A stretch of DNA of 64,000 bases from Candidatus Nitrosocosmicus arcticus. Its GTDB lineage: Archaea; Thermoproteota; Nitrososphaeria; Nitrososphaerales; Nitrososphaeraceae. The stretch's first letter is position 1. Each line of letters starts with the position of its first letter. The DNA is taken from NCBI RefSeq assembly GCF_007826885.1, contig NZ_ML675580.1, positions 62,001-126,000 of the forward strand, written 5' to 3'. Position numbers and translations under genes: made by a program. This document shows positions 1-64,000 of this stretch, piece by piece. Below the pieces are notes generated by a model, which worked only from the letters and a program-made list of their open reading frames with translations, was not told where the DNA came from and made no database searches.

Positions 1-1
1 C

Positions 2-340
2 AATTCGATAAAGTTTTTGCCCAGCACTGGTGGATTCATTTCGATTACCGTCAACCTAACGAAGATGACATTCGATGACAAGATCGGGAATATGGCACAG
101 GTAAGCATAACTGATAACGGGAGTGGAATAGATAGTGAAATATTTCCTAATCTATTTACAAAGTTTGTGACAAAATCGTTTCAGGGCATTGGTCTTGGAT
201 TGTTTATTTCAAAGAGCATCGTAGAAGCACATGGCGGTAAAATTTGGGCCGAGAATAACCTAGTTGGACAAGGTGCTATATTTTCATTTGTTTTACCCCT
301 TGACGATACTGATCAGAATAACAAAACATCTACATTGTAG
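2..340 (+). CDS. Sensor histidine kinase, C-terminal ATPase part (cut by window edge)
   Basis: Only the end of the HATPase_c domain is inside the window. The open frame runs in from the edge and reads NSIKFLPSTGG, matching the N-box of histidine kinases (compare NAIKFSKNDGS in the kinase at 55.8-58.2 kb). It continues through the G1 region (DNGSGID) and the G2 box (GIGLGLFISKSIVEAHGG), and ends 37 codons later. A TTG at 17 is not the true start. A receiver gene starts 11 bases downstream, so the two are probably co-transcribed and may form a pair. The sensor part cannot be seen. Confidence 0.9.
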   Translation, partial: NSIKFLPSTGGFISITVNLTKMTFDDKIGNMAQVSITDNGSGIDSEIFPNLFTKFVTKSFQGIGLGLFISKSIVEAHGGKIWAENNLVGQGAIFSFVLPLDDTDQNNKTSTL

Positions 341-350
341 GGCTAACATC

Positions 351-725
351 ATGACTAGAAAGAAAATACTAATAGTTGATGACGAATATGACATCACTTT
401 TGTCTTTAAAATTATACTAGAAGAAAAAGACTTTGTCACAGATGTTTATAACGACCCAATTGTTGCGTTGTCAAGATATAAACCATACTACTATGATTTA
501 GTAATGATTGATCTTAAGTTACCTGGAATGACCGGATTTGAGTTATACAATCAACTCAGGATGATTGATAATAAAACCAAAGTATGCTTTTTGACATCTA
601 GTGAACAGTTTCACCAACAGTATCGTAGTAATGAATTCCAAGATTTTGACCCAGATCTTTTCATTCAAAAGCCAGTTGAGAATGAAGTATTGATCAATAA
701 AATCATCAAAATTATGAAAAAGTGA
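351..725 (+). CDS. Stand-alone response regulator receiver protein
   Basis: A 124-residue single-domain receiver. The start is the ATG at 351, after the kinase stop; an open frame further upstream overlaps the kinase and is not needed. Acidic pocket DDE lies at residues 11-13, the phospho-acceptor Asp in MIDLKLPGMTG near residue 51, the switch Thr/Ser in FLTSSE near 79, and the conserved Lys in IQKPV near 104. There is no output domain, so it probably acts through protein-protein contacts, as many archaeal receivers do. Its likely partner is the kinase ending 11 bases upstream. Confidence 0.9.
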   Translation: MTRKKILIVDDEYDITFVFKIILEEKDFVTDVYNDPIVALSRYKPYYYDLVMIDLKLPGMTGFELYNQLRMIDNKTKVCFLTSSEQFHQQYRSNEFQDFDPDLFIQKPVENEVLINKIIKIMKK

Positions 726-1567
726 GCTGTTGATGATCTATTATCAATCTAGAATTATCGAGTATTTCGCAATTTTTTTAACCCCAATATATGGTTGTAT
801 ATACTGATTTCATTTTCACATATTCGCTAATCTTTATTATCAATTACGCTCAGTTAACCAAGGATTGGTCAAATGATATCGATTCTTACCGACATCATTA
901 ATCCGGAATAGGGTTGTGCGCATCATTATAGATTCATCAACTAATACCGGCCTACTTCTTGTAGTAACTAAAATCAGTCCATAATTTTCGTATGAAATTC
1001 AATGAAATATTACGTCTACATAAACAGCGCGATCATCATTTCCCAGTTTCTTGTTCATATTATTTTCCTACTGAAATTATGCATAATATGCAATGTAAAC
1101 TATTTTTCCCCTTCAGGTTCATCATGAAATATTTCAGTAGAGAGATAGGTATCGTTGGGTGCACCTAGACCTAGATCCACACAGATTTATTTAGAGATAC
1201 ATATCTATGGCGGGTGAAAAAATGCTTTCACAGAAAATACTGCGATTTGTTGTCATTCTAAAAAGAGTTTAGCAATAAACGGTACATAATCGAGGATGAA
1301 AGGCTTCTAAAGTTTTAGGATAATAAGGTATCCAATCAATTGTGGTTCAACATCCAGATCTAATATTCAATAATCGCTTGTTATCAACTATAACAGCGCA
1401 TAGTAAATGTCATGCTTTGACGCCGAACCTGTGAGAAGAGAGAGCAATAGTATTTTTGTATTTAAGCTAAATATGCCAGTATAACAATTGTAAGTTAATT
1501 CAAGTATTTGAAAATGCAATATGGTTGGAATGAAAATATAAAATAAAGTAAAAAATTTTGATTTTAA
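726..1567. other. Intergenic, 842 bp, no gene recognised
   Basis: AT-rich sequence with no convincing reading frame in either direction. Around 892-908 it holds TGATATCGATTCTTA, which also occurs at 42.05 kb next to a tRNA-end relic; this may be chance. No tRNA or clear terminator was seen. Confidence 0.5.
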
Positions 1568-2023
1568 TCACGTAACAATTACCTTCCCCACCATTCCCGG
1601 ATGTAAAATACAGTAGTATGGATATTCACCAGCTGATTCAAATGTATATTCATAGGTTTTACCGGTACTAGCCAGTGCTGTTGGACCTGCCAACCCAGAA
1701 TCGAATATACGTACCGAATTCGTATCTCCCACCACTCCTGATGTAACTGTATGAAATGAAAAATCGTCATTTGTCCATAGGATTGTTTGACCCACGTTTA
1801 CCTCTATAGGATTTGGATCATATGCAGTATCAGTTAGGAATGTCGCTCCAGGTACAATCGACACCTGAATTTTCTCTATACCGGGAATTGTGACATCGGC
1901 AGGAACTGGAGTATCCAGATCACTGCTATTTTGAGCATTTACATTTTGAATATACACTTCCATGGTAACTAAAGTTGCAACTAGGATTAACATGGTCACT
2001 AAAAAAAATGGGTTTATTTTCAT
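1568..2023 (-). CDS. Secreted plastocyanin-like blue copper protein
   Basis: About 151 residues if it starts at the ATG at 2023; a GTG seven codons upstream (2044) is also open. An N-terminal hydrophobic segment (residues 4-24) ends near a signal-peptidase-like NVNAQ site. The C-terminal 90 residues form a cupredoxin domain, with type 1 copper ligands visible as His in FSFHTVTSG and Cys, His and Met in YYCILHPGMVGK. It probably carries electrons at the outer membrane face, as other thaumarchaeal cupredoxins are thought to do. No operon partner is adjacent. The C-terminal domain resembles that at the end of the multicopper oxidase at 51.2 kb. Confidence 0.88.
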   Translation of the reverse strand: MKINPFFLVTMLILVATLVTMEVYIQNVNAQNSSDLDTPVPADVTIPGIEKIQVSIVPGATFLTDTAYDPNPIEVNVGQTILWTNDDFSFHTVTSGVVGDTNSVRIFDSGLAGPTALASTGKTYEYTFESAGEYPYYCILHPGMVGKVIVT

Positions 2024-2044
2024 TAGTGATACAAATAAATTCAC

Positions 2045-2633
2045 CCTTAATAATTCATTTTAAATTATTATAGAATACAATTTATTCTATTTACACAGGG
2101 AAGTATTTCTAATAGCATTAAAATGACTAAGAAATTAAATGTTTAACTGATTCTAAGAATCAGGATAAGATACTAAATAGGACTGTGGCACAAATGCATT
2201 TCAAATAATTGCAACAGGATTAAGATAAATTTCGTGATGTACTTTAACCCTGGGAGAAAATCAGATAATATTCAGATAAAAAACTTAACCAACTCTCTAT
2301 CTATGGCTGGTCAATAATAACAGATGAATATTTTCTAATATAGTTTCTAAAATAGTGAATGAATAGTATTTTATAGAAACATTGAAGACATCAACAAGGT
2401 ATACGCATGGAGAACTCTGCTTTTGTATCTTTATGTTAGAACGGTAAAATGGTTTGGAGTACTACTTATCCTTACTTGCCCTCTCGCCTATGAATAGATA
2501 AAATTTATATCTTGTTTTTGAACGTTTTTTGGTGAATCTGATCTCCTTCCTGTTGTCGCACAATATTATTTGATAGATATTTAAATAAACATTTATTTCC
2601 TTACCCTGTGCTTTAGGTAAATATTAAAAGAAA
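2045..2633. other. Intergenic, about 590 bp
   Basis: This spacer lies between the divergently transcribed cupredoxin and DMT transporter genes. No reading frame or RNA gene is supported. Promoters for both genes must lie here. Confidence 0.5.
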
Positions 2634-3659
2634 ATGACTTTGAATCACCAAACCAAAATATGGTTAATTTTGATTTCGCTTTGGGTAATTAATGGTTCCA
2701 GCTTCCTTGCCATTAAAGTGGCTATTGATACTATTCCACCTCTGTTGAGCGCCGGTTTACGCTTTAGTATAGCCGGTGCAATATTGTTCACAGTTTATTT
2801 TCTTCAGGTCAACCAAAACAGATTTGGGAAACACCTCGGTTCGGAGCATTCTCAAAAAATGCTAGAAGCAGGACCACAAGTTCAATTTCCGGTAAAGGTA
2901 TCTAGGGAACGGATTACTCTTCATCAATGGAAGGACAGTCTCATTCTAGGTGTTACGTTATTCTTAGGTGGACAAGGGTTGTTAACATGGGGAGCCCAAT
3001 ACTTATCCTCAGGTATGACAGGATTGCTAAACTCTACTATCCCTTTATGGGTAGCGATTATAGGCTATCTAATTTACAGATGGTTAAAGAAAGGTGCGCC
3101 TGGTAAAAAAATGTCAAAAGTAACCATCCTAGGTTTGGTAACTGGTTTTAGCGGGTTGATGCTCCTAATTGGCCCTTCAGTTGGTTCTGGAGACCTTGAT
3201 CCAATTGGAACAATAGCGTTAATAATTAGCTCGGTCTTTTGGGCGATTGGATCTATTTATTCAACCAGAGCACAACTCCCGGTTAGCATTTTGGCATCTT
3301 CTGGTATGATAATGATCACCGGTGGATTGATGCTTACTGGCGTGAGTTTCATGTTTGGCGAGTATAAAAATTTGGATCTGATGCAAGTTTCCATCCAGTC
3401 CATAATAGCCCAAATATACTTGATAGGAATAATAACGGTTGTTGGGTTTACCGATTTTTACTGGCTACTAAGAGTGACTTCCGCATCTCTTGCTAATACG
3501 TTTGCCTACGTTAGTCCAGTGATAGCAGTGCTTTTAGGATGGGCAATTTTACATGAAAATTTAACATTGATAACCGTAATAGCAATGGCAATAATTCTAG
3601 CAGGAGTCGCATTAATGGTGACAAAAAAGAGAGCTCCGAGCAAATCAAAACAGATTTAG
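2634..3659 (+). CDS. EamA/DMT-superfamily permease
   Basis: A 341-residue polytopic membrane protein with about ten hydrophobic segments arranged as two EamA repeats (roughly residues 8-150 and 165-325). The opening WVINGSSFLAIKVAI and the sequence around GLLNSTIPLWVAI are typical of the drug/metabolite transporter family. A hydrophilic insert of about 35 residues (60-95) sits between the second and third segments, longer than usual. The C-terminus is basic (TKKRAPSKSKQ), consistent with the positive-inside rule. The substrate cannot be predicted; amino acids, nucleotide-type metabolites or toxic compounds are all known for the family. Confidence 0.88.
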   Translation: MTLNHQTKIWLILISLWVINGSSFLAIKVAIDTIPPLLSAGLRFSIAGAILFTVYFLQVNQNRFGKHLGSEHSQKMLEAGPQVQFPVKVSRERITLHQWKDSLILGVTLFLGGQGLLTWGAQYLSSGMTGLLNSTIPLWVAIIGYLIYRWLKKGAPGKKMSKVTILGLVTGFSGLMLLIGPSVGSGDLDPIGTIALIISSVFWAIGSIYSTRAQLPVSILASSGMIMITGGLMLTGVSFMFGEYKNLDLMQVSIQSIIAQIYLIGIITVVGFTDFYWLLRVTSASLANTFAYVSPVIAVLLGWAILHENLTLITVIAMAIILAGVALMVTKKRAPSKSKQI

Positions 3660-4281
3660 TGTAGTTGAAAATTCGTCTAAACTACGCTATTTATTAATGT
3701 AACACGAGACCTGCTTGTGGTCTGCCCACCTCCTAGAAATCGAATTCCATACCCCTATTATTCAGAAATTTTAACCTGTTGGTTATTTATTGGTTGAGTT
3801 AAACACTGGATCCCATCTAGTCAAGACTGTCTAGTGTAAACCACCGTTCCAAATATAGTATTTCAAATTTGAATAATAACAGGTCAATAGTAAGTAACAA
3901 ATCGTGTTCCTTTTGCGATCAACTGGAGTTTGATTCATTACAAAGGATAGTTAGTGTGAAAATTGAATCCATTATAAGACATCTCCTCGTCTACTTCAAG
4001 GAGAAATGGTGAAATAGACCCCAATAGAGTAGATGCTATATTTAGTCACTCGCATAGACTGTTTTTCAATTATGACATTTAAAAAATTTCACCCTAGAAT
4101 AAAAATACAAATGATGAAAAGTCAATATTTTATAAATAGCTCAGGTCAATTGTGGCAATTCGCGCTGTTACTTCAGGTATTATATCTCTGTCGTCGTCAG
4201 AATCCGTTTTGGGAAAGCAAAAATAGTTAAAAAGAGCCCATCCAATATCTTCTATTGGCTATTTATATAGACTTGGAAAAT
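3660..4281. other. Intergenic, about 620 bp
   Basis: There is no convincing gene. The reading frame of the zinc-finger protein at 4282 is open back to a stop near 4230. An older-looking 65-codon open stretch in the same frame (4033-4230) lies upstream of that stop, but its composition does not look coding. Confidence 0.4.
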
Positions 4282-4686
4282 ATGGATGTTAATGCTAGGT
4301 CCATCTTACTAAGAGACATGGAGTTAGAGTTTTTCCCAAATGATAATAATCTTACGCATTATTACAATATTATATACCCTGAAAACACTGACAAAGTAAA
4401 TTTCATAAATAATTCTAGTTTTGATCCGGCCACAGCTAAAGGTGTAAAATTAAACGAGAATTTAGATCATTTAAATAAAATCAAACATAAAATTAGAGAT
4501 ATATTGATAAAAAATTCAATCGATGAATATGTTGTGACTCGCGATAGAAATGCCACCGATACGATATTAGTGATGCAGCGAACTAGAGGAGAATCTATGA
4601 GAATTTTTCATTGTAGGCATTGTGCCATGGAATTTGATGACGAAATCCAGCTCAGTAATCATTTACGGATGCATTTTTTCATTTGA
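4282..4686 (+). CDS. C2H2 zinc-finger protein of unknown function
   Basis: 134 residues from the ATG at 4282; a TTG at 4255 in the same frame is an alternative. The C-terminal 25 residues form a classical finger, C-x2-C-x12-H-x3-H, with C111, C114, H127 and H131 and the hydrophobic core residues in place (MEF...L). The first 105 residues are acidic and asparagine-rich with no recognised domain. Archaeal C2H2 proteins of this kind are often DNA- or protein-binding; the single finger would need help from the N-terminal part. No operon context is visible. The finger is secure, the start less so. Confidence 0.65.
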   Translation: MDVNARSILLRDMELEFFPNDNNLTHYYNIIYPENTDKVNFINNSSFDPATAKGVKLNENLDHLNKIKHKIRDILIKNSIDEYVVTRDRNATDTILVMQRTRGESMRIFHCRHCAMEFDDEIQLSNHLRMHFFI

Positions 4687-4827
4687 TGTTCCTAACTCAA
4701 ATGAATATGTTGTAAAGAGGGATGCGTATTGGATGCGGCTTAGAATACAAAACGCTTTAAGAGAAAATTCCAGATAATTCTTTTATGAATATTATATGGC
4801 TCAGGTCTCAACAAAAAAAGAATGATC

Positions 4828-4999
4828 GAATAACAAATATTGCATGCTTCGTTACCTGACATCATGATGGTACAAGGACATCCATTCTGTTCTTTCTAGC
4901 AGACAATATCTGAATTACATTTTATTATAGGATAATAGGATATACGGTTAAATAAAAAAAACTGCTTCCATATCCTGCAAGATTCTTTAGTGAAAATAA
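4828..4999. repeat. 172-bp perfect direct repeat, copy 1
   Basis: Base for base identical to 6684-6855 at an offset of 1,856 bases. It begins GAATAACAAATATTGCATGC and ends TTCTTTAGTGAAAATAA. It has no terminal inverted repeats and no reading frame. The two copies flank the DUF2299-like gene at 5303-5788. Identity over 172 bases of noncoding AT-rich DNA implies a recent duplication, gene conversion or a small mobile element. Confidence 0.95.
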
Positions 5000-5302
5000 G
5001 ATTAACAAATTGAAAACTCGGTATGGAGTTTAATTTTGATATAAAATTAATTTCGCCCGTTGCATCCCCAACTCGGGACCAACAAGAATACCCGTCCGAT
5101 TTAACAATTCACCACAAAGAAGATTTGAATCAGATCATAACAAGGGTGCCCCCACTATAGATTTGCTGCACAAACCCATCCGCCATTAATACCGGTCAGC
5201 GAATTGAAGGTACTAGTGAAGATAGAGAATATGTCAAAATAATAAGGTTCTCCTGTAAAGTAGTAATTCTTAACCTCTTTCAGATTCGATTGACTTTATC
5301 GA

Positions 5303-5788
5303 TTACTTATCTCTTTTTGGAAAAAGATCTCCTATGAATTCATAAAATGTAAGTTCAATTAAATACATCGCGTTTGACATCTCGATTACGCTATCCCATA
5401 AATATTGTTTACATTCTATGGAATTCACATCAACAAATAAATACTTCTCCACGCTAATCACGGAATTTTCAATTTTACAGAGTAACCTAATTGGCGAAAG
5501 TATTTTGTGCAGCCGGATAAAAAGATCATTCTGAACCCCCTCCTTAAGATGTTCAAAGTCGCTTCTATCTTTTGGATTAAATGCTACACTCATACGAAGT
5601 AAGAACCCCTCCTTAAGATCAGCGTCTGAAACTATTTCAAAAAATTTTATATCCTGGTTTGGCGGAAATACCTTAGCATAATACTCTGCTGTACTAGTTC
5701 TCAGTTTCTCATCCTTTATGGAATAACCGTAATCCTTTAACCATTGAAGAATCGTAATGTAAACATGATCCTTGTTACTATCTGTCAA
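5303..5788 (-). CDS. DUF2299-like protein, paralogue of 12225-12710
   Basis: 161 residues, no signal or membrane segment. It shares a full-length pattern with the protein at 12225-12710: an N-terminal ILQWLKD-like helix (ITQWLRD in the other), a central EIVS...LRM strand pair, and a C-terminal helix with IELTFYEFIGDLF (LEINFKEFFSNHT). The layout resembles the archaeal DUF2299 family, which has no assigned function; that match is from memory of the family pattern. It sits alone between two copies of a perfect 172-bp repeat. Confidence 0.7.
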   Translation of the reverse strand: MTDSNKDHVYITILQWLKDYGYSIKDEKLRTSTAEYYAKVFPPNQDIKFFEIVSDADLKEGFLLRMSVAFNPKDRSDFEHLKEGVQNDLFIRLHKILSPIRLLCKIENSVISVEKYLFVDVNSIECKQYLWDSVIEMSNAMYLIELTFYEFIGDLFPKRDK

Positions 5789-6683
5789 TATGTTCTGTTG
5801 GAAGATCAGATATTTAAAGAGATTGAATCTCTCAATCCCAACCAGAAATGTTGTTGTGTTAATCTAAATGTCTTTAAGCCTCATCGGGAAACTATGAGAA
5901 CTGTTTGTTATAGGAAATAAAGACTGACTGGAATAGTAATAACACTAATGAGGAGACTCAACCCTTGCATATTAATCAAGAATGAAGGACGCATGACTTT
6001 CGACTTGGTCTCTATAAAAGGAGTTGCAATATGTGAAAATATAAATTACAAGTTTAAATCAATATTTATTAAAAATTGAACAATAATAGATAGACATACA
6101 AGTAGCCTATATGATTGTTATACATTCTCATATTATATAATAATATTCCCATAGGTTCATAACCTTCCTAATCTATCACATTATTAAGTTCATACTCAAC
6201 TGTAAATAATATAAAAAAATCCATAGAAAACTGTTCCAAAATATCTCCTAAATACGGAATAGATTAGACAGGAGATGTAGTATATGTAATATCCATAATT
6301 ATGTTACCACATGGTGTTGTTACGCTGGTTGTTCTGTCCAAGGAGAACTTTCTTAATAAATTTCGAAGATAAATCAGAAGTTGCGGCCACGTTAACCACG
6401 ATTTGACGCTTAAGAAAAGTTGTATTCTCTTAGAAGGAAAAATCATATAACCATTACTTCTTCGATGAAAAAGTTATGATAATCACGTCTTGAGATGCAA
6501 AATTGGTCTAAAGATTGCATGTATTGATATGTTTTTAGTCAATCTCATCCCGTATGAATATTAAATGCACTTTTGATGCTTACTAGATTAAGAAATTGAA
6601 GATAAGCATCATGAGAGAAGAGAGAAATTACTCCGCCATGGAAAGGTCTTTTACAATAACAAAGAATGAATGAATCAAAGAAT
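5789..6683. other. Intergenic, about 900 bp
   Basis: Very AT-rich spacer. A 60-codon frame on the minus strand (6264-6446) has no recognisable features and is probably chance. Nothing else was seen before repeat copy 2. Confidence 0.5.
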
Positions 6684-6855
6684 GAATAACAAATATTGCA
6701 TGCTTCGTTACCTGACATCATGATGGTACAAGGACATCCATTCTGTTCTTTCTAGCAGACAATATCTGAATTACATTTTATTATAGGATAATAGGATATA
6801 CGGTTAAATAAAAAAAACTGCTTCCATATCCTGCAAGATTCTTTAGTGAAAATAA
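6684..6855. repeat. 172-bp perfect direct repeat, copy 2
   Basis: Second copy of the repeat at 4828-4999, in the same orientation. The identical block ends after GTGAAAATAA at 6855, where the sequences diverge at once. Confidence 0.95.
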
Positions 6856-7021
6856 AACCAGCCACGTTCCTAATTTCGAATTTAAAGAGGGAATTTGAAA
6901 CTTGAGATAAAAGCATCTAGATTCAGTTAGAGTTTATCGCAGATTCACAGATAATTTTTTTGTTTTTCGTTCTAGCGGTCATGGTTTATAATTAGCTTAG
7001 AATTTAACGATAATACCAAAA

Positions 7022-7261
7022 ATGACAATATTAAGTCACAAATCAGGAAGATGGTTAATTACGGCTGGATTCATTTTGATTATTATGGGCATTATATTTC
7101 AGTTACAGAGTATTTCAATGATTGGCCCTTCATCTTCATTTATGTATGCAAATCCAGATTGGACATTTAATGGCCTTGTCGTTATAGGAGTAGGGGTGAT
7201 TGTAATAGTAATTGGACTCTATGTGACAACAAGAAAGTATAAAAAACCCTCAATTTCATGA
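7022..7261 (+). CDS. Small two-helix membrane protein
   Basis: 79 residues starting at the ATG at 7022. Two hydrophobic helices (about residues 12-33 and 49-68) are joined by a short polar loop, and the tail is basic (TTRKYKKPS). No family is recognised. The hydrophobicity pattern and positively charged ends argue for a real small membrane protein. It ends about 70 bases from the convergent methyltransferase gene. Confidence 0.55.
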   Translation: MTILSHKSGRWLITAGFILIIMGIIFQLQSISMIGPSSSFMYANPDWTFNGLVVIGVGVIVIVIGLYVTTRKYKKPSIS

Positions 7262-7329
7262 AGATGTTTTATCATCATGAATTCTAAATTTTGATTCTTG
7301 TAACTAAATTGAAGCTCTCATGTTTAATT

Positions 7330-7956
7330 TCAATTCTTAGTCAGGTATAAAGTTAAAATTTTGATTCTCTGTTGATCGTTACTAAACAATTCTAAAAATT
7401 GAGATGTGTAATTAAGCGGTATTTCTTCAATTATTTCACCAACAAAAAACCCTAAATCGGCAAACGCAGCGATAATCCACTCTTTCCAGTTCTTATAATC
7501 ATCATATATAACCGGTGAAAATAGCTCGTCCGTAAATTCAGTTATTAACAAGAGATGACCGTTCCTCTTAATTTTGCGTAATATGGTCTTGTATATTGGT
7601 TTCCAAAATGTCTCATTTGCACGATCAATATATCTCGGATGCGGTAGTATCGATAAGATTTCATCCGCTGAATAGTCCGGTAATTCGTTAATTACATCCT
7701 CGAATGGACTATTTACAAACAATAAATTATGCTTATCATTCGGTAGTAGGAGGCAAGATTTTCTGTACTGAGAAACATCTAATTCTATTCCAAGATAAAA
7801 AGTATTTGCTTTAATTTCCTTGTTCGATAATCTATGTAACAATCTTCCATCGCCACAACCTAGTTCAACTATCAAGTTATCATACGCCGTCAAAAATGAT
7901 AAGTCCATGCAAGGCTCCATTTGATCAAGAAATTCATCAGATTTAAGTAAATTCAT
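7330..7956 (-). CDS. Class I SAM-dependent methyltransferase
   Basis: 208 residues, start ATG at 7956. Motif I, LIVELGCGDGRLL (residues 28-40), is the SAM-binding glycine loop, and the acidic residue after strand 2 is in LGIELD. The later ILPHPRYIDR stretch sits where TrmB-type tRNA m7G methyltransferases have their FPDPWPK motif, but the match is weak, so the substrate is open. The protein is soluble and complete. It lies convergent to the small membrane protein and divergent from the SDR gene at 8102. Confidence 0.75.
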   Translation of the reverse strand: MNLLKSDEFLDQMEPCMDLSFLTAYDNLIVELGCGDGRLLHRLSNKEIKANTFYLGIELDVSQYRKSCLLLPNDKHNLLFVNSPFEDVINELPDYSADEILSILPHPRYIDRANETFWKPIYKTILRKIKRNGHLLLITEFTDELFSPVIYDDYKNWKEWIIAAFADLGFFVGEIIEEIPLNYTSQFLELFSNDQQRIKILTLYLTKN

Positions 7957-8101
7957 TCATCATTTTGGAATGGTTGTCTACCACGACTAGCTGATTCATC
8001 CAGTTATTTTATTAGTAAAGTGATTATATCAATCAGACTGAATTGGAATGCACAATCGAGTATTATTTATTATGAAAGTGTAAAGAAAAGTAAAATCATA
8101 G

Positions 8102-8869
8102 ATGGGTCTAATGAAAACAATGGATTGGGATTTTAATAATCAAGTTATCTTGATTACTGGTGGCACAGGTGCACTAGGCTCTAAAGTATCGGAAACGTTT
8201 CTTGATTTCTCTCCAAAGGCAATTATTATAACATTTAGATCTGAAACCGAAATGCAAGAATTGAGGACAAAAATATTTGACAGAAGGAATAAAGAACAAA
8301 AAGAAAATCATCATACTCTAATTGAATTTATGAAGGCGGATATTACTCATGAGGACGAGGTTAAAAAACTAATCTCGAATATACTTGAGAAATTTGATCA
8401 AGTCCACGTTTTAGCAAATGTAGTTGGGGGATATATTGGTGGCAAAAGTGTAAGTGAATCGAGTGAAGAAGAATGGGATAAAATGATGTTGATTAATCTA
8501 AAATCGGCATTCCTTATAAGTAAACATGTTTTGGCATCTATGAAAAAGATGCATTTTGGAAAGATTGTTCATGTTTCTTCTGCGACAGGAGCAAAAGCAA
8601 ACGGTAATGATTCTGCGTATGCAGCATCGAAGGCAGGCTTGATAAGATTGGTTGAATCAATGGCAGAGGAGGTAAGAGGTCTAAATATAAATATCAATTG
8701 CATCCTTCCAACCATAATCGATACAGAATCAAACAGGGCAGCTATGCCTACGGCCAATTTTTCAACGTGGATACCACCCGAGGAATTGGCTAAGGTGATT
8801 TGCTTCCTAAGTTCGGAAGACTCCAAAGTTATTACTGGTGTGGCTCTCCCAACTCGAGGAACATCTTGA
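8102..8869 (+). CDS. Short-chain dehydrogenase/reductase (SDR)
   Basis: 255 residues with a complete classical SDR layout. The Rossmann glycine motif is ITGGTGALGSKV (residues 18-29), the NVVGG stretch occupies the NNAG position, Ser is in VHVSSATG, and the catalytic pair is YAASK. The start may be ATG 8102 or one of two in-frame ATGs shortly after. The C-terminus (ITGVALPTRGTS) resembles the VTG...DGG end of the family. It catalyses an NAD(P)-dependent oxidoreduction on an unknown substrate. It uses TGA as its stop. Confidence 0.9.
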   Translation: MGLMKTMDWDFNNQVILITGGTGALGSKVSETFLDFSPKAIIITFRSETEMQELRTKIFDRRNKEQKENHHTLIEFMKADITHEDEVKKLISNILEKFDQVHVLANVVGGYIGGKSVSESSEEEWDKMMLINLKSAFLISKHVLASMKKMHFGKIVHVSSATGAKANGNDSAYAASKAGLIRLVESMAEEVRGLNININCILPTIIDTESNRAAMPTANFSTWIPPEELAKVICFLSSEDSKVITGVALPTRGTS

Positions 8870-9196
8870 GGCTTGTATATTTTTTTTAAAATTTAATGAG
8901 AAAGGGCCATATCAGGTTTTCCTATTGTTAGCGGACAAAATTATCCCAGATTCCACCGGGGTATATAAAATTGAGGATAATTATTATGAAGATCTGTGTA
9001 AAGACATCGACTGTCGGTCGATCTGTAACTACTATAAAGAAAACTTCAAGATTTGAGCGAATTTTACTCAAAATGGCTAACATTTAAGCACAAAGGATTC
9101 TATGAGAATCCTACGAGATAATCATTTAATTATGTTTATCCGTTGTATTTAGAAACCGAATTGGAGGATTTATTTAATGAAAAGCACACTACCTAA
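8870..9196. other. Intergenic, about 330 bp
   Basis: This contains an open stretch reading GPYQVFLLLADKIIPDSTG on the plus strand up to 9056, without a good start of its own. It might be the end of a lost gene but matches nothing recognised. Confidence 0.3.
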
Positions 9197-9793
9197 TTGT
9201 CGAAATTGAAATCAACCCAAGATCTTAAGGATGATCATATTACCATACGAAGAATTAAAGATGTTGCTTTAAAGTGCTCAAAGAGGTTGTATGAAAGCAA
9301 GTCTGTTCCTATAGAAGATATAGAAATAATTTCAGTCGTAATTGAGGAGTTTGTGGACCATTTCCACCACGGAAAAGAAGAAACAGCGTACTTTCCTGAA
9401 ACTACAGAAAAAGGAGATTTTTCAGAAGACATTCGGAAATTTCTGATTGAGCATGAGTTTGGGAGGAGAATTGCCATTATGCTCAGGAAGGCGGTAATAA
9501 CCTGGAGATCAAAAATCAATGAGGCCAATCACGGGGAAGAACAAACAGAACATCTTCTAGAGCCTATTGCAAGATTCTTAAAAGCATATGCCATCTTTAT
9601 TGAGGACCATACTGGAAAAGAGGACAAATTCTTTGATAGGATTGAGAAAGGCGAAATTATTTCGAAGGGCGAAGATGAGTTATTGTTAATGCATTATGAG
9701 TCATGCCTGAATCAAGCAGGGGGGAAAATCAGAATAGAGCAAATGGTTAAATTAATAAATTATCTTGAAAATAAAGACTGGATGAAAGATTGA
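9197..9793 (+). CDS. Hemerythrin-like HHE-domain protein
   Basis: 198 residues beginning at a TTG codon (9197); a nearby ATG at 9178 is out of frame. Four helices carry the metal-ligand motifs of the hemerythrin/HHE family: DDHITIRR near residue 12, DHFHHGKEE near 54, IEHEFGRR near 83, and IEDHTGKED near 133. Proteins of this kind bind a di-iron site and have been linked to oxygen, nitric oxide or iron sensing and storage. It is cytoplasmic with no signal. It stands alone; the TTG start is the least certain part. Confidence 0.85.
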   Translation: MSKLKSTQDLKDDHITIRRIKDVALKCSKRLYESKSVPIEDIEIISVVIEEFVDHFHHGKEETAYFPETTEKGDFSEDIRKFLIEHEFGRRIAIMLRKAVITWRSKINEANHGEEQTEHLLEPIARFLKAYAIFIEDHTGKEDKFFDRIEKGEIISKGEDELLLMHYESCLNQAGGKIRIEQMVKLINYLENKDWMKD

Positions 9794-10033
9794 GTCAGTC
9801 GACTTGAGGAACATATTAAAACTGAATTAAAAAATCCCAAAATTTTATCCCTGGTAATCATTAGAAGGATCCTCTAGTCGACTTTTCAATTTTATTGAGG
9901 TAAATTTCAGTCTTTTCAACGAGGTCTATCCTTGTTCCTCAAAACAGATTAATTCACGAGAGGTCTCGAGATGTGCCTATTTTATAAAAGATGAGATAAA
10001 GAAATGAGTTTAATCGGATGAAAAAAAGGGGTA

Positions 10034-11032
10034 TCAGTTAAAGCTGAAATCTATTCCCACGGATCTCATAGTATCTTCCACATTGTTTAATATTCCATCT
10101 ACACCCGAGCCAAATGATCCGGAACGGTCATCGTTACTCTCGTCAAAATTAAATCCAAAGTCAGAATCATTTATACTGCTTGAGTCGTCATCGTTGTTTC
10201 TACTGCTACTGCTTGAGTCGTCATCGTTGTTTCTACTGCTACTGCTTGAGTCGTCATCATCATTACTGCTGCTGCTACTGCTTGAGTCGTCATCATCATT
10301 ACTGCTGCTGCTACTGCTTGAGCCGCCACTGCCGGAGCCATCACTCCCTGATCCTGTGGAACTGCTTGCAGTTGTCTTGCAACAGATTGGACCATTTCCG
10401 GTATCTTGGTTAAATTGTTGAATTTGTGCAAAAGGCTGTAATCCACCTGCAACCTGACTCATATTACCGCCATTAGCTGTTGAATTTGAAGACTCTAACA
10501 TCATGGTATAGCTAGATAACTGTGCTTGTGTAAAGTTAGTAGCTGTGATATTTACTGAATAATAGGCTTGTAATGTTTGAGGACCATCTAAACAAAGGAT
10601 TTTGGATGTTATTTTGTTGTTTCCTTCATTGATGTTTGTATAATTATTTGATACTGTGTATTGCCAGTTAGAATAATCATTGGCTCCTTGAATGCCTGTA
10701 GGATTAACATTCTGATATGGCTTTACGTTATTTATGATAACAGAAACATCACAATCTGATGTTGCATTATCCTTTGAAACTCCTTGAATTACAAGTGAAC
10801 TGTTTGAATTTAATGGGACTAGATTTCCTTTATCTGGGGAAATTATCTTTACTCCGCCTGTAAGCTTTGTAATATTTGACACTGTGTCAGAAGAAGCAAT
10901 GGGAACAGAAGTGTTTGTACTTGCCGAAGTATTTTGCTGTGCTAATACTTGGACGTTTGCATTATAATTGATGTTAGATAATAATAATACTATCAATAGT
11001 CCTGAAAAAATAATACCAAGTCTTTTTACCAT
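10034..11032 (-). CDS. Secreted Ser/Asp-repeat protein
   Basis: 332 residues starting at ATG 11032 with a clear signal peptide (residues 8-32, ending VLAQQ). Residues 55-190 contain possible beta-sandwich strands. A Cys-Cys pair (PICCKT) precedes a low-complexity tract of alternating Ser and Asp blocks (about residues 220-295), reminiscent of Sdr-type stalks, followed by an acidic tail ending in DFSFN. There is no LPXTG-like anchor. It may be cell-surface or matrix material. The tract is encoded by imperfect DNA repeats at about 10180-10330. Confidence 0.75.
   Translation of the reverse strand: MVKRLGIIFSGLLIVLLLSNINYNANVQVLAQQNTSASTNTSVPIASSDTVSNITKLTGGVKIISPDKGNLVPLNSNSSLVIQGVSKDNATSDCDVSVIINNVKPYQNVNPTGIQGANDYSNWQYTVSNNYTNINEGNNKITSKILCLDGPQTLQAYYSVNITATNFTQAQLSSYTMMLESSNSTANGGNMSQVAGGLQPFAQIQQFNQDTGNGPICCKTTASSSTGSGSDGSGSGGSSSSSSSNDDDDSSSSSSSNDDDDSSSSSRNNDDDSSSSSRNNDDDSSSINDSDFGFNFDESNDDRSGSFGSGVDGILNNVEDTMRSVGIDFSFN
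10180..10330. repeat. In-gene Ser/Asp codon repeats
   Basis: Tandem imperfect units built from CTGCTTGAGTCGTCATC and TACTGCTGC-type words encode the Ser/Asp tract of the secreted protein. Such tracts change length easily by slippage. Confidence 0.85.
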
Positions 11033-11547
11033 ACTTAATTTTGTTATTTATATGTATATTAAAGTTTGAATAGATTTTTCTATATGATAAAACCAGTTAT
11101 ATGTACCTGCTAACCTTAATCGAAATTTAATACACCTACCAAATGGGAATGTGTTTTAAATTTATTTAGATATCTGAGAATGTTCAACAAATGATAACCC
11201 CGTTCTTTTGAAATCACTGATATGTTTCTATATAGCGACACATTCCAAGAAATCCTGTGTGGGGTTCATATTAATACCAAGATGCGCTTCCTGAACATTT
11301 GAAGGGTGAACTTTTCTAAACATTTGGATTTCTCTTGCGATTTTGAATTTCGATCTGACCATTTGGATTTGGTTTCATATGAGGAAAACTATTGGAATAT
11401 CCATAATTCATTTGTGAATTTATCGATTGATATTCTCCTATCCGGTGTATAGACTTTTATCGGCCATTAATGAATAAAGATTTATCAGGAAAAGAGGAAA
11501 CTAGCTACGTATCAAAAGATTTTTATAAAAAATAGAGCATGTCCTTT
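11033..11547. other. Intergenic, about 515 bp
   Basis: No gene or RNA was recognised between the Ser/Asp protein and the decayed CHRD gene. Confidence 0.5.
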
Positions 11548-12078
11548 TTATTGTTTCTCAGTATTCATTCGCAATTCTAAGCTAATTATCTGCCCTCTGA
11601 TTTCACCGTTAGGGTTCTGCTCTTTATGGTTATTTGCATAAGTATTATCTTCATTAAATGCATCTATTAAATCCGAGACTTACACGCCTTCAAGTGGACC
11701 TGTAAGATTATCAGCGGAGATTGCCCCGCTCTCAGATATTTGGTTTTGAGGAGTGTCATACTTAAACAGAGGAACAACAACTGGTCCGTATTCGCCTTCT
11801 ATCCCGTAATGAATGTGACCTGCCGTAGATCCTTCTTTTCCTGTAGCTTTCATAATATACTCTATACTATTTTCAGATGAAGCGAAATCAGCAATTCCTA
11901 CTGCATGGGTGTACATTGTCGGAACATCTTCGTCGACTGATAAAAACGTACCATACCCAGTATCACTTCCCTGTGCATTAGCGATTGCAAATAAATTTTG
12001 TGGTGAATAGTCGAATAAGCTTGAGGTCAAAATTACAGACATTATAATTAGCAAGGTAATTTGAATCAATTTTTTCAT
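11548..12078 (-). pseudogene. Secreted CHRD-domain protein interrupted by one TAA
   Basis: The reading frame starts at ATG 12078 with a signal peptide (ending FAIANAQG) and runs through a CHRD domain with AGHIHYGIEGEYGPVV. It stops at a TAA (11680-11682) directly after LTGPLEGV. The same frame continues for 43 codons with the rest of the domain: SDLIDAFNEDNTY, then NHKEQNPNGEIRGQII, to a TAA at 11548. In CHRD proteins the stretch after GPLEG is continuous, often with a Lys, so AAA/AAG to TAA is a likely lesion. No second lesion was seen. CHRD domains bind extracellular ligands. This is either a recent pseudogene or a truncated or readthrough product. Confidence 0.8.
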
Positions 12079-12224
12079 AGATTCAAGTTACAAGCTTGTG
12101 GCATTTAAGCAGTAGTTGAAGGGGTGAATAATACTACCTTTGCTAATTCAAGTCAATTCCACGACGAACTGAGAAAGAATATTCCTTTAGAACAATCAGA
12201 TTAAATAATTCCTTAAACATATTT

Positions 12225-12710
12225 ATGGAAATGACTGACGATAACAAGGAGTTTATCTTTAACAGTATTACTCAATGGTTAAGAGACTCTAATTTCATAA
12301 TCAGTGAGGAGAAGGTTACTGTGGTTACGTCGGAATTTTATGCAAAAGCAATTCTCACGTCAGATCAGGAACACATTCTTGAAATAGTTTCCTCCTCTGG
12401 GATTGAAACACGCTTTATGCTGCGAGTTAGGGTACATGTATCGGAACAACAATTAGAGATGTACGAGAGTCTCGAGCCGAAGGAAAAACTAACGCTCGAT
12501 GACAAAACCAGTTCGGTGATTTATCCCCAAGGCCAATCATTCGTAATAAAGGATATATTTGCTTTATTGGAGAAAATTGCCTCAATCGAACCAAAATCAA
12601 TCGATGCTAAACACGAATTCTTGCAAAATGTTTTAAATCTGTTCGAATCAGCTAGAAGATTGGAGATTAATTTTAAAGAATTTTTTTCGAACCACACAAG
12701 GAAAAACTAA
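12225..12710 (+). CDS. DUF2299-like protein, paralogue of 5303-5788
   Basis: 161 residues, start ATG 12225 (a second ATG two codons on is possible). Soluble. It matches the 5303-5788 protein along its length at ITQWLRDSNF, TSEFYAKA, LEIVSSS, FMLRVRV and LEINFKEFF. The two have diverged strongly, so duplication is old, unlike the 172-bp repeats around the other copy. Function unknown. Confidence 0.72.
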   Translation: MEMTDDNKEFIFNSITQWLRDSNFIISEEKVTVVTSEFYAKAILTSDQEHILEIVSSSGIETRFMLRVRVHVSEQQLEMYESLEPKEKLTLDDKTSSVIYPQGQSFVIKDIFALLEKIASIEPKSIDAKHEFLQNVLNLFESARRLEINFKEFFSNHTRKN

Positions 12711-12988
12711 TAACTTTTTACAAGTTATTATGAATAAAGTTTACAATGTCCTAATTACCTAGATGGATGATGTAGGATACTATAGCCAACCTGGCATGGC
12801 CACCCAGTTTCAGTCATTATTTTGATATCCGATGGTATATTAAGTAATTTTGATAGTCTTTACCAAGTCAATTTTGTTTCTTATTTTAATTGAGACGAGT
12901 TATCTGATCATTAGCGTATTAACAGGAAAGTAGTGTAGGGTGATTGATGCTTTTATTTTTTTGCTGTCTTTTACCAAATTGTGATTTA

Positions 12989-13288
12989 TTAATAATCCAA
13001 AAGGTCTAATGGATCATCCATTACATCAGTTTTTGGGTCTAAAAGATATTCCTCCCCTAAACTACATTTTAAATCTGTACAAAGCATAGGATCAACTTCA
13101 TCTTCGGTCGTAGTAGTTGTACTAGTTGCGGTATTAGAGTGACTATTATACTGTTCATGACATGATATATTCGGATTCTCTAATTCGCCGCAAATGGCGA
13201 ATGCTACTCCATTATTATTGAGTGTCGTAATTAATGTAAATGCACTCAAGATTGAAAATATAACAACTATTTTTAACAATGTTCTCAT
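12989..13288 (-). CDS. Small secreted protein with four cysteines
   Basis: 99 residues from ATG 13288. A signal peptide of about 30 residues ends at GVAFA. The mature part has four Cys in two pairs (ICGELENPNISC and LCTDLKC), a Thr-rich linker (TATSTTTTTEDE) and an acidic end (DVMDDPLDLLDY). This is one of many small exported proteins in the window. No family is recognised. Confidence 0.6.
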   Translation of the reverse strand: MRTLLKIVVIFSILSAFTLITTLNNNGVAFAICGELENPNISCHEQYNSHSNTATSTTTTTEDEVDPMLCTDLKCSLGEEYLLDPKTDVMDDPLDLLDY

Positions 13289-14731
13289 GTTGAAGTATAT
13301 TACTGTAAATAATATTAGAATTTTTAATCTAGATACTGCATGAATTATTACTATTTTTTTACTGCTATTCCAGAATCAATGGCCTTATCTAAGGTACTAA
13401 ATGCGCCAAGGTGGATTGCGTGGTTAATAATCGCAATGCTCGTGGCGTGAATCCCAACCTGTGGAGTGGAGCCAATTGAAAAATACAAGATGGAAGGGAG
13501 AAAAAGGAGTTTTATTGCTAATAATTCTTGGAGTTGAGGTCTAAAGGAACAAATACATAGGAAAATGTTATCCTAGATGAAACTAAAGTTAAAAGAAAAT
13601 CTTGGCCGGTGTTCCAAAAGATAATTGCAGATAGTCTCCTCTAATAAGGGACTCCTATTTTTCGTTGCTTCCCCAGAGTTTCAATGTACCATCCAAATTC
13701 TTCAAAGAATTTGGCTACTCTTTCACTGCAGGATCCATCTAGTAATTTTTCGTCATTACTAAATACTAGGTGGACACGTGAAAATGAAAACGAGGATGGA
13801 ATAGTAGGTGTACCTAATTAAGCAAATACAATTCAAAGCTGTTGTATTATCCCTACATCCCAAAAACTCCTGTGGAGTATGAAACTTGTGCGAATGGTTT
13901 GAACTAATACTCCTCTAAAAAATAATCCAGGGTATTTTAAATCGCATTTGAGCTATTTCTATTGTATTCTGGAGTAATTGGAAGATATCCATCTGCTGAT
14001 TTAATTTGATTTCTCATATATTGAGAGCTTATCCGAAGGGTGAGCCATTTCCTTATGCATTCTATCCAACAAGGGTAATTTCAATTCCAGAGGATCGGTA
14101 AAAATACAAACTAGTTTCTGTTAAATGGGTTTTTCCCTATCCATCTGTCCACTCGTATTCCTTGTCTGTCACTTCTTACCGATCCTACGATTACAGCGAT
14201 GTGTACCATCAAGACGGTTATGCTTGATTACATAAAAGGATAGAGTGATTGAGAGAATAAGTGTTGGGGTATGCAACTAATAGGGTCACTCCAATATTGT
14301 TAATTTCCTAACAGCTCAATTATGTTAATCACCTTGAATTAAGGTCTCGTGGGAGATCAGAAAATAAAAAAATCATAATAGTATAGACTTTTAAAACTAG
14401 GCCCGCACTTATAGGATACTGGTTCTCTGAAAATATCATAATATCCATCTAGTATTTTCCTTAAATTATGAGATAGAAAAACATCGCCTCGCACTGTACT
14501 TTTGTTCAAAGCGTGACCTATCTGAGGTTCACTTGGATTATTCATCATAAAAAACTTAGTTAAAAGAAAAAAGTGGATAATCTAAAAGAGCGAAAGTATT
14601 TAAGTTTATAAAACAAGTAACAGTAAGATGAATTCGAGATACTGCATAATTCTTAAACAAGTGGATTTAAACAATTGTGTTTTTGCAGACCTCGAGTACT
14701 TGTTTTCGGTCCGCGAGATTCGTAGGTAAGA
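13289..14731. other. 1.4-kb region with gene remnants only
   Basis: No intact gene. Two minus-strand stretches look like worn coding sequence without start codons. 13351-13572 reads STPQVGIHATSIAIINHAIH and then LGAFSTLDKAIDSGI. 13641-13817 reads RVHLVFSNDEKLLDGS and then VAKFFEEFGWYIETLG. Neither is recognised. A 63-codon minus frame at 14357-14548 is also open but has no features. Confidence 0.35.
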
Positions 14732-14983
14732 TGTCCTAATTGCACATCGGAAATGAGGTTTAGTAACAAATATGGAGTTGAAATTGATCACTGTCCACGA
14801 TGTCGTGGAGTTTGGCTTGATAGGGGAGAATTGGAAAAAGTTGCCAATATACAGAATCAATATGAAGACGACCATTATCAAAAATATCATCACGGGAAAG
14901 ATCATGATGATGATGATGACTATTATAACAGAAGGAAACACAGGAAAAAGGGCTTTTTTGGTGACATGTTTGATTTTGACTAG
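14726..14983 (+). pseudogene. TFIIB-type zinc-ribbon protein without a usable start codon
   Basis: The frame encodes CPNC (14732 onward), then SEMRFSNKYGVEIDHCPRC, GVWLDRGELEKV, a His/Asp-rich stretch (HHGKDHDDDDDYY) and a basic FFGDMFDFD tail. This is the zf-TFIIB pattern (CPxC...CPxCxGVWLDRGELEK). In frame, a TAG at 14723 is followed by GTA AGA TGT; the first ATG (14753) lies after the first CxxC, so a protein starting there would lose half of its zinc site. GTG to GTA at 14726 would explain it. It may be a decayed gene, an unusual start or a sequence error. Confidence 0.6.
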
Positions 14984-15739
14984 TTAATGAGCGGCAATTG
15001 GGCTCGTAGATGGGTGTCATTTTCATTATTTTATAATCTGTTGTTTCTGATTGTTTTGGTTTAAAGATTGTTGCTCATCTTAGTACCTCTAAGAAGTATA
15101 CGATGTATGAGGAAACCATTTTTACTTATTTAACCATTCAAATGGTTTAACTTCCTTTAACTGTTAATTCCAAGATCATAAATTCATTTTTTAGTAATGG
15201 CCAACTTGCATTTCACTCCATTCAAGTAATCTCAGAATAATTGTGAAGCTATACTACGCTTTGACTGCCCCAAGGTGTCAAGCAGCGAAGCATTCTTCTT
15301 AGAAAGGACTAACAACAGATACTCAATCTTTATCGTAACCGAAGAATCTAGTACATGAGCATATATAACAATGGTGGTCATCCGATAGTTTTGAAATGTA
15401 TTTATGAGAGATTCTCAGGTGACCGCAGCTTCTGCAAATATGATATTTACGAGAATCCATTGAGCAATACTGAATAACATTTTGGGATATAAGAATTATA
15501 TCTTAGTAAGCAAATTTTTTTCCATCTGATCCTGATAGTGCAAATTGAATCCATGTTGTTATAATATACCTTAATCCTTCACTTGAGGCTAGTAATAAAA
15601 ACTTGAGACCAGCAGTAATACTTGGAAATAGAAGTTAATTGCAAGGCCTATTCTTTTTGTTCCTATCAACATTGATATTGGAAAGCAGCAGGTGATCTTT
15701 CCCTCAACTAAACGGCTCTTCAAGCCCAAGTAATTTTCT
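14984..15739. other. Intergenic, about 750 bp
   Basis: No gene recognised; no long open frame on either strand. Confidence 0.5.
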
Positions 15740-16130
15740 TCTATATCATTCTAGGCAATCGTATAATCTTGTCTACATCATCTGGATTAGGAAAGGAGGA
15801 ATTCAAGATGCTTCCTAATCGCATCTCCAAATCATGATTTTGGATTTCGATATCACCTATTCCAACGCATTTTTTCATCTCTAATTCTGAGAGGTAATGA
15901 TCTAATATTGGATGAATCCAGGAGTTACACCCTCATCACTATTTTGCAGCTAGGTTTACTTACACGCCGTACTTCTTCTAGTAATCCTTTTGGATCCTCC
16001 ACATGAAGAAGGTTATATCGTGTCACTACAATGTCAATACTATTGATTCGGCAAGGAAGAGTGGAATATCACGGAATTCCAAATCAATATTCCTGAGTTA
16101 TATTTATCGTTGTTTAAGCTTAGTCTGCTC
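15740..16130 (-). pseudogene. Decayed SAM-dependent methyltransferase
   Basis: Two minus-strand blocks survive in the correct order. Around 16060-15950 the sequence reads INSIDIVVTRYNLLHVEDPK followed by LLEEVRRVSKPSC, the motif II/III region of type 11 methyltransferases (usually FDVVVTRYTLHHVEDP, ending KPGG). Around 15905-15745 it reads KKCVGIGDIEIQNHDLEMRL and SILNSSFPNPDDVDK, a C-terminal part. The glycine-rich SAM loop upstream is lost, and the blocks are joined through stops and frame changes. A dead gene. Confidence 0.65.
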
Positions 16131-16332
16131 GAGCATTGTGTGACATTCGTTAGATGAGCACAAAAAAAAAAACAAAAATTGTTGAATACATTCTAGATCA
16201 AAGAAAAAGCAATCTACAAAAATCCATCTTCCGTAAATCGAAAAGCAAGGATATAAAACGTCATCATTAATAACCACATTTAGACTAGAAGTATCAAAAA
16301 GTCTAATTATGAATTTTTAATGTTCGTATTAT

Positions 16333-16342
16333 GATTATATAC
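16333..16342 (+). promoter_or_regulatory. TATA box for leaderless zinc-finger gene
   Basis: GATTATATAC is centred 26 bases before the ATG at 16364, the distance expected when transcription starts at the initiation codon in archaea. Confidence 0.5.
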
Positions 16343-16363
16343 TTTGTTGTATACTATATTCCA

Positions 16364-16459
16364 ATGTCAGAAGAAAATAAGAAGAAATTCGATTGTAGGT
16401 GTGGAGCTGCTTTTGATACCGTTGAAGAATTAGATAAGCATAATCACGAAGCACATTAG
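16364..16459 (+). CDS. 31-residue C2H2-type zinc-finger miniprotein
   Basis: MSEENKKKFDCRCGAAFDTV continues to EELDKHNHEAH and a TAG. Metal ligands are C11 and C13, then H26, H28 and H31, with the Phe and Leu core residues of a C2H2 finger between them. Small fingers of this kind (C-x-C or C-x2-C, ending HxxxH) are common in this phylum. The TATA box placement supports a leaderless transcript. It may bind nucleic acid or a partner protein; no target can be inferred. Confidence 0.7.
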   Translation: MSEENKKKFDCRCGAAFDTVEELDKHNHEAH

Positions 16460-17459
16460 AACAGGCTTATTTAAGCCATAAAAACACGTCAGGATTCGAA
16501 TCAGCAGTAATTTATCATTTTTCATTATAAAATTTGATTTTGTTCAAAAATCAATTATTTTTACTTTTCAGTCAAATTGCCGTAGTTGGGATTCTCAGTT
16601 AGGTCGCTTTCGGTCTTTTGAAAGGATTTCAGAGAAGACATCTCTGAAGGAACAGTTATTATTCCATCTAGGCTGTAATGTTGCTATACAAATTTTTAGT
16701 ATCAAAGCAACATTTGTCTTTGTCATTTTTGGACGGTATCATTTCTAAAAAATTTGTCTGTCTCCCATTATCCTCTTCATTACGAATTAAATGAAGAACA
16801 TGAATTCCTTGATAAGGAATCTTTAACTCTGCGTAATTTTTTTTTTGTTCTCAACGAATATAATCGAAATGACAAAGCCAGTCCACTTGTATAAATAGTA
16901 AAAATAACACTATCAATGCTGTATTCGAAAGATTTTTTCAAATAGCTCGAAATTTTAATAAACAGTTTCGTTACTAAGTAGTTTTGAAGATTTGGATTCG
17001 TCTCAAGATTAGTAGGACAAGACATTGGACGCGATATCTAGCATTTATACTAGAAACGTTTGGATAGATTATTGGACCTAATATTTTGAAATTTGCAATT
17101 CTCACTGGTATTACTATATGATTGATAATAGAATTTCTTTCCAATGATGAACGCAAAGCATCTTCAAATCGACAATAAAACCACAAAATTCAAATTCAGC
17201 ATTAATTGAAAGTGTTTCTCTATTAATTTCCTGAGTTTTGATGAAAAATATATGATTTTGGGTCAAACGAACTAAAAATTGCGCTGATATGCTGACCTGA
17301 GACAAAAGACACATCCAAGAAAATTCTCTCTAAATTAGAGAACACAAAACCGGTCAAATAAATTAAAAGCAGTCAAAGGGATGAAAGAGATTGCAAATAT
17401 GGTGAAATAAGATTTGTTGCATTGAAGAGGTTTAAATCTCATGTAGCTTACTATCAATT
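16460..17459. other. 1-kb spacer
   Basis: Several overlapping 60-80 codon minus-strand frames (16780-17314) have unlikely composition, no domain and no good start context. No gene is supported. Confidence 0.5.
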
Positions 17460-17930
17460 ATGTCAAATAGCATTGATAACAATACATCCACATTCAATAA
17501 TAAGACAGTTCCAACTAAAGAGGACCTGGTAAACGGACTAAATGAGGATCTTGCACGTGAGTACAAAGCTATAATTCAATATGTTGTCTTCAGTACCACG
17601 CTCAAAGGAGCTGAGTATGGAAATATAGCAGAACAGTTAGAAAAGCATGCATCGGATGAACTCGATCATGCATTAAAAGTAGCAAAACAAATCGACTATT
17701 TAGGTGGAGATCCAGTAGTAAAAGGAAAAGATGCGGAAACATCGAATGAGCCTAAAAAAATGCTTGAGATAGACCTTTTCGCAGAACAAGAAACAATCAA
17801 GAACTATAGAGAAAGGATTCAACAAGCAGAGGCTGCCGGAGAATTCGCTTTATCAGAAATACTTAGAGGAATTATCACTCAGGAACAAGATCATGAGATT
17901 GATTTAAAAGATGCTCTCGGGATGAAATAA
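17460..17930 (+). CDS. Ferritin-like (bacterioferritin/DPS-type) di-iron protein
   Basis: 156 residues from ATG 17460 with a four-helix ferritin-like fold. The di-iron ligand pattern is visible: E34 in AREYKAIIQY, E67-x2-H70 in SDELDHA, a Glu in FAEQETIK (about 109-111), and E142-x2-H145 in TQEQDHEID. The N-terminal 15 residues are Asn/Thr-rich and probably disordered. The family oxidises and stores Fe(II) or protects DNA from peroxide. There is no signal peptide, so it acts in the cytoplasm. Monocistronic as far as visible. Confidence 0.88.
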   Translation: MSNSIDNNTSTFNNKTVPTKEDLVNGLNEDLAREYKAIIQYVVFSTTLKGAEYGNIAEQLEKHASDELDHALKVAKQIDYLGGDPVVKGKDAETSNEPKKMLEIDLFAEQETIKNYRERIQQAEAAGEFALSEILRGIITQEQDHEIDLKDALGMK

Positions 17931-18166
17931 TACCTTTCATCATCATAACAATCTATTTGTAAATTGATTAAACTGAAATTCCTACAGGTGCTTTAATTGT
18001 TGAAAAAACAAGGTGTTAACAATATATAAATTGTAACCATTTATTAAAAAAATAGATGTTATTTGACTCATAGCCATGAAACTGGTCTGCGAATGAATAA
18101 GAGTGGAGATATGGTGGTATTTTTGCATTCAAATAAATATTTCTCCTTTGCTTCATAGTTACGTAA

Positions 18167-19093
18167 TTGGTAGGGGCGTTATTCTCACATGTTATTGCAG
18201 AACTGTCTCTAAAGAGAATTGGTGTTAAACCATCAGAGATAGGATGGTTTTGGCTTATTGAAATCCTTCTATCCATAGTAATAATAAAATATATCGAAAA
18301 TATTATAGAAGCGATTGTACATTTAGCGACTGGTACTTGGTCACCTGGGCAGACATTGGAAGGGATCACTGGGATCTTAGCCATTGCTGGGGCAATCATG
18401 GTAGGACTGATTTTATTCCTCATATATTCAGGTAAGATTAAAGTTAAAGATAGTAACTCCAACCATATGAAGTTTTTTGAAATAACATCTCTAAAGGATT
18501 TAAAAAAAGAATCATTGCTTGACGGCCTTAAAAAAGAAATAATAATAGTGTGCGGACCTTCACCAAATTTCGTCATCGCATTTATGGAATGTGTTTGGAG
18601 ATCCAAAGAGTTGATATTCATTGAGAAACTCAATATACTAAGCCAAGAATTCAAAATCCCATCTGATATTGATGATTCAGAGAAATCAAAGAAGAAGGTA
18701 ACCAAAGGAGAGTTCCCACCAGTATCAGAGAGATCGGGAGCGAAATTGATCATAGATGACCCTTTTACGAATCAATGCTCAAGACTACTCTCCTATGTGA
18801 ATGAAACCTTCAAACCTGAATATCCGAATGTTTTAGATTTCCGAATTACAAAGGAACCCATTCATAAGTCAGTAGTTCTTATTGTCTCTTATGATTCCAA
18901 TAAACAGAATCGATTTACTGAATTATATACAGAGCCTTTTATTCCGATGGGGATGCATCATCAACATATAGCTTACAAATTTAGATCAGACCCAAAACCA
19001 AAAAAGAGTAACGAAATTAAACAAGATGATCTTTTTGATTTAGAATATTCGAATTTTCTTAAATGGTGGAAATCAGCAGCTACAAACGGATAA
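18167..19093 (+). CDS. Membrane-anchored protein of unknown function
   Basis: 308 residues from a TTG at 18167. Two hydrophobic helices (about residues 27-45 and 66-87) are followed by a hydrophilic domain to the C-terminus. The sequence between them (HLATGTWSPGQTLEGITG) and the GMHHQHIAYKF segment near residue 263 are striking but unrecognised. Immediately before the TTG is an in-frame TAA preceded by IFLLCFIVT, which looks like another membrane segment. The true N-terminus may therefore be longer and broken. Function unknown. Confidence 0.55.
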   Translation: MVGALFSHVIAELSLKRIGVKPSEIGWFWLIEILLSIVIIKYIENIIEAIVHLATGTWSPGQTLEGITGILAIAGAIMVGLILFLIYSGKIKVKDSNSNHMKFFEITSLKDLKKESLLDGLKKEIIIVCGPSPNFVIAFMECVWRSKELIFIEKLNILSQEFKIPSDIDDSEKSKKKVTKGEFPPVSERSGAKLIIDDPFTNQCSRLLSYVNETFKPEYPNVLDFRITKEPIHKSVVLIVSYDSNKQNRFTELYTEPFIPMGMHHQHIAYKFRSDPKPKKSNEIKQDDLFDLEYSNFLKWWKSAATNG

Positions 19094-19169
19094 CTTAGGA
19101 TATCACAAAAACGAAAAGATAATAGATCGTTCAATTAAAATTCGACCAACGGATGCTGTCAAACAATGC

Positions 19170-19706
19170 TTAATCAATCAAGGTTAAATGCATTTTAGTA
19201 TGTCCGTGTTTGCAGTATTCATCAGGAATATATGATTTAATGAGCAAGGTAGATAACATAAAATTACTTGGTGGGATGATAAGACACTTGGTTACGAATC
19301 GTGGTAAATTGGATACAGTCTTTGATCTTGAAGATGGTTTCCGTGATACGATCTTTAGACCCGGCAAAGCATCGATCCATTCCTTTACAATTTCTAACGC
19401 GGTAACAAGTAAAACATTGATGTAAGGATCTATTGCTTTTAACTTATAATAAAGCTGAATTCCACTCATGTTTGGCATTCTGATATCCATATCACGAGCA
19501 TAAAAATATGAATCTATTTCCATGAAATGCAGTGCGATGGCAGGATTTGAATAACTTTTGACGTTATACTTTTCGGTCCTTAGAAGGGACCCACAAATAT
19601 GCAATATATCTTCATCTATAATTAGTATATTTTGTAAACCACTAATATTTTTCTCTGTTTTGATGGCAGGTGATACGCAATTGGTTAACTTAGAAACACT
19701 AAAGTT
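19170..19706 (-). pseudogene. Response regulator receiver lacking a start codon
   Basis: The frame is open from 19706 and reads NISGLQNILIIDEDILHIC, then SYSNPAIALHFMEID, the phospho-acceptor region ARDMDIRMPNMSG, the LLVTALE switch region and SRKPSSRS near the conserved Lys. No ATG, GTG or TTG lies before the acidic pocket; the first candidate (TTG 19604) falls after it and would remove strand 1. The C-terminal tail (KHGHTKMHLTLID) is not typical. Probably a dying receiver gene. Confidence 0.6.
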
Positions 19707-19796
19707 TCAATATTTTAATCCGCATACTGAACTAAATGGTATGAGGAGAGGTATATTATAACCCCAAATGCTGCTCACCAATTCATTAAATCTGAT

Positions 19797-20084
19797 CTAG
19801 AATAGCATACCCTCATTATTTCTTTTCGAATGCTCATCAATTCCGTTCATTGTAATTTTATACTCGTCATTACCTATACGGGAAACAAAGCCGCCTACAA
19901 TTAGATTTTCAAGGGCGATATCAAAATTAGATGAGCCCGTGCTCTCTGTTAAAAATGCACGCAATTCATCATCACTTGTCAATGGAGTTTGTTGATTGGA
20001 TAGTGTAAATAATATCTCTAATATTTTATCTTCAATTTTAGGAATTGTTGCTTCGTTATCATCAGGGTTCTGAACTTTAGCCAT
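19797..20084 (-). CDS. Small winged-helix-like protein
   Basis: 95 residues from ATG 20084. IEDKILEILFTLSNQQTPLT, then FDIALENLIVGGFVSRIGND and YKITMNGIDEHSK, give the helix-helix-helix-wing order of archaeal winged-helix DNA-binding proteins (LENLIVGGFV as recognition helix, YKITMNG as wing and ITxxG motif). It could be a transcription regulator. No partner gene is adjacent. Confidence 0.6.
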   Translation of the reverse strand: MAKVQNPDDNEATIPKIEDKILEILFTLSNQQTPLTSDDELRAFLTESTGSSNFDIALENLIVGGFVSRIGNDEYKITMNGIDEHSKRNNEGMLF

Positions 20085-20703
20085 GAATGTAGATATATAT
20101 CTATTTATATAATTGCTTATAACTAATGAAACGATTTTTTTAAATTAATTGTAATAATACGGCTAGAAATTCAATTACCACATCCTTTGATGAAATCACG
20201 GTTATGCCGTAGTGAGTAAGCGTTGGGATAATTCCAGATGGCGTACCAATATTTAGCAAGAAGATATCATATTATCAATGTCCCTAAAGAAAGAGCATAT
20301 TGTGTAACCATACTGCTGACAAAAAACAGGGATTCTTATGCGTTAATGAATATATGCTAAAGGTAAAACTATACAGGCATGAGCGAAAATGAAAAGGAAT
20401 AGGCAGACAGTAGGCGATGAGGTCAATTTAGAAATCATGAATTAGATATTTTATAGCAAGGAGGTATTTACTTTTTTAGCAGACCCAAAGAGATCCCATT
20501 CATCAAAATAAACTCGGATGATATTTGATGGTTTTTATTATAGTTACTTCTCATCATAAACAAAGCAATAACTATAAATTCAAAAATTTACAAGAAAAGG
20601 TTTACAAAATGGAATTTTCGATAGTAGATGACTTGTCAACTCTGATTTAATTTTTTTCTTCGTAGTCACATTAATCTGGAACATTTTTACTACCTCACAA
20701 GTA
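20085..20703. other. Intergenic, about 620 bp
   Basis: No gene or RNA recognised. Confidence 0.5.
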
Positions 20704-20715
20704 AAATATTTATAC
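20704..20715 (+). promoter_or_regulatory. TATA box for small CxxC ORF
   Basis: AATATTTATAC is centred about 25 bases before the ATG at 20737, consistent with a leaderless transcript. Confidence 0.4.
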
Positions 20716-20736
20716 TAGATTAACGATATTGTTAAT

Positions 20737-20847
20737 ATGTGTATTAAATGTGAATTATTGGATATTATTCGCAAATCTACGAAATTACAAAATCAAGAAT
20801 CTTCCATATCGATAAAGTCACTATCCGATGGTCGAATATCAAACTGA
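20737..20847 (+). CDS. Possible 36-residue CxxC miniprotein
   Basis: MCIKCELLDIIRKSTKLQ continues to SLSDGRISN and a TGA. A single CIKC pair could bind a metal in a dimer. Support comes mainly from the promoter spacing; there is no recognised family. Confidence 0.35.
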   Translation: MCIKCELLDIIRKSTKLQNQESSISIKSLSDGRISN

Positions 20848-21401
20848 CCCCAGATTTATAAGAGTACAGCCTCATAAAGAGAAACCCGGATCATCAATTT
20901 GCCGTGACTTAATCATATTGTGATAGAAAACCACCGTTAGAACAAATAGAATTCGTTGATATGAGTAAGGGGCGTTAAAGTCTAGATTCATCTTTTAGAA
21001 GTAATTTGGAATCTTGTTTCTAAATCTATTAATATAAATACCACAATCCTGGGAATAAGTTTACTACATATAATCTGGTATATGGTTAAATACTTTTGAA
21101 TACTTATACATTCACTACGTCCACAACTGGTAGAAACTGATATCAATAACCCATTATCCAAAGTTGAAACTAAGAGCAACAAGGACTGTAAATTTTAGTA
21201 ACGCGGTGAAGAGATTGTTAGGATGTAATACTTAGTAGATTTTTAAAATCTTTAATTTACACGTTTCTATTAATTAACCGGTAGATGATCAAATCACGAC
21301 AGATTGTATGACTGATGAAATACGAGGATATTCGATACTGATATCTAGTCAATAACCTTAGAAATGTCTTAAGTATTTGAGTCATGTTTTTAAATATATA
21401 G
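20848..21401. other. Intergenic, about 550 bp
   Basis: No gene seen. A minus-strand 64-codon frame (20988-21182) looks like chance. Confidence 0.5.
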
Positions 21402-22553
21402 ATGTCGAATAACACTGGAAGAGGGGCAACACCGAGAGATATACCAGCACATGGGTTGCCGGCCGCAAATCCCCGAGGCTATTTAGAGCCTGTCGCTTTC
21501 TTTAACGACGCCATGCCAACAGGGGTAACAGTATCTCATAAAGGACGTATTTTTGTAAACTTTCCAAAATGGGGAGATGATGTCAAATGCACTGTTGCAG
21601 AAATTCGCGGTGGTGAAATCGTCGCTTATCCTGATGAGTCAATAAATCAAACTAATCAAGAAGATCTCGCTTCAACATTAGTGTCTGTTCAATCTGTAGT
21701 TGTTGATCCAGCAGATCGGTTATGGATTCTTGACACCGGAAGCCCGTTGTTTAAACCTACTGAATATGGAGGACCAAAATTGGTTTGTGTAGATCTAGAC
21801 ACAAATAAAGTGGTAAAAAAGATTCTCTTTCCCCAAGCAATAGCTTTACCAACTACTTATTTAAATGACGTCCGCTTTGACTTACGTAGAGGCACTCAAG
21901 GTATGGCCTTTATTACAGATTCGGCCCAGAACGGACCAAACGGAATCATTGTGGTCGACCTTTCATCCGGCGAGAGCTGGCGTCGACTCAATGATCATCT
22001 ATCAACTAAACCCGAGGATATTCGAACCTTTCTTCCCATTGTAGAAGGCAGGCCCTTTATAGATCATCAACAAGATGGAACATGGAAACAGAGTGCTAGT
22101 ATGGGTGCCGATGGCATCGCAATTAACTCGGACGGGTCTCGTCTTTATTACTGTCCACTTGGCAGTCGCAAGCTATTCAGTGTTGCCACCGATGCACTTG
22201 CTAACCGAGATACATCTGAACAAGAGGTCGCTACTACTATAAGTGATCATGGAGATAAAGGTGGGGCGGCTGACGGTCTTGAATCTGACTCGGGAGGGAA
22301 TATATATTCTACAAATTACGAACACAATGCCATTCTTCGCCTCAAACATTACGATGGGAAGTGGGAGACGGTAGTATATGATCCGAGGTTATTGTGGCCA
22401 GATACACTTTCCCTAGCCACCGATGGATATCTTTATGTAACTGCAAACCAGTTGCATCGTCAGGCGCGCTATAATAAAGGTAAAGATCTCCGAGTTAAGC
22501 CTTATACCTTATTCCGTATACGTGTAGACGCGCAACCTGTCTTGTTACGATAA
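21402..22553 (+). CDS. Yellow/major-royal-jelly-type six-bladed beta-propeller protein
   Basis: 383 residues from ATG 21402, no signal peptide. Family marks in order: VTVSHKGRIFVNFPKWGDD (about residue 45), VVDPADRLWILDTGSP (about 102), YLNDVRFDLR (about 149), GMAFITDSA, GADGIAINSDGSRLYYCPL (about 225) and WPDTLSLATDGYLYVTANQ (about 333). These are the repeating strands of the MRJP/yellow family, mostly known from insects and bacteria, related to lactonase propellers. The gene is less AT-rich than its neighbours and uses more C/G-ending codons, which suggests acquisition from bacteria. Substrate unknown. Confidence 0.88.
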   Translation: MSNNTGRGATPRDIPAHGLPAANPRGYLEPVAFFNDAMPTGVTVSHKGRIFVNFPKWGDDVKCTVAEIRGGEIVAYPDESINQTNQEDLASTLVSVQSVVVDPADRLWILDTGSPLFKPTEYGGPKLVCVDLDTNKVVKKILFPQAIALPTTYLNDVRFDLRRGTQGMAFITDSAQNGPNGIIVVDLSSGESWRRLNDHLSTKPEDIRTFLPIVEGRPFIDHQQDGTWKQSASMGADGIAINSDGSRLYYCPLGSRKLFSVATDALANRDTSEQEVATTISDHGDKGGAADGLESDSGGNIYSTNYEHNAILRLKHYDGKWETVVYDPRLLWPDTLSLATDGYLYVTANQLHRQARYNKGKDLRVKPYTLFRIRVDAQPVLLR

Positions 22554-22924
22554 CTTTTGGGATTCTGTAAATGAAAATATTTGTAATATTAACCAATTCA
22601 ATCTTTTGTGTACAATAGATTGATAACTCTAGTTTAAATCAGCTTTGGTGATTATAATTACTATTTAAAGTAACATTTTGGATTCTTTTCGATATTTGGG
22701 ATAAACAACAAAGTAATACATTTAGTAATTCCTTTTTATAGTATAATTTTCTCACTAGTTTTTCCTTTAATATGCTTTAAAGATTAATTTTGAGATAGAG
22801 CAGAAGATTTCATCAACTCGAAGGATCAGACCTGCAAGTTTTGTTAATGAAAGTTCCCCTATGATGATATTAAGATCTCTCCGCCATCAATGCACTTTAA
22901 GTTGTTTGTTGTACTGTAACTTAT
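22554..22924. other. Intergenic, about 370 bp
   Basis: No feature recognised. Confidence 0.5.
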
Positions 22925-23401
22925 GTGAATGAAGGAAAGCAACAACACAAGAATCCAATCCCTACTGTAGATACCATAATTGAGAAGGATTCTCAAGTCC
23001 TGTTAATTGAACGAAAAAAGGATCCATTTAAGGAAGAGTTGGTATTTCCAGGTGGTTTCATAAATGAAGGCGAGAGGGTCGAAGATGCGGCAGTACGTGA
23101 AGTAAAAGAAGAGACATCTTTAGATATAGAACTTGACCATATTTTAGGAGTATATTCCGATCCTACTAGAGACCCAAGAGGCCACATGATGTCTACAGTA
23201 TTTATTGGAAAAATATCGGATAAGAGCGATAAAAAAGAGCCTATGGCAGGAGATGACGCAGCTGCAATAAAATGGGTAGATCTTGAAACTGTAGAAGATG
23301 AAAGTTTTGGGTTTGACCATAAGAAAATTTTAATGGATTACAAGGAATGGAAACAATCTAAACAAACCTCTTGGTCATCAAAAAACGAGAAGAAAGAATA
23401 A
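22925..23401 (+). CDS. Nudix hydrolase
   Basis: 158 residues from a GTG (22925). The Nudix box is complete: GGFINEGERVEDAA then VREVKEETSL (G-x5-E-x7-REVxEE-x-x-hydrophobic), at about residues 39-62. The preceding VDTIIEKDSQVLLIERKKDP and following GVYSDPTRDPRGH are typical of ADP-ribose pyrophosphatase-like members, which cleave nucleoside diphosphates linked to another group. The tail is lysine-rich. The exact substrate is not predictable. Confidence 0.9.
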   Translation: MNEGKQQHKNPIPTVDTIIEKDSQVLLIERKKDPFKEELVFPGGFINEGERVEDAAVREVKEETSLDIELDHILGVYSDPTRDPRGHMMSTVFIGKISDKSDKKEPMAGDDAAAIKWVDLETVEDESFGFDHKKILMDYKEWKQSKQTSWSSKNEKKE

Positions 23402-23710
23402 TCTTATAGAGGAATCTAACAAGTTAATAGCCAAAAATTTCTTTAAACATAATTCTACAAGCAAGTTAAGATCTTGTTGAAAAAACTGAAATGTCATCGA
23501 TTCTGCAAATCACTTGTTGTTGATTCTCATTAACCACTAATTTTCAAACAGGAGTATCTATAAAAGAGAAGGTATGACTGACTATTTGAATATTTTTTTA
23601 GACATAGATAAAACTTGGGTGTAATATTTGTGTGTCCCAAGGACCAATTAATAGAAACAAGAGTGAAAACAGATTAGATTAGAGACAAAATTAAAGCTGG
23701 TTTCAAACCA
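23402..23710. other. Intergenic, about 310 bp
   Basis: No feature recognised before a very small charged open frame. Confidence 0.4.
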
Positions 23711-23797
23711 ATGACAAAAAAGATAAGAGATCCGGACAAGGACTTGCGTGCAGAAAACAATAAGGAAAAGTTTAAGAAAGATTCAAAAGATGATTGA
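23711..23797 (+). CDS. Possible 28-residue charged peptide
   Basis: MTKKIRDPDKDLRAENNK continues with KFKKDSKDD. Almost entirely charged; no domain and no clear promoter. It may be chance. Confidence 0.2.
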   Translation: MTKKIRDPDKDLRAENNKEKFKKDSKDD

Positions 23798-24013
23798 AGC
23801 GATATATTTTCATTATTTCTTTTTTTGAAATCAATCTTGAGTTATTGATTATTAAAATTATCTTATTACAAATTAAGTTCTCTTGCGAGTCTATTTTTGG
23901 CAAAGTTTTTCTAAAGAAAACATTTGAAGTTTTTGTATTATAGCATATTTAGAGAAGAGTCTTATAAAATGATATAAACATGTTCAGACATTGTATAAAA
24001 TAACCTGTGATAC

Positions 24014-24841
24014 TTGTTGATTCAGCCTCTAAATTCCAAGTCGATTAGCAAATTATCTGCGAAATCAATGATTTTTCTTTTCATCTCAGTTGAAGCAATT
24101 TCGATTGTTTTGTATTTGTCTGGCATTTACCCTCAGTTTAATGTTCCAAATATATTGTCATCAGCTATAATTACCACCTTAATCACAATATTCTTCCTCA
24201 AAAATACTGATACTTTAGAAAATATCGATAAAAGCTCATTATTTTTCCTTTTAGCTTTTGTTTGCTGGTTCATTGCAGAAATCTTATACGGATATCTTGG
24301 CTTTTTCCAGATAGATGCATACCCATCCGTAGCGGATGTTTTTTACTTGGTTGGGTACCTATTCCTTCTTTTATTTTTGGGCTTTATGAACAGATTATAC
24401 AAGATAGAACATGGATATATCATCAGTGCCTTAGTTACCTTTTCACTCTTCGTATTTTACGTTCTTTATGTCTCCATATATATTTTTGAAGTTTACACAT
24501 TTAGCGGCAGTGTGATTAATTTGACTTTATTATTTGTATATCCAGTTGTTGATTTGTTTATAGTAGTAGGAGCTGTAATGTACTATTTTAGAGGAAAATC
24601 CATATCCATCAACAAGGGACATAATTTTTGGATTTTTATATCAACAGCTGGTTTTTTCTCTTTTATAGCAGATTTAATATTTGTATACAACGATCTTTTC
24701 AATTTTGTAGAGAATGCGGACTTGTTCGATTTATTTTATAATATAAGTTATGTGCTTTTTGGAGTCGCATTTATAGTCAAGATAAAATACACAATAGAAG
24801 ATAACAGGAATAATCTATATGCTAAAAAAAATAAATTCTAA
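24014..24841 (+). CDS. Multi-spanning membrane protein related to 30507-31805
   Basis: About 275 residues from a TTG at 24014 (an ATG at 24068 would give a shorter protein). About eight hydrophobic helices. The segment CWFIAEILYGYLGFFQIDAY followed by PSVADVFYLVGY is matched in the frameshifted gene at 30.5-31.8 kb (CWLIGELIYVYY, then DPYPSVADLFYL). There the same membrane module is joined to a cytoplasmic sensor-type domain; here it stands alone and ends in a short basic tail. It may be a sensory or signal-transfer membrane module. Confidence 0.65.
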   Translation: MLIQPLNSKSISKLSAKSMIFLFISVEAISIVLYLSGIYPQFNVPNILSSAIITTLITIFFLKNTDTLENIDKSSLFFLLAFVCWFIAEILYGYLGFFQIDAYPSVADVFYLVGYLFLLLFLGFMNRLYKIEHGYIISALVTFSLFVFYVLYVSIYIFEVYTFSGSVINLTLLFVYPVVDLFIVVGAVMYYFRGKSISINKGHNFWIFISTAGFFSFIADLIFVYNDLFNFVENADLFDLFYNISYVLFGVAFIVKIKYTIEDNRNNLYAKKNKF

Positions 24842-25649
24842 AAATGAATTGGGCTTAGAATGTTGAGATTCAATAGATTTAGAATTCATTATTTCGAGTT
24901 CTAAAATGATTTTTGCTTTAATATCAAAAGATATTAAATCGGAATACAATGACCCTCGTTGATTTGAATTACCTTAAAGATCTAGATCCCATCTCCCTTA
25001 TTATTTATTAGCAGCAACTAATTATGAAATACAGAATCGTTTTTATTCAACAGGTTTAGTTTGATAGGTAAGACATTTCACCAAATTTTATTTTACCTAC
25101 ACCTATCTTTGCTGAAGAAAAGATTGAAATATTTTTTATTAATAAACGACGTTATTGAATCATATCATAATCATAATGATAAATGATTACTATTTTCATT
25201 TTTGAAGAATGAATAAGGTTAGTGGAACGTTCGTTTCTTGTGAATTATAAACATTAGTATCAATAAAGATTCTTCATAATCCAATTCAGAAAAATTTGAT
25301 TGATTCATGCTTGCCAAATCATGATTTGAACCCAAAAATATGATAACCGTTTATGAGCACACCTGTTAGCGCCTTAGTCAACAGTGAGGTTAAGTATGTA
25401 AATAAAATCTGTTTCCAGGGTTAGCTACAGACTTGACAAAATTCAGTCATATCTAATCTAGGCGAGTATATGTAGCAATCTTAAATCTACTTTATAAAAA
25501 ACCCATTAATTCAACTATTGTTGCGCGAGTGTAGATTACGTCCTAAAAGAAATGTTCTCTATTTTTCCGTTCAATAGAATAATAATCAAGTTTGCTTACC
25601 AGTAGTAATAATCTTGCAACCTGTTTGTTAATCAATATTAATAATTCTG
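24842..25649. other. Intergenic, about 810 bp
   Basis: Convergent spacer between the membrane protein and the polymerase gene. No feature recognised. Confidence 0.5.
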
Positions 25650-28034
25650 TTAATCAAATTGAGGAATTTGAGTATAGAAAACTTTAGTTACGGAGTCATA
25701 AGTTTCTTTCAATAATTCTAAATATCTTTTCGTATCGTATCGAATATTGTGTTCATCAACTAGCTCAATTGGTATTGCCCTTTCCAAGAAATTCTCATTA
25801 TAAAAATTTGTAATTATGTATTTAATTTCTTCGCCCGCATTCAAGGATTTCCCATTGCTAGTTAGTCGTTTTAAAACGCAGTTTTCAATTGTCTTTCTAT
25901 CCGCATATTCACTACTTTCTTTTGATATCCTTTTGGTAAATATCAGATCGGTGTATGAAATTTTTTTAGAGCATATTAAATTTATATATTTTTTATATAC
26001 ACCCTCTAAAATTGGTAAGCTTTTCGTGATTTCATGAATGTTGTTATAGGCAGACATTATCTTCATTAACTCCTCTTGAAAATTGACAAAGAGTTGAGGA
26101 GTATCATGTCTTCTTGTTTCAATTCCCCTCATCTTTATGGCCCCATCTTCAAAAACGCCAAAGTATCTATTTAGCGCTGGTAAGCCAGGATTGATCTTAG
26201 ATGAATCGAAAACGATCCATTTGTATACTCCTTCAAAAGATATGGAAAAACCTGTTTGTTTCTCTATGTCTTTTTTTAAATTAACATATCGATGTGCAGT
26301 ACCGGCTGCAAATAATGAATGTTCTGCATTATCGACTTCGCTTATCCAGATAGAGTCCACAATACCATGAATTACATCAAATCCGTGTTTCTCTGCTATT
26401 TTAGACGTTTTCACTAGTATATCTCTAGCAAATGCGCATACAGTGATGTGGGCATCTATCCTACCAAACTTTGAGTTGCTAAATCCCAGATATCCAAAGG
26501 AAGTAACTAGGATCCATTTTAATGCAGTTTGTCTGTTGTCGTAACAATTTTTTAAATACTCATCATTCTTAGATATACACAGGTTTTTTCTTTTTTTGTA
26601 TTCTAACCGCCTATCTAGAACCGTTTTAAGAGACAAAGGCACTATTCCTATCATTTTTTTGCACAAGTGATAAAGATGTTCAAGTTCTGGAACTTTGTTA
26701 TCCGTTTCTGATTTACAGCATTCACAATTAATTGTGTCCGAAGAAACATTTTTCTTTAGCATGATATTTGGATAAAGAGATACAAAATCAAACTCTGCTA
26801 CTTTGTCATATGCTCCAGGTTTTGACTCAAAAACAAATCCCCCTCTATCTGCCTTTAATAAATCAGAAAATGACTTGAAGATTTCCGACGTTATGGGTTT
26901 CCAAGGTATCAATACATCCTTTTTATAAGCATTATAAAAATACAAACTACTTAGACATTTCCCTATAGTAGATCTTGATGCTAGTTGCAATGGAATTCTG
27001 CAAACTCTGGATAATTCTGCTAATCCATCCAATCCATTGTCCTTGTAAATAAATGAATTGTTAATGTCTATGTGAATTCGGCCGTATAAAAAAAACGGCC
27101 GTGGTTTGAAATACACTTTTCCGTAAGAGATGTATGATGTTGAGGACGAATCATTAGATCTAATACTTTTATGTGGAAACAACTTGTTTTTCTTTATTAA
27201 ATATTCTAGATTCGATTCGCGATTCAAATTTACCAATAATTGATTTTCAACCTTGTTGGCCTTGGCTCTGTGAAGTAAATATGGAAACAAAATTTGGTCT
27301 CCACCTTTGGTTAAAATAATATCAGGATCTATTCTGTTAATTTCATAAGAGAATTCTAATATTGTTTCACGTTCATCTTCTTCAGATATCGAAAATTCTT
27401 CCTTGATTAGGTTATCTTTTTCAAAAGAGATAATCTTTATCTTTAGAATCCTATCCCTGAAATCATTTCCTATTGATTTTCTCTCCGAAATTAATTCAAA
27501 TGATAGAAATTTAAAATTTGGAATAATGTAATCAAATGAGTCAATATCGTCGTTCTTATCGTTAACTACTTGATATATTTTAGTTCGCGCTGAATCCGCG
27601 GATCTTACTTCTTCTATGTCGTATAATCCAAGTGGATAGAGATCCTTCTCGTATAAGAAAGACTGTTCAGGTGATATATCTACATTGTATAGTCGATAGT
27701 GTCCAAATCTAGTAGAGAGTTTTTCAATTCGTCTTGCTAAATTTAATATCTGCAGTGAATCAGACAAAGTTAATCTCAGAGATTCATTCCTTTTACGATG
27801 ATCAAAAGTAACGGAAGAAGGATACTCAAACTTGTATTCAAATCGGTATTCCTTAATTGAGGAAGAAATTTTACTATCCCCTACCAAGTCTATTAATTCG
27901 GATTTTAGGTCTGACGCTACATATATTGAAGGAGACCATGAATACTCTAGTCTTTTTACACTACCATTTCTTTCTTTTATCCATAAAATTATTCTATCTT
28001 TTATATGATAGATATCAAATAGCCAACCATTCAT
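25650..28034 (-). CDS. Divergent family B DNA polymerase
   Basis: 794 residues from ATG 28034 (a TTG four codons earlier is open). Polymerase motif A is intact (EFDFVSLYPNIML, Asp416). Motif B is recognisable (LKWILVTSFGYLGF, about 504-517). Motif C reads HGIVDSIWIS: the second catalytic Asp (560) is kept, but Ile replaces the first Asp of the usual YGDTDS. The exonuclease region is also altered: ExoI is FLSFELISE instead of a DxE motif, and ExoII reads DPDIILTKGGDQILFPYLL. It is therefore not the main replicase. It resembles archaeal PolB2-type paralogues with degraded motifs. It may be a translesion or accessory polymerase. It shares a promoter element with the RadA-like gene at 34.3 kb. 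Confidence 0.88.
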   Translation of the reverse strand: MNGWLFDIYHIKDRIILWIKERNGSVKRLEYSWSPSIYVASDLKSELIDLVGDSKISSSIKEYRFEYKFEYPSSVTFDHRKRNESLRLTLSDSLQILNLARRIEKLSTRFGHYRLYNVDISPEQSFLYEKDLYPLGLYDIEEVRSADSARTKIYQVVNDKNDDIDSFDYIIPNFKFLSFELISERKSIGNDFRDRILKIKIISFEKDNLIKEEFSISEEDERETILEFSYEINRIDPDIILTKGGDQILFPYLLHRAKANKVENQLLVNLNRESNLEYLIKKNKLFPHKSIRSNDSSSTSYISYGKVYFKPRPFFLYGRIHIDINNSFIYKDNGLDGLAELSRVCRIPLQLASRSTIGKCLSSLYFYNAYKKDVLIPWKPITSEIFKSFSDLLKADRGGFVFESKPGAYDKVAEFDFVSLYPNIMLKKNVSSDTINCECCKSETDNKVPELEHLYHLCKKMIGIVPLSLKTVLDRRLEYKKRKNLCISKNDEYLKNCYDNRQTALKWILVTSFGYLGFSNSKFGRIDAHITVCAFARDILVKTSKIAEKHGFDVIHGIVDSIWISEVDNAEHSLFAAGTAHRYVNLKKDIEKQTGFSISFEGVYKWIVFDSSKINPGLPALNRYFGVFEDGAIKMRGIETRRHDTPQLFVNFQEELMKIMSAYNNIHEITKSLPILEGVYKKYINLICSKKISYTDLIFTKRISKESSEYADRKTIENCVLKRLTSNGKSLNAGEEIKYIITNFYNENFLERAIPIELVDEHNIRYDTKRYLELLKETYDSVTKVFYTQIPQFD

Positions 28035-28047
28035 GGTTATCAGCAAG

Positions 28048-28230
28048 TCAACCGTAAACTAATGAGGCTAATAGAAAATCTTGAATATATTTAATCAGAT
28101 TAGTTTGTTTTTGGTGATGTAGGTACTGACCCATGCTTAATAAAATAATTTTACCCAAAAGAGAATAGAATTCTATTTTGTTATTCGAATTAATATACAA
28201 AAGAGAAAGTATATTCGAGATTATTGTCAT
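28048..28230 (-). CDS. Possible 60-residue leader protein of the PolB operon
   Basis: An open frame from ATG 28230 to a TGA 14 bases before the polymerase ATG. MTIISNILSLLYINSNN is hydrophobic, the middle is mixed, and the end is DFLLASLVYG. No family recognised. Support is positional: the ATG lies at the distance expected for a leaderless start from the TATA box of the shared promoter, and the same arrangement exists at 35254. It may be a regulator, a partner peptide, or simply leader sequence. Confidence 0.4.
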   Translation of the reverse strand: MTIISNILSLLYINSNNKIEFYSLLGKIILLSMGQYLHHQKQTNLIKYIQDFLLASLVYG

Positions 28231-28276
28231 ATTGATAAATGTTAGAACATGTTTATATTTATTACGCTGCGTATTA
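28226..28276 (-). promoter_or_regulatory. Shared palindrome-TATA promoter element, PolB copy
   Basis: Read on the minus strand: TACGCAGCGTA (28263-28273, a perfect 11-base palindrome around the central A), four bases, ATATAAAC (28251-28258), then 20 bases to ATGAC at 28230. It matches 35250-35300 at 43 of 51 positions, and all spacings are identical. The palindrome directly before BRE/TATA is a plausible operator for a repressor or activator. Confidence 0.8.
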
Positions 28277-28853
28277 TATAATTACACTATAAGTGATTCG
28301 AAAGAGCCTAACAGATGGACCAAAAACTAAGATAAATAGCATACATTTTCACTATTTGATGACAAGTATCATCGATTGCTGGTAAGAAAATATTTGGTGT
28401 AATGTATGGAATTGGTCGGACCTCATTGCCGGATTCATAAATAATATTGACACTACATCCAGTAGAACAATTAGGGCAAAAATTATTATCCTATCCAAGT
28501 GGCTATATCGATCCTAATCAAAATTTTTAAACTAAATCGGTCAGGATTCTTGATTTCTATTCAGGCGCTTTTATTCTAATTATTTTCATGTTTTGAAAGG
28601 TCTGTGGATGGAATGGAAGTTATTTTCTTAAGGAAAACTTAAGGAAAATGAATATGTGAAATGTTCATGACGTAAAAAAATTTAAAAAAGATTAATAGAT
28701 CTCGATACAACTAAAATAAATAAATTTATTAATTTTATTTTTATCTAGACAAGAGTAAAATTAAAAATTTATACTTTTTAATGTAGAGAATTTATAGAAC
28801 CTTGGAGTAAACGAAAAAAGACAAATATTCAATAAAAAAAAATATAGATGTAT
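28277..28853. other. Intergenic, about 580 bp
   Basis: No gene recognised upstream of the PolB promoter element. Confidence 0.5.
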
Positions 28854-29207
28854 TTATTTTCCAAAATACGCCTTGACATTTGGTCTGTACAGATAATAAA
28901 TGACAATACCATCGATTATTACATGGAATATTGCTCCTGTATTTCCCACAACAATCGATCCAATACCCACGATAATTCCTATTGCAGATACTATTAATGT
29001 TATAGTCCAAGCCCAGTTTAGCCCTTTCCACAGTCCATAAGCTACTACAAAATAAGCCAATCCAATTATAATGAGAATACCCCCTAAGATTATACCAAGT
29101 AATGGTATTATCGCCAATACCGCAAATCCACTTAATAATGATCCAATACCTCCAATAACAGCAAGTATAGCAATTATTGTAACACCCAACGGTCTATTTT
29201 TTTGCAT
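28854..29207 (-). CDS. Small four-helix membrane protein
   Basis: 117 residues from ATG 29207. It opens RPLGVTIIAILAVIGGIGSL and ends YYLYRPNVKAYFGK, with about four hydrophobic helices between. This layout is common among small archaeal and bacterial membrane proteins of unknown function (DUF2127/DUF4064-like appearance). It is not in an operon with a recognised gene. Confidence 0.65.
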   Translation of the reverse strand: MQKNRPLGVTIIAILAVIGGIGSLLSGFAVLAIIPLLGIILGGILIIIGLAYFVVAYGLWKGLNWAWTITLIVSAIGIIVGIGSIVVGNTGAIFHVIIDGIVIYYLYRPNVKAYFGK

Positions 29208-29813
29208 TTATTATGTTTAACGACAATAACCTATTAAACTTAGATCAAAATAATGTAGTTTCTTTTAATACTAGTATTTTATATAATGAATGATACACTC
29301 CATTTGTGAATTTGTAGATAACATCCTCCAATGAATTTTCTCATACTTATCTCCATTTAAGGGATATTATATAATTGATTGACTTGACAGGGGTTCATTA
29401 ACGTAGATTCCCATGAAATGGGGTTCATTAACGTAGATTCCCATGAAATAGACTAGCATGAAATATAAATACTATATCATCCTCCTATGCGATTTGAGTG
29501 AGGCAAGTAAATGGTTCAACCGTATCACTATTTTCCCTTCCTATTATGATCTTAATCAAATAAAAGGTAATTGTTTCAATTTCTGGACTAAAAAAGCTGA
29601 GAAACCAGTTGAGTGGATTAATTAGGGTCCATTTAAGAAACTTCTACAGCATTCCTTGCAAGGATACGTCCGAATATATTTTTCGCCAAATTGCGTATTT
29701 TTGCCTATCATTGTAAATACAATCTTTTTGGGTCTTGTCTTCTGAAATAGCATTAGATTTTACGTAATGGTATATAGAAGATAAATAGTAGCCTGTTTCT
29801 CCATCTGTTACAT
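29208..29813. other. Intergenic, about 600 bp, with a tandem repeat
   Basis: Contains the two 30-bp tandem copies listed at 29390-29449 and no gene. Confidence 0.5.
29390..29449. repeat. Two tandem 30-bp repeats
   Basis: GGGGTTCATTAACGTAGATT plus CCCATGAAAT occurs twice in direct contact, identical. Noncoding. Possibly slippage or a regulator binding site. Confidence 0.9.
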
Positions 29814-30107
29814 ATGTCACATTATGTATTACTTATTAATTGGACTGAGCAAGGGATTAACAAGATCAAAGAATCGTCAGATCGTTACAACTCTTTTAAA
29901 TCATCATTAGAAAATGCAGGTGGAAAACTGGTTGGAGGTTACTATACTCTCGGAGATTACGATGTAGTATTAATTGTGGAAGCTCCAACTGATGAGGTAA
30001 TAATGTCTCTAATGCTCAAAGTTGGTTCTTATGGAAATGTGAGAACTAGAACCTTGAAAGCATTTACAGCCGAGGAAGGGATGAAGATTATAAAGGATCT
30101 GCCATAA
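29814..30107 (+). CDS. GYD-domain protein
   Basis: 97 residues from ATG 29814. The ferredoxin-like alpha/beta sandwich of the GYD family is evident: YVLLINWTEQGINKIKESSD, then GGKLVGGYYTLGDYDVVLIV (with the GxYDxV signature), EAPTDEVIMSLMLKVG and VRTRTLKAFT. The protein is complete for the family (about 95 residues). Function is unknown; the fold is used for small-molecule binding or oligomer formation. Single gene. Confidence 0.88.
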   Translation: MSHYVLLINWTEQGINKIKESSDRYNSFKSSLENAGGKLVGGYYTLGDYDVVLIVEAPTDEVIMSLMLKVGSYGNVRTRTLKAFTAEEGMKIIKDLP

Positions 30108-30506
30108 CCATCTTACTAAAACTTAGGAAATATAATATTGTGAATAGAATCAATCCTGAGACTACTTTTGCTAAATACACCAAGTTTTGGAAATAGTATT
30201 TGCCACCGTACACGCAAAGTGCCAAGCATTGGTATAAAGGCCCCTGTAATAGACACATTATTTGAATTAACAGCATTTATACTTGTTTCCGTAATAGCGT
30301 ATTTATCATTATAATTATAATTCTTGACCTTCAAATGATTGATGTGGAATGTCAAACGCTCTTATCTTAGGAAATTCATCAAGACGCGATTCGTGACAGC
30401 CTACGAAAAGGGAAGGTCTTATATCCACAGATAATACAGACTATTTGATGCAGCATTGAAATACAGCAAGTTCCTTAATCCTAAATGCTGCATCTTATGA
30501 ACTTAA
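30108..30506. other. Intergenic, about 400 bp
   Basis: Two overlapping minus-strand frames here lack features. No gene is supported. Confidence 0.45.
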
Positions 30507-31805
30507 ACTCATACTGCGCGGCATCCACTGCCTTCGATTTTAGCTTTTTCCTTCATTTATGTCTTAATATCAATTGTTGACGTAGAGAAGAACTGGATTT
30601 ACAATAGTATACCTTCTTCAATGATACTTGCTGCTGGCGCCATAGTCTCACTAAAATTGTTATTTTACACAAGGCTAGAAAAAATAGAAATTCGTAGATT
30701 TAGATTTATTTTTCTAGCATTAATCTGCTGGCTAATTGGAGAACTAATCTATGTTTATTATCAGGCTTTTTAGGAACTGCAGATCCATATCCATCAGTAG
30801 CTGATCTATTCTACTTGTCTGCGACCGGTTTTCTTACAGTACACCTATTCAGTATTCTTTATTTGAAGAAAAGTATTTTAAAAAATAAATCCCTCGTCTA
30901 CTTAGGATTTGTGGCCTCAATTTTTCCCATTTATTTATTCATAGATACGATTTACAATTACCAAGAATATTACTCTCAATCCGCTTTAGAATTTGTCATA
31001 ACTGGACTTTATTACGCGAGTGATGCCGTGGTAATCCTTCCATGCATACCCATTATTTTAAGTCTTACGAAAAAGGATCCTTTCATCTTTCATTGGTTAC
31101 TCATAACATTATCTGTTTTCATATTAGTCACAGCAGATTTATGCTACACTTTTATTGCATCAATAGATGATGAACTACTCAGTAACACAATGGTTATGGT
31201 CCTTCGTATTTGCCATCCGATACCTGCTTATGTCCGTCTCAATACTATGGTTTAGCAAGTTGAAGGAAATTCTTGAGTATGAAAGATTTTCAAAGATCCT
31301 AAAATACGATAAAAATGGTACCATTGGAAGTGACGATCAAATGACGGAAGTTGTAGAAGTTTTCAATGATCCCAATCAAATTTCAAGTGGTATGGCAAAG
31401 GTAATGGAAATGGCGAAGGAACGTGTTGACGTACTATTTGCTCAAAACCTAATCCAGAAAGACGAACTTAATAAATTTATAAATATTATGGTTAAAACGA
31501 CTAGGAATAATAATTTATTAAAAGTTCGTGTGCTCTTACCTTCCACTATGCTTGATGAGCGAACGAATCCAAGGAAAATTGGTTCTTCGATCATGACCAA
31601 GTATTTTGACCGTCCTCTAGTCGCAAATGCAATTACTGCCATTGTGGACGGAGAATTCATGTGTGTATTGGGTTCTGAATCAAAAAATATTGATACCCCA
31701 AACAAGTATTTTATAATGCAGATAAGCAATGAAATGAAGATATACGCTTCAATAGCATTATTTGAAAAAATTTGGCTTTTAGAGAAGTCCGTCGATTTTG
31801 GATGA
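30507..31805 (+). pseudogene. Membrane sensor protein with two frameshifts
   Basis: Three frames together give one protein. First, a membrane part with FIYVLISIVDVEKNWIYNSI and ICWLIGELIYVYY. After a shift near 30760 it continues GFLGTADPYPSVADLFYL with more helices. After a second shift near 31200-31225 it reads FAIRYLLMSVSILWFSKLKE, then a soluble domain: VEVFNDPNQISSGMAKVMEM, FAQNLIQKDELNK and LKVRVLLPSTML. The soluble domain resembles the sensor-like domain found before kinase modules in thaumarchaeal histidine kinases, but no kinase follows. No start codon lies in the first frame. A homologous membrane module is intact at 24014-24841. Confidence 0.7.
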
Positions 31806-32316
31806 CTGTTGGAGATTTTATCTCTAAAAAGTATTATTCATTATAGAGGATTGCAAATCTTGTAATATTTTGAAACCTTATGAGATAGTAAAGATCACAA
31901 ATGTATGTACATGACCTTTCAATGTATCTTTTGATATCTTACAAATTTGTATCGACAATATCCGGTTTGGGGTCGGAGTGTGGCAGGCAAAGAAGTGCAA
32001 TAAATGGTACTGTCAAATAAAATGACATAACTTTAGCCTCATTGACAAGAAATTGATTCCTTATGAATAGATAGATCGGTTTAGTGATGCCTATAATTTT
32101 GGTTTAGATTCATCGACTATATCATTCTGAGTGTTTTTGTTGTTTGGAAGTTTGACATTTATGATTGGTCACAAATAAAAACAAGAATATGTACAATACT
32201 AAATTTTATTTTTGTAAACTGACCTGACAACATCTTTCAATGCAATTCTTATGAAGCCATTCAACCCAATAGATCGATATTTCAACCTATTTATACTATG
32301 AGATACAATATACTCT
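31806..32316. other. Intergenic, about 510 bp
   Basis: No feature recognised. Confidence 0.5.
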
Positions 32317-32583
32317 ATGAAGTTCGGTTTAATTCTATTGCCTTTATTATTTTTATCTGTCGTGCAAGTCGTAAATGCTCAGAGTCTTACTGATTCCATA
32401 AATAATGCAGTAAATAACGACATTGAGAATACATTTGACTCGATAAATCAGGCCTCCAATAGTAGCAGTAATTCTCCAGCTGGAAATGATACCAGCCCCC
32501 AGTCTACTACTACCACTACTACTACAAGCGGGCCCGGCAATTCAAATTCTACTACTACAACGATGAAAACCAACAGTAAGTAG
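32317..32583 (+). CDS. Small secreted Thr/Ser/Asn-rich protein
   Basis: 88 residues from ATG 32317. Signal peptide MKFGLILLPLLFLSVVQV with a cut after VNAQ. The mature part contains two LTDSINNAVNND/FDSINQASN-like amphipathic segments and a poly-Thr/Ser tail (STTTTTTTSG, then TTTTMKTNSK), which could be glycosylated. No family. Confidence 0.6.
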   Translation: MKFGLILLPLLFLSVVQVVNAQSLTDSINNAVNNDIENTFDSINQASNSSSNSPAGNDTSPQSTTTTTTTSGPGNSNSTTTTMKTNSK

Positions 32584-32854
32584 TAGATTGAACAGTTGTT
32601 TTTAAGCGTTATTGCATAACAATATACATTCTATTTATCTTCAATGATTTCCGTATCCTAAACTCGAGTACGCTAATTTATTTATCTTGTGAATACTAAT
32701 CGTTCTTAAAATTTAAACCAAGCATACATCATTATCTAAATGATAATTCCCAGTTTAGACCCCCCCCCCAGATGGGTTTGAAACTGATAAATAAGAGGTT
32801 ACCGGGCTTCCTTGTGATTTAGATATCAAAACATCATTCAGAAAGCCGTTCATA

Positions 32855-33205
32855 TTAATTCCCTAATTTCAATTTACAATCATATAATGATGATGGATTG
32901 TCTAGCGTTGCATCAATTAATGTTCTATCTGATTGTATTTGCTTACTTTCATATTTTCTCAGTTGGTAATTTCTTTCTGACATCACATTTAGTATGATGC
33001 CAAGGGACTTGCCCGACATTCTCTCAGGATTAATAATAATAGAATTAATTGAATCGTTTTGAATTTCACTAATTACCTGGTTTAAAGTCTTAGGTTCTTC
33101 GTAGCCGGACGAACCAAGAGATGAAAAGGATGCAATAAATCTCTCTGTTTCACTACCAACTTTTTGCAGACCCCCAATACAAAATGCATTATTTTCTGTC
33201 TTCAT
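32855..33205 (-). CDS. Unknown soluble protein (family A), with a decayed copy at 54.4 kb
   Basis: 116 residues from ATG 33205. No signal or membrane segment. Its C-terminal part (MSERNYQLRKYESKQIQ and TLIDATLDNPSS) is recognisable in a broken copy at 54366-54485. In both places it lies near a PRC-barrel-like gene (33839 and 53639), which suggests a functional link. The central SINSIIINPERMSGKSLGII looks like an alpha/beta core. Function unknown. Confidence 0.6.
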   Translation of the reverse strand: MKTENNAFCIGGLQKVGSETERFIASFSSLGSSGYEEPKTLNQVISEIQNDSINSIIINPERMSGKSLGIILNVMSERNYQLRKYESKQIQSDRTLIDATLDNPSSLYDCKLKLGN

Positions 33206-33838
33206 TTATTTTGAAACAATTCTGGATATTAATAAATGTGATCAACCTCAAGCAGTTTGTTTTTTCCTAAATGTTATAAATGAATGAACGAATCTGTACA
33301 TTCTAGTCCCTGTAATAATAACGTACTATCACCAAGATTGAGACTCAGGGGGGAATTCATTATTGTAGTGGTCATTTCAGTTGGTATGCAGGATTTGGTA
33401 ATAAATATATTAATAATCTAACTTTTTTATGGAAATGATATACCATAAATTCTGCAGCCAAATTCAAGGGCTTTGGTCAAGTCAGCTGTTCTTATAATAA
33501 TAATATAATCATAATTCACTGCAATTTAAAAAAATTACTCAACAAGGTGGCATTATTACCATTTAGAATTAGTTGAAATCCTTTATATTTAGACTGATAT
33601 AAACGATTACGGTAATCCATCAGCGATATGCCTCATGTCACACTTAATAGAAACTAAATGTATATATATGATATGACAAGCGAAAAATATTCCAATCGTA
33701 CGATGATGTCTTTACATTCTCTTCATAAGGCTATTGCAGCCAAGATTAATGAAAAATAAAAAAGTGGATATTTTAGATAATAATATAAAGTCGGGTGTTT
33801 TAATTCAAAAATTCAGTAAGGTAATTGATATCTAAATC
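33206..33838. other. Intergenic, about 630 bp
   Basis: Divergent spacer between family A and the PRC-barrel-like gene. No gene seen. Confidence 0.5.
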
Positions 33839-34216
33839 ATGCAAATAACTGACAATGATGAATTAAAAAGGTACTTGTTGGACAGAAATGATATTTTAGT
33901 ATCTACGAATTTAAGTAATGAAGAGGAATTATTTAATAATGAAACAGGTGAGTCTGCTATAGATAGGTACCCAAGTTCTTTGTTTAACAAAAAAGTTAGT
34001 TTAATGAATGACGACTTCGTAGGTTTCATGATGGAAATAACTGACACCAAAATAACGATATTTGGTGATTATGATCAGAGATTTGATGTTCCAAAATCAA
34101 AAGCCAGAGAAGTTAACAATAATATGGTTCTTGATATGGAATGGAGCGAATTTATATCATACAGATTAGATGACTCAGACTACAATTCACAAGAATTGAC
34201 ACATCCAAACCGCTGA
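33839..34216 (+). CDS. PRC-barrel-like protein, paralogue of 53639-54193
   Basis: 125 residues from ATG 33839. The C-terminal 75 residues (KKVSLMNDDFVGFMMEITDT, ITIFGDYDQRFDVPKSKA, MVLDMEWSEFISYRLDD) align with the protein at 53639-54193 (KGVKILNEDFVGFIMKETTD, IVVFGNYVQRYDIPKSKI, VILNMNFAEFLTYEVDN). The short-strand pattern with VGF and the FDVPKSK turn resembles PRC-barrel domains, which bind RNA or proteins. The N-terminal 50 residues are unrelated and acidic. Cytoplasmic. Confidence 0.65.
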   Translation: MQITDNDELKRYLLDRNDILVSTNLSNEEELFNNETGESAIDRYPSSLFNKKVSLMNDDFVGFMMEITDTKITIFGDYDQRFDVPKSKAREVNNNMVLDMEWSEFISYRLDDSDYNSQELTHPNR

Positions 34217-34262
34217 CATTAAATGAAAAAAGACTATAGGACGCTTGAAAAGTAAACACTCA

Positions 34263-35123
34263 TCATGTTTCTCTTGACAAGTCTGTATCGAAGTCTATGA
34301 GTGCTAATTGTTGTATGTTAACGCGATTTCTTAATCTGGGGTTATGTATTAGTAATTCTATGATAAAAGCTTCGTTTTTATTTTTGTTACTATCAGGAAA
34401 GTGCTTAACCTTGATAGCATTATTGAATTTAGATGTTATAGAACTATTCACAATATTTTCACAATCATTATAAGTTAGAATTACAAAATATTTTACTGAA
34501 AGACTTATCAAAACATCTATCATTTCAGTCACTATATTTACATTATCCTGAAGAGCACTATTTGATTTTGAATAACCGTTATTTCGGTGTTTTTTTATTC
34601 CCCTAAGAGAAGATGAGGAAACCAATGTGTCAAATAAGTCTACAATTATAATCTGCAATTGGTTACCCATTTCTCTAGTTATTTTAGGAAGTTCATAAAT
34701 TAATATATTAGCCAATTGATGAAATGTAAATGCTCTCGCAATAATGATCTTATCAAGAATATTGCCTACGTCTATTTCCTTCTTTATCGCTTGATTGACC
34801 AAACCAAGATAGATATATCCCAGATTGTTTCCATTTCCAGCGTCTATTATTATAGTTCTTTTCTTTTGTGTTTTACCACCGTTTCTCTTTGTTTCAGATG
34901 TATGATAATCTATGCAAATTTTTGGTATAAAACGATTTAAAAAATTGCTCCCTTTATGGGATTGATTTTGGATACAGATATTTTTCTTGTCTGAAAAAAA
35001 AAGAAATCTGTCGATTTCAGGAATATCAAATAATTTCCTGTTAATATCATTAAATTCATCAAAGGCTATAAAAAAATTATTATCTAAAACATCTCGATTA
35101 TCTTCGTTATTATATATTTGCAT
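34263..35123 (-). CDS. RadA/RecA-like paralogue without a Walker A loop
   Basis: 286 residues from ATG 35123. The middle matches the RecA/RadA core in order: a strand ending in an acidic residue (RTIIIDAGNGNN, residues 89-100), then ILDKIIIARAFTFHQ (122-136; RadA has NIYVARAYNSNHQ), then a Walker B-like strand LQIIIVDLFDTLV (155-167), then KYFVILTYND where RadA has VVVTNQ. The N-terminal part lacks a GxxxxGKT loop; only GGKTQKK (82-88) hints at one, so ATP binding is doubtful. It is comparable with ImuA/SulA-like or RadA-paralogue accessory proteins. It shares a promoter element with the divergent PolB. Confidence 0.65.
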   Translation of the reverse strand: MQIYNNEDNRDVLDNNFFIAFDEFNDINRKLFDIPEIDRFLFFSDKKNICIQNQSHKGSNFLNRFIPKICIDYHTSETKRNGGKTQKKRTIIIDAGNGNNLGYIYLGLVNQAIKKEIDVGNILDKIIIARAFTFHQLANILIYELPKITREMGNQLQIIIVDLFDTLVSSSSLRGIKKHRNNGYSKSNSALQDNVNIVTEMIDVLISLSVKYFVILTYNDCENIVNSSITSKFNNAIKVKHFPDSNKNKNEAFIIELLIHNPRLRNRVNIQQLALIDFDTDLSRET

Positions 35124-35152
35124 ATTATCGTGTTTAACTTCCCGAACGTTAT

Positions 35153-35254
35153 TTATGCAGTTTCCTTTCTATCCAATATATATTTGGAGATTTTTCTTAT
35201 TGGCTTTGGAGTGTTAATAACGGCCAAATTTATTGATTTTTTTCGTTTGGTCAT
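35153..35254 (-). CDS. Possible 33-residue basic leader protein
   Basis: MTKRKKSINLAVINTPKP continues to RKISKYILDRKETA and a TAA 29 bases before the RadA-like gene. Rich in Lys and Arg. Its ATG lies at exactly the same distance from the shared TATA box as the leader ORF of the PolB operon. No family; support is positional. Confidence 0.4.
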   Translation of the reverse strand: MTKRKKSINLAVINTPKPIRKISKYILDRKETA

Positions 35255-35300
35255 ATCATCATATGTTATAACATGTTTATATGTCTTACGCTGCGTATTA
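35250..35300 (-). promoter_or_regulatory. Shared palindrome-TATA promoter element, RadA-like copy
   Basis: On the minus strand: TACGCAGCGTA (35287-35297), four bases, ATATAAAC (35275-35282), 20 bases, then ATGAC at 35254. 43 of 51 bases match 28226-28276, with no gaps. Conservation covers the palindrome and TATA box and the following CATGTT, and is lost beyond the start codon, so it is a regulatory element and not a duplicated gene. Confidence 0.8.
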
Positions 35301-35600
35301 CTATCCGCATCTATGTAGAATTAATGCAGTCAACTATTAAATATCTAAATGACTAAATACTAGTAATAATGACAGATGGCCCGATCTAATTCTGCGGAGA
35401 TAATTACATTAAGAGTGGTTATTTAGATGTTATTAAAAAATAACGTCATAGATGACAAGATCTAAAATTAATCAATCCTTATAATTTTTGTTTTAAAAGT
35501 CTGATTCTCAGCAATGTACGAGTCCCAATATGTTAGTCCTATAGAGTATTACGTTCTCTGTATGTATTCGCTAAAATAAGTTGTAATACGTAATAATATA
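35301..35600. other. Intergenic, 300 bp
   Basis: Spacer upstream of the shared promoter element; no gene recognised. Confidence 0.5.
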
Positions 35601-36140
35601 TTAGGGTAATACTATAAGTTCTCCCCTCATTGTTGGTTGATGATACTTACAGAAGAAAACGAATGTACCACCTTCAGTTGCTTTAAAAGTAACGGTACCA
35701 GTTTGACCTGGTGCTATATCCTTATCTAGGCCATATGGCGCCCCAACTGTAAAGGAGTGTCTGTCCCCGTCTGGTTCTTCTAGGTTATAGAATTTGATAT
35801 TTACCGTGTCGCCTGTATTAGCAGCAATCGCTGATGGTGAAAACGAATCAGGTGGAATGTTTAATTGTGTTTCATTAACTCCTTCATTCTCCGAGTTAAA
35901 TAAATAAATTGTTTTATTGGTTGGTGGTCCCAAAATACCTGTTCCAATTAGATCCACTAGTGTTGAATTTGTTAACGGAGGACTTTGTTCTTGAGCTAGA
36001 GAAATATGATTATAAAATTCACCATTATTTGATTGGCTTATCGTTGTATAAGTTAATAATCCAAGGATTACAATAAAAGAAAATGACACGAATACAATTT
36101 TGGATGACGAGATAGTGCAAAATAAAGTATCTATTTTCAA
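35601..36140 (-). CDS. Membrane-anchored or secreted cupredoxin
   Basis: 179 residues from ATG 36140. A hydrophobic signal/anchor spans residues 14-35. The C-terminal 100 residues form a cupredoxin with copper ligands His (DGDRHSFTVGAP), Cys and His (VFFCKYHQP) and Met (PTMRGEL). The ligand loop C-K-Y-H-x3-M is shorter in pattern than that of the protein at 1568 (C-x3-H-x2-M). It is a likely periplasm-equivalent electron carrier or copper-binding protein. Confidence 0.88.
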   Translation of the reverse strand: MKIDTLFCTISSSKIVFVSFSFIVILGLLTYTTISQSNNGEFYNHISLAQEQSPPLTNSTLVDLIGTGILGPPTNKTIYLFNSENEGVNETQLNIPPDSFSPSAIAANTGDTVNIKFYNLEEPDGDRHSFTVGAPYGLDKDIAPGQTGTVTFKATEGGTFVFFCKYHQPTMRGELIVLP

Positions 36141-36409
36141 TTTCCTATCGTCTGTATATATATAATTATTTATTTATCATTTTCTATTAGATTTAACAAT
36201 CGCGCATTACTTTTTTTGTATTTTAACTGATATTGTGATATCCGGTAAAAATGTACTAGTCTCAAACCAAAGGTTTCGATACTTTATATGGCAGAATTAT
36301 TAGCAGCCTCATGGTTTTATCCTCTATTGCTGTTTGATATTACCACCCACGTATTAGAATATATATTATATACATATCATTTAATTACGAGGAGCATATC
36401 CTTCTTAAA

Positions 36410-36814
36410 ATGGTATTTTGCAGACATTGTGGAAAAGACTTTCCATTGGAAGACATAACCTTTTGTCCAGTTTGCGGAAAACCTCAACAGCATGGTGCCT
36501 CCAATACTTTAGTAACAACTCCAACTAAAAACCCTGGGGCTGCAGTTTTAATAGCACTAATAGCAGGTTTATTTGGATTTGAAGGAATTGGACATATCTA
36601 TCTGAGTCAAATAGGTAAGGGTATAGGTTTGTTGCTTATCGGATGGATATTATCCGCTTCTGCTTTTTTATTTGTACTTGGAGGAATCTTTATTGCAGCT
36701 ATAATATTAGGCATAGGTGTTTTTGTGTTTTGGATATGGCAAGCTTATGATGCAAATAAACAAGCTAAATATTATAATACATTTCTTCTCCAGAATGGTA
36801 AACCCCCCTGGTAA
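36410..36814 (+). CDS. Zinc-ribbon TM2-like membrane protein
   Basis: 134 residues from ATG 36410. The N-terminal zinc ribbon is FCRHCGKDFP with FCPVCGKPQ (four Cys, residues 4-25). It is followed by GIGHIYLSQIGKGIGLLLIG, the signature of TM2-type proteins, and two to three hydrophobic helices to residue 108, then a polar tail. Zinc-ribbon plus TM2 proteins occur widely in archaea and bacteria; function unknown, possibly membrane stress or protein assembly. Confidence 0.8.
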   Translation: MVFCRHCGKDFPLEDITFCPVCGKPQQHGASNTLVTTPTKNPGAAVLIALIAGLFGFEGIGHIYLSQIGKGIGLLLIGWILSASAFLFVLGGIFIAAIILGIGVFVFWIWQAYDANKQAKYYNTFLLQNGKPPW

Positions 36815-36989
36815 GCAAATACTAAAAGAATATCTTTTCATTATATAGGACCTATATGAGTATCTACATATGCGTTTTGAGGATTCTCAACAATGTTTTT
36901 TTTCTAGTTTTTGTTATAGAAATATCACTAGGTTAAAGAATACTAAAATTGTATATTATTAAAATCATGCAGTTTGAAGTGTCTAAACT

Positions 36990-37301
36990 ATGATATGTAT
37001 GATTTTAGATATTAATTGTAATAAAAATGAGCAATCTAACAAAATTCACAAGGTAGGTATATTTGCATTGATGTTCGTTGCAGCAGCCTTAATTGGTTCT
37101 GTCGTAGCCATCGCTGGAGATAACAACGCAGCATTTGCATCAAAAAAGAAATCAAATGATTCATTCCAAGATATCATCCAGGAAAGTTCTACAGGTGAAA
37201 GTGCAGAATATTTTTCAAATAACAATACATTAGCCTCATGCAACAATGTAGCCTTGTCATTTAACCTCAATGACGGCAACAACGCTGTAGGTCAACAATA
37301 A
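36990..37301 (+). CDS. Small secreted protein ending in SCNN...GQQ
   Basis: 103 residues from ATG 36990. The signal segment is GIFALMFVAAALIGSVVAIA, with a cut near AAFA. The mature part is SKKKSNDSFQDIIQE, Asn/Ser-rich, and ends SCNNVALSFNLND then NAVGQQ. The end closely resembles that of the secreted protein at 41406-41684 (SCNNLGLQSQNKEGNW, ASGQQ). A lineage-specific exported family is likely. Confidence 0.6.
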   Translation: MICMILDINCNKNEQSNKIHKVGIFALMFVAAALIGSVVAIAGDNNAAFASKKKSNDSFQDIIQESSTGESAEYFSNNNTLASCNNVALSFNLNDGNNAVGQQ

Positions 37302-37725
37302 ACCTTCTTTTTTTATTTTATTTAGTATAATTTCCTGTCTATATCTTTTATTAATCCATGATAAAAAAATAATGATATTTGATTAATCTCTCTCCATTAA
37401 CATTTACGCATTTAGTTCCTTATCAGTAGGATCATTGAAGGGGCATAAAAGCCATAACACTATCATCATCTTTCACAACAGTTTCTCCCAAGGGTTTAAT
37501 AATAGATGTAGTATTAGTCAATTTTGAGTAGTTTTGTTACTAAGTATTAGCAAATCTAACTAATTCTGACAATGTGAATAATTATGTTTATAGATAAAGG
37601 CTTGAAGTACAAAGGGCACCAAAAATAACGTCAATGTAGTTAAAAACAATTTAAAATTAAAATTTTTCAGATACGATATAGCAATCTATATACAAAGTGC
37701 AATACATAGTAAAACTGATTGTGGT
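37302..37725. other. Intergenic, about 420 bp
   Basis: It probably carries the promoter of the Rieske fusion gene (CTATATAC at 37686-37693, about 36 bases before its ATG). No gene. Confidence 0.45.
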
Positions 37726-38832
37726 ATGGATGACGTTTTCGTTAGAATTGCTGATACAAAAGAAATTCAACCATCACAGATGAAAGAAGTTCAAGTTGAC
37801 GGTGAAAGTATCTGTATTGTTAACGTTGAGGGAAAATACTATGCTATTGGTAGTATTTGCACACATGAAGGAGGTCCTTTACCTGATGGTGTTCTCGATG
37901 GATATGTAATTGAATGTCCATGGCATAATTCTAAATTTGACGTAAGAACTGGAGAGGTAGTAAGCCCACCAGCAAATGAACCAGAACCTGCCTATGAAGT
38001 AAGAATAGAAGGTAATAACATATTGATAAAGTTGCCAGGTAAAAGTAAATCGTCTCCCCAAATTGAGCTAGAATTATTGGAAATAATTAGAGTAGAGGGT
38101 ACTGATACGATGTCATTTAAGTTTAGTAAACAAAATAGTAAAGCAGGTAAAGACAACACTCCCCTGCTATCAGAATATACTGCAGGTCAATTTGCCTTTT
38201 TTGATATAGGCGGTGTCAATAATGATCCCAAAGGACCGATTAGACACTTTACCATTTCATCTTCTCCAACGGAGAATTTCATAATGTTTACCACTATGAT
38301 AAGAGATTCACCATACAAAAAGAGACTTTCAACGTTAGAGGAGGGAGCTAAAGTGCAGATTAGAGGTCCAGAAGGACAATTTGTTTTACATGAGGATTAT
38401 TCAAAGGTGGCTGTATTTCTTTCTGGCGGCATAGGTGTTACTCCATTTAGAAGTATGATAAAGTATGCTACAGATAGACAACTGCCCCTAAAAATAGTAA
38501 TGTTTGATTCAAATAGGAATCCAAACAACATCTTATTCAAAAAAGAGTTTGATGATTGGACTACCATTAATAAAAATATAAAAATCATCTATACAATTAG
38601 TGAAGACAAACATGATGAGCACCAATTAAATACTGCAAATGACTGGAAAGGAGAGTATGGAAGAATAAATAAAGGAATGATTCTAAAATATCTTAACAAT
38701 ACTTTATTAAATAATTCAATATTCTACATTTGTGGTCCTCCAAACATGTTGACAGCTATACAATCGTTACTCCAGGAAGAATTAAAAATTTCAGCAGAAA
38801 GAATAAAGGTGGAAGAGTTTACGGGTTATTGA
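37726..38832 (+). CDS. Rieske ferredoxin fused to ferredoxin-NAD(P)H-type flavin reductase
   Basis: 368 residues from ATG 37726. Residues 5-105 form a Rieske [2Fe-2S] domain with ligands C45-T-H47 and C64-P-W-H67 (SICTHEGGPL and ECPWHNSKFD). Residues 115-368 form a flavin reductase: FAD motif RHFTISSSP (about 174), NAD-binding AVFLSGGIGVTPFRSM (about 228) and C-terminal YICGPPNMLTAIQ (about 338) with the family's terminal EEFTGY. This gives a one-chain electron path from NAD(P)H through FAD to the Rieske cluster, as supplied to oxygenases by separate proteins. No oxygenase is adjacent. Soluble. Confidence 0.9.
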   Translation: MDDVFVRIADTKEIQPSQMKEVQVDGESICIVNVEGKYYAIGSICTHEGGPLPDGVLDGYVIECPWHNSKFDVRTGEVVSPPANEPEPAYEVRIEGNNILIKLPGKSKSSPQIELELLEIIRVEGTDTMSFKFSKQNSKAGKDNTPLLSEYTAGQFAFFDIGGVNNDPKGPIRHFTISSSPTENFIMFTTMIRDSPYKKRLSTLEEGAKVQIRGPEGQFVLHEDYSKVAVFLSGGIGVTPFRSMIKYATDRQLPLKIVMFDSNRNPNNILFKKEFDDWTTINKNIKIIYTISEDKHDEHQLNTANDWKGEYGRINKGMILKYLNNTLLNNSIFYICGPPNMLTAIQSLLQEELKISAERIKVEEFTGY

Positions 38833-39052
38833 TATAGTAATGATAAAAAAAATATTTCTTAATTCTAGCCTCTTTCTTTAATTTTTTTAATGTTGGGTGG
38901 ATCATGGTTTTTAAGTATCCAGAATAGACTAATTCTCAAATCATCAGAATGACTCAGCCTAATCAGTAAGAAGGAATATTTTATCTAATTCTCGTTGTTG
39001 TCAAAGATAGATGGCGTATCGTTTGATAAGTCTCATGGGATAGTTACATATG

Positions 39053-40091
39053 TCATATTTTTTGATTATCTGACAAGTCTAATCCTTTCTTCCGTAAAGT
39101 GTAATAAATCGATCCAAATCCCAGACTAACCACTACTATCTGTGCTATTTGACCAACATAAGGTACCGGAACCATAAAGACAAGACTAAGAATGACAAAA
39201 CCAATTAGAAAGGAAAGTATATAATTAATGCTAGAGGCTGAAGAACGCTTAATGGACTGGAGAATCTTTTTTCCAATCGCAAATGATACAAAGAATGTAG
39301 ACATCATCAATCCTAACAGAAAAACCAATAATCCAAAAGCCGAAATTGGTAAACCTATTATTGTTATGGCAGATAGCAAAATTACAAAGGTAAACAAAAT
39401 AATTAAAGCAAAACCTACTATGATATTTTTTACTACAGCCTTACCCATGATTACACTAACCCCATTGAATTGAATCGGTAATAATCTAACAAGTATTATA
39501 CCAAGTAATCCAAATACAATAGTTACGGATATCATAAGAATATCTAACCACCCCCCCCCCCTAGGTCTGGCATCATTACACCGTGATTTGTTAGATCCAA
39601 TTTTCCGATGCTGCCGGAATTCTGAAAATTATCTGTGAATGCCACTAACTGTCCTGTAACTTTAACCTCGTTATTGACGCTTCCTGCAGCATTATATGAG
39701 TCTTTTTCTATAACAGCTGTCTGATCAATTTTGATGTTGTTACCTGTTAATAGTGCATTTTTTGATTACCTTTAAGCTCTATATTATCTGCGGCTACGAC
39801 AATCTTACCTGAAACATCAGAATTTATCAATACTTGGCCAGCCGCAATAATATGATCTCCATCTATGGGCGCGTTAATTTCGACAACACCTCCAAATAGT
39901 ATAGCACAGCTCAGAGGTGAATTAATACTAATTACGCCCCCAGAAATAATTACATCGTCATCCTCTATAGTTTCATCTACTGATATTTGATCACCCGATA
40001 ATATTTGAAGACCAAAGGAATTGTCAAGCGTAATGGATGACAGTAATAGCGGATTAGCAACCATTAATATCATAAACAACCATCCTTTCAT
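39053..40091 (-). pseudogene. Bactofilin-like polymer-forming membrane protein split by two homopolymer shifts
   Basis: Part one (from ATG 40091) has a signal segment and repeated short strands, such as IEDDDVIISGGVISINSPLS and IDGDHIIAAGQVLINSDVSG, typical of polymer-forming beta-helix proteins. It ends early at a run of six A. Adding one A restores NALLTGNNIKIDQTAVIEKD and more strands, until a run of 11 C (39551-39561). Restoring phase there leads into WLDILMISVTIVFGLL and four membrane helices ending LDLSDNQKI. The intact gene would be secreted beta-helix plus membrane domain. It may be a pseudogene, phase-variable, or contain two assembly errors. Confidence 0.75.
39551..39561. repeat. 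11-base C homopolymer inside a coding region
   Basis: An uninterrupted run of 11 C (G on the coding strand) at the frameshift of the polymer-forming protein. Very unusual in a genome this AT-rich and prone to slippage. A 10-C run also lies in noncoding DNA at 32760-32769. Confidence 0.95.
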
Positions 40092-40408
40092 GTCTCTGAT
40101 TTTATTGAGTATAATTCTATGAATTAAACCATCATCTAATAAATTGATGATGTCAACTATACATTACATTTTAATAATTCTTTATTGCCCTAGTGGATAT
40201 TTTTTTCTTCATTCTTTCAATGAGGTCTCACTGAGATAAAAAATTATAATATTTGAAACTGGATGCCTGCGATGTCATAGGATTAAAGAAACGAATCTTT
40301 TGATTCATTGAATCTTACTATTTGTCGAATTCATGAAAAAATTTTAAGTAAAAAAAAGCAGATAAAATGGATGTCAAATAAATTTATGAACTTATGTTCA
40401 TCTGACTT
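40092..40408. other. Intergenic, about 320 bp
   Basis: No feature recognised. Confidence 0.5.
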
Positions 40409-40654
40409 TTATGGCTTTTCCATTGGGTTACCGTACCTGTCATTATCCAAAGCACCTTTAAAAACTCGGTCATAACAGGCTTCTGCATCATCTAAAGAAA
40501 ATGTGGATTCGCTGTTTGCTACTCTCGTTGTACAATTAAAGTATCGTGTAAGTGCATTAGCGGTATCGACAATGGTTACCTGAGAAATTATTATTACTGA
40601 AAATAAGATACAAAATATTTTCAGCAATACTCTATTAGACATGCTGACATACAT
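40409..40654 (-). CDS. Small secreted two-cysteine protein, paired with 40665-41114
   Basis: 81 residues from ATG 40654 (or MSNR four codons later). Signal peptide ending TANALTR. The mature part, YFNCTTRVANSESTFSLDDA followed by ACYDRVFKGAL, has a Cys...CYxxVF layout also found in the upstream protein (FYDCIDEK...MCYNEVF). The two genes are 10 bases apart and are probably co-transcribed paralogues. Confidence 0.6.
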   Translation of the reverse strand: MYVSMSNRVLLKIFCILFSVIIISQVTIVDTANALTRYFNCTTRVANSESTFSLDDAEACYDRVFKGALDNDRYGNPMEKP

Positions 40655-40664
40655 CTTCTTTCAA

Positions 40665-41114
40665 TCAACCTGTAAACCCAAATAGCGAATTGAACCTTTC
40701 AATATCACTACGCTCAGAATTATCATTTGATGATTGTGCATCAGAATTATCATTTGATGATTGTGCATCAGAATTATCATTTGATGATTGTGCATCAGAA
40801 TTATCATTTGATGATTGTGCATCAGAATTAGCAATAAACACTTCATTGTAACACATATTTACCTCATGTTTGGTTGGTTCTTTTTCAAAATACGGATCTA
40901 CTTCAACACCTTTACTCTCGTCTACTTTTTCATCAATGCAATCATAAAATACTGGTAGGCCAGTATCTAAAGTGGCATTCCCGGTTTGAATTGGTATCAA
41001 ATCTACTGCCTGACCAAATGATAAATTTCCTTGAACAAAAGTAGTGGCCATCATTATGGTAACAGTTGTGAAAAATATTGAAAAGGTTAATGAATCTCTA
41101 AATCCATAAATCAT
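40665..41114 (-). CDS. Secreted protein with four SDAQSSNDN repeats
   Basis: 149 residues from ATG 41114 with an N-terminal signal (ending NLSFGQA). The central FYDCIDEKVDESKGVEVDP and VNMCYNEVF share the Cys pattern of the next gene. A low-complexity stretch of four exact SDAQSSNDN units follows (residues 97-132), then a short end FNSLFGFTG. The repeat is probably a flexible spacer. First gene of a two-gene operon with 40409-40654. Confidence 0.65.
   Translation of the reverse strand: MIYGFRDSLTFSIFFTTVTIMMATTFVQGNLSFGQAVDLIPIQTGNATLDTGLPVFYDCIDEKVDESKGVEVDPYFEKEPTKHEVNMCYNEVFIANSDAQSSNDNSDAQSSNDNSDAQSSNDNSDAQSSNDNSERSDIERFNSLFGFTG
40714..40821. repeat. Four perfect 27-bp tandem repeats in gene
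   Basis: TCAGAATTATCATTTGATGA plus TTGTGCA occurs four times without change, encoding the SDAQSSNDN units. Perfect DNA identity indicates recent expansion. Confidence 0.95.
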
Positions 41115-41405
41115 ACAGTTTTAATATGGAGAAATAATTTAACCTATTCTACAATTTCATAATCTTATTTTAATCATAACAATTTTAAGATACAATCTTA
41201 GTTCATAATATAATTAGAGTATTTACTATGGCAATGAATTTTAATTTCGGATTAAATTATTAATTCGCATAGAATCAGCCTTTCTTCCTTTTGAATAAAT
41301 CGAATCGTTATTAAAATGTAGTATCATTCTCATAAAATGATCATTCATAATGGTTAAATACATGATTATCAAATAAAAAAAATATTTATTGTACATGAAA
41401 AAAAT

Positions 41406-41684
41406 TTATTGTTGGCCTGAAGCCCAGTTGCCTTCTTTATTTTGAGACTGCAGTCCTAAATTATTACATGAAAGTATGATTGCCTCGCCGGAAACACATT
41501 GTGCCCCTTGGCTAACATACTGCCCTTGCTCATCAATCACCTGCTCTGAGCCATTGTGTTCGTTTTTATCTGCAAAAGCCAAGTTGGCATCAAAAGTTGT
41601 AACTGAGGTGATTAAAGAGGCCGTAACAAAGATTGTAAGAATATCAAGCCTAGCAGATATTGTTATGTTACTCATTATTATCAT
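41406..41684 (-). CDS. Small secreted protein ending in SCNN...GQQ
   Basis: About 92 residues (ATG 41684, or ATG 41675 as MSNITIS). Signal segment LTIFVTASLITSVTTFD with a cut near LAFA. The mature part is DKNEHNGSEQVIDEQGQYVS, then GAQCVSGEAIILSCNNLGLQ, ending ASGQQ. Its end resembles that of the 36990-37301 protein. It has a Cys near GAQC and another in SCNN. Confidence 0.6.
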   Translation of the reverse strand: MIIMSNITISARLDILTIFVTASLITSVTTFDANLAFADKNEHNGSEQVIDEQGQYVSQGAQCVSGEAIILSCNNLGLQSQNKEGNWASGQQ

Positions 41685-42014
41685 AATCTATAGTTAGAAG
41701 ATTATTTATCATAGTTTGGGATCATAATACGGTATTTTTTTCCTATAATATTAAACTTGATCTCCATAATAAATTGTTCTCTCATGATTCTTTCCTGTTA
41801 TATTTTAACACAATAGTGACATTATTCATTTATAATCGAGAATAAAAGTTTTACAGTTGTATATTTCCGAAGATATATCAAAAGTAATTTCTAAAGCTGA
41901 GTATTATATTGAGGAGCCGTTTTAAGGAAAACTGGATTCAAACAATTTAAGCAAATTTAATTATAGATCATATGGTAATAACCGACAGAAATACCAGGCT
42001 GACCCCCATTTAGT
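41685..42014. other. Intergenic before the tRNA-end relic
   Basis: No gene. It leads into the att-like relic at 42015. Confidence 0.45.
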
Positions 42015-42062
42015 GTCAGATTTGAAGTGGCCCAGTGGGCTTACTACTGATATCGATTCTTA
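42015..42062. other. tRNA-Met 3'-end relic (att-like), copy with flank
   Basis: GTCAGATTTGAAGTGGCCCA (42015-42034) matches GTCAGATTTGACGTGGGCCCA at 62256-62276, the 3' end of tRNA-Met plus the flank on the integrase side. Weaker similarity continues about 17 bases further out. The other half, GGGCTTACTACTGATATCGA, matches 59175-59198 (21 of 24). It fits an old element junction. Confidence 0.55.
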
Positions 42063-42499
42063 AAATAGGCTCCATTAAAAGAGACAAATTTCGAATTATA
42101 AAGATTATATAAAAGTTTGAATGGAGTTGGTGCAAGCTAATTTGGGTAAAAAATTCTGGTAAATATTTCAATGATCGTCTAGAATAAATAGATTTATTTT
42201 TACATGTCACGTGACGGTTTCATCATTCTTCATAATTTTTGATGTCTAATAATATAAAATAGAAATATGAACTCTTAATGATAATGTGAATAATGAAAGG
42301 ATGTACACTTTCAATCTAAATCATGCGATAAGGCCTGATTGTGAAGGAAAAATATAAAAGTCTAAAGGATTAAAAGCTATTCTTATACCGCAATTGTGTA
42401 TTATTTTAAGTTAATCTATACTATTAAACTACATTGTAAAATTTTAAGGAAATTGTACAACCTATTCTAAATATATATCAAACTTGTTTTGAATTTATT
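42063..42499. other. Intergenic, about 440 bp
   Basis: No gene recognised between the att-like relic and the decayed secreted-protein gene. Confidence 0.45.
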
Positions 42500-43185
42500 A
42501 TGTATAAAAAAAGTACAGATGCGTTAAAAAAATCAACAAAACCCCTAATTGTGATATCCACCATTGTAACATTATTGATGGCTTCCATCAGTAGTATGCC
42601 CATCATGAGTTCTTCTGCGGTGGACTATGGTTTAGTATCTAAAGATAATAATTCAGGAAGCATTGAAACACATAGCCTTTATAATTGTGTTGGTGAAGGA
42701 AAAACTTGTATTAATATAAATGAAAACAATAATAATATAATCGCCAACAACACGGAATAATACCGCCACTACATATAGAGATAGCTCAACTATTGTTACA
42801 AAAAATAGGAAATGTGTTTCTTTTGGTTGGGATCCTTACAGATTTGTGTATAACGGATTGCAGGCAGATATTGACGATAATGGTAAATTAATATCCGATT
42901 AGAATTTTCTGTAGAACATAGATTACGATCCAAGAACATATCATTACTTAACGGCGACTCAGTTTGGGTGCAATGGGGCTTCCTACTGATCCCGTTTCTT
43001 CAAAAGAGATTCAAATATCTTATGAAATTGTTTTATTTAAGCATTTAGACACTAATCAGTTTAAGGCAAGTTTGAAATTAGATTCTTGCGAAAGAATAGG
43101 ACTCGATAGTCCGCTGAACCATAGGTTAATTTTACCGTTAAATTATAAATTTATCCAGTATAACTATAGTGACATTTCACCATAA
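42500..43185 (+). pseudogene. Decayed secreted-protein gene
   Basis: It starts at ATG 42500 with a signal segment (LIVISTIVTLLMASISSMPI) and runs 86 codons to a TAA at 42760. In the next frame the sequence continues sensibly from the same point: NNTATTYRDSSTIVTKN, then CVSFGWDPYRFVYNGLQADI to a TAG near 42902. A third open stretch (42964-43185: PTDPVSSKEIQISYEIVLFK, FKASLKLDSCERIG) follows. Together they look like one exported protein broken by two lesions, though the last part could be separate. No family. Confidence 0.45.
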
Positions 43186-43692
43186 CAGCAGTTAATCGGA
43201 CCGAGTCTACGTTTCTCTACAAGATAATTTTTGGTTAATCAATATCAATACTTTACATTTGGAATCATTTTTGTCTCATGACGTTAGTGATATATTTAAG
43301 AAAGAATTAGCATGCCAAAAGATGTTTTATTGAGCAAAATTATAATTACATACGTCACAAATGGTACTAAGTGCTAGTATACCAACTCCAATAAAGATCA
43401 TAGAGCCATCAGTTACATTTTTTAAAATCGCCATGAATCAAATTGTTAACCCCCTGCACGAGATTTTATCATCTATTACTAGTACGTTCAATGATGATAT
43501 TATTGACAAATAATATTTGAATATAATATACACCATTTAGAACATAGTAATAAATATTGGATTTTCATGTTCCATTCAGTATTCAAAATGAAATTATTGT
43601 AGGTACATTATATATATAAACTATATAGCTAATTGTTATATACCATTCCCCCTTTCAATATGTTTATAATTAAGCAAGAATATGAGTCAACA
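43186..43692. other. Intergenic, about 500 bp
   Basis: It holds one 50-codon open frame (43361-43513, MVLSASIPTPIKIIEPS...) with no promoter at the usual distance and no family. Otherwise empty. Confidence 0.4.
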
Positions 43693-44034
43693 ATGAATAT
43701 TCATTTAGCAATGGTATCTGTTCTGTTAATGACAGGTACTATGATCATAGGTAGCATTATTAGTGTAATACCTACACAAGCACTAGAGAACGATTGGTGT
43801 TGGAAGGATCCTAATGGTGACTACTATCAAAAACACAAAGAGTATTGCGATGCATATTATAACTGTATAGAACCACCATATGCAGGTAAGGAAGATAGTT
43901 GTGATGAGTACTATGGCTACTGCGGAAACGAGTGGTACTATAACAACAATGAATATTGCAAAGAAGTATGGGAAAAACCATCCAGCAGCAGTGGTAGTTC
44001 ATCTAACAGCGGAGGCAGTAACTCAGGATATTAA
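43693..44034 (+). CDS. Secreted Cys/Tyr-rich small protein
   Basis: 113 residues from ATG 43693, chosen over an upstream in-frame ATG (43633) because it starts directly before the signal segment (MNIHLAMVSVLLMTGTMIIG, cut near TQA). The mature part holds eight Cys among Tyr and Asn: WCWKDPNGDYYQKHKEYCDA, YYNCIEPPY, SCDEYYGYCGNEWYY, EYCKEVW. A Ser/Gly tail follows. Likely a disulfide-bonded surface protein. No known family. Confidence 0.65.
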   Translation: MNIHLAMVSVLLMTGTMIIGSIISVIPTQALENDWCWKDPNGDYYQKHKEYCDAYYNCIEPPYAGKEDSCDEYYGYCGNEWYYNNNEYCKEVWEKPSSSSGSSSNSGGSNSGY

Positions 44035-44592
44035 ATCAATATCCATTTTTTTCAGTATTTAATTGACATTAAATTTTTAATAATTAAAACTTGAACTATT
44101 GATCATCCCTCCTTAATAGAATAAATAAATTTATCTCATCTATAGTATACTCTTTATATATTTAAGCCATGGATGTATTATACTAGATATATTCATTATA
44201 CATTTCACCCCAAGGCGTGGGTGAATTATGTTGCCACCAATCCGTGATTGTTCTAAACGAAGGAAGATTGGTCGTATTTAACTCTTCAATGTTTTTGTTC
44301 TTTTATTGTTGTTATTTTCTTCCTTTCCCTTTCCTTGATTTTCATAATAATAACAGACATTCAACATTCAGAGGTCCAATATTTTACAGTTATTGGCTTG
44401 ATTTGTAACTTAATTAACTTGGATTGGATTTCATCATAAATAGTTTTGATAATAGGAGTATGAACCTGATACTACAACTAGGGATTAAACAGCCTTCTCC
44501 AATATAATGAATTTTAGGATATTTTAGCTGTGATAACTATTTAAGAACCTGTTTTGTTGAAATCTTAATAATATCTGTGATGAATAATTATC
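44035..44592. other. Intergenic, about 560 bp
   Basis: A 63-codon plus frame (44217-44408) lacks features. No gene supported. Confidence 0.45.
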
Positions 44593-44769
44593 ATGCCCAT
44601 AGTTAATGTGCAAATGTATAGCGGGAAAAATCAAAGGGAAAAAGACATATTAGCAGTAGCAATTATTGAAGATGTATCTAAAATACTATCTGTAAGTGAA
44701 GAAGAAGTTATGATACTATTTACAGAAGCACCTCATGGAAAGTAGGATGCTGCTGGCATGCGTCTCTGA
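44593..44769 (+). pseudogene. 4-oxalocrotonate tautomerase-like gene with in-frame TAG
   Basis: MPIVNVQMYSGKNQREKDIL, AVAIIEDVSKILSVSEEEVM and ILFTEAPHGK match the tautomerase family, with the catalytic Pro right after the initiator Met. A TAG (44743-44745) follows, and the same frame continues DAAGMRL to TGA at 44769. Family members run about 58-62 residues and often have Trp after this Lys-like position (as in ENW), so TGG to TAG is the likely change. The 50-residue product still has the catalytic residue and most of the beta-alpha-beta unit, but loses the end used in oligomer contacts. Confidence 0.7.
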
Positions 44770-45021
44770 TCGCTACTACCCCGATCTGTTCTTTAAAAGA
44801 GAATGTGGAATCTATTTATGTATTATCAAAGAATTGAGATTAATATCGCAATCATTTCTTGTAATTAGTAAGATAATAGACATCTGCCAATTCCGTCCTT
44901 AAATGGATTAACATCATAATTCCAACTTGAGCATTCCAGATGACTTTGGTTGACTCCACTTATAATTCTAATATTATCAATTGGCGATATGATTAAATAA
45001 AATAGATGATAGATTATTTCA

Positions 45022-46131
45022 ATGAAAATTAAGATTAATAAACCAGATATATTTGTAACAGGAATTCTGATTGCTGCTATGTTTTTGTTTAGTTCTTATG
45101 CGATAATTAGTTTTGCGCAAACACAAACCTCCTCAAATCATACACAAACCTCCTCAAATCATACACAAACCTCCTCAAATCATACACAAACCTCCTCAAA
45201 TCATACACAAACCTCCTCAAATCATACACAAACCTCCTCAAAACAAGAATCAAATCTAAATCCAATATTTATTACGCATAGGGCAAGCAATAGTGTTTTG
45301 ACATTGCCCAGTGAAAAGGTATGGCCTGCTGGTCGAGATATGACATACATAGATGCAACAGATGATGGAAAAATTATTGTCGCTACAAGCACCGGCGACG
45401 ATCAAATTGTTGTATTTAATGGCACTAATGGTAATATAATTAATAAAATAAAGGTAGGCGAATATCCAACGGGAATCAAAATATCACCTAATAAAAAATT
45501 TGTAATTGTTCCTAATCAACTTCCGGGTACAGCAAGCATCATAGATTTAGAAAAAATGAAAGTTATTGATGAAATAAAGGTAGGGAAGATTCCGCATAAT
45601 ACAGTATTCTCGCCGAATGGGACCAAAGCATATTTGACCATTCAAGGAGAAGACAAAGTTGTAGTTTTTGATGTAAATGATTCCTTTAAGAAAACTGCAG
45701 AAATTAAGGTGGCTCAGGGCCCACATAATTTAGACATTACAGGAGATGGCAAATTACTTTTTGTAGCTAATGCTGCGTCAAGCGATGTTGCAGCTATTAA
45801 CACAACCACGCTTAAAATCATCAAGAAAATTCCAGTAACCTTAGGTCATCATGGTATAGATATATCCCCTAATGATAAAAGAGCATATGTTTCTGGAGTA
45901 GGTGATGATAAGATAAGTGTAATTGATGTGGATAAATTAGAATTAATAAAGCAAGTAACAGTAGGCAAAGGACCTCACGGTATACGTACAAGCTCCGACG
46001 GAAAAAATATTTATGTTGCTGTAACTAATACTAATGAGCTTGTGGTAATCAATACCGATACATTGGCGGTATCTGAAAAAATACCTGTAGGAAAGATTCC
46101 CTTCTGGATAGCTGTTCCAGGAAATACTTAA
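45022..46131 (+). CDS. Secreted YVTN beta-propeller protein
   Basis: 369 residues from ATG 45022. Signal/anchor helix at residues 10-32, then a spacer of six HTQTSSN-type heptads (33-75), then a seven-bladed YVTN/YncE-like propeller. Repeated blade marks include KVGEYPTGIKISPNKKFVIV, KVGKIPHNTVFSPNGTKAYL, VAQGPHNLDITGDGKLLFVA, VTLGHHGIDISPNDKRAYVS and VGKGPHGIRTSSDGKNIYVA. Such propellers are common in archaeal surface proteins and in copper-linked electron transfer, but no specific ligand can be named. Complete. Confidence 0.9.
   Translation: MKIKINKPDIFVTGILIAAMFLFSSYAIISFAQTQTSSNHTQTSSNHTQTSSNHTQTSSNHTQTSSNHTQTSSKQESNLNPIFITHRASNSVLTLPSEKVWPAGRDMTYIDATDDGKIIVATSTGDDQIVVFNGTNGNIINKIKVGEYPTGIKISPNKKFVIVPNQLPGTASIIDLEKMKVIDEIKVGKIPHNTVFSPNGTKAYLTIQGEDKVVVFDVNDSFKKTAEIKVAQGPHNLDITGDGKLLFVANAASSDVAAINTTTLKIIKKIPVTLGHHGIDISPNDKRAYVSGVGDDKISVIDVDKLELIKQVTVGKGPHGIRTSSDGKNIYVAVTNTNELVVINTDTLAVSEKIPVGKIPFWIAVPGNT
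45121..45243. repeat. Five and a part 21-bp tandem repeats in gene
   Basis: ACACAAACCTCCTCAAATCA plus T repeats five times exactly, with a partial sixth unit, encoding the TQTSSNH spacer between the membrane anchor and the propeller. Confidence 0.95.
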
Positions 46132-46385
46132 TTTGTCTTATCTGCATATATGTTTGACAAAATTATCACATTTTTCGGGAAAAGTAGTTCCCTCTGTACT
46201 AACATGATCAAAAAAATTTTGTAGCCTTTTTTGTATTTGCCTACTATTTTTGGTAATTCGAGATTCTGAAACTACAGAGACGATAAAGGGTTTCTTTATC
46301 TAATTGAATAGAATTTTTTGAGTATGATTTTGACAAAGAAACTAGAGGATCAAAAAAATCACATTAATTTTGTAATAGCAATACT

Positions 46386-46613
46386 TCAGATATTAGAAAT
46401 TTCATTATAAGACTTACAACCAGGACATTGTAAAACCACATCACCTTGATTGTAGGCAAGTACATTCTCAACCAAAACGAATTCGCAGTTTCCACAAACG
46501 AGTGACTCAAGTTCGATCCCCTTAACCAATGCATCCTTATCATGCGTACTAAAAACAGTTCGTGTTCCTTTCTCAGGTGGAGGTATAACCCGAAGTTTGA
46601 CTATTTTTGTCAT
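46386..46613 (-). CDS. Small zinc-ribbon protein
   Basis: 75 residues from ATG 46613 (MTKIVKLRVIPPPEKGTRTV), chosen over a start 18 codons upstream that adds unlikely sequence. Four Cys in two pairs, VCGNCEFVLV and QCPGCKSYNEI, form a zinc ribbon of rubredoxin/rubrerythrin-like spacing. No DNA-binding extension. Function unknown. Confidence 0.7.
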   Translation of the reverse strand: MTKIVKLRVIPPPEKGTRTVFSTHDKDALVKGIELESLVCGNCEFVLVENVLAYNQGDVVLQCPGCKSYNEISNI

Positions 46614-47707
46614 ATGACATTCATTTGCATTATCAGATTTAAAGGATCCTAATATTTTTATCAACATAGCTTAATTCGTGAATAAAATTTATCAAGTTCA
46701 CCATAGGTGTATTATTTAAAATTTCCCTGAGAATCAGTAAGAGTTTTTTGCTCAAATGAAATCTTAATAAATTTAAAACCAAACCGGATATCCAAATGAT
46801 TACCTTCCACATTAGACGGGTTGGTAAAATTTTTTGCATTTTCATCAAATAGGACTCCAGCTAGGCCATTAATTAAAAAAATCTCCAGCCTTATTTTATA
46901 CGTGTCTCTGGTGACTAGAATTCTGAAAGTTAATAGATCACATTGTTATTTCTTTTCTCATGAAACTTGCCTCCGTTTATTTACAAGTTTCATAACCCTA
47001 TCTGCTGTATGTTTATTCCCATTAATAGCATAATGAATTCATATTCGGTCCATGTTATCCCGGATTTCTAAAACTTTTTTGTTCGATTCGAATTAACATC
47101 TGAAATAAAATATTGATCAAACCATATCTTTTTTTACCTTGTCAAGATAAATAGAGCCCGTGACAGGGCGGATCTACAACGGCTATTTTGTGAGTTTCCC
47201 TTTGTATAGAAAGACCACCCTCCCATACGTCCCATTTATGGAAGATAACATTCTGAGCAAAAGGATAACACACACTTAAAAAAACATCGAATCACTAGAA
47301 ACCATGTTCTCTGAAGTCTCTATACTATTTTCCCCCACATTCCTCTCTATCTTTTACCTCCAGGCTCTCAGGCATCGACCTGACAAGAGGGAATGCTGAA
47401 TGAATCTTAGTTCCTCTAGCCAAAAAAGGTTTTATTTTTAGCATATTTAAATTTGTGGACTGAACGAAAAAATATATATAATACAGAGGAACGTTGTGCA
47501 AAGTTGCCCGTAATCCTACAAATTAGTATTGACACAGTTTATGAACATTCTTTTTGGTAATATGTAGTATGTATACTGCATTATTTTTTACAATAAAAAT
47601 TTGGTCATGTATTCGGAATAGTAATACGAGATCTGTTATTTCAATATACTGCTTATGTCAAAACTTTGAGGTTCAATTTCATTAGTATGTAATGAAAAGT
47701 TTTTTTG
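46614..47707. other. 1.1-kb spacer
   Basis: Two overlapping 70-codon frames (46639-47033) have no features. The remainder has many stops in all frames. No RNA gene recognised. Confidence 0.5.
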
Positions 47708-48424
47708 TTATTTTACATATGCACCCAGCAGGCTCCCAACTACAAAGGCTACTACTGCAGCAATTCCCCCCATCATTAACGTATTTAAGCCAGATCTTAT
47801 AGGCGATTTGTTAACAACTTTTCCCTTTACTAGTCCAATTGAAAAAAAAGAAATGGCAGTAAATATAATCGAATAGGAAAAAACATTGTCTATAGTATAT
47901 ATCGAATCCGATAATTCAAAATATATAAAATATACAAAAATAAACGGAACTAATGGAATCAAACCAACCAAGTAAAATGCAAAAAAAGTTGTAACTGCTT
48001 TGTATATCGGATTTTCATTATTATTGTGTATTGGTCCTATTTTCTCTTCCATCATAGTATCAACCCAAATCTTTCTTTTTGAAATAATGACTTTAGCAAT
48101 ATTTTCAAGCAATTCTTCTTTAAATCCCTTCTCAGAATAGATATCTTTAATTTCTTGTATTTTCTGAGCAGGATTATTTTCGATCTCCCATTCTTCTCTT
48201 TTTCTTTCTCTTTGAATAGATTCAATTCTTGATTTTGTCGATAGATAATTGCCTATGGCCATCGCAAAACCATCTGCAAATAGATTTGCAAATCCTAGTA
48301 TCAAAACAACAGAAGGAGAAAGCGAAGCTCCCACTACTCCAGCTACAATTGCAAAAGTTGTAACAGCACCATCAGTTGCACCATATACAAAATCCTCAAT
48401 TGACCATTTCAATAACAGAAACAC
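47708..48424 (-). CDS. VIT1/CCC1-family iron/manganese transporter
   Basis: 238 residues from a GTG at 48424. The first helices contain [20 protein letters not shown] and [20 protein letters not shown], the conserved DG...T and GxxNLxADGxSMxxGxYL motifs of the vacuolar iron transporter family. A charged cytoplasmic segment (residues 65-120, REEWEIENN...) carries the Glu-rich metal-binding helix pair, and three further helices complete the five-helix fold ([29 protein letters not shown]). Likely exports or sequesters Fe(II) or Mn(II). Confidence 0.9.
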
Positions 48425-48661
48425 GTCATTGTACTATATTATACATTATGGTTCGAAAATGCTATGATACAAATAAGAAAATAACAGGTAATAAGTTCAC
48501 TGATATGATTCGATATTATAAGTCCCACTGGAGAAAATGAGACTTTAATGAGTTCCATTACCTATAATTATGGCCTAAAAACTTCGATTCATCGATGAAA
48601 ACATCCACTTATGTAAAATGTCGATGAAAAGTTATATTAGCTATATGACCTTATTGTGTTT

Positions 48662-48734
48662 CTTAATGTAGTTTAATGGCAGAACGACTAGCAGTGAACT
48701 AGTAAGAGGAAGGGTTCAAATCCCCCCATCAATT
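48662..48734 (+). pseudogene. Degenerate tRNA, anticodon position GTG (His-like)
   Basis: The cloverleaf is still visible. D arm GTTT/GAAC with loop AATGGCA; anticodon stem ACTAG/CTAGT with loop CAGTGAA (anticodon GTG); T loop TTCAAAT. Defects: acceptor stem with two mismatches of seven, T stem with two mismatches of five, and A in place of U33. It is probably a tRNA-His relic, perhaps left by an integration event. Confidence 0.45.
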
Positions 48735-49632
48735 ATAGATTTAGTAATATCTTTTTGCACTGAAAACCTGGAAAGCAAATCATTGGAAAAGGGAACTTAG
48801 CATCAATGTTATCAGATAATGGAACAATTGGAGAAGAATCGGAGTTTGTAAATTCATATTCCTTAATTTGTTGTAATTGTGTGATAGTTATTTCTCGTAT
48901 TTGTGCGTTACTGATATGAGATATATCTGTTTCGAATTCATTGAATATTGCATTGCGTATATTATTTGACAATATGCATAATGGAGTTTTTACTCCCGAG
49001 TCCTCCCATAATTGAATAATTTGATTCTTATCGATACTAATGTAGTTTGTCAATAACCAATACTCAATCCCAACATGTTTACTAACTAATTCTGCTTCAG
49101 CGAGTACAAGGTTTATCATTTGTTCTAGACCCCCCTGGTCATAGTTATCAAATTTTATATCTTGAGATAAATAATCAACCGATTTGTCATTTATTTTGAT
49201 ATTTTTCGATGATATTTCTTTAAAGTAGTTAATATTGGTGTGTGGTTTTTCTTTTCCATGTCCAAAATCCGATTTTATAGTAATTAATGATATATCTTTA
49301 TGATCATAATTTGGCAACAGACCCGTAGGTATCCCGGGAGCAAAAGCAGTGGGTTTATAATTTCTGTAATTTACAGCAAAGTTTTGGATCTCGTTACTAT
49401 TCGTAACGTAAATATTCATATCAAAGATCTCACTCGGAGATACTGGTATGGAAGCATTAGAAATAATATTGTAGCCGTTCATCTTATTAATGGTGGAAGA
49501 AACATTTACCAATAATGTGAGTTTATTTATATGGTTAGTAGAATAAAAATAGTATATCGACTGCTCAGAAGGTATATCGTACTTCAATAGGGCTTCAAAA
49601 TAGTAATCATCATGTGAAAGATTCTTAATCAT
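48733..49632 (-). CDS. Protein of unknown function
   Basis: 299 residues from ATG 49632. No signal peptide, no membrane helix and no recognised motif. The middle segment (LEQMINLVLAEAELVSKHVG, IEYWLLTNYISIDKNQIIQL) is helical; the N-terminal part is strand-rich (YYFYSTNHINKLTLLVNV). The last residues form a hydrophobic, Cys-containing tail (FPMICFPGFQCKKILLNL). The reading frame is long and uninterrupted, so the gene is probably real. Its stop overlaps the end of the pseudo-tRNA. Confidence 0.6.
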   Translation of the reverse strand: MIKNLSHDDYYFEALLKYDIPSEQSIYYFYSTNHINKLTLLVNVSSTINKMNGYNIISNASIPVSPSEIFDMNIYVTNSNEIQNFAVNYRNYKPTAFAPGIPTGLLPNYDHKDISLITIKSDFGHGKEKPHTNINYFKEISSKNIKINDKSVDYLSQDIKFDNYDQGGLEQMINLVLAEAELVSKHVGIEYWLLTNYISIDKNQIIQLWEDSGVKTPLCILSNNIRNAIFNEFETDISHISNAQIREITITQLQQIKEYEFTNSDSSPIVPLSDNIDAKFPFPMICFPGFQCKKILLNL

Positions 49633-49848
49633 CCCAATCTTCTTTATGAAAATTAATTATTAAGATTACCCCTTACAATGGAGGGAGATATCAGTCGATC
49701 ATAAAACAAATCAAACTCCAAACGGGCTCACTCATATTAGAAAAATGAAATATCTCATACTATTTATTTACCTAATCGGAAAAGTCATAATTCTAACGAT
49801 AATCAATAGTCTAAAATTCTTTTTTAAGAACATTTTGCTTCTTACATT

Positions 49849-50931
49849 ATGTCATTATCATGCAGAGAAGATTCAGATCCCGGTGGTTTTACAGCACGGA
49901 ATATAGTTGAAAGTGAATTTCCTGCGGAAGGTAATAACATTGACAAATTAGAATTCTTTCTAAATTATGTGATTCTGGCTCCTTCCAGTCACAATACGCA
50001 GCCGTGGAATTTTAAAATAATTAGTGATAGCACAATCGAAATATATGCTGATAGGACTAGGGCTCTGTCAGTAGTTGATCCAGATGATAGAGAATTGACT
50101 ATTAGTTGTGGAGCAGCATTATATAATCTACAGCTAGCTATATCTTATTTTGGATACACTTTTAAAACTTCATGGATCCCTGATGAAAACAACGATGATC
50201 TCCTGTCAAGTATCAATATCATGAGTATCGAAGAAAATCCAAATAAAACTGATAATGAATGTGTGAAAAAGCTACTTACGTCTATCACCAAAAGGCGTAC
50301 AAACAGGTTCAAATTTGAAAATAAAGAAATTCCTCAACCCATTATATCCGAGCTTGAATTAATCACATCTAAGCAGAAAAACATTTGGCTGCATACTTTA
50401 GAGGTAATAGAAGAAAAAGAACAATTTTCAAACCTCATTACAGAAAGTGTTGGTATTCAAATGTCAGATAAAAGATTTAGGCGAGAATTGGCATCTTGGG
50501 TTCATTCCAATCGAAGCTTCCTTGGAGATGGAATGCCGGGTTATGCGTTAGGGTTTAGTGATATAATGTCTTTGATTGCGCCTTCTGTCATTAGAACTTT
50601 TGATATGGGTAAAGGACATGCAGCGAAGGATAAGGATCTTGCTTTGGGTTCGCCCATTCTGATGGTAATTTGGGCCAATTCAGATAATAAAGTGGATTGG
50701 TTAAACGCTGGTTTGATTTTATCAAATATTTTGCTATATCTAAAAAGTGAAAGTATTTAGTGTTCATATCTTAATCAGTCAATTGAAGTTTCAGAAATAC
50801 GTAAACGGCTTATAGATATTCTTCCTAAATATGGAGAAAAATATCCTCAGTTACTACTGCGCGTAGGATACGGACAAAAAGAAGTGACCTACACCCAGAA
50901 GAAAAGAAAGGAAGTTCTGAGTGCCCTGTAA
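49849..50931 (+). pseudogene. Acg-type nitroreductase-family gene with in-frame TAG
   Basis: From ATG 49849 the frame encodes the FMN-binding nitroreductase fold of the Acg (Rv2032-like) subfamily: VILAPSSHNTQPWNFKI (about residue 44), DPDDRELTISCGAALYNLQL (about 82), RRTNRFKFE, and LGSPILMVIWANSDNK. It stops at TAG (50758-50760) after LKSESI, then continues in the same frame: CSYLNQSIEVSEIRKRLIDI, PQLLLRVGYGQKEVTYTQKK, ending at TAA 50931. The PQLLLRVGYG segment is the conserved end of this subfamily, so the TAG is a true interruption. One base change would repair it. No other lesion seen. Confidence 0.8.
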
Positions 50932-51210
50932 TCCGTTTTGTCACTTGGCGTAAAAATATATAGGTTATTTCGAAATACTTGCAAGTAATTTCAAAGGAAA
51001 CTAACTCATAAAAATACTTTGGATTCTGAAGCTATTTAGAAAATATCTTTGATAGTATAGGTTCCGTTCTCTTTTTATAGTCTTCGCGGTTTAGTCAAAC
51101 GGGTGGTAATTGTTCTTATATTACTGAGAATATCTTCAAAATCTACAAGTATTATTAACTACTTGTAAAAATAATAAAGATCTTCATACCTTCTTTCCAG
51201 TTTCTTTGAT

Positions 51211-52920
51211 TCACTTTACTGTTATCTTTGAAGTCATCCATGGATGTAATGTGCAATAATAATCATATTCTCCTTTCTTATCAAATGTGTGTTTAAACAA
51301 ACTGCTATCACCAATGATAATTCCAGATTCAAACACTCCTGTTGGACCTGCATCTGAATTACCAGACGTTACTGTATGAGGCACATTATCATCGTTATTA
51401 ATCCATGTCACTTCTGTGCCTAATTGCACTTCAGTATAAGATGGGTCGTAAAATATCGTACTATCGGGATTTGAAGAACCTGAAACTATTGAGATCTGAT
51501 TAGAGTCATTCTCTATATTTTTCTTGTCATGTGTACTTTCGGTATTGTTATTTGAAGTTAGGTTGAAATTAGCATTGTTTGTTTCTGTAATGTTTGTTGC
51601 TACTAAGGTTTCATCCATTTCTTTTATTATCTTTTTTTCTTCTTTATCTATTCCTTTATTCTGGAACTGTGCGATTACCTTTGGATTTTGTAGTTTCTTT
51701 TGCAGTTCATATTGCCAATCAAATGAGGATTCACTTTTGGTTAATGGCTCTGAAATATTATCAGACTGTTGTAAATTAGAAAATGTAGTAGTATTGTTGT
51801 TATTATAAACTTCTGTATCTAACCCTTTTGATTTAGAATCTTGATCAACTACTTCTATCTTTCCCATATTGCCCTTTTCCTCTTGAATTCCGTGAGTATG
51901 GAAGAAATAGGTACCGGGATATTTCCATTTGGCTTCAACTATTGATGCATCGCCTGGTGCTACCGAAACAGTTTGAGAATGAATAGGAAGATTATCCCAC
52001 AGGCCTGAAGGGTATGTTAAGAATGTAGTACTATGAAGATGGAAAGATGCTGGTATTGTGGTGCCAAGATTAATCAAATAAATGCGTATCAAATCATCTT
52101 GCTTAATTTGAAGTGGATTGTGTACATATTGATTAGCATATCCGTTTATAATGTAGTAATCAGCGTCAAACCCCATTTGATCTTTAAGGCTATATTCCCC
52201 CATTACCATAACAAATTCTTTTGCAGGGGCTACCCGATGTTTGTCAATTGGATCTACAATTAATGCTCCGTACATACCCATCCTAATATGTAAGGAGGTT
52301 GGGGGAGCGTGACAATGATACATTAGTGCGCCTGCAGGTTCGCCAGTTATATTATACAAGTATGTCTGTCCAGGCATTATTTGTGGAATTACACCGTCAT
52401 TTACATCATCATGATTACCATGAAAATGAATTGTATGAGGTATAGGAGATTTGTTTATGTATTTAATAGTCAGATTTTCACCTTCTGCTAATCTTATAGT
52501 TGGTCCAGGTACTGTTCCATTATACGTCCACGCTTTTACTCTTTTTCCGGGGGCAATGTCAATCTCGACATCCTCTGTAATCAATGTAATCTGTTTATTA
52601 GAACTATTAGTAATAGTAGATGCCTCCTTAACCAATGATGCAGGGATAGCAGCATTCGTATCGTTATTAATTTTACTAGTGCTTGCATTGGACAGGGATG
52701 TCGATGTTAATATATTCCCACTGCTGTTTGTATTTGCAGATGGTAACGTTTGATTACCCCCTTGTGCAAATGCATCCCTGTCAATTAAATTTGTATTGGC
52801 AATAGACAGACTTGTAATCAACATTACAACTGTAAAAAAAATTATTGATGGTAAAACTAAAAGTCGACTTTTTTTAATAAATTTTATGGTGTATATTAGA
52901 TTATGTATTTTAAATGACAT
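51211..52920 (-). CDS. Two-domain multicopper oxidase (NirK-like) with C-terminal cupredoxin
   Basis: 569 residues from ATG 52920. A signal/anchor helix (21-40) is followed by a Ser/Asn-rich linker. Domain 1 (about 105-230) carries PHTIHFHGNHDD and MYHCHAPPTSLHIRMGMYG, whose Cys-His...His...Met arrangement is that of type 1 copper in nitrite-reductase-like oxidases. Domain 2 (about 240-360) carries PASFHLHSTTF and YFFHTHGIQ. After an acidic linker (360-470) comes a plastocyanin-like domain with PHTVTSGN and YYCTLHPWM. Thaumarchaea encode several such oxidases, linked to nitrite/NO chemistry and copper; the fused cupredoxin would feed or receive electrons. It acts outside the cell. Confidence 0.88.
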   Translation of the reverse strand: MSFKIHNLIYTIKFIKKSRLLVLPSIIFFTVVMLITSLSIANTNLIDRDAFAQGGNQTLPSANTNSSGNILTSTSLSNASTSKINNDTNAAIPASLVKEASTITNSSNKQITLITEDVEIDIAPGKRVKAWTYNGTVPGPTIRLAEGENLTIKYINKSPIPHTIHFHGNHDDVNDGVIPQIMPGQTYLYNITGEPAGALMYHCHAPPTSLHIRMGMYGALIVDPIDKHRVAPAKEFVMVMGEYSLKDQMGFDADYYIINGYANQYVHNPLQIKQDDLIRIYLINLGTTIPASFHLHSTTFLTYPSGLWDNLPIHSQTVSVAPGDASIVEAKWKYPGTYFFHTHGIQEEKGNMGKIEVVDQDSKSKGLDTEVYNNNNTTTFSNLQQSDNISEPLTKSESSFDWQYELQKKLQNPKVIAQFQNKGIDKEEKKIIKEMDETLVATNITETNNANFNLTSNNNTESTHDKKNIENDSNQISIVSGSSNPDSTIFYDPSYTEVQLGTEVTWINNDDNVPHTVTSGNSDAGPTGVFESGIIIGDSSLFKHTFDKKGEYDYYCTLHPWMTSKITVK

Positions 52921-53278
52921 AAAAATACATTTTATGGTATGTTAACTGTCTATTTAATGCATCGTATTATTTCTAGATGTCCACTAATGTAGAAAAGAGT
53001 ATCAAGTGAGGAATGCCTATCGGATTGAATTGGAATAATAGTGACGATTATGGCCATATATATGAGGTTATCAAATCAACACTCCTAAACTACTAGAAGC
53101 TTGACAAAAATAAAAAAATTATCCAATCTTCTTTTTGTATTGGTCTCTAGTCACTTTAGACTTTAGAGCAAAAAAATACATTTCCGCTAATTCGGGTTCG
53201 TGATTATTTTCTTCTAATTCTAACACTTTTTATACATTTTATTTGTAGAAGCTAAACAACGGAACCATTATCGTAATA
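52921..53278. other. Intergenic, about 360 bp
   Basis: Spacer upstream of the multicopper oxidase. No gene recognised. Confidence 0.5.
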
Positions 53279-53320
53279 GGCCCAATGGGATTTGAGGAAG
53301 GTAGGTAAGGGGGTTCAATT
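53279..53320. other. tRNA-Met 3'-end relic (att-like)
   Basis: GGCCCAATGGGATTTGA (53279-53295) matches GGCCCAAGGGGGTTTGA at 62271-62287 in 15 of 17 bases. The following GGTAGGTAAGGGGGTTCAAT is shared with the relic at 55.3 kb (28 of 32 over 53289-53320 against 55300-55331). Confidence 0.55.
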
Positions 53321-53638
53321 AATTTATATCGCGTTTTCAGGTTATTTGATTTTTAAAAAATAAAATCGATAATCGATCACCGATACCTCATTAAACCTAA
53401 TCTTCTATCTAAAGCGATCAAAAAGAAGGGAAGGATTCCAAATAAGACTATAGATCTATTTTTACCTGGGCAGACATGATCAATTTATTATAATATGTTA
53501 AAATCGTAAAATAGTATAATGAAAATTGAAGAACAAGGATTCAACTTCTCGTCATGCTACCCATCACAAAATTCTAAAATGATTGAATTATCATTATTTT
53601 TTCCATGTTTTCAAAATGATTTGGATACAAGGATTTTA
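53321..53638. other. Intergenic, about 320 bp
   Basis: No gene recognised between the att-like relic and the PRC-barrel-like gene. Confidence 0.45.
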
Positions 53639-54193
53639 CTATTTTGGTAAGGAAGTATAATTATCCACTTCATAAGTTAGAAATTCAGCGAAATTCATGT
53701 TTAAAATAACATTACCTCCAATTGTATATATTTTGGATTTCGGAATATCATATCTCTGTACATAATTCCCAAATACAACGATCATATCGGTTGTTTCTTT
53801 CATGATAAAGCCTACGAAGTCTTCATTTAGTATTTTGACTCCCTTGCTAAGCAAGGAATTCGGATACATTGCTGGATAACTTTTGAACCTATCAGTAGGA
53901 AGGTGCCTTACCTTAATTATGTCATCAGCATTTAAGGGATTGCTCCTCTTTACTAGAAATTTTCTTGATATTTCTTTCATTGCTACATCCCCTAAGAGAT
54001 TTCTACCCGTTGTTTTAATTTCAGTAAAAGGAATATCATTTCTTTCATTTTGTACTTCTAATATTACCAAATTATCAACTGGTTCGTTATTTACATACCC
54101 GATATAAGGAATATTTAAGCTCATTACACCTCGATTAAAATTTTTCTGTTTGTCATTATTATATATCTTCATTGAATCTATTAAGGGTATCAA
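53639..54193 (-). CDS. PRC-barrel-like protein, paralogue of 33839-34216
   Basis: 184 residues (ATG 54193 or MKIYNN eight codons later). The C-terminal 80 residues (KGVKILNEDFVGFIMKETTD, IVVFGNYVQRYDIPKSKI, VILNMNFAEFLTYEV) share the barrel-like pattern with the 33839 protein. The N-terminal half is longer here and contains IPYIGYVNNEPVDNLVILEV, perhaps a second small beta domain. A decayed family A copy lies just upstream, mirroring the 32.9-34.2 kb locus. Confidence 0.62.
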   Translation of the reverse strand: MIPLIDSMKIYNNDKQKNFNRGVMSLNIPYIGYVNNEPVDNLVILEVQNERNDIPFTEIKTTGRNLLGDVAMKEISRKFLVKRSNPLNADDIIKVRHLPTDRFKSYPAMYPNSLLSKGVKILNEDFVGFIMKETTDMIVVFGNYVQRYDIPKSKIYTIGGNVILNMNFAEFLTYEVDNYTSLPK

Positions 54194-54365
54194 TCAATAT
54201 CTCGTTATTAATGTAATTTAATCACTATTATATCAAAAATTCTGAATGATTCCTTCAATAGAATCATTAAATTGTGATTAAACACGATCGATCAAGAATT
54301 AGAACAATTACTTTCATAAATTCTAAAATCAGTTGTCTTAGTATATCCAAATTTAATTTAGAACA

Positions 54366-54485
54366 AATAGTAATAATGGATTATCAAGCGTTGGATCAAT
54401 TAACCCTATCCTCTGGTAATTGCTAATAGCTTTCATATTTTCTCAATTCGTAATTTCTTTGGGAAAGTCCATTGGCATGATGCCT
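54366..54485 (-). pseudogene. Remnant of a family A gene (see 32855-33205)
   Basis: Minus strand: RNYELRKYESY, a TAG, QLPEDR, then after a shift LIDPTLDNPLL. This matches RNYQLRKYESKQIQSDR and TLIDATLDNPSS of the intact gene, with clear DNA similarity as well. Only the last 40 codons remain. Confidence 0.75.
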
Positions 54486-54923
54486 CACTGTTTAGTAATG
54501 GACACATTCTATTCTAAAATCAACTAGAAATTATAATTAGCTATTTGACCTATTAGTGAATAAAAATTCTAATTAAACCGTTGACTAATTCCTAAGAACT
54601 AATACAATTAAAACATATAAAATAGTCATTATTCACATTTTACTAACTGTAAGTATTGGGTGAGGGTATTGATCCGTTATGCCATCTCAAGACCTTTATT
54701 GGCTTACACCAAAGCATACAACCTCTTGCAGAAGGTATACAATATTACGCTAAATAAATTTAAATTATTTACTGATCAGGAATTGTTTACCTTAATTTTT
54801 TAACTACTAGGTATTTTCATTCGTAATGAAGACTAATGAGAGACATCTTGTAATAGACTCAAATTGGTCTATCCCTCATTAAAACAATAAAAGTTACTAA
54901 ACTCATTTTAATATTACTTATTG
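54486..54923. other. Intergenic, about 440 bp
   Basis: No gene recognised. Confidence 0.5.
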
Positions 54924-55085
54924 ATGAATGATAGGGTATATGAAAAGAAAAAGCAACTTATTCTAAGATTTACCAAAAAACACAGAAAAGTAGATGATTC
55001 ATTTATTCTAAATGAAGTTAACATTGATTATGACACGTTAATGAAGATAATTTCTGAATTACGTAGAGAAGGACGTTTGGATTAG
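54924..55085 (+). CDS. 53-residue helix-turn-helix-like miniprotein
   Basis: MNDRVYEKKKQLILRFTKKH, RKVDDSFILNEVNIDYDTLM and KIISELRREGRLD. The order helix, short strand, helix, recognition-type helix (YDTLMKIISELRREGRLD) is that of a truncated winged helix without the wing. Strongly basic at both ends. It could bind DNA. It is short but has sensible composition and start. Confidence 0.5.
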   Translation: MNDRVYEKKKQLILRFTKKHRKVDDSFILNEVNIDYDTLMKIISELRREGRLD

Positions 55086-55290
55086 GAATCGGGTAATTAG
55101 GTTTTAAACTTTGATTTTCGTACTATCAGAACTATAATAATATATTAATAGATTTTAGAGGAGACAGATGATTCATAAGGATATTAATAATACAATCATC
55201 CGCTGCGAATTAGTTAAAACTATGTAATTAAAACTATGAAGGAAGTATTTCATCAAAACACATCTTTAGATAGAGCGAAAATTTAGTGGA
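55086..55290. other. Intergenic before the att-like relic
   Basis: No gene seen. Confidence 0.4.
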
Positions 55291-55331
55291 GCGCAAGGGG
55301 GTTTGAGTTAGGTAGGTAAAGGGGTTCAATT
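55291..55331. other. tRNA-Met 3'-end relic (att-like), best match
   Basis: CAAGGGGGTTTGA (55294-55306) is identical to 62275-62287 inside tRNA-Met. The preceding ATTTAGTGGAGCG resembles the ATTTGACGTGGGCC flank of the tRNA end. The following AGGTAGGTAAAGGGGTTCAA pairs it with the 53.3-kb relic. Confidence 0.6.
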
Positions 55332-55812
55332 CGTCCTCTAGCATAAATTAATGACTAGTTAACCTCTTTCATTATATTCAACGTCTTAGGCCGAAAGGTA
55401 TGTAATACAAATTTGGGTCAATTTTTGGACGGATTTGTTTATAATATCGGGTTTTAAAGGTTTTCAAGATCCACCTTAGATTCTGGAAGGTCCTATTCAG
55501 AAAAATTACTTAATACTGTCGGAAATAATTTAGACTTCTATTTCAGTATTTTATAACCCATTTCTCTTGTCAAGAATCTCGACTGCTTAAACATTTCAAA
55601 TAGCCTATGTCTATTAGCGTTATTTTGATGATTTGGAAACTACAAGGCTTATTGCCTGATTAAGAATATCTTAATTTTTGACCATGGTAACAATATAGGA
55701 ATATTTTGGAAGAGTCCAGGAAAATTTTCTCGTAGCTCATAGCAAATAGACCTGACTAATCAAGTCCTATTTTGCAGTCATGGTCTAGATTATTTAACTT
55801 ATCTACAAGAAT
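55332..55812. other. Intergenic, about 480 bp
   Basis: No gene recognised downstream of the histidine kinase. Confidence 0.5.
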
Positions 55813-58215
55813 CTATGGTGAATGGACTTTGTCTTTAGCATCATCGAACCTCGGTAAACTAAAAATAAAAGTGGATCCAACTCCATCATTATTATTAAAC
55901 GCCCAAATTCTTCCACCATGGGCCTCCACTAATCTTTTGGTAATGTAAAGTCCAAGGCCAGTTCCATAATCTGAGTCTGTGATGAATTTCCCAAATAATT
56001 TTGGCATTATAGTTGAAGAAATTCCTTTACCAGTATCAGAGATGCCTATATATACTTCTTTTCTACTAGCCAAATCTTTTGATATAGCCTCAGATAAATT
56101 TCCTGTCTGGAAATTAGGTTGACTATTGATTTCGGGTAAATCCATACCGTTTTCTTTTACCAAAATGTCAATGCTACCATCATTTTTAGAAAATTTTATA
56201 GCGTTATCTATTAAATTAGTTAGGATCTGATTTAATCTTGACTTGTCTACATATACCCAACAAGGTTCGCCCAGACTATTATTTATTAGATTTATTTTAA
56301 TATTTTTATCATTTATTTTTCTTTCCAGTTGCAAATTAACTGTTTCATTAATTTCTTTAACCAGATCTACTTTTTCTTTGTATAGTGTTGCCAAACCATC
56401 TTTACTTCTGCTACTTGAATCAAGTTTGGCAACGTCTAAAAGATTATTTACGAGGTTATCCAATCTTGTAGCGTTTCTAGATATATTTTCGTGGTGTTGA
56501 TAGAGTCGTTTTATATATATCTCGAGTGCCGGGTCTGTTGTAATATTCTTATTTTTAAAAATATCATCAAATAATTCATCATCTAGTTCAGAATAACCGG
56601 TAATGGCCTGAGTAGGAGTTCTCAGTTCATGGGCTGCTGTATTGACAAATTCTTTCACCATATCTTCACTCTGTATTAGTTTTTCATTTGAGAATTCTAA
56701 ATCCCGTACATTTTGTAAAAGTTGGCTTGTTTTGTTATTGACTTCATGCTTGAGTTTCCTATTAATTGATAGCACTACGGCAATAAAACTAAAAACCATA
56801 GATAATAAGCAACCTACAAAAAGAAATGTAAAGACTATTTGGTTAGATATCAAATTATTGGCGGTTTCACTAAGGAAAAATTTGGTATTTGTGCTTAGAT
56901 AAAAAATATGCTGACCATTAAATAGTATTGGTTCAATATTTACAATAATTTTATTTCCTTGTTTATTAATTAGTTCTAATGTGCCTCTGTAACTTTGCTC
57001 CTTGTCATTTGTCAGATTCTGAAAAACAGTTTTCAAATATCCTGCGGTGGTGGAATTATATTCTTTCTTTATCAGAGCAAAATTTTCCGTGGATAAGTAG
57101 TCTGAGCCTACCTCAATTCTTTCATCACTAGAAAATATCACTACACCATTATTGTCAGTCACCAGAATATCTGGCTTTAGGGTTGCTGACAAAGTTTCAT
57201 AGGTAGAAGAAGAGGTAAATGAAGGGATTAAGAAGAACAAAGGCGATCGTATTATATTAGAATATTCTAAATTTTGAGATTCATCTGAATTTAATGTATT
57301 GTTATAAATACTGGGATTACCCAATGCAATATTGCCGCTATCATTGGTATTATTAATGATGTTTCTTGTAAATAAGGCATTATTAATATAATTATCAAGT
57401 GCAGCAGAGTTGATTGATGCTGTAACAATTCCCTTAAATTCAAAATTATCTTTTAGAAATTCAGTGTCAAGATTAAACAATATCGGTTGATCTTTAAATT
57501 CGGTGAAGTTTTTGATACTAGTAATATTAGTTAAACTAGCAATGACGTCCATGGTATTGGAAAGGCTTTGATTAATATCTGGATTGAGATTTCCAGAATC
57601 TGTCGTTGTTGTTATTGCATCAGGTTTTAACGACAAAACGGGATAGGCAATCACAATTCTTGGGACCTGATTAAAGTTTATGGTGTTAAAAACCTCAGAT
57701 ACAAAGGGCTTGTAAGTCTCTTTTGGTATTATAAAATACGGTCTTTCTGAAGCATTCAAGTTTGCATATTGTTGAAAAGTAGTTTTATTTCCCGAGAATG
57801 CTGTTGACCACATTCCCATTCCGTTTTCATCTATTCAGCCGTATCCTTCTGTGAGGTCGTTAGTTGTAGATTGAGCCGCTTCAAAATTAGGGATTGCAGA
57901 TAAGTTTTGTTGTTTTATTAGTACAACGCTGCTCAATAGATTTAGATTTGAAGAAACTACCTGAATCTTATTTTGTATTATCTCTTTTAGATATGTAATA
58001 GTGCTTATCGAATTTAATTTGACGTAGTCTATTGATATATTTTCTATTTGCTTTGATGACTCAACCAGGTATAAATATAGAATCAATGATAATATGAAAG
58101 AGATTATACAGATAATAACCAGAATAATTAATAGGATTGAAGAGGATTGAAATGATTTTAATTCAAACCTTTCTTGTAATTTATTAATACGGTTCAAAAT
58201 TGTCATCGTATTCAT
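55813..58215 (-). pseudogene. Membrane sensor histidine kinase interrupted by one TGA
   Basis: The frame from ATG 58215 encodes a membrane helix (residues 27-50) and the start of an extracellular sensor, then TGA at codon 127 (57835-57837) after LTEGYG. The same frame continues IDENGMGMWSTAFSGN and the rest of a Cache-like sensor, a second helix (about 467-490), HisKA with TAAHELRTPTQAITGY (His near 528), and a HATPase domain with DNAIKFSKNDGS, DTGKGI and GTGLGLYITKRLVEAHGG. Related sensors commonly read YxWLDxxGxLxW at this point, so Trp (TGG) is the likely original. The downstream 668 codons could be made from an internal start (ATG 57819), but without the first membrane helix. Confidence 0.82.
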
Positions 58216-58441
58216 TATTACTGTTACATTAGGTCTTTTTCCATTCCTTCTTATAAGACTTTAAAGTCGGCTTGATGATAATATTCATTCGGGGTACAAG
58301 GGAATTAACTGAAAGGGACGTGATACAAATTTGGTAAAAAATTAGATTCATTTCCTTATCCTGTAAGTAATGTTAAACATTATAGAATAGAGTCGCTTGC
58401 AGTGGTTCACTTTAGAATATCCGATACCAAAAAAAAGGGGT

Positions 58442-58885
58442 TCAGGTGGCGTTTTCGATCTTATTTTTCTTATAAATTATACCTGGGAACAATTCTCTCT
58501 TTATAACGTCCCTTTCTAGGGATACTCTTCCAGGTCCTGAAAGTAATAGACTGATTGCGATAGACATCAATAATAAATCTACTTCATATCCTCCTTGTCC
58601 AATAAGGCCATTTCCGGCTTTAACAATTAGAACAGCCCCTGCCATCTCTATAATAAAAAGAATTGATGCTATTCTTGTAAAGACACCTAAAATTAATACG
58701 ATACCGCCTATTACCTCCAGTATTCCTATTATTAACGCTAATTCTGGAGGAATACCTACAGAACCAAAGAATCCTTGAGTTCCAGGTAAATTTTCAAATT
58801 TCGGTAACCCATGAACTATGAATGCAATGCCCGCCATTATTCTAATAGGTAATGGTGCAAAGGCTGAAATTTTTTCTGTATTCAT
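58442..58885 (-). CDS. DoxX-family membrane protein
   Basis: 147 residues from ATG 58885. Four hydrophobic helices. RIMAGIAFIVHGLPKFENLP, then GFFGSVGIPPELALIIGILE and VIGGIVLILGVFTRIASILF, are the usual DoxX marks (GxxFxxHGxxK...E...GxxLxLG). The family includes quinol oxidase-linked and thiosulfate:quinone-linked subunits as well as general redox-stress proteins. Single gene; start and length fit the family. Confidence 0.88.
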   Translation of the reverse strand: MNTEKISAFAPLPIRIMAGIAFIVHGLPKFENLPGTQGFFGSVGIPPELALIIGILEVIGGIVLILGVFTRIASILFIIEMAGAVLIVKAGNGLIGQGGYEVDLLLMSIAISLLLSGPGRVSLERDVIKRELFPGIIYKKNKIENAT

Positions 58886-59164
58886 TGTTTGACAGGTATG
58901 AATGGTATATACTATTTAAAAAGGATCTCATTTATCTAAAACAAGAGTCCTTTATCTTTTGCTTTCAGTCTAGTGGACCTTCTTAAACTCATAACACATG
59001 CACTTTCTCATTCATCAAACAAGGAATTAATCCTAATATGGTCATGTTTAGGATGGAAATTCAAATGGCTAGTACTAAAGGATCTTTTTATATTGCATTA
59101 GGACCTTGGATCAATAGATATTTCTGATATTACCTTTTATTTTTTTTCTGTCCCATTTAATTAA
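58886..59164. other. Intergenic, about 280 bp
   Basis: No gene; ends at the att-like relic at 59165. Confidence 0.4.
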
Positions 59165-59198
59165 TGGGCCCAAAGGGCTTACTACCGATATCGGTCCT
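59165..59198. other. tRNA-Met 3'-end relic (att-like) with palindrome
   Basis: TGGGCCCAAAGGG matches the tRNA-Met end TGGGCCCAAGGGG in 12 of 13. It continues into CTTACTACCGATATCGGT, holding the 12-base palindrome ACCGATATCGGT (59184-59195), shared in diverged form with 42037-42060. Confidence 0.5.
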
Positions 59199-59261
59199 TT
59201 AATAGAGATTCTAACAGAAAACACTATTGAGAAAATATAAAAACTTTATCAAGATGCAGTA

Positions 59262-59822
59262 GTGGGCCGGAAGGTATGTGAAACATCAAATAAATTCGCT
59301 ACATCAATAGGCTTGATAACATCGAATGGTCCTCATTGTTATGATATTCTGGCATGCGAATGGGCACATCATCTTTCTTATAGACCATGGCTTATAGCGG
59401 TCTCTTTAGGATCCACAAAGGCCACAGTCGAAAATATCAGAACGTCAAAAGAATTTGGAATTAACCTATGAGCAACTGATCAGACAACACTTGCTGGTGT
59501 GGCTGGAGGATATAGTAGGAGAGACTATTACAAAATTAATGCCTTGAAGGATTTGAGGTTTCAGTTCTATCAAGCAGACGGTATCAATGTCTTGATGGTG
59601 AAGGGGACCTCATTAAATGCTGACTGTAAGTTATTCAAAGAAGTCACTTTTGGTGATCATGTAATGCTAACCGGAGAGGTATTATACACAATACACGATT
59701 CTGAAAAAGAATCATTAATATACAATAATGGAAAGTATTGGTCCCTGGAAGCCATTGAAAAGCCTCACGAAGACACACGTTAAAATACAAGATATTTTAG
59801 AGAAACATAGTAAATACGTCTA
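59262..59822 (+). pseudogene. Flavin reductase-like FMN-binding protein with in-frame TGA and late frameshift
   Basis: From GTG 59262 the frame reads YDILACEWAHHLSYRPWLIA, VSLGSTKATVENIRTSKEFG and INL, then TGA (59472-59474). It goes on in frame ATDQTTLAGVAGGYSRRDYY, INVLMVKGTSLNADCKLFKE and GKYWSLEAIEKPHEDTR, then TAA. One base out of phase the usual C-terminus follows (VKIQDILEKHSKYV, TAA at 59820-59822). This is the flavin reductase/DIM6-NTAB fold, where the stop position often holds Cys (NLCATDQ-like). Two lesions make it a pseudogene. Confidence 0.75.
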
Positions 59823-59980
59823 ACAAAAATGATGGAATAATTGATAAATTTCTTGGAGATGGAGTGAGAGCTTATCTTGATATCTCTCAAATGGAAACGA
59901 ATAATCATCTCAAAATCAATAAATATCTCCAACTGCAGCACCATCAAATGGATTTACCTGCGGTGCAAAAACATTATTAA
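59822..59980 (+). pseudogene. Possible class III nucleotidyl cyclase fragment
   Basis: An open stretch reads NKNDGIIDKFLGDGVRAYLD and ISQMETNNHLKINK to TAA. NGGxIDKFxGDGVMA is the second metal-binding region of class III adenylate/guanylate cyclases. Nothing before or after it fits the family, and there is no start. A relic if the resemblance is real. Confidence 0.35.
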
Positions 59981-60301
59981 AGTTAGATAAGAATACAATT
60001 TAAATAAAGAATATTCCAATTGTCAACAAGACTATCAAATTATAAAACCTCGCAAAAATTCTTTATTATTTACGCATTTATAACTTAAGATAGACTTATA
60101 CAAAATCGGAACGAATATCTTAATTTGTTAGTTTTATTGTTATAATTTTGTTTATTGTGACGATTTTCATTATGCACAATCAAGTTAGTCCTATTGAAAG
60201 TCTATCGATGAAAATTTGAAAACACCGTAAAATGGGCAAATTCCCGCCAAAAAATTATATGTAAAATCCTTATATAGTTTCTCAATTATTTTTTTATATC
60301 A
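59981..60301. other. Intergenic, about 320 bp
   Basis: AT-rich; it must contain the promoter of the secreted repeat protein. No gene. Confidence 0.5.
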
Positions 60302-60910
60302 ATGCAGAAATTAATATTGTTATCCAGTCTCATAATTAGTGCTTTTTTAGGAACTACCTTTGCATGGACACAATCAGCCTCTGTCCAGGCAACGTCAAAT
60401 CATTCTGGTACTGTTCAATGTATTACCGCACCTTGTGATTTCCCTCCTAGCCAAACAACGTCAAATCATTCTGGTACCGTTCAATGTATTACCGCACCTT
60501 GTGATTTCCCTCCTAGCCAAACAACGTCAAATCATTCTGGTACCGTTCAATGTATTACCGCACCTTGTGACTATCATTCTTCTCAACCCTTATCTTCGTC
60601 ACCAAAGTTAGATGGTAACGACGATACCATAACAGCACCTGAAAGCGGCATAGAAACACCCGGTGAAAATCTGGAAAGCCGTGATAATAATGAACCATGT
60701 CTTTCCCCGTGTCCACCAGGAACAGAGATGTGTATCCAAATGTGCAAACCAACGGGTCAACAAGACATAGTAAACGAAGAAACTAATTTCTCACCTCAGG
60801 CAGCCGAGGATTCATCTGACACATTAACAGCAGGGGAATCCACTACAAATGATGAAGACACACCAGAATCAGAGTCCAGTGCTGATGAGTCTGTAATGTC
60901 GTCTAATTGA
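60302..60910 (+). CDS. Secreted protein with three Cys-containing 22-residue repeats
   Basis: 202 residues from ATG 60302. Signal peptide ending near TFAWTQSA. Three near-identical units, TSNHSGTVQCITAPCDFPPS plus QT, each hold a C-x4-C pair. A further segment PCLSPCPPGTEMCIQMCKP has four Cys, and the end is an acidic Ser/Thr/Glu tail (about residues 155-202). The third repeat is altered at its end (CDYHSSQP). It looks like a disulfide-bonded surface or matrix protein; no family is recognised. Confidence 0.7.
   Translation: MQKLILLSSLIISAFLGTTFAWTQSASVQATSNHSGTVQCITAPCDFPPSQTTSNHSGTVQCITAPCDFPPSQTTSNHSGTVQCITAPCDYHSSQPLSSSPKLDGNDDTITAPESGIETPGENLESRDNNEPCLSPCPPGTEMCIQMCKPTGQQDIVNEETNFSPQAAEDSSDTLTAGESTTNDEDTPESESSADESVMSSN
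60392..60570. repeat. 66-bp tandem repeats in gene
   Basis: Two full units (60392-60457, 60458-60523) and 47 bases of a third, nearly identical. They encode the VQCITAPCDFPPSQ repeats. Recent expansion or slippage is implied. Confidence 0.92.
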
Positions 60911-61003
60911 CATCGGAATAAAAGAAATATACATAAATACTTTTTTTTGAAATAGCCTACTCGATTTTTTTTGATAAATTTACATGTTTTCGTTTCTCCA
61001 ATT

Positions 61004-62212
61004 CTATGTCAATACTGTTGAAAACTCTATCATGTACAAATATTCTCTTCTGGGGCAACTGAAGACAAAGTGGTAGGCTGAAATAATTTTGTATGTGTGA
61101 GTATAAACTGAGGAGGAACCTTCCGCAATATATGAATTTGAAGAGTACAGAAAGCAAAAGATCATACGCTTTAGATTAGTAACAATTTCCTTACAAACTG
61201 TTTGATTTACCGTTAGGTAATCAGTGCCTATTAAATAGTCTTCTAACATTTCATTTTCGCTAAATTCAGCATATGAGTCAGAGATACCAATACTGTGACC
61301 TAGTAATAGTTCGATTTTTATGCTAGGAACACGTGCTTGTTCCATTTGTGTTTTAAAATATTTCCTGAATCCGTGCGCTGTTTTAAATTCATGTCTTTTT
61401 TCTCCTTTTTGTAATTGAGGTCTAATCTTTTGGGCCTGCCATGCTCTATTCAGCAGCCTAGTTATCGAAAATGTGTTTAATGGTTTCGGGTCAGTAATTC
61501 CTTTTAAATCACCAATTTGCCAGATGTCTCTCATGACAAAACTTTCTTTGGTGATTTTTTCACCACAAGCAGCACGGTAATCCATCCAATCCTCGAGTGC
61601 ATTGTACGCCTCAACCGTAACAAAAGAGTAGTATTCTTCCCTCTCTCCGGGGTAAACTCTAATTTTGGCTGCAATGATTTCTTGAGATTTATCATTTAGT
61701 GGGACAATATGCTTCCATCTGAGTGTCTCAAATGCCCCAATCCGAACTCCTGATGAGACTAATGTTAGTACTAGTGGTTTGATTCGCCTATCTGGAAATT
61801 CTAGCAATTTTTGAATCTCTTCAAGCGTAGGGGCCCGATCATCAGATGCTTGGAATCCAAGAGGTAAAGACTTTGAAATTAATTTCCATTCTACTTTACT
61901 TGACAAATTGTTCGCTTGGCAGAATAATTTGATAGCCTTAAAATAATTTGGCACGGTTGAAGGTGATATTTCTTTGTTATCTACTCTTTCCCTTTGACTG
62001 CGCGAAAATGATAGTAGTTTTTTCTGCAGTAATCGGTCATCTTCGTTATCCTTTTTAAACTCATTAACAAATACTTTAGATTGATTTTCAATATCACCTT
62101 CTAGACCAAGAAAGTTAAAGAAAACCTGTAATCTAGGTGGATATTGCCTTTTTGATTCAGGAGCACGGAGCAAAGACAGAAATAATGATGTAGGACTATC
62201 ATCATTCTTCAT
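61004..62212 (-). CDS. Tyrosine recombinase/integrase next to tRNA-Met
   Basis: 402 residues from ATG 62212. N-terminal SAM-like core-binding region (residues 8-120). The catalytic domain has Arg157 (SSGVRIGAFETLRW), H280-x-x-R283 (AHGFRKYF), His306 (LLGHSIGISDSY) and a nucleophile candidate Tyr314 or Tyr326 (SYAEFSENEMLEDY). The last 60 residues, including ICFLY-like and YKIISAYHFVFSC segments, are not typical and may reflect a lesion near the end. Its start is 57 bases from the tRNA-Met 3' end, the usual place for an archaeal element integrase. It could recombine DNA at the tRNA. Confidence 0.88.
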   Translation of the reverse strand: MKNDDSPTSLFLSLLRAPESKRQYPPRLQVFFNFLGLEGDIENQSKVFVNEFKKDNEDDRLLQKKLLSFSRSQRERVDNKEISPSTVPNYFKAIKLFCQANNLSSKVEWKLISKSLPLGFQASDDRAPTLEEIQKLLEFPDRRIKPLVLTLVSSGVRIGAFETLRWKHIVPLNDKSQEIIAAKIRVYPGEREEYYSFVTVEAYNALEDWMDYRAACGEKITKESFVMRDIWQIGDLKGITDPKPLNTFSITRLLNRAWQAQKIRPQLQKGEKRHEFKTAHGFRKYFKTQMEQARVPSIKIELLLGHSIGISDSYAEFSENEMLEDYLIGTDYLTVNQTVCKEIVTNLKRMIFCFLYSSNSYIAEGSSSVYTHTYKIISAYHFVFSCPRREYLYMIEFSTVLT

Positions 62213-62268
62213 AATATACTTCCATAGGAGCCTAGTATGTATACCCTAATTTATAGTCAGATTTGACG

Positions 62269-62342
62269 TGGGCCCAAGGGGGTTTGAACCCCTGACCTAC
62301 CGGTTATGAGCCGGTCGCTCTACCAGGCTAAGCTATGGGCCC
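62269..62342 (-). tRNA. tRNA-Met (CAT), 74 nt
   Basis: Full cloverleaf on the minus strand. Acceptor GGGCCCA/TGGGCCC, D arm GCTT...GAGC with GCCTGGTAG loop bases, anticodon stem ACCGG/CCGGT with loop CTCATAA (anticodon CAT), variable AGGTC, T stem AGGGG/CCCCT with loop TTCAAAC, discriminator A. CCA is not encoded. CAT could be elongator Met or modified Ile2; the choice cannot be settled here. No intron. An integrase gene lies just past its 3' end. Confidence 0.95.
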
Positions 62343-62396
62343 ATTCATTTTAGTTTAAAAATGAAATGAGTGTATAAAGGTTTTGTTTATCACTGG

Positions 62397-63077
62397 CTAA
62401 GCCTCAATATTCTTCTCGACATATTTGCTGTGAACAGAATCCAACAATTTATTCTGAGAGACAAGAGAAATTTTTACGGCGTTCAGTATTTTTTGGTGTT
62501 TATCTTCCGAACAGTCATTTATTATATTCTCCCAAACTTTGGCATGATAAATATCAACTTCTTTGTGAATATTAAAATAACGATGAGAGTCATCGTCAAC
62601 TTTATTATAAAATTGTCTAAGCCCTTTGCTCTTTGTTTCACTAATCTTTGGTAATTCTTTTTCAAAAGCATAGAGACATGCGACTCCCTCTTCAAATGAT
62701 GATTTAGAGATGTCTAGCAAATCATTTATGGCCTTCCTGGTCATGGTTTCTCCAGAATATTCATTTAATTCCTCTGCACTTACATTTAATGATGAAGCAA
62801 ATCGAATCCAAGGTTCAATATGGTCTCTCTCTTCAGACAAATTAGTCTTAATTAAATTATCATACTGTTCGCTCTTGTTATTAATTAGTGTGTTCTCAAC
62901 AAGATTTGGTACATGTTTCACCAATTGAAAATATTCTTTTGAATATCCAGCTAAATTTTCGAGAGTAAGTTTACCTTCTTGCCACATTTGGTAAAACTTG
63001 TGCTTCAATAAACTACTTTTTTCTATCTCAGCATTAATTTGATCCATTAAAAGAGTCATACATTCTATTTCTGGCAT
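62397..63077 (-). CDS. TenA/PqqC/CADD-like protein (heme-oxygenase fold)
   Basis: 226 residues from ATG 63077 (MPEIECMTLLMDQINAEIEK); an upstream in-frame start (63134) adds 19 unlikely residues. An all-helical domain with family marks: FYQMWQEGKLTLENLAGYSK, EYFQLVKHVPNLVENTL, LSEERDHIEPWIRFASSL, SSFEEGVACLYAFEKELP and DDDSHRYFNIHKEVDIYHAK. The Glu and His residues in EERDHIEP, EEG and DIYHAK fit the di-iron site of CADD-type proteins, which make p-aminobenzoate for folate in Chlamydia. PqqC- or TenA-like roles are alternatives. It lies outside the tRNA-bounded island. Confidence 0.8.
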   Translation of the reverse strand: MPEIECMTLLMDQINAEIEKSSLLKHKFYQMWQEGKLTLENLAGYSKEYFQLVKHVPNLVENTLINNKSEQYDNLIKTNLSEERDHIEPWIRFASSLNVSAEELNEYSGETMTRKAINDLLDISKSSFEEGVACLYAFEKELPKISETKSKGLRQFYNKVDDDSHRYFNIHKEVDIYHAKVWENIINDCSEDKHQKILNAVKISLVSQNKLLDSVHSKYVEKNIEA

Positions 63078-63653
63078 TTTTCCAATAATAAACATTTTGC
63101 ATTCACAGCCTCGCATGATGTGAATAATTATCAAAAATGTAACTTTCAGGTATGTAAAACCAATAAACAGTGAATTGCCACCCCCCTTTTGTTTTTTGCT
63201 TTATCATCATTTTATGATGTGAATAGTACGATTCACAAAATTGATCCCATCCTTAATAACCCCTAGATACTACTGTCAGGGCGGCTTGATAAAAATTGCA
63301 ATAAGATGACAGGGATATATGCAAATTAGGGTGACCACAGTGATCAAGTATTGATATTCAAGACAACCTACAAGGATCAGACTGGATAATTCGCATAATC
63401 GAATATATAAGAAAAAAGACTGGTGATAATAATATAGATTATTAATCAATTTTGGCAATTTGAAATAGTTACGTTATTTTATTCTGTTAATTTATGGAGC
63501 CATCAATATTCCCTCAAGGTCATCGAAAGAATAGATTAAAGGTCGATGTCTTCCCATATGTATTGTATGAGAATGATTAGGGAATTCTCCAGATCAGATG
63601 TTAGCAAGGTGGGCGTATAAGGGATTTTTCTGTCAGACTGTAAATTTATCTAC
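63078..63653. other. Intergenic, about 580 bp
   Basis: No gene or RNA recognised. Confidence 0.45.
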
Positions 63654-63947
63654 TCAATTATTTATTCGACGGATTAGGGATGAATACCTTACGGCTTCCT
63701 TGACCAATACAGTGGCATGATGGATAGGCATATTCTGAGCTTCGGACACATGTTTAGCAATTAGATCTAATCCCATGTTGGATCGATATTTGTCGGATAT
63801 TTCACTCAACAATTTAACTGGGTTATAGGACAATAGTGATGAGATAAAAGAGGTAGATAATACTCTTGCCTTAGTTTCTGGGTCCGCATGATCTAGTGAA
63901 GATTGAAGGTCAAGATATAGTTTGATCATTTGACCAATAATTTTCAT
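63654..63947 (-). CDS. Small helical protein of unknown function
   Basis: 97 residues from ATG 63947. Mostly helical (MIKLYLDLQSSLDHADPETK, LLSEISDKYRSNMGLDLIAK, ATVLVKEAVRYSSLIRRINN). No signal, membrane helix or known motif. Uninterrupted with sensible composition. Confidence 0.5.
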   Translation of the reverse strand: MKIIGQMIKLYLDLQSSLDHADPETKARVLSTSFISSLLSYNPVKLLSEISDKYRSNMGLDLIAKHVSEAQNMPIHHATVLVKEAVRYSSLIRRINN

Positions 63948-64000
63948 AATTTTAGTATCAGTGTTGTTGTCTTGCCCGATTAATAGATAATCTAAAATGT

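Follow-up and report, generated by a model that had tools for sequence, protein, structure and literature searches.

A probable PolB2 mutasome with dispersed genes and a shared promoter box in Candidatus Nitrosocosmicus arcticus

Sulfolobus PolB2/Dpo2 is among the closest described counterparts of the locus examined here. Dpo2 (PolB2) purified from its native host polymerises robustly without exonuclease activity and extends mismatched and lesion-paired ends (PMC8764526). Its expression is damage-inducible, and it is required for damage-induced mutagenesis (PMC7390963, PMC8764526). An HxxxD motif has already been published as the hallmark of PolB2 (PMC8764526, PMC11791011); it has been argued that the second Asp of motif C is the metal ligand and that PolB2 enzymes without the first Asp are robust polymerases (PMC8764526). 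The published mutasome model comprises iRadA, PPB2, and PolB2 (PMC11791011). Thaumarchaeota are absent from the list of PolB2 holders in a 2014 survey (PMC4104785).

We analyzed a stretch of 64,000 nucleotides from Candidatus Nitrosocosmicus arcticus (hereafter the window), in which a sequence-only reading had described a family B polymerase with motif A DFVSLYPNI, motif C HGIVDS, and FELIS at ExoI. All of these features were recovered when the protein was re-read in its intact frame of 794 amino acids. The strand, the neighbouring partner gene, and the promoter box described below are additions of the present analysis.

25650..28034, minus strand: polB2, a family B DNA polymerase of the PolB2 group; 794 aa, HGIVDS, exonuclease residues lost
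26352..26369, minus strand: the motif C HGIVDS codons, residues 556-561 of the 794-aa protein (position computed from residue numbers)

The open frame on the minus strand (25650-28046) extends over 798 codons from a TTG, and translation probably begins with the ATG at 28034, in agreement with the gene end given in the sequence-only reading. The Pfam family DNA_pol_B matches the protein with an E value of 5.7e-39, and the match to the exonuclease domain is marginal (E 9e-6). Motifs A, B, and C are all present. ExoI has no DxE, and ExoII reads TKGGDQILF as compared with YNGDxFD in active enzymes, so that its N and D residues are gone. The predicted structure has the full B-family fold (mean pLDDT 80), with archaeal replicative PolB structures as top matches (E about 1e-37). 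The protein resembles Sulfolobus PolB2/Dpo2 (PMC8764526, PMC7390963) in its HxxxD, in the absence of exonuclease residues, in the D(K/R)GG that precedes motif A (kept as ADRGG or VDKGG among orthologues), and in having iRadA and PPB2 as associates. In contrast, the Sulfolobales-type PolB2 proteins compared here are 555-591 aa long, whereas the window protein has 794 aa and an exonuclease region that is longer but can still be aligned; the genes for all three proteins lie side by side in Sulfolobales and are dispersed in the window genome.

Orthologues of polB2 were found in all 15 Nitrosocosmicus genomes, in most genomes of the family, and in several other families of the order, and the marine-type genomes of the order that were sampled gave matches at the PolB1 level only. 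The inspection of motif C across the clade that the sequence-only reading had proposed returned H-[GA]-I-[VI]-D-S in 30 of 30 aligned orthologues. None of the 30 has YGDTDS, and none has an intact ExoI DxE pair, the Asp alone being kept in some (FDII). In a set of 20 orthologues, no variation occurs at D416 of motif A, at D560, which is the second motif C Asp, or at many residues of motif B and the thumb. In a tree of PolB1, PolB3, and PolB2 sequences gathered from the same phylum, the window protein falls inside a 30-row clade (SH-aLRT 99), which nests in a 41-row PolB2 group that includes Sulfolobales-type PolB2 (SH-aLRT 92 for this split). We take the short PolB2 rows of the larger group to be of the Sulfolobales and Desulfurococcales type. 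Motif C has the His and lacks the first Asp in 41 of 41 rows of this group, and YGDTDS is found in PolB1 and PolB3 rows. A separate small clade (L240, L261-L264) carries YG[AD]VDS, YADVDS, or YGDTDS. Tree and motifs together place the window protein in the PolB2 group, as the sequence-only reading had guessed.

Because the change in motif C is shared by the orthologues and the PolB2 group, sequence comparison identifies it as a feature of the family, known before, and not as decay. Pairwise dN/dS values for polB2 range from 0.06 to 0.42 and therefore support purifying selection, in line with the earlier statement that the frame is under selection. If the gene were instead decaying, with catalytic residues lost in the window copy alone, a degraded polB2 fragment on contig C21 of the same genome and the four in-frame stops in polB2 of a relative (G012) would be in keeping with it. 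However, the window frame is intact, dN/dS is well under 1, and all orthologues share the motif; the orthologue comparison refutes decay, to which we assign a negligible probability. The C21 fragment (C21:437-988, minus strand; L003) contains seven in-frame stops and is 54% identical to the window protein, and a similar decayed copy is present in G013.

It is likely that the PolB2 encoded by the window gene is functional and serves as the catalytic subunit of a mutasome whose dispersed genes stand under one shared promoter box. We infer polymerase activity for the window protein and, by analogy with Dpo2, it most likely extends primers past lesions without proofreading. Extension of lesion-paired ends might follow once a Y-family polymerase has inserted opposite the lesion; a single Y-family polymerase gene is present in the genome. 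The loss of proofreading predicted in the sequence-only reading fits the published Sulfolobus Dpo2 data (PMC8764526). Its suggestion of changed metal binding was the weak part, since the second Asp, the residue argued to be the metal ligand (PMC8764526), is present here. Loss of the first motif C Asp and of every tested exonuclease residue could also point to a catalytically dead protein that serves only as a scaffold for iRadA and PPB2 on damaged DNA, consistent with the term inactivated that Makarova et al. applied to the group in 2014 (PMC4104785). We consider such a role improbable, given that D416, D560, and the motif B and thumb residues noted above are invariant and that the biochemically active Sulfolobus Dpo2 has the same HxxxD change (PMC8764526). 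With respect to the polymerase itself, a published family is confirmed, and what the sequence-only reading had found is correct but known.

Elsewhere in the order, other genera encode a conserved set of three families immediately upstream of polB2. F1 proteins have about 250-350 aa; F4 and F5 proteins both have about 90 aa, F4 with the sequence MGRTIPSFR... and F5 lacking the MGRT arm. Two genes of the window genome (G000) are relevant to this set.

34263-35123, minus strand: iRadA, 286 aa; a degenerate homologue of RadA/Rad51 that lacks Walker A and has the FxxA-type motif FFIAF
G000:C16:14966-15502, outside the window: PPB2; 179 aa, MGRSIPSFR start

The F1 profile matches the genome's own RadA (hhalign E 7.8e-13), and the predicted structure of the window iRadA (mean pLDDT 72) has a Foldseek match to RadA/DMC1 in the PDB (E 3e-9). 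By these profile and model comparisons, F1 is iRadA, a predicted RadA fold without the ATPase site. Profile matches likewise indicate that F4 is PPB2: the F4 profile finds MGRT/MGKT proteins adjoining distant (Sulfolobales-type) polB2 genes, with E values of 1e-30 to 1e-5. Members of the PPB2 family have an MGR[TS] start with Arg3, and most also have Arg9, in agreement with the published arm, and the protein of the window genome has both arginines and Ser for Thr at position 4. F5 is an armless PPB2 relative (profile E about 1e-17). Several genera (L050, L052-L055, L057) have another PPB2-like gene, without the arm, either close to PPB2 and polB2 or between them.

The distribution of both partners follows that of the polymerase. 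PPB2 is present in 39 of 40 genomes with polB2 and in 2 of 21 without it; for iRadA the corresponding counts are 35 of 40 and 1 of 21, where five genomes seem to lack the gene but at least two of them (G038, G045) were missed for want of sensitivity, the gene being seen there by neighbourhood. PolB2, iRadA, and PPB2 would together form a PolB2 mutasome. The published mutasome operons (PMC11791011, PMC4104785) have the same three components, with an MGRT/MGRS PPB2 and an iRadA lacking the ATPase site. In contrast to these operons, most PPB2 copies of Nitrosocosmicus consist of two fused PPB2-like domains (about 180 aa), and a common promoter box is found at genes that lie scattered. A 226-aa Rad51-like protein on C12, with Arg for Lys in Walker A, was rejected as iRadA because its homologues also occur in genomes without polB2 and it is itself unlinked to polB2; we regard it as RadB-like. 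A second full-length RadA (348 aa, C8) was rejected because its Walker A is intact. PPB2 is multiplied in G004 and G036 (11 and 10 matches, several broken and some with a box), which suggests repeated transfer or duplication. The window iRadA is 65% identical to that of its nearest relative (G014:C78:3800-4651), compared with 97% for polB2, and one of the two iRadA genes has therefore probably been exchanged.

Genes of the polB2, iRadA, and PPB2 types usually make up a single operon, and they are adjacent in other genera (L050, L053-L055). In the window genome, the mutasome genes occupy three separate loci and a single operon is absent: iRadA lies 6.2 kb from polB2, and the sole PPB2 copy found, on C16, is a fusion of an F4-type and an F5-type domain. 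A trace of the missing neighbour is found directly before polB2.

28048..28230, minus strand: 60-codon leader ORF upstream of polB2, with a remnant of the second PPB2 domain as its C-terminal half

When the leader was compared with the PPB2 proteins adjoining polB2 in G006 and G004, its score was reached by 0 of 2000 shuffles. We rejected the 60-aa leader as a new small gene, its second half being this remnant. The presence of the remnant implies that PPB2 probably once stood upstream of polB2 and has since been deleted. An ancestral iRadA-PPB2-polB2 operon would thus have been split into three loci in this genome.

The separated genes share a promoter box, of which two copies lie in the window.

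28262..28273, minus strand: box TACGCAGCGTAA before polB2, then TATAAACATG; the leader ATG is 31 nt past the box
35286..35297, minus strand: box TACGCAGCGTAA before iRadA, then TATAAACATGTTATAACAT; the micro-ORF ATG is 31 nt past the box
35153..35254, minus strand: 33-codon basic micro-ORF MTKRKKSINLAVINTPKPIRK..., between the box and iRadA

An 11-bp palindrome, TACGCAGCGTA, and one additional A make up the box. Genome-wide counts were obtained by sequence-pattern searches of the genomes. In the genome (2.64 Mb) the 12-mer has exactly three copies, one upstream of each of polB2, iRadA, and PPB2, with a chance expectation of about 0.15 occurrences (estimated from base composition), and the reversed 12-mer has zero. 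Across the 15 Nitrosocosmicus genomes, the pattern TACRCWGCGTAA gave 60 matches (55 places, five of them counted on both strands), as compared with 4 when the pattern was reversed. A TATA-like element often follows the box, and 43 of 62 distinct sites have an ATG 29-33 nt past the box. Box-to-ATG spacing of this kind is expected for leaderless archaeal transcripts. Expressed relative to a leaderless start, the putative operator TAC[AG]C[AT]GCGTAA is located at about -43 to -31. When up to one mismatch is allowed, the box precedes iRadA in 13 of the 15 copies in the genus, and each of the 14 stand-alone PPB2 copies examined (L093-L106, of which 12 belong to the genus and one each to G036 and G021) has it 42-54 nt upstream. 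Where polB2 is located directly behind iRadA and PPB2 it has no box of its own, as fits an operon. In G005 and G007, where polB2 stands alone, the box preceding it is present in weakened form only. A search of the whole family outside the genus showed no enrichment (22 matches versus 47 reversed).

On the basis of sequence, we read the box as a promoter/operator shared within a PolB2 mutasome regulon, with the regulation itself presumed. It is a shared cis element at the functionally linked genes polB2, iRadA, and PPB2. Each of the three loci would have its own promoter, with TACGCAGCGTAA directly upstream of the TATA element; one regulator acting at the box would lead to the three subunits being made together, and induction of the three genes by DNA damage is probable. 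Whether this extends to a Nitrosocosmicus damage regulon with a new palindromic operator, uniting the dispersed mutasome genes with small proteins that include a 32-aa microprotein, we judge to be evenly balanced. The main rival reading is that the box is a specialised core-promoter element, such as a BRE variant served by a dedicated TFB, in front of genes that are constitutive or otherwise regulated. Its position just upstream of TATA, where a BRE is expected, and its fixed distance to the start codon would suit such an element, and some box-led genes have no known repair role. An 11-bp palindrome, however, suits a dimeric regulator better than TFB, and all three exact copies in the genome serve one complex. 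We therefore hold a core-promoter role to be possible but rather unlikely.

The box as a damage operator can be compared with two known arrangements. The DDRE (ANTTTC) regulon of Orc1-2 in Sulfolobales (PMC9738581) is likewise archaeal and uses a short shared promoter element; this likeness concerns the proposed role only, as DDRE differs in sequence and the box here is an 11-bp palindrome with fixed spacing to TATA and ATG. The E. coli Pol V mutasome with its LexA/SOS box is alike in outline: a polymerase specialised for bypass works with a partner of the RecA family and with a small accessory protein, and the box is palindromic, although its polymerase family and accessory protein are unrelated to those described here. 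Our literature search for the box sequence returned chance matches in unrelated papers only, and, as far as we searched, a shared box on a dispersed PolB2 mutasome has not been described. The analysis adds a putatively complete PolB2 mutasome in terrestrial ammonia-oxidizing archaea, for which the literature searched discusses PolB1, PolD, and PolY. It also adds a cis element, open to testing, that each piece retained when the operon came apart. If the proposed damage regulon is real, the box would play in an archaeon the part of the SOS box, in a system other than that of Orc1-2/DDRE. A damage operator would open the DNA-damage response of these globally important archaea to study and offer a handle on the regulator; cultured species exist in the genus Nitrosocosmicus.

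Small ORFs also accompany the box. Micro-ORFs similar to MTKRKKSINLAVINTPKPIRK... precede iRadA in other Nitrosocosmicus, and further boxes in the window genome lead short frames elsewhere.

G000:C16:20295-20306 (L210 / L092), minus strand: box with the 32-codon ORF MNKKKQMIKLKIISRSPYLMGIRKRIRIHSEK at +31; many Nitrosocosmicus genomes have both ORF and box conserved
G000:C2:71660-71671 (L209), minus strand: box, with a 73-aa protein, MMADKVEITVTDLAKKHPGKSGYEGMYSVAKH..., encoded 30 nt downstream; the protein matches no Pfam family significantly

The 32-codon ORF MNKKKQMIKLKIISRSPYLMGIRKRIRIHSEK is a candidate microprotein on sequence criteria. The basic 32-aa product (MNKKKQ..KLKIISRSPYL..IRKRIKIH) is box-led in eight genomes and frameshifted in a ninth; dN is 0.11-0.20, with synonymous sites saturated or nearly so in this short ORF. 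The micro-ORFs before iRadA are related to it. An assignment of the 73-aa protein on C2 to YegP/DUF1508 was rejected, as Pfam gives it no support. A box-led helical protein of 73-83 aa, MESIITSIRQLLDELEEK..., with no clear family, is found in three relatives (L196, L197, L202). Finally, a second shared inverted repeat, ATGTTnTAACAT, occurs at window positions 28239-28250 and 35263-35274, behind the TATA elements of polB2 and iRadA, and also before iRadA in other Nitrosocosmicus.
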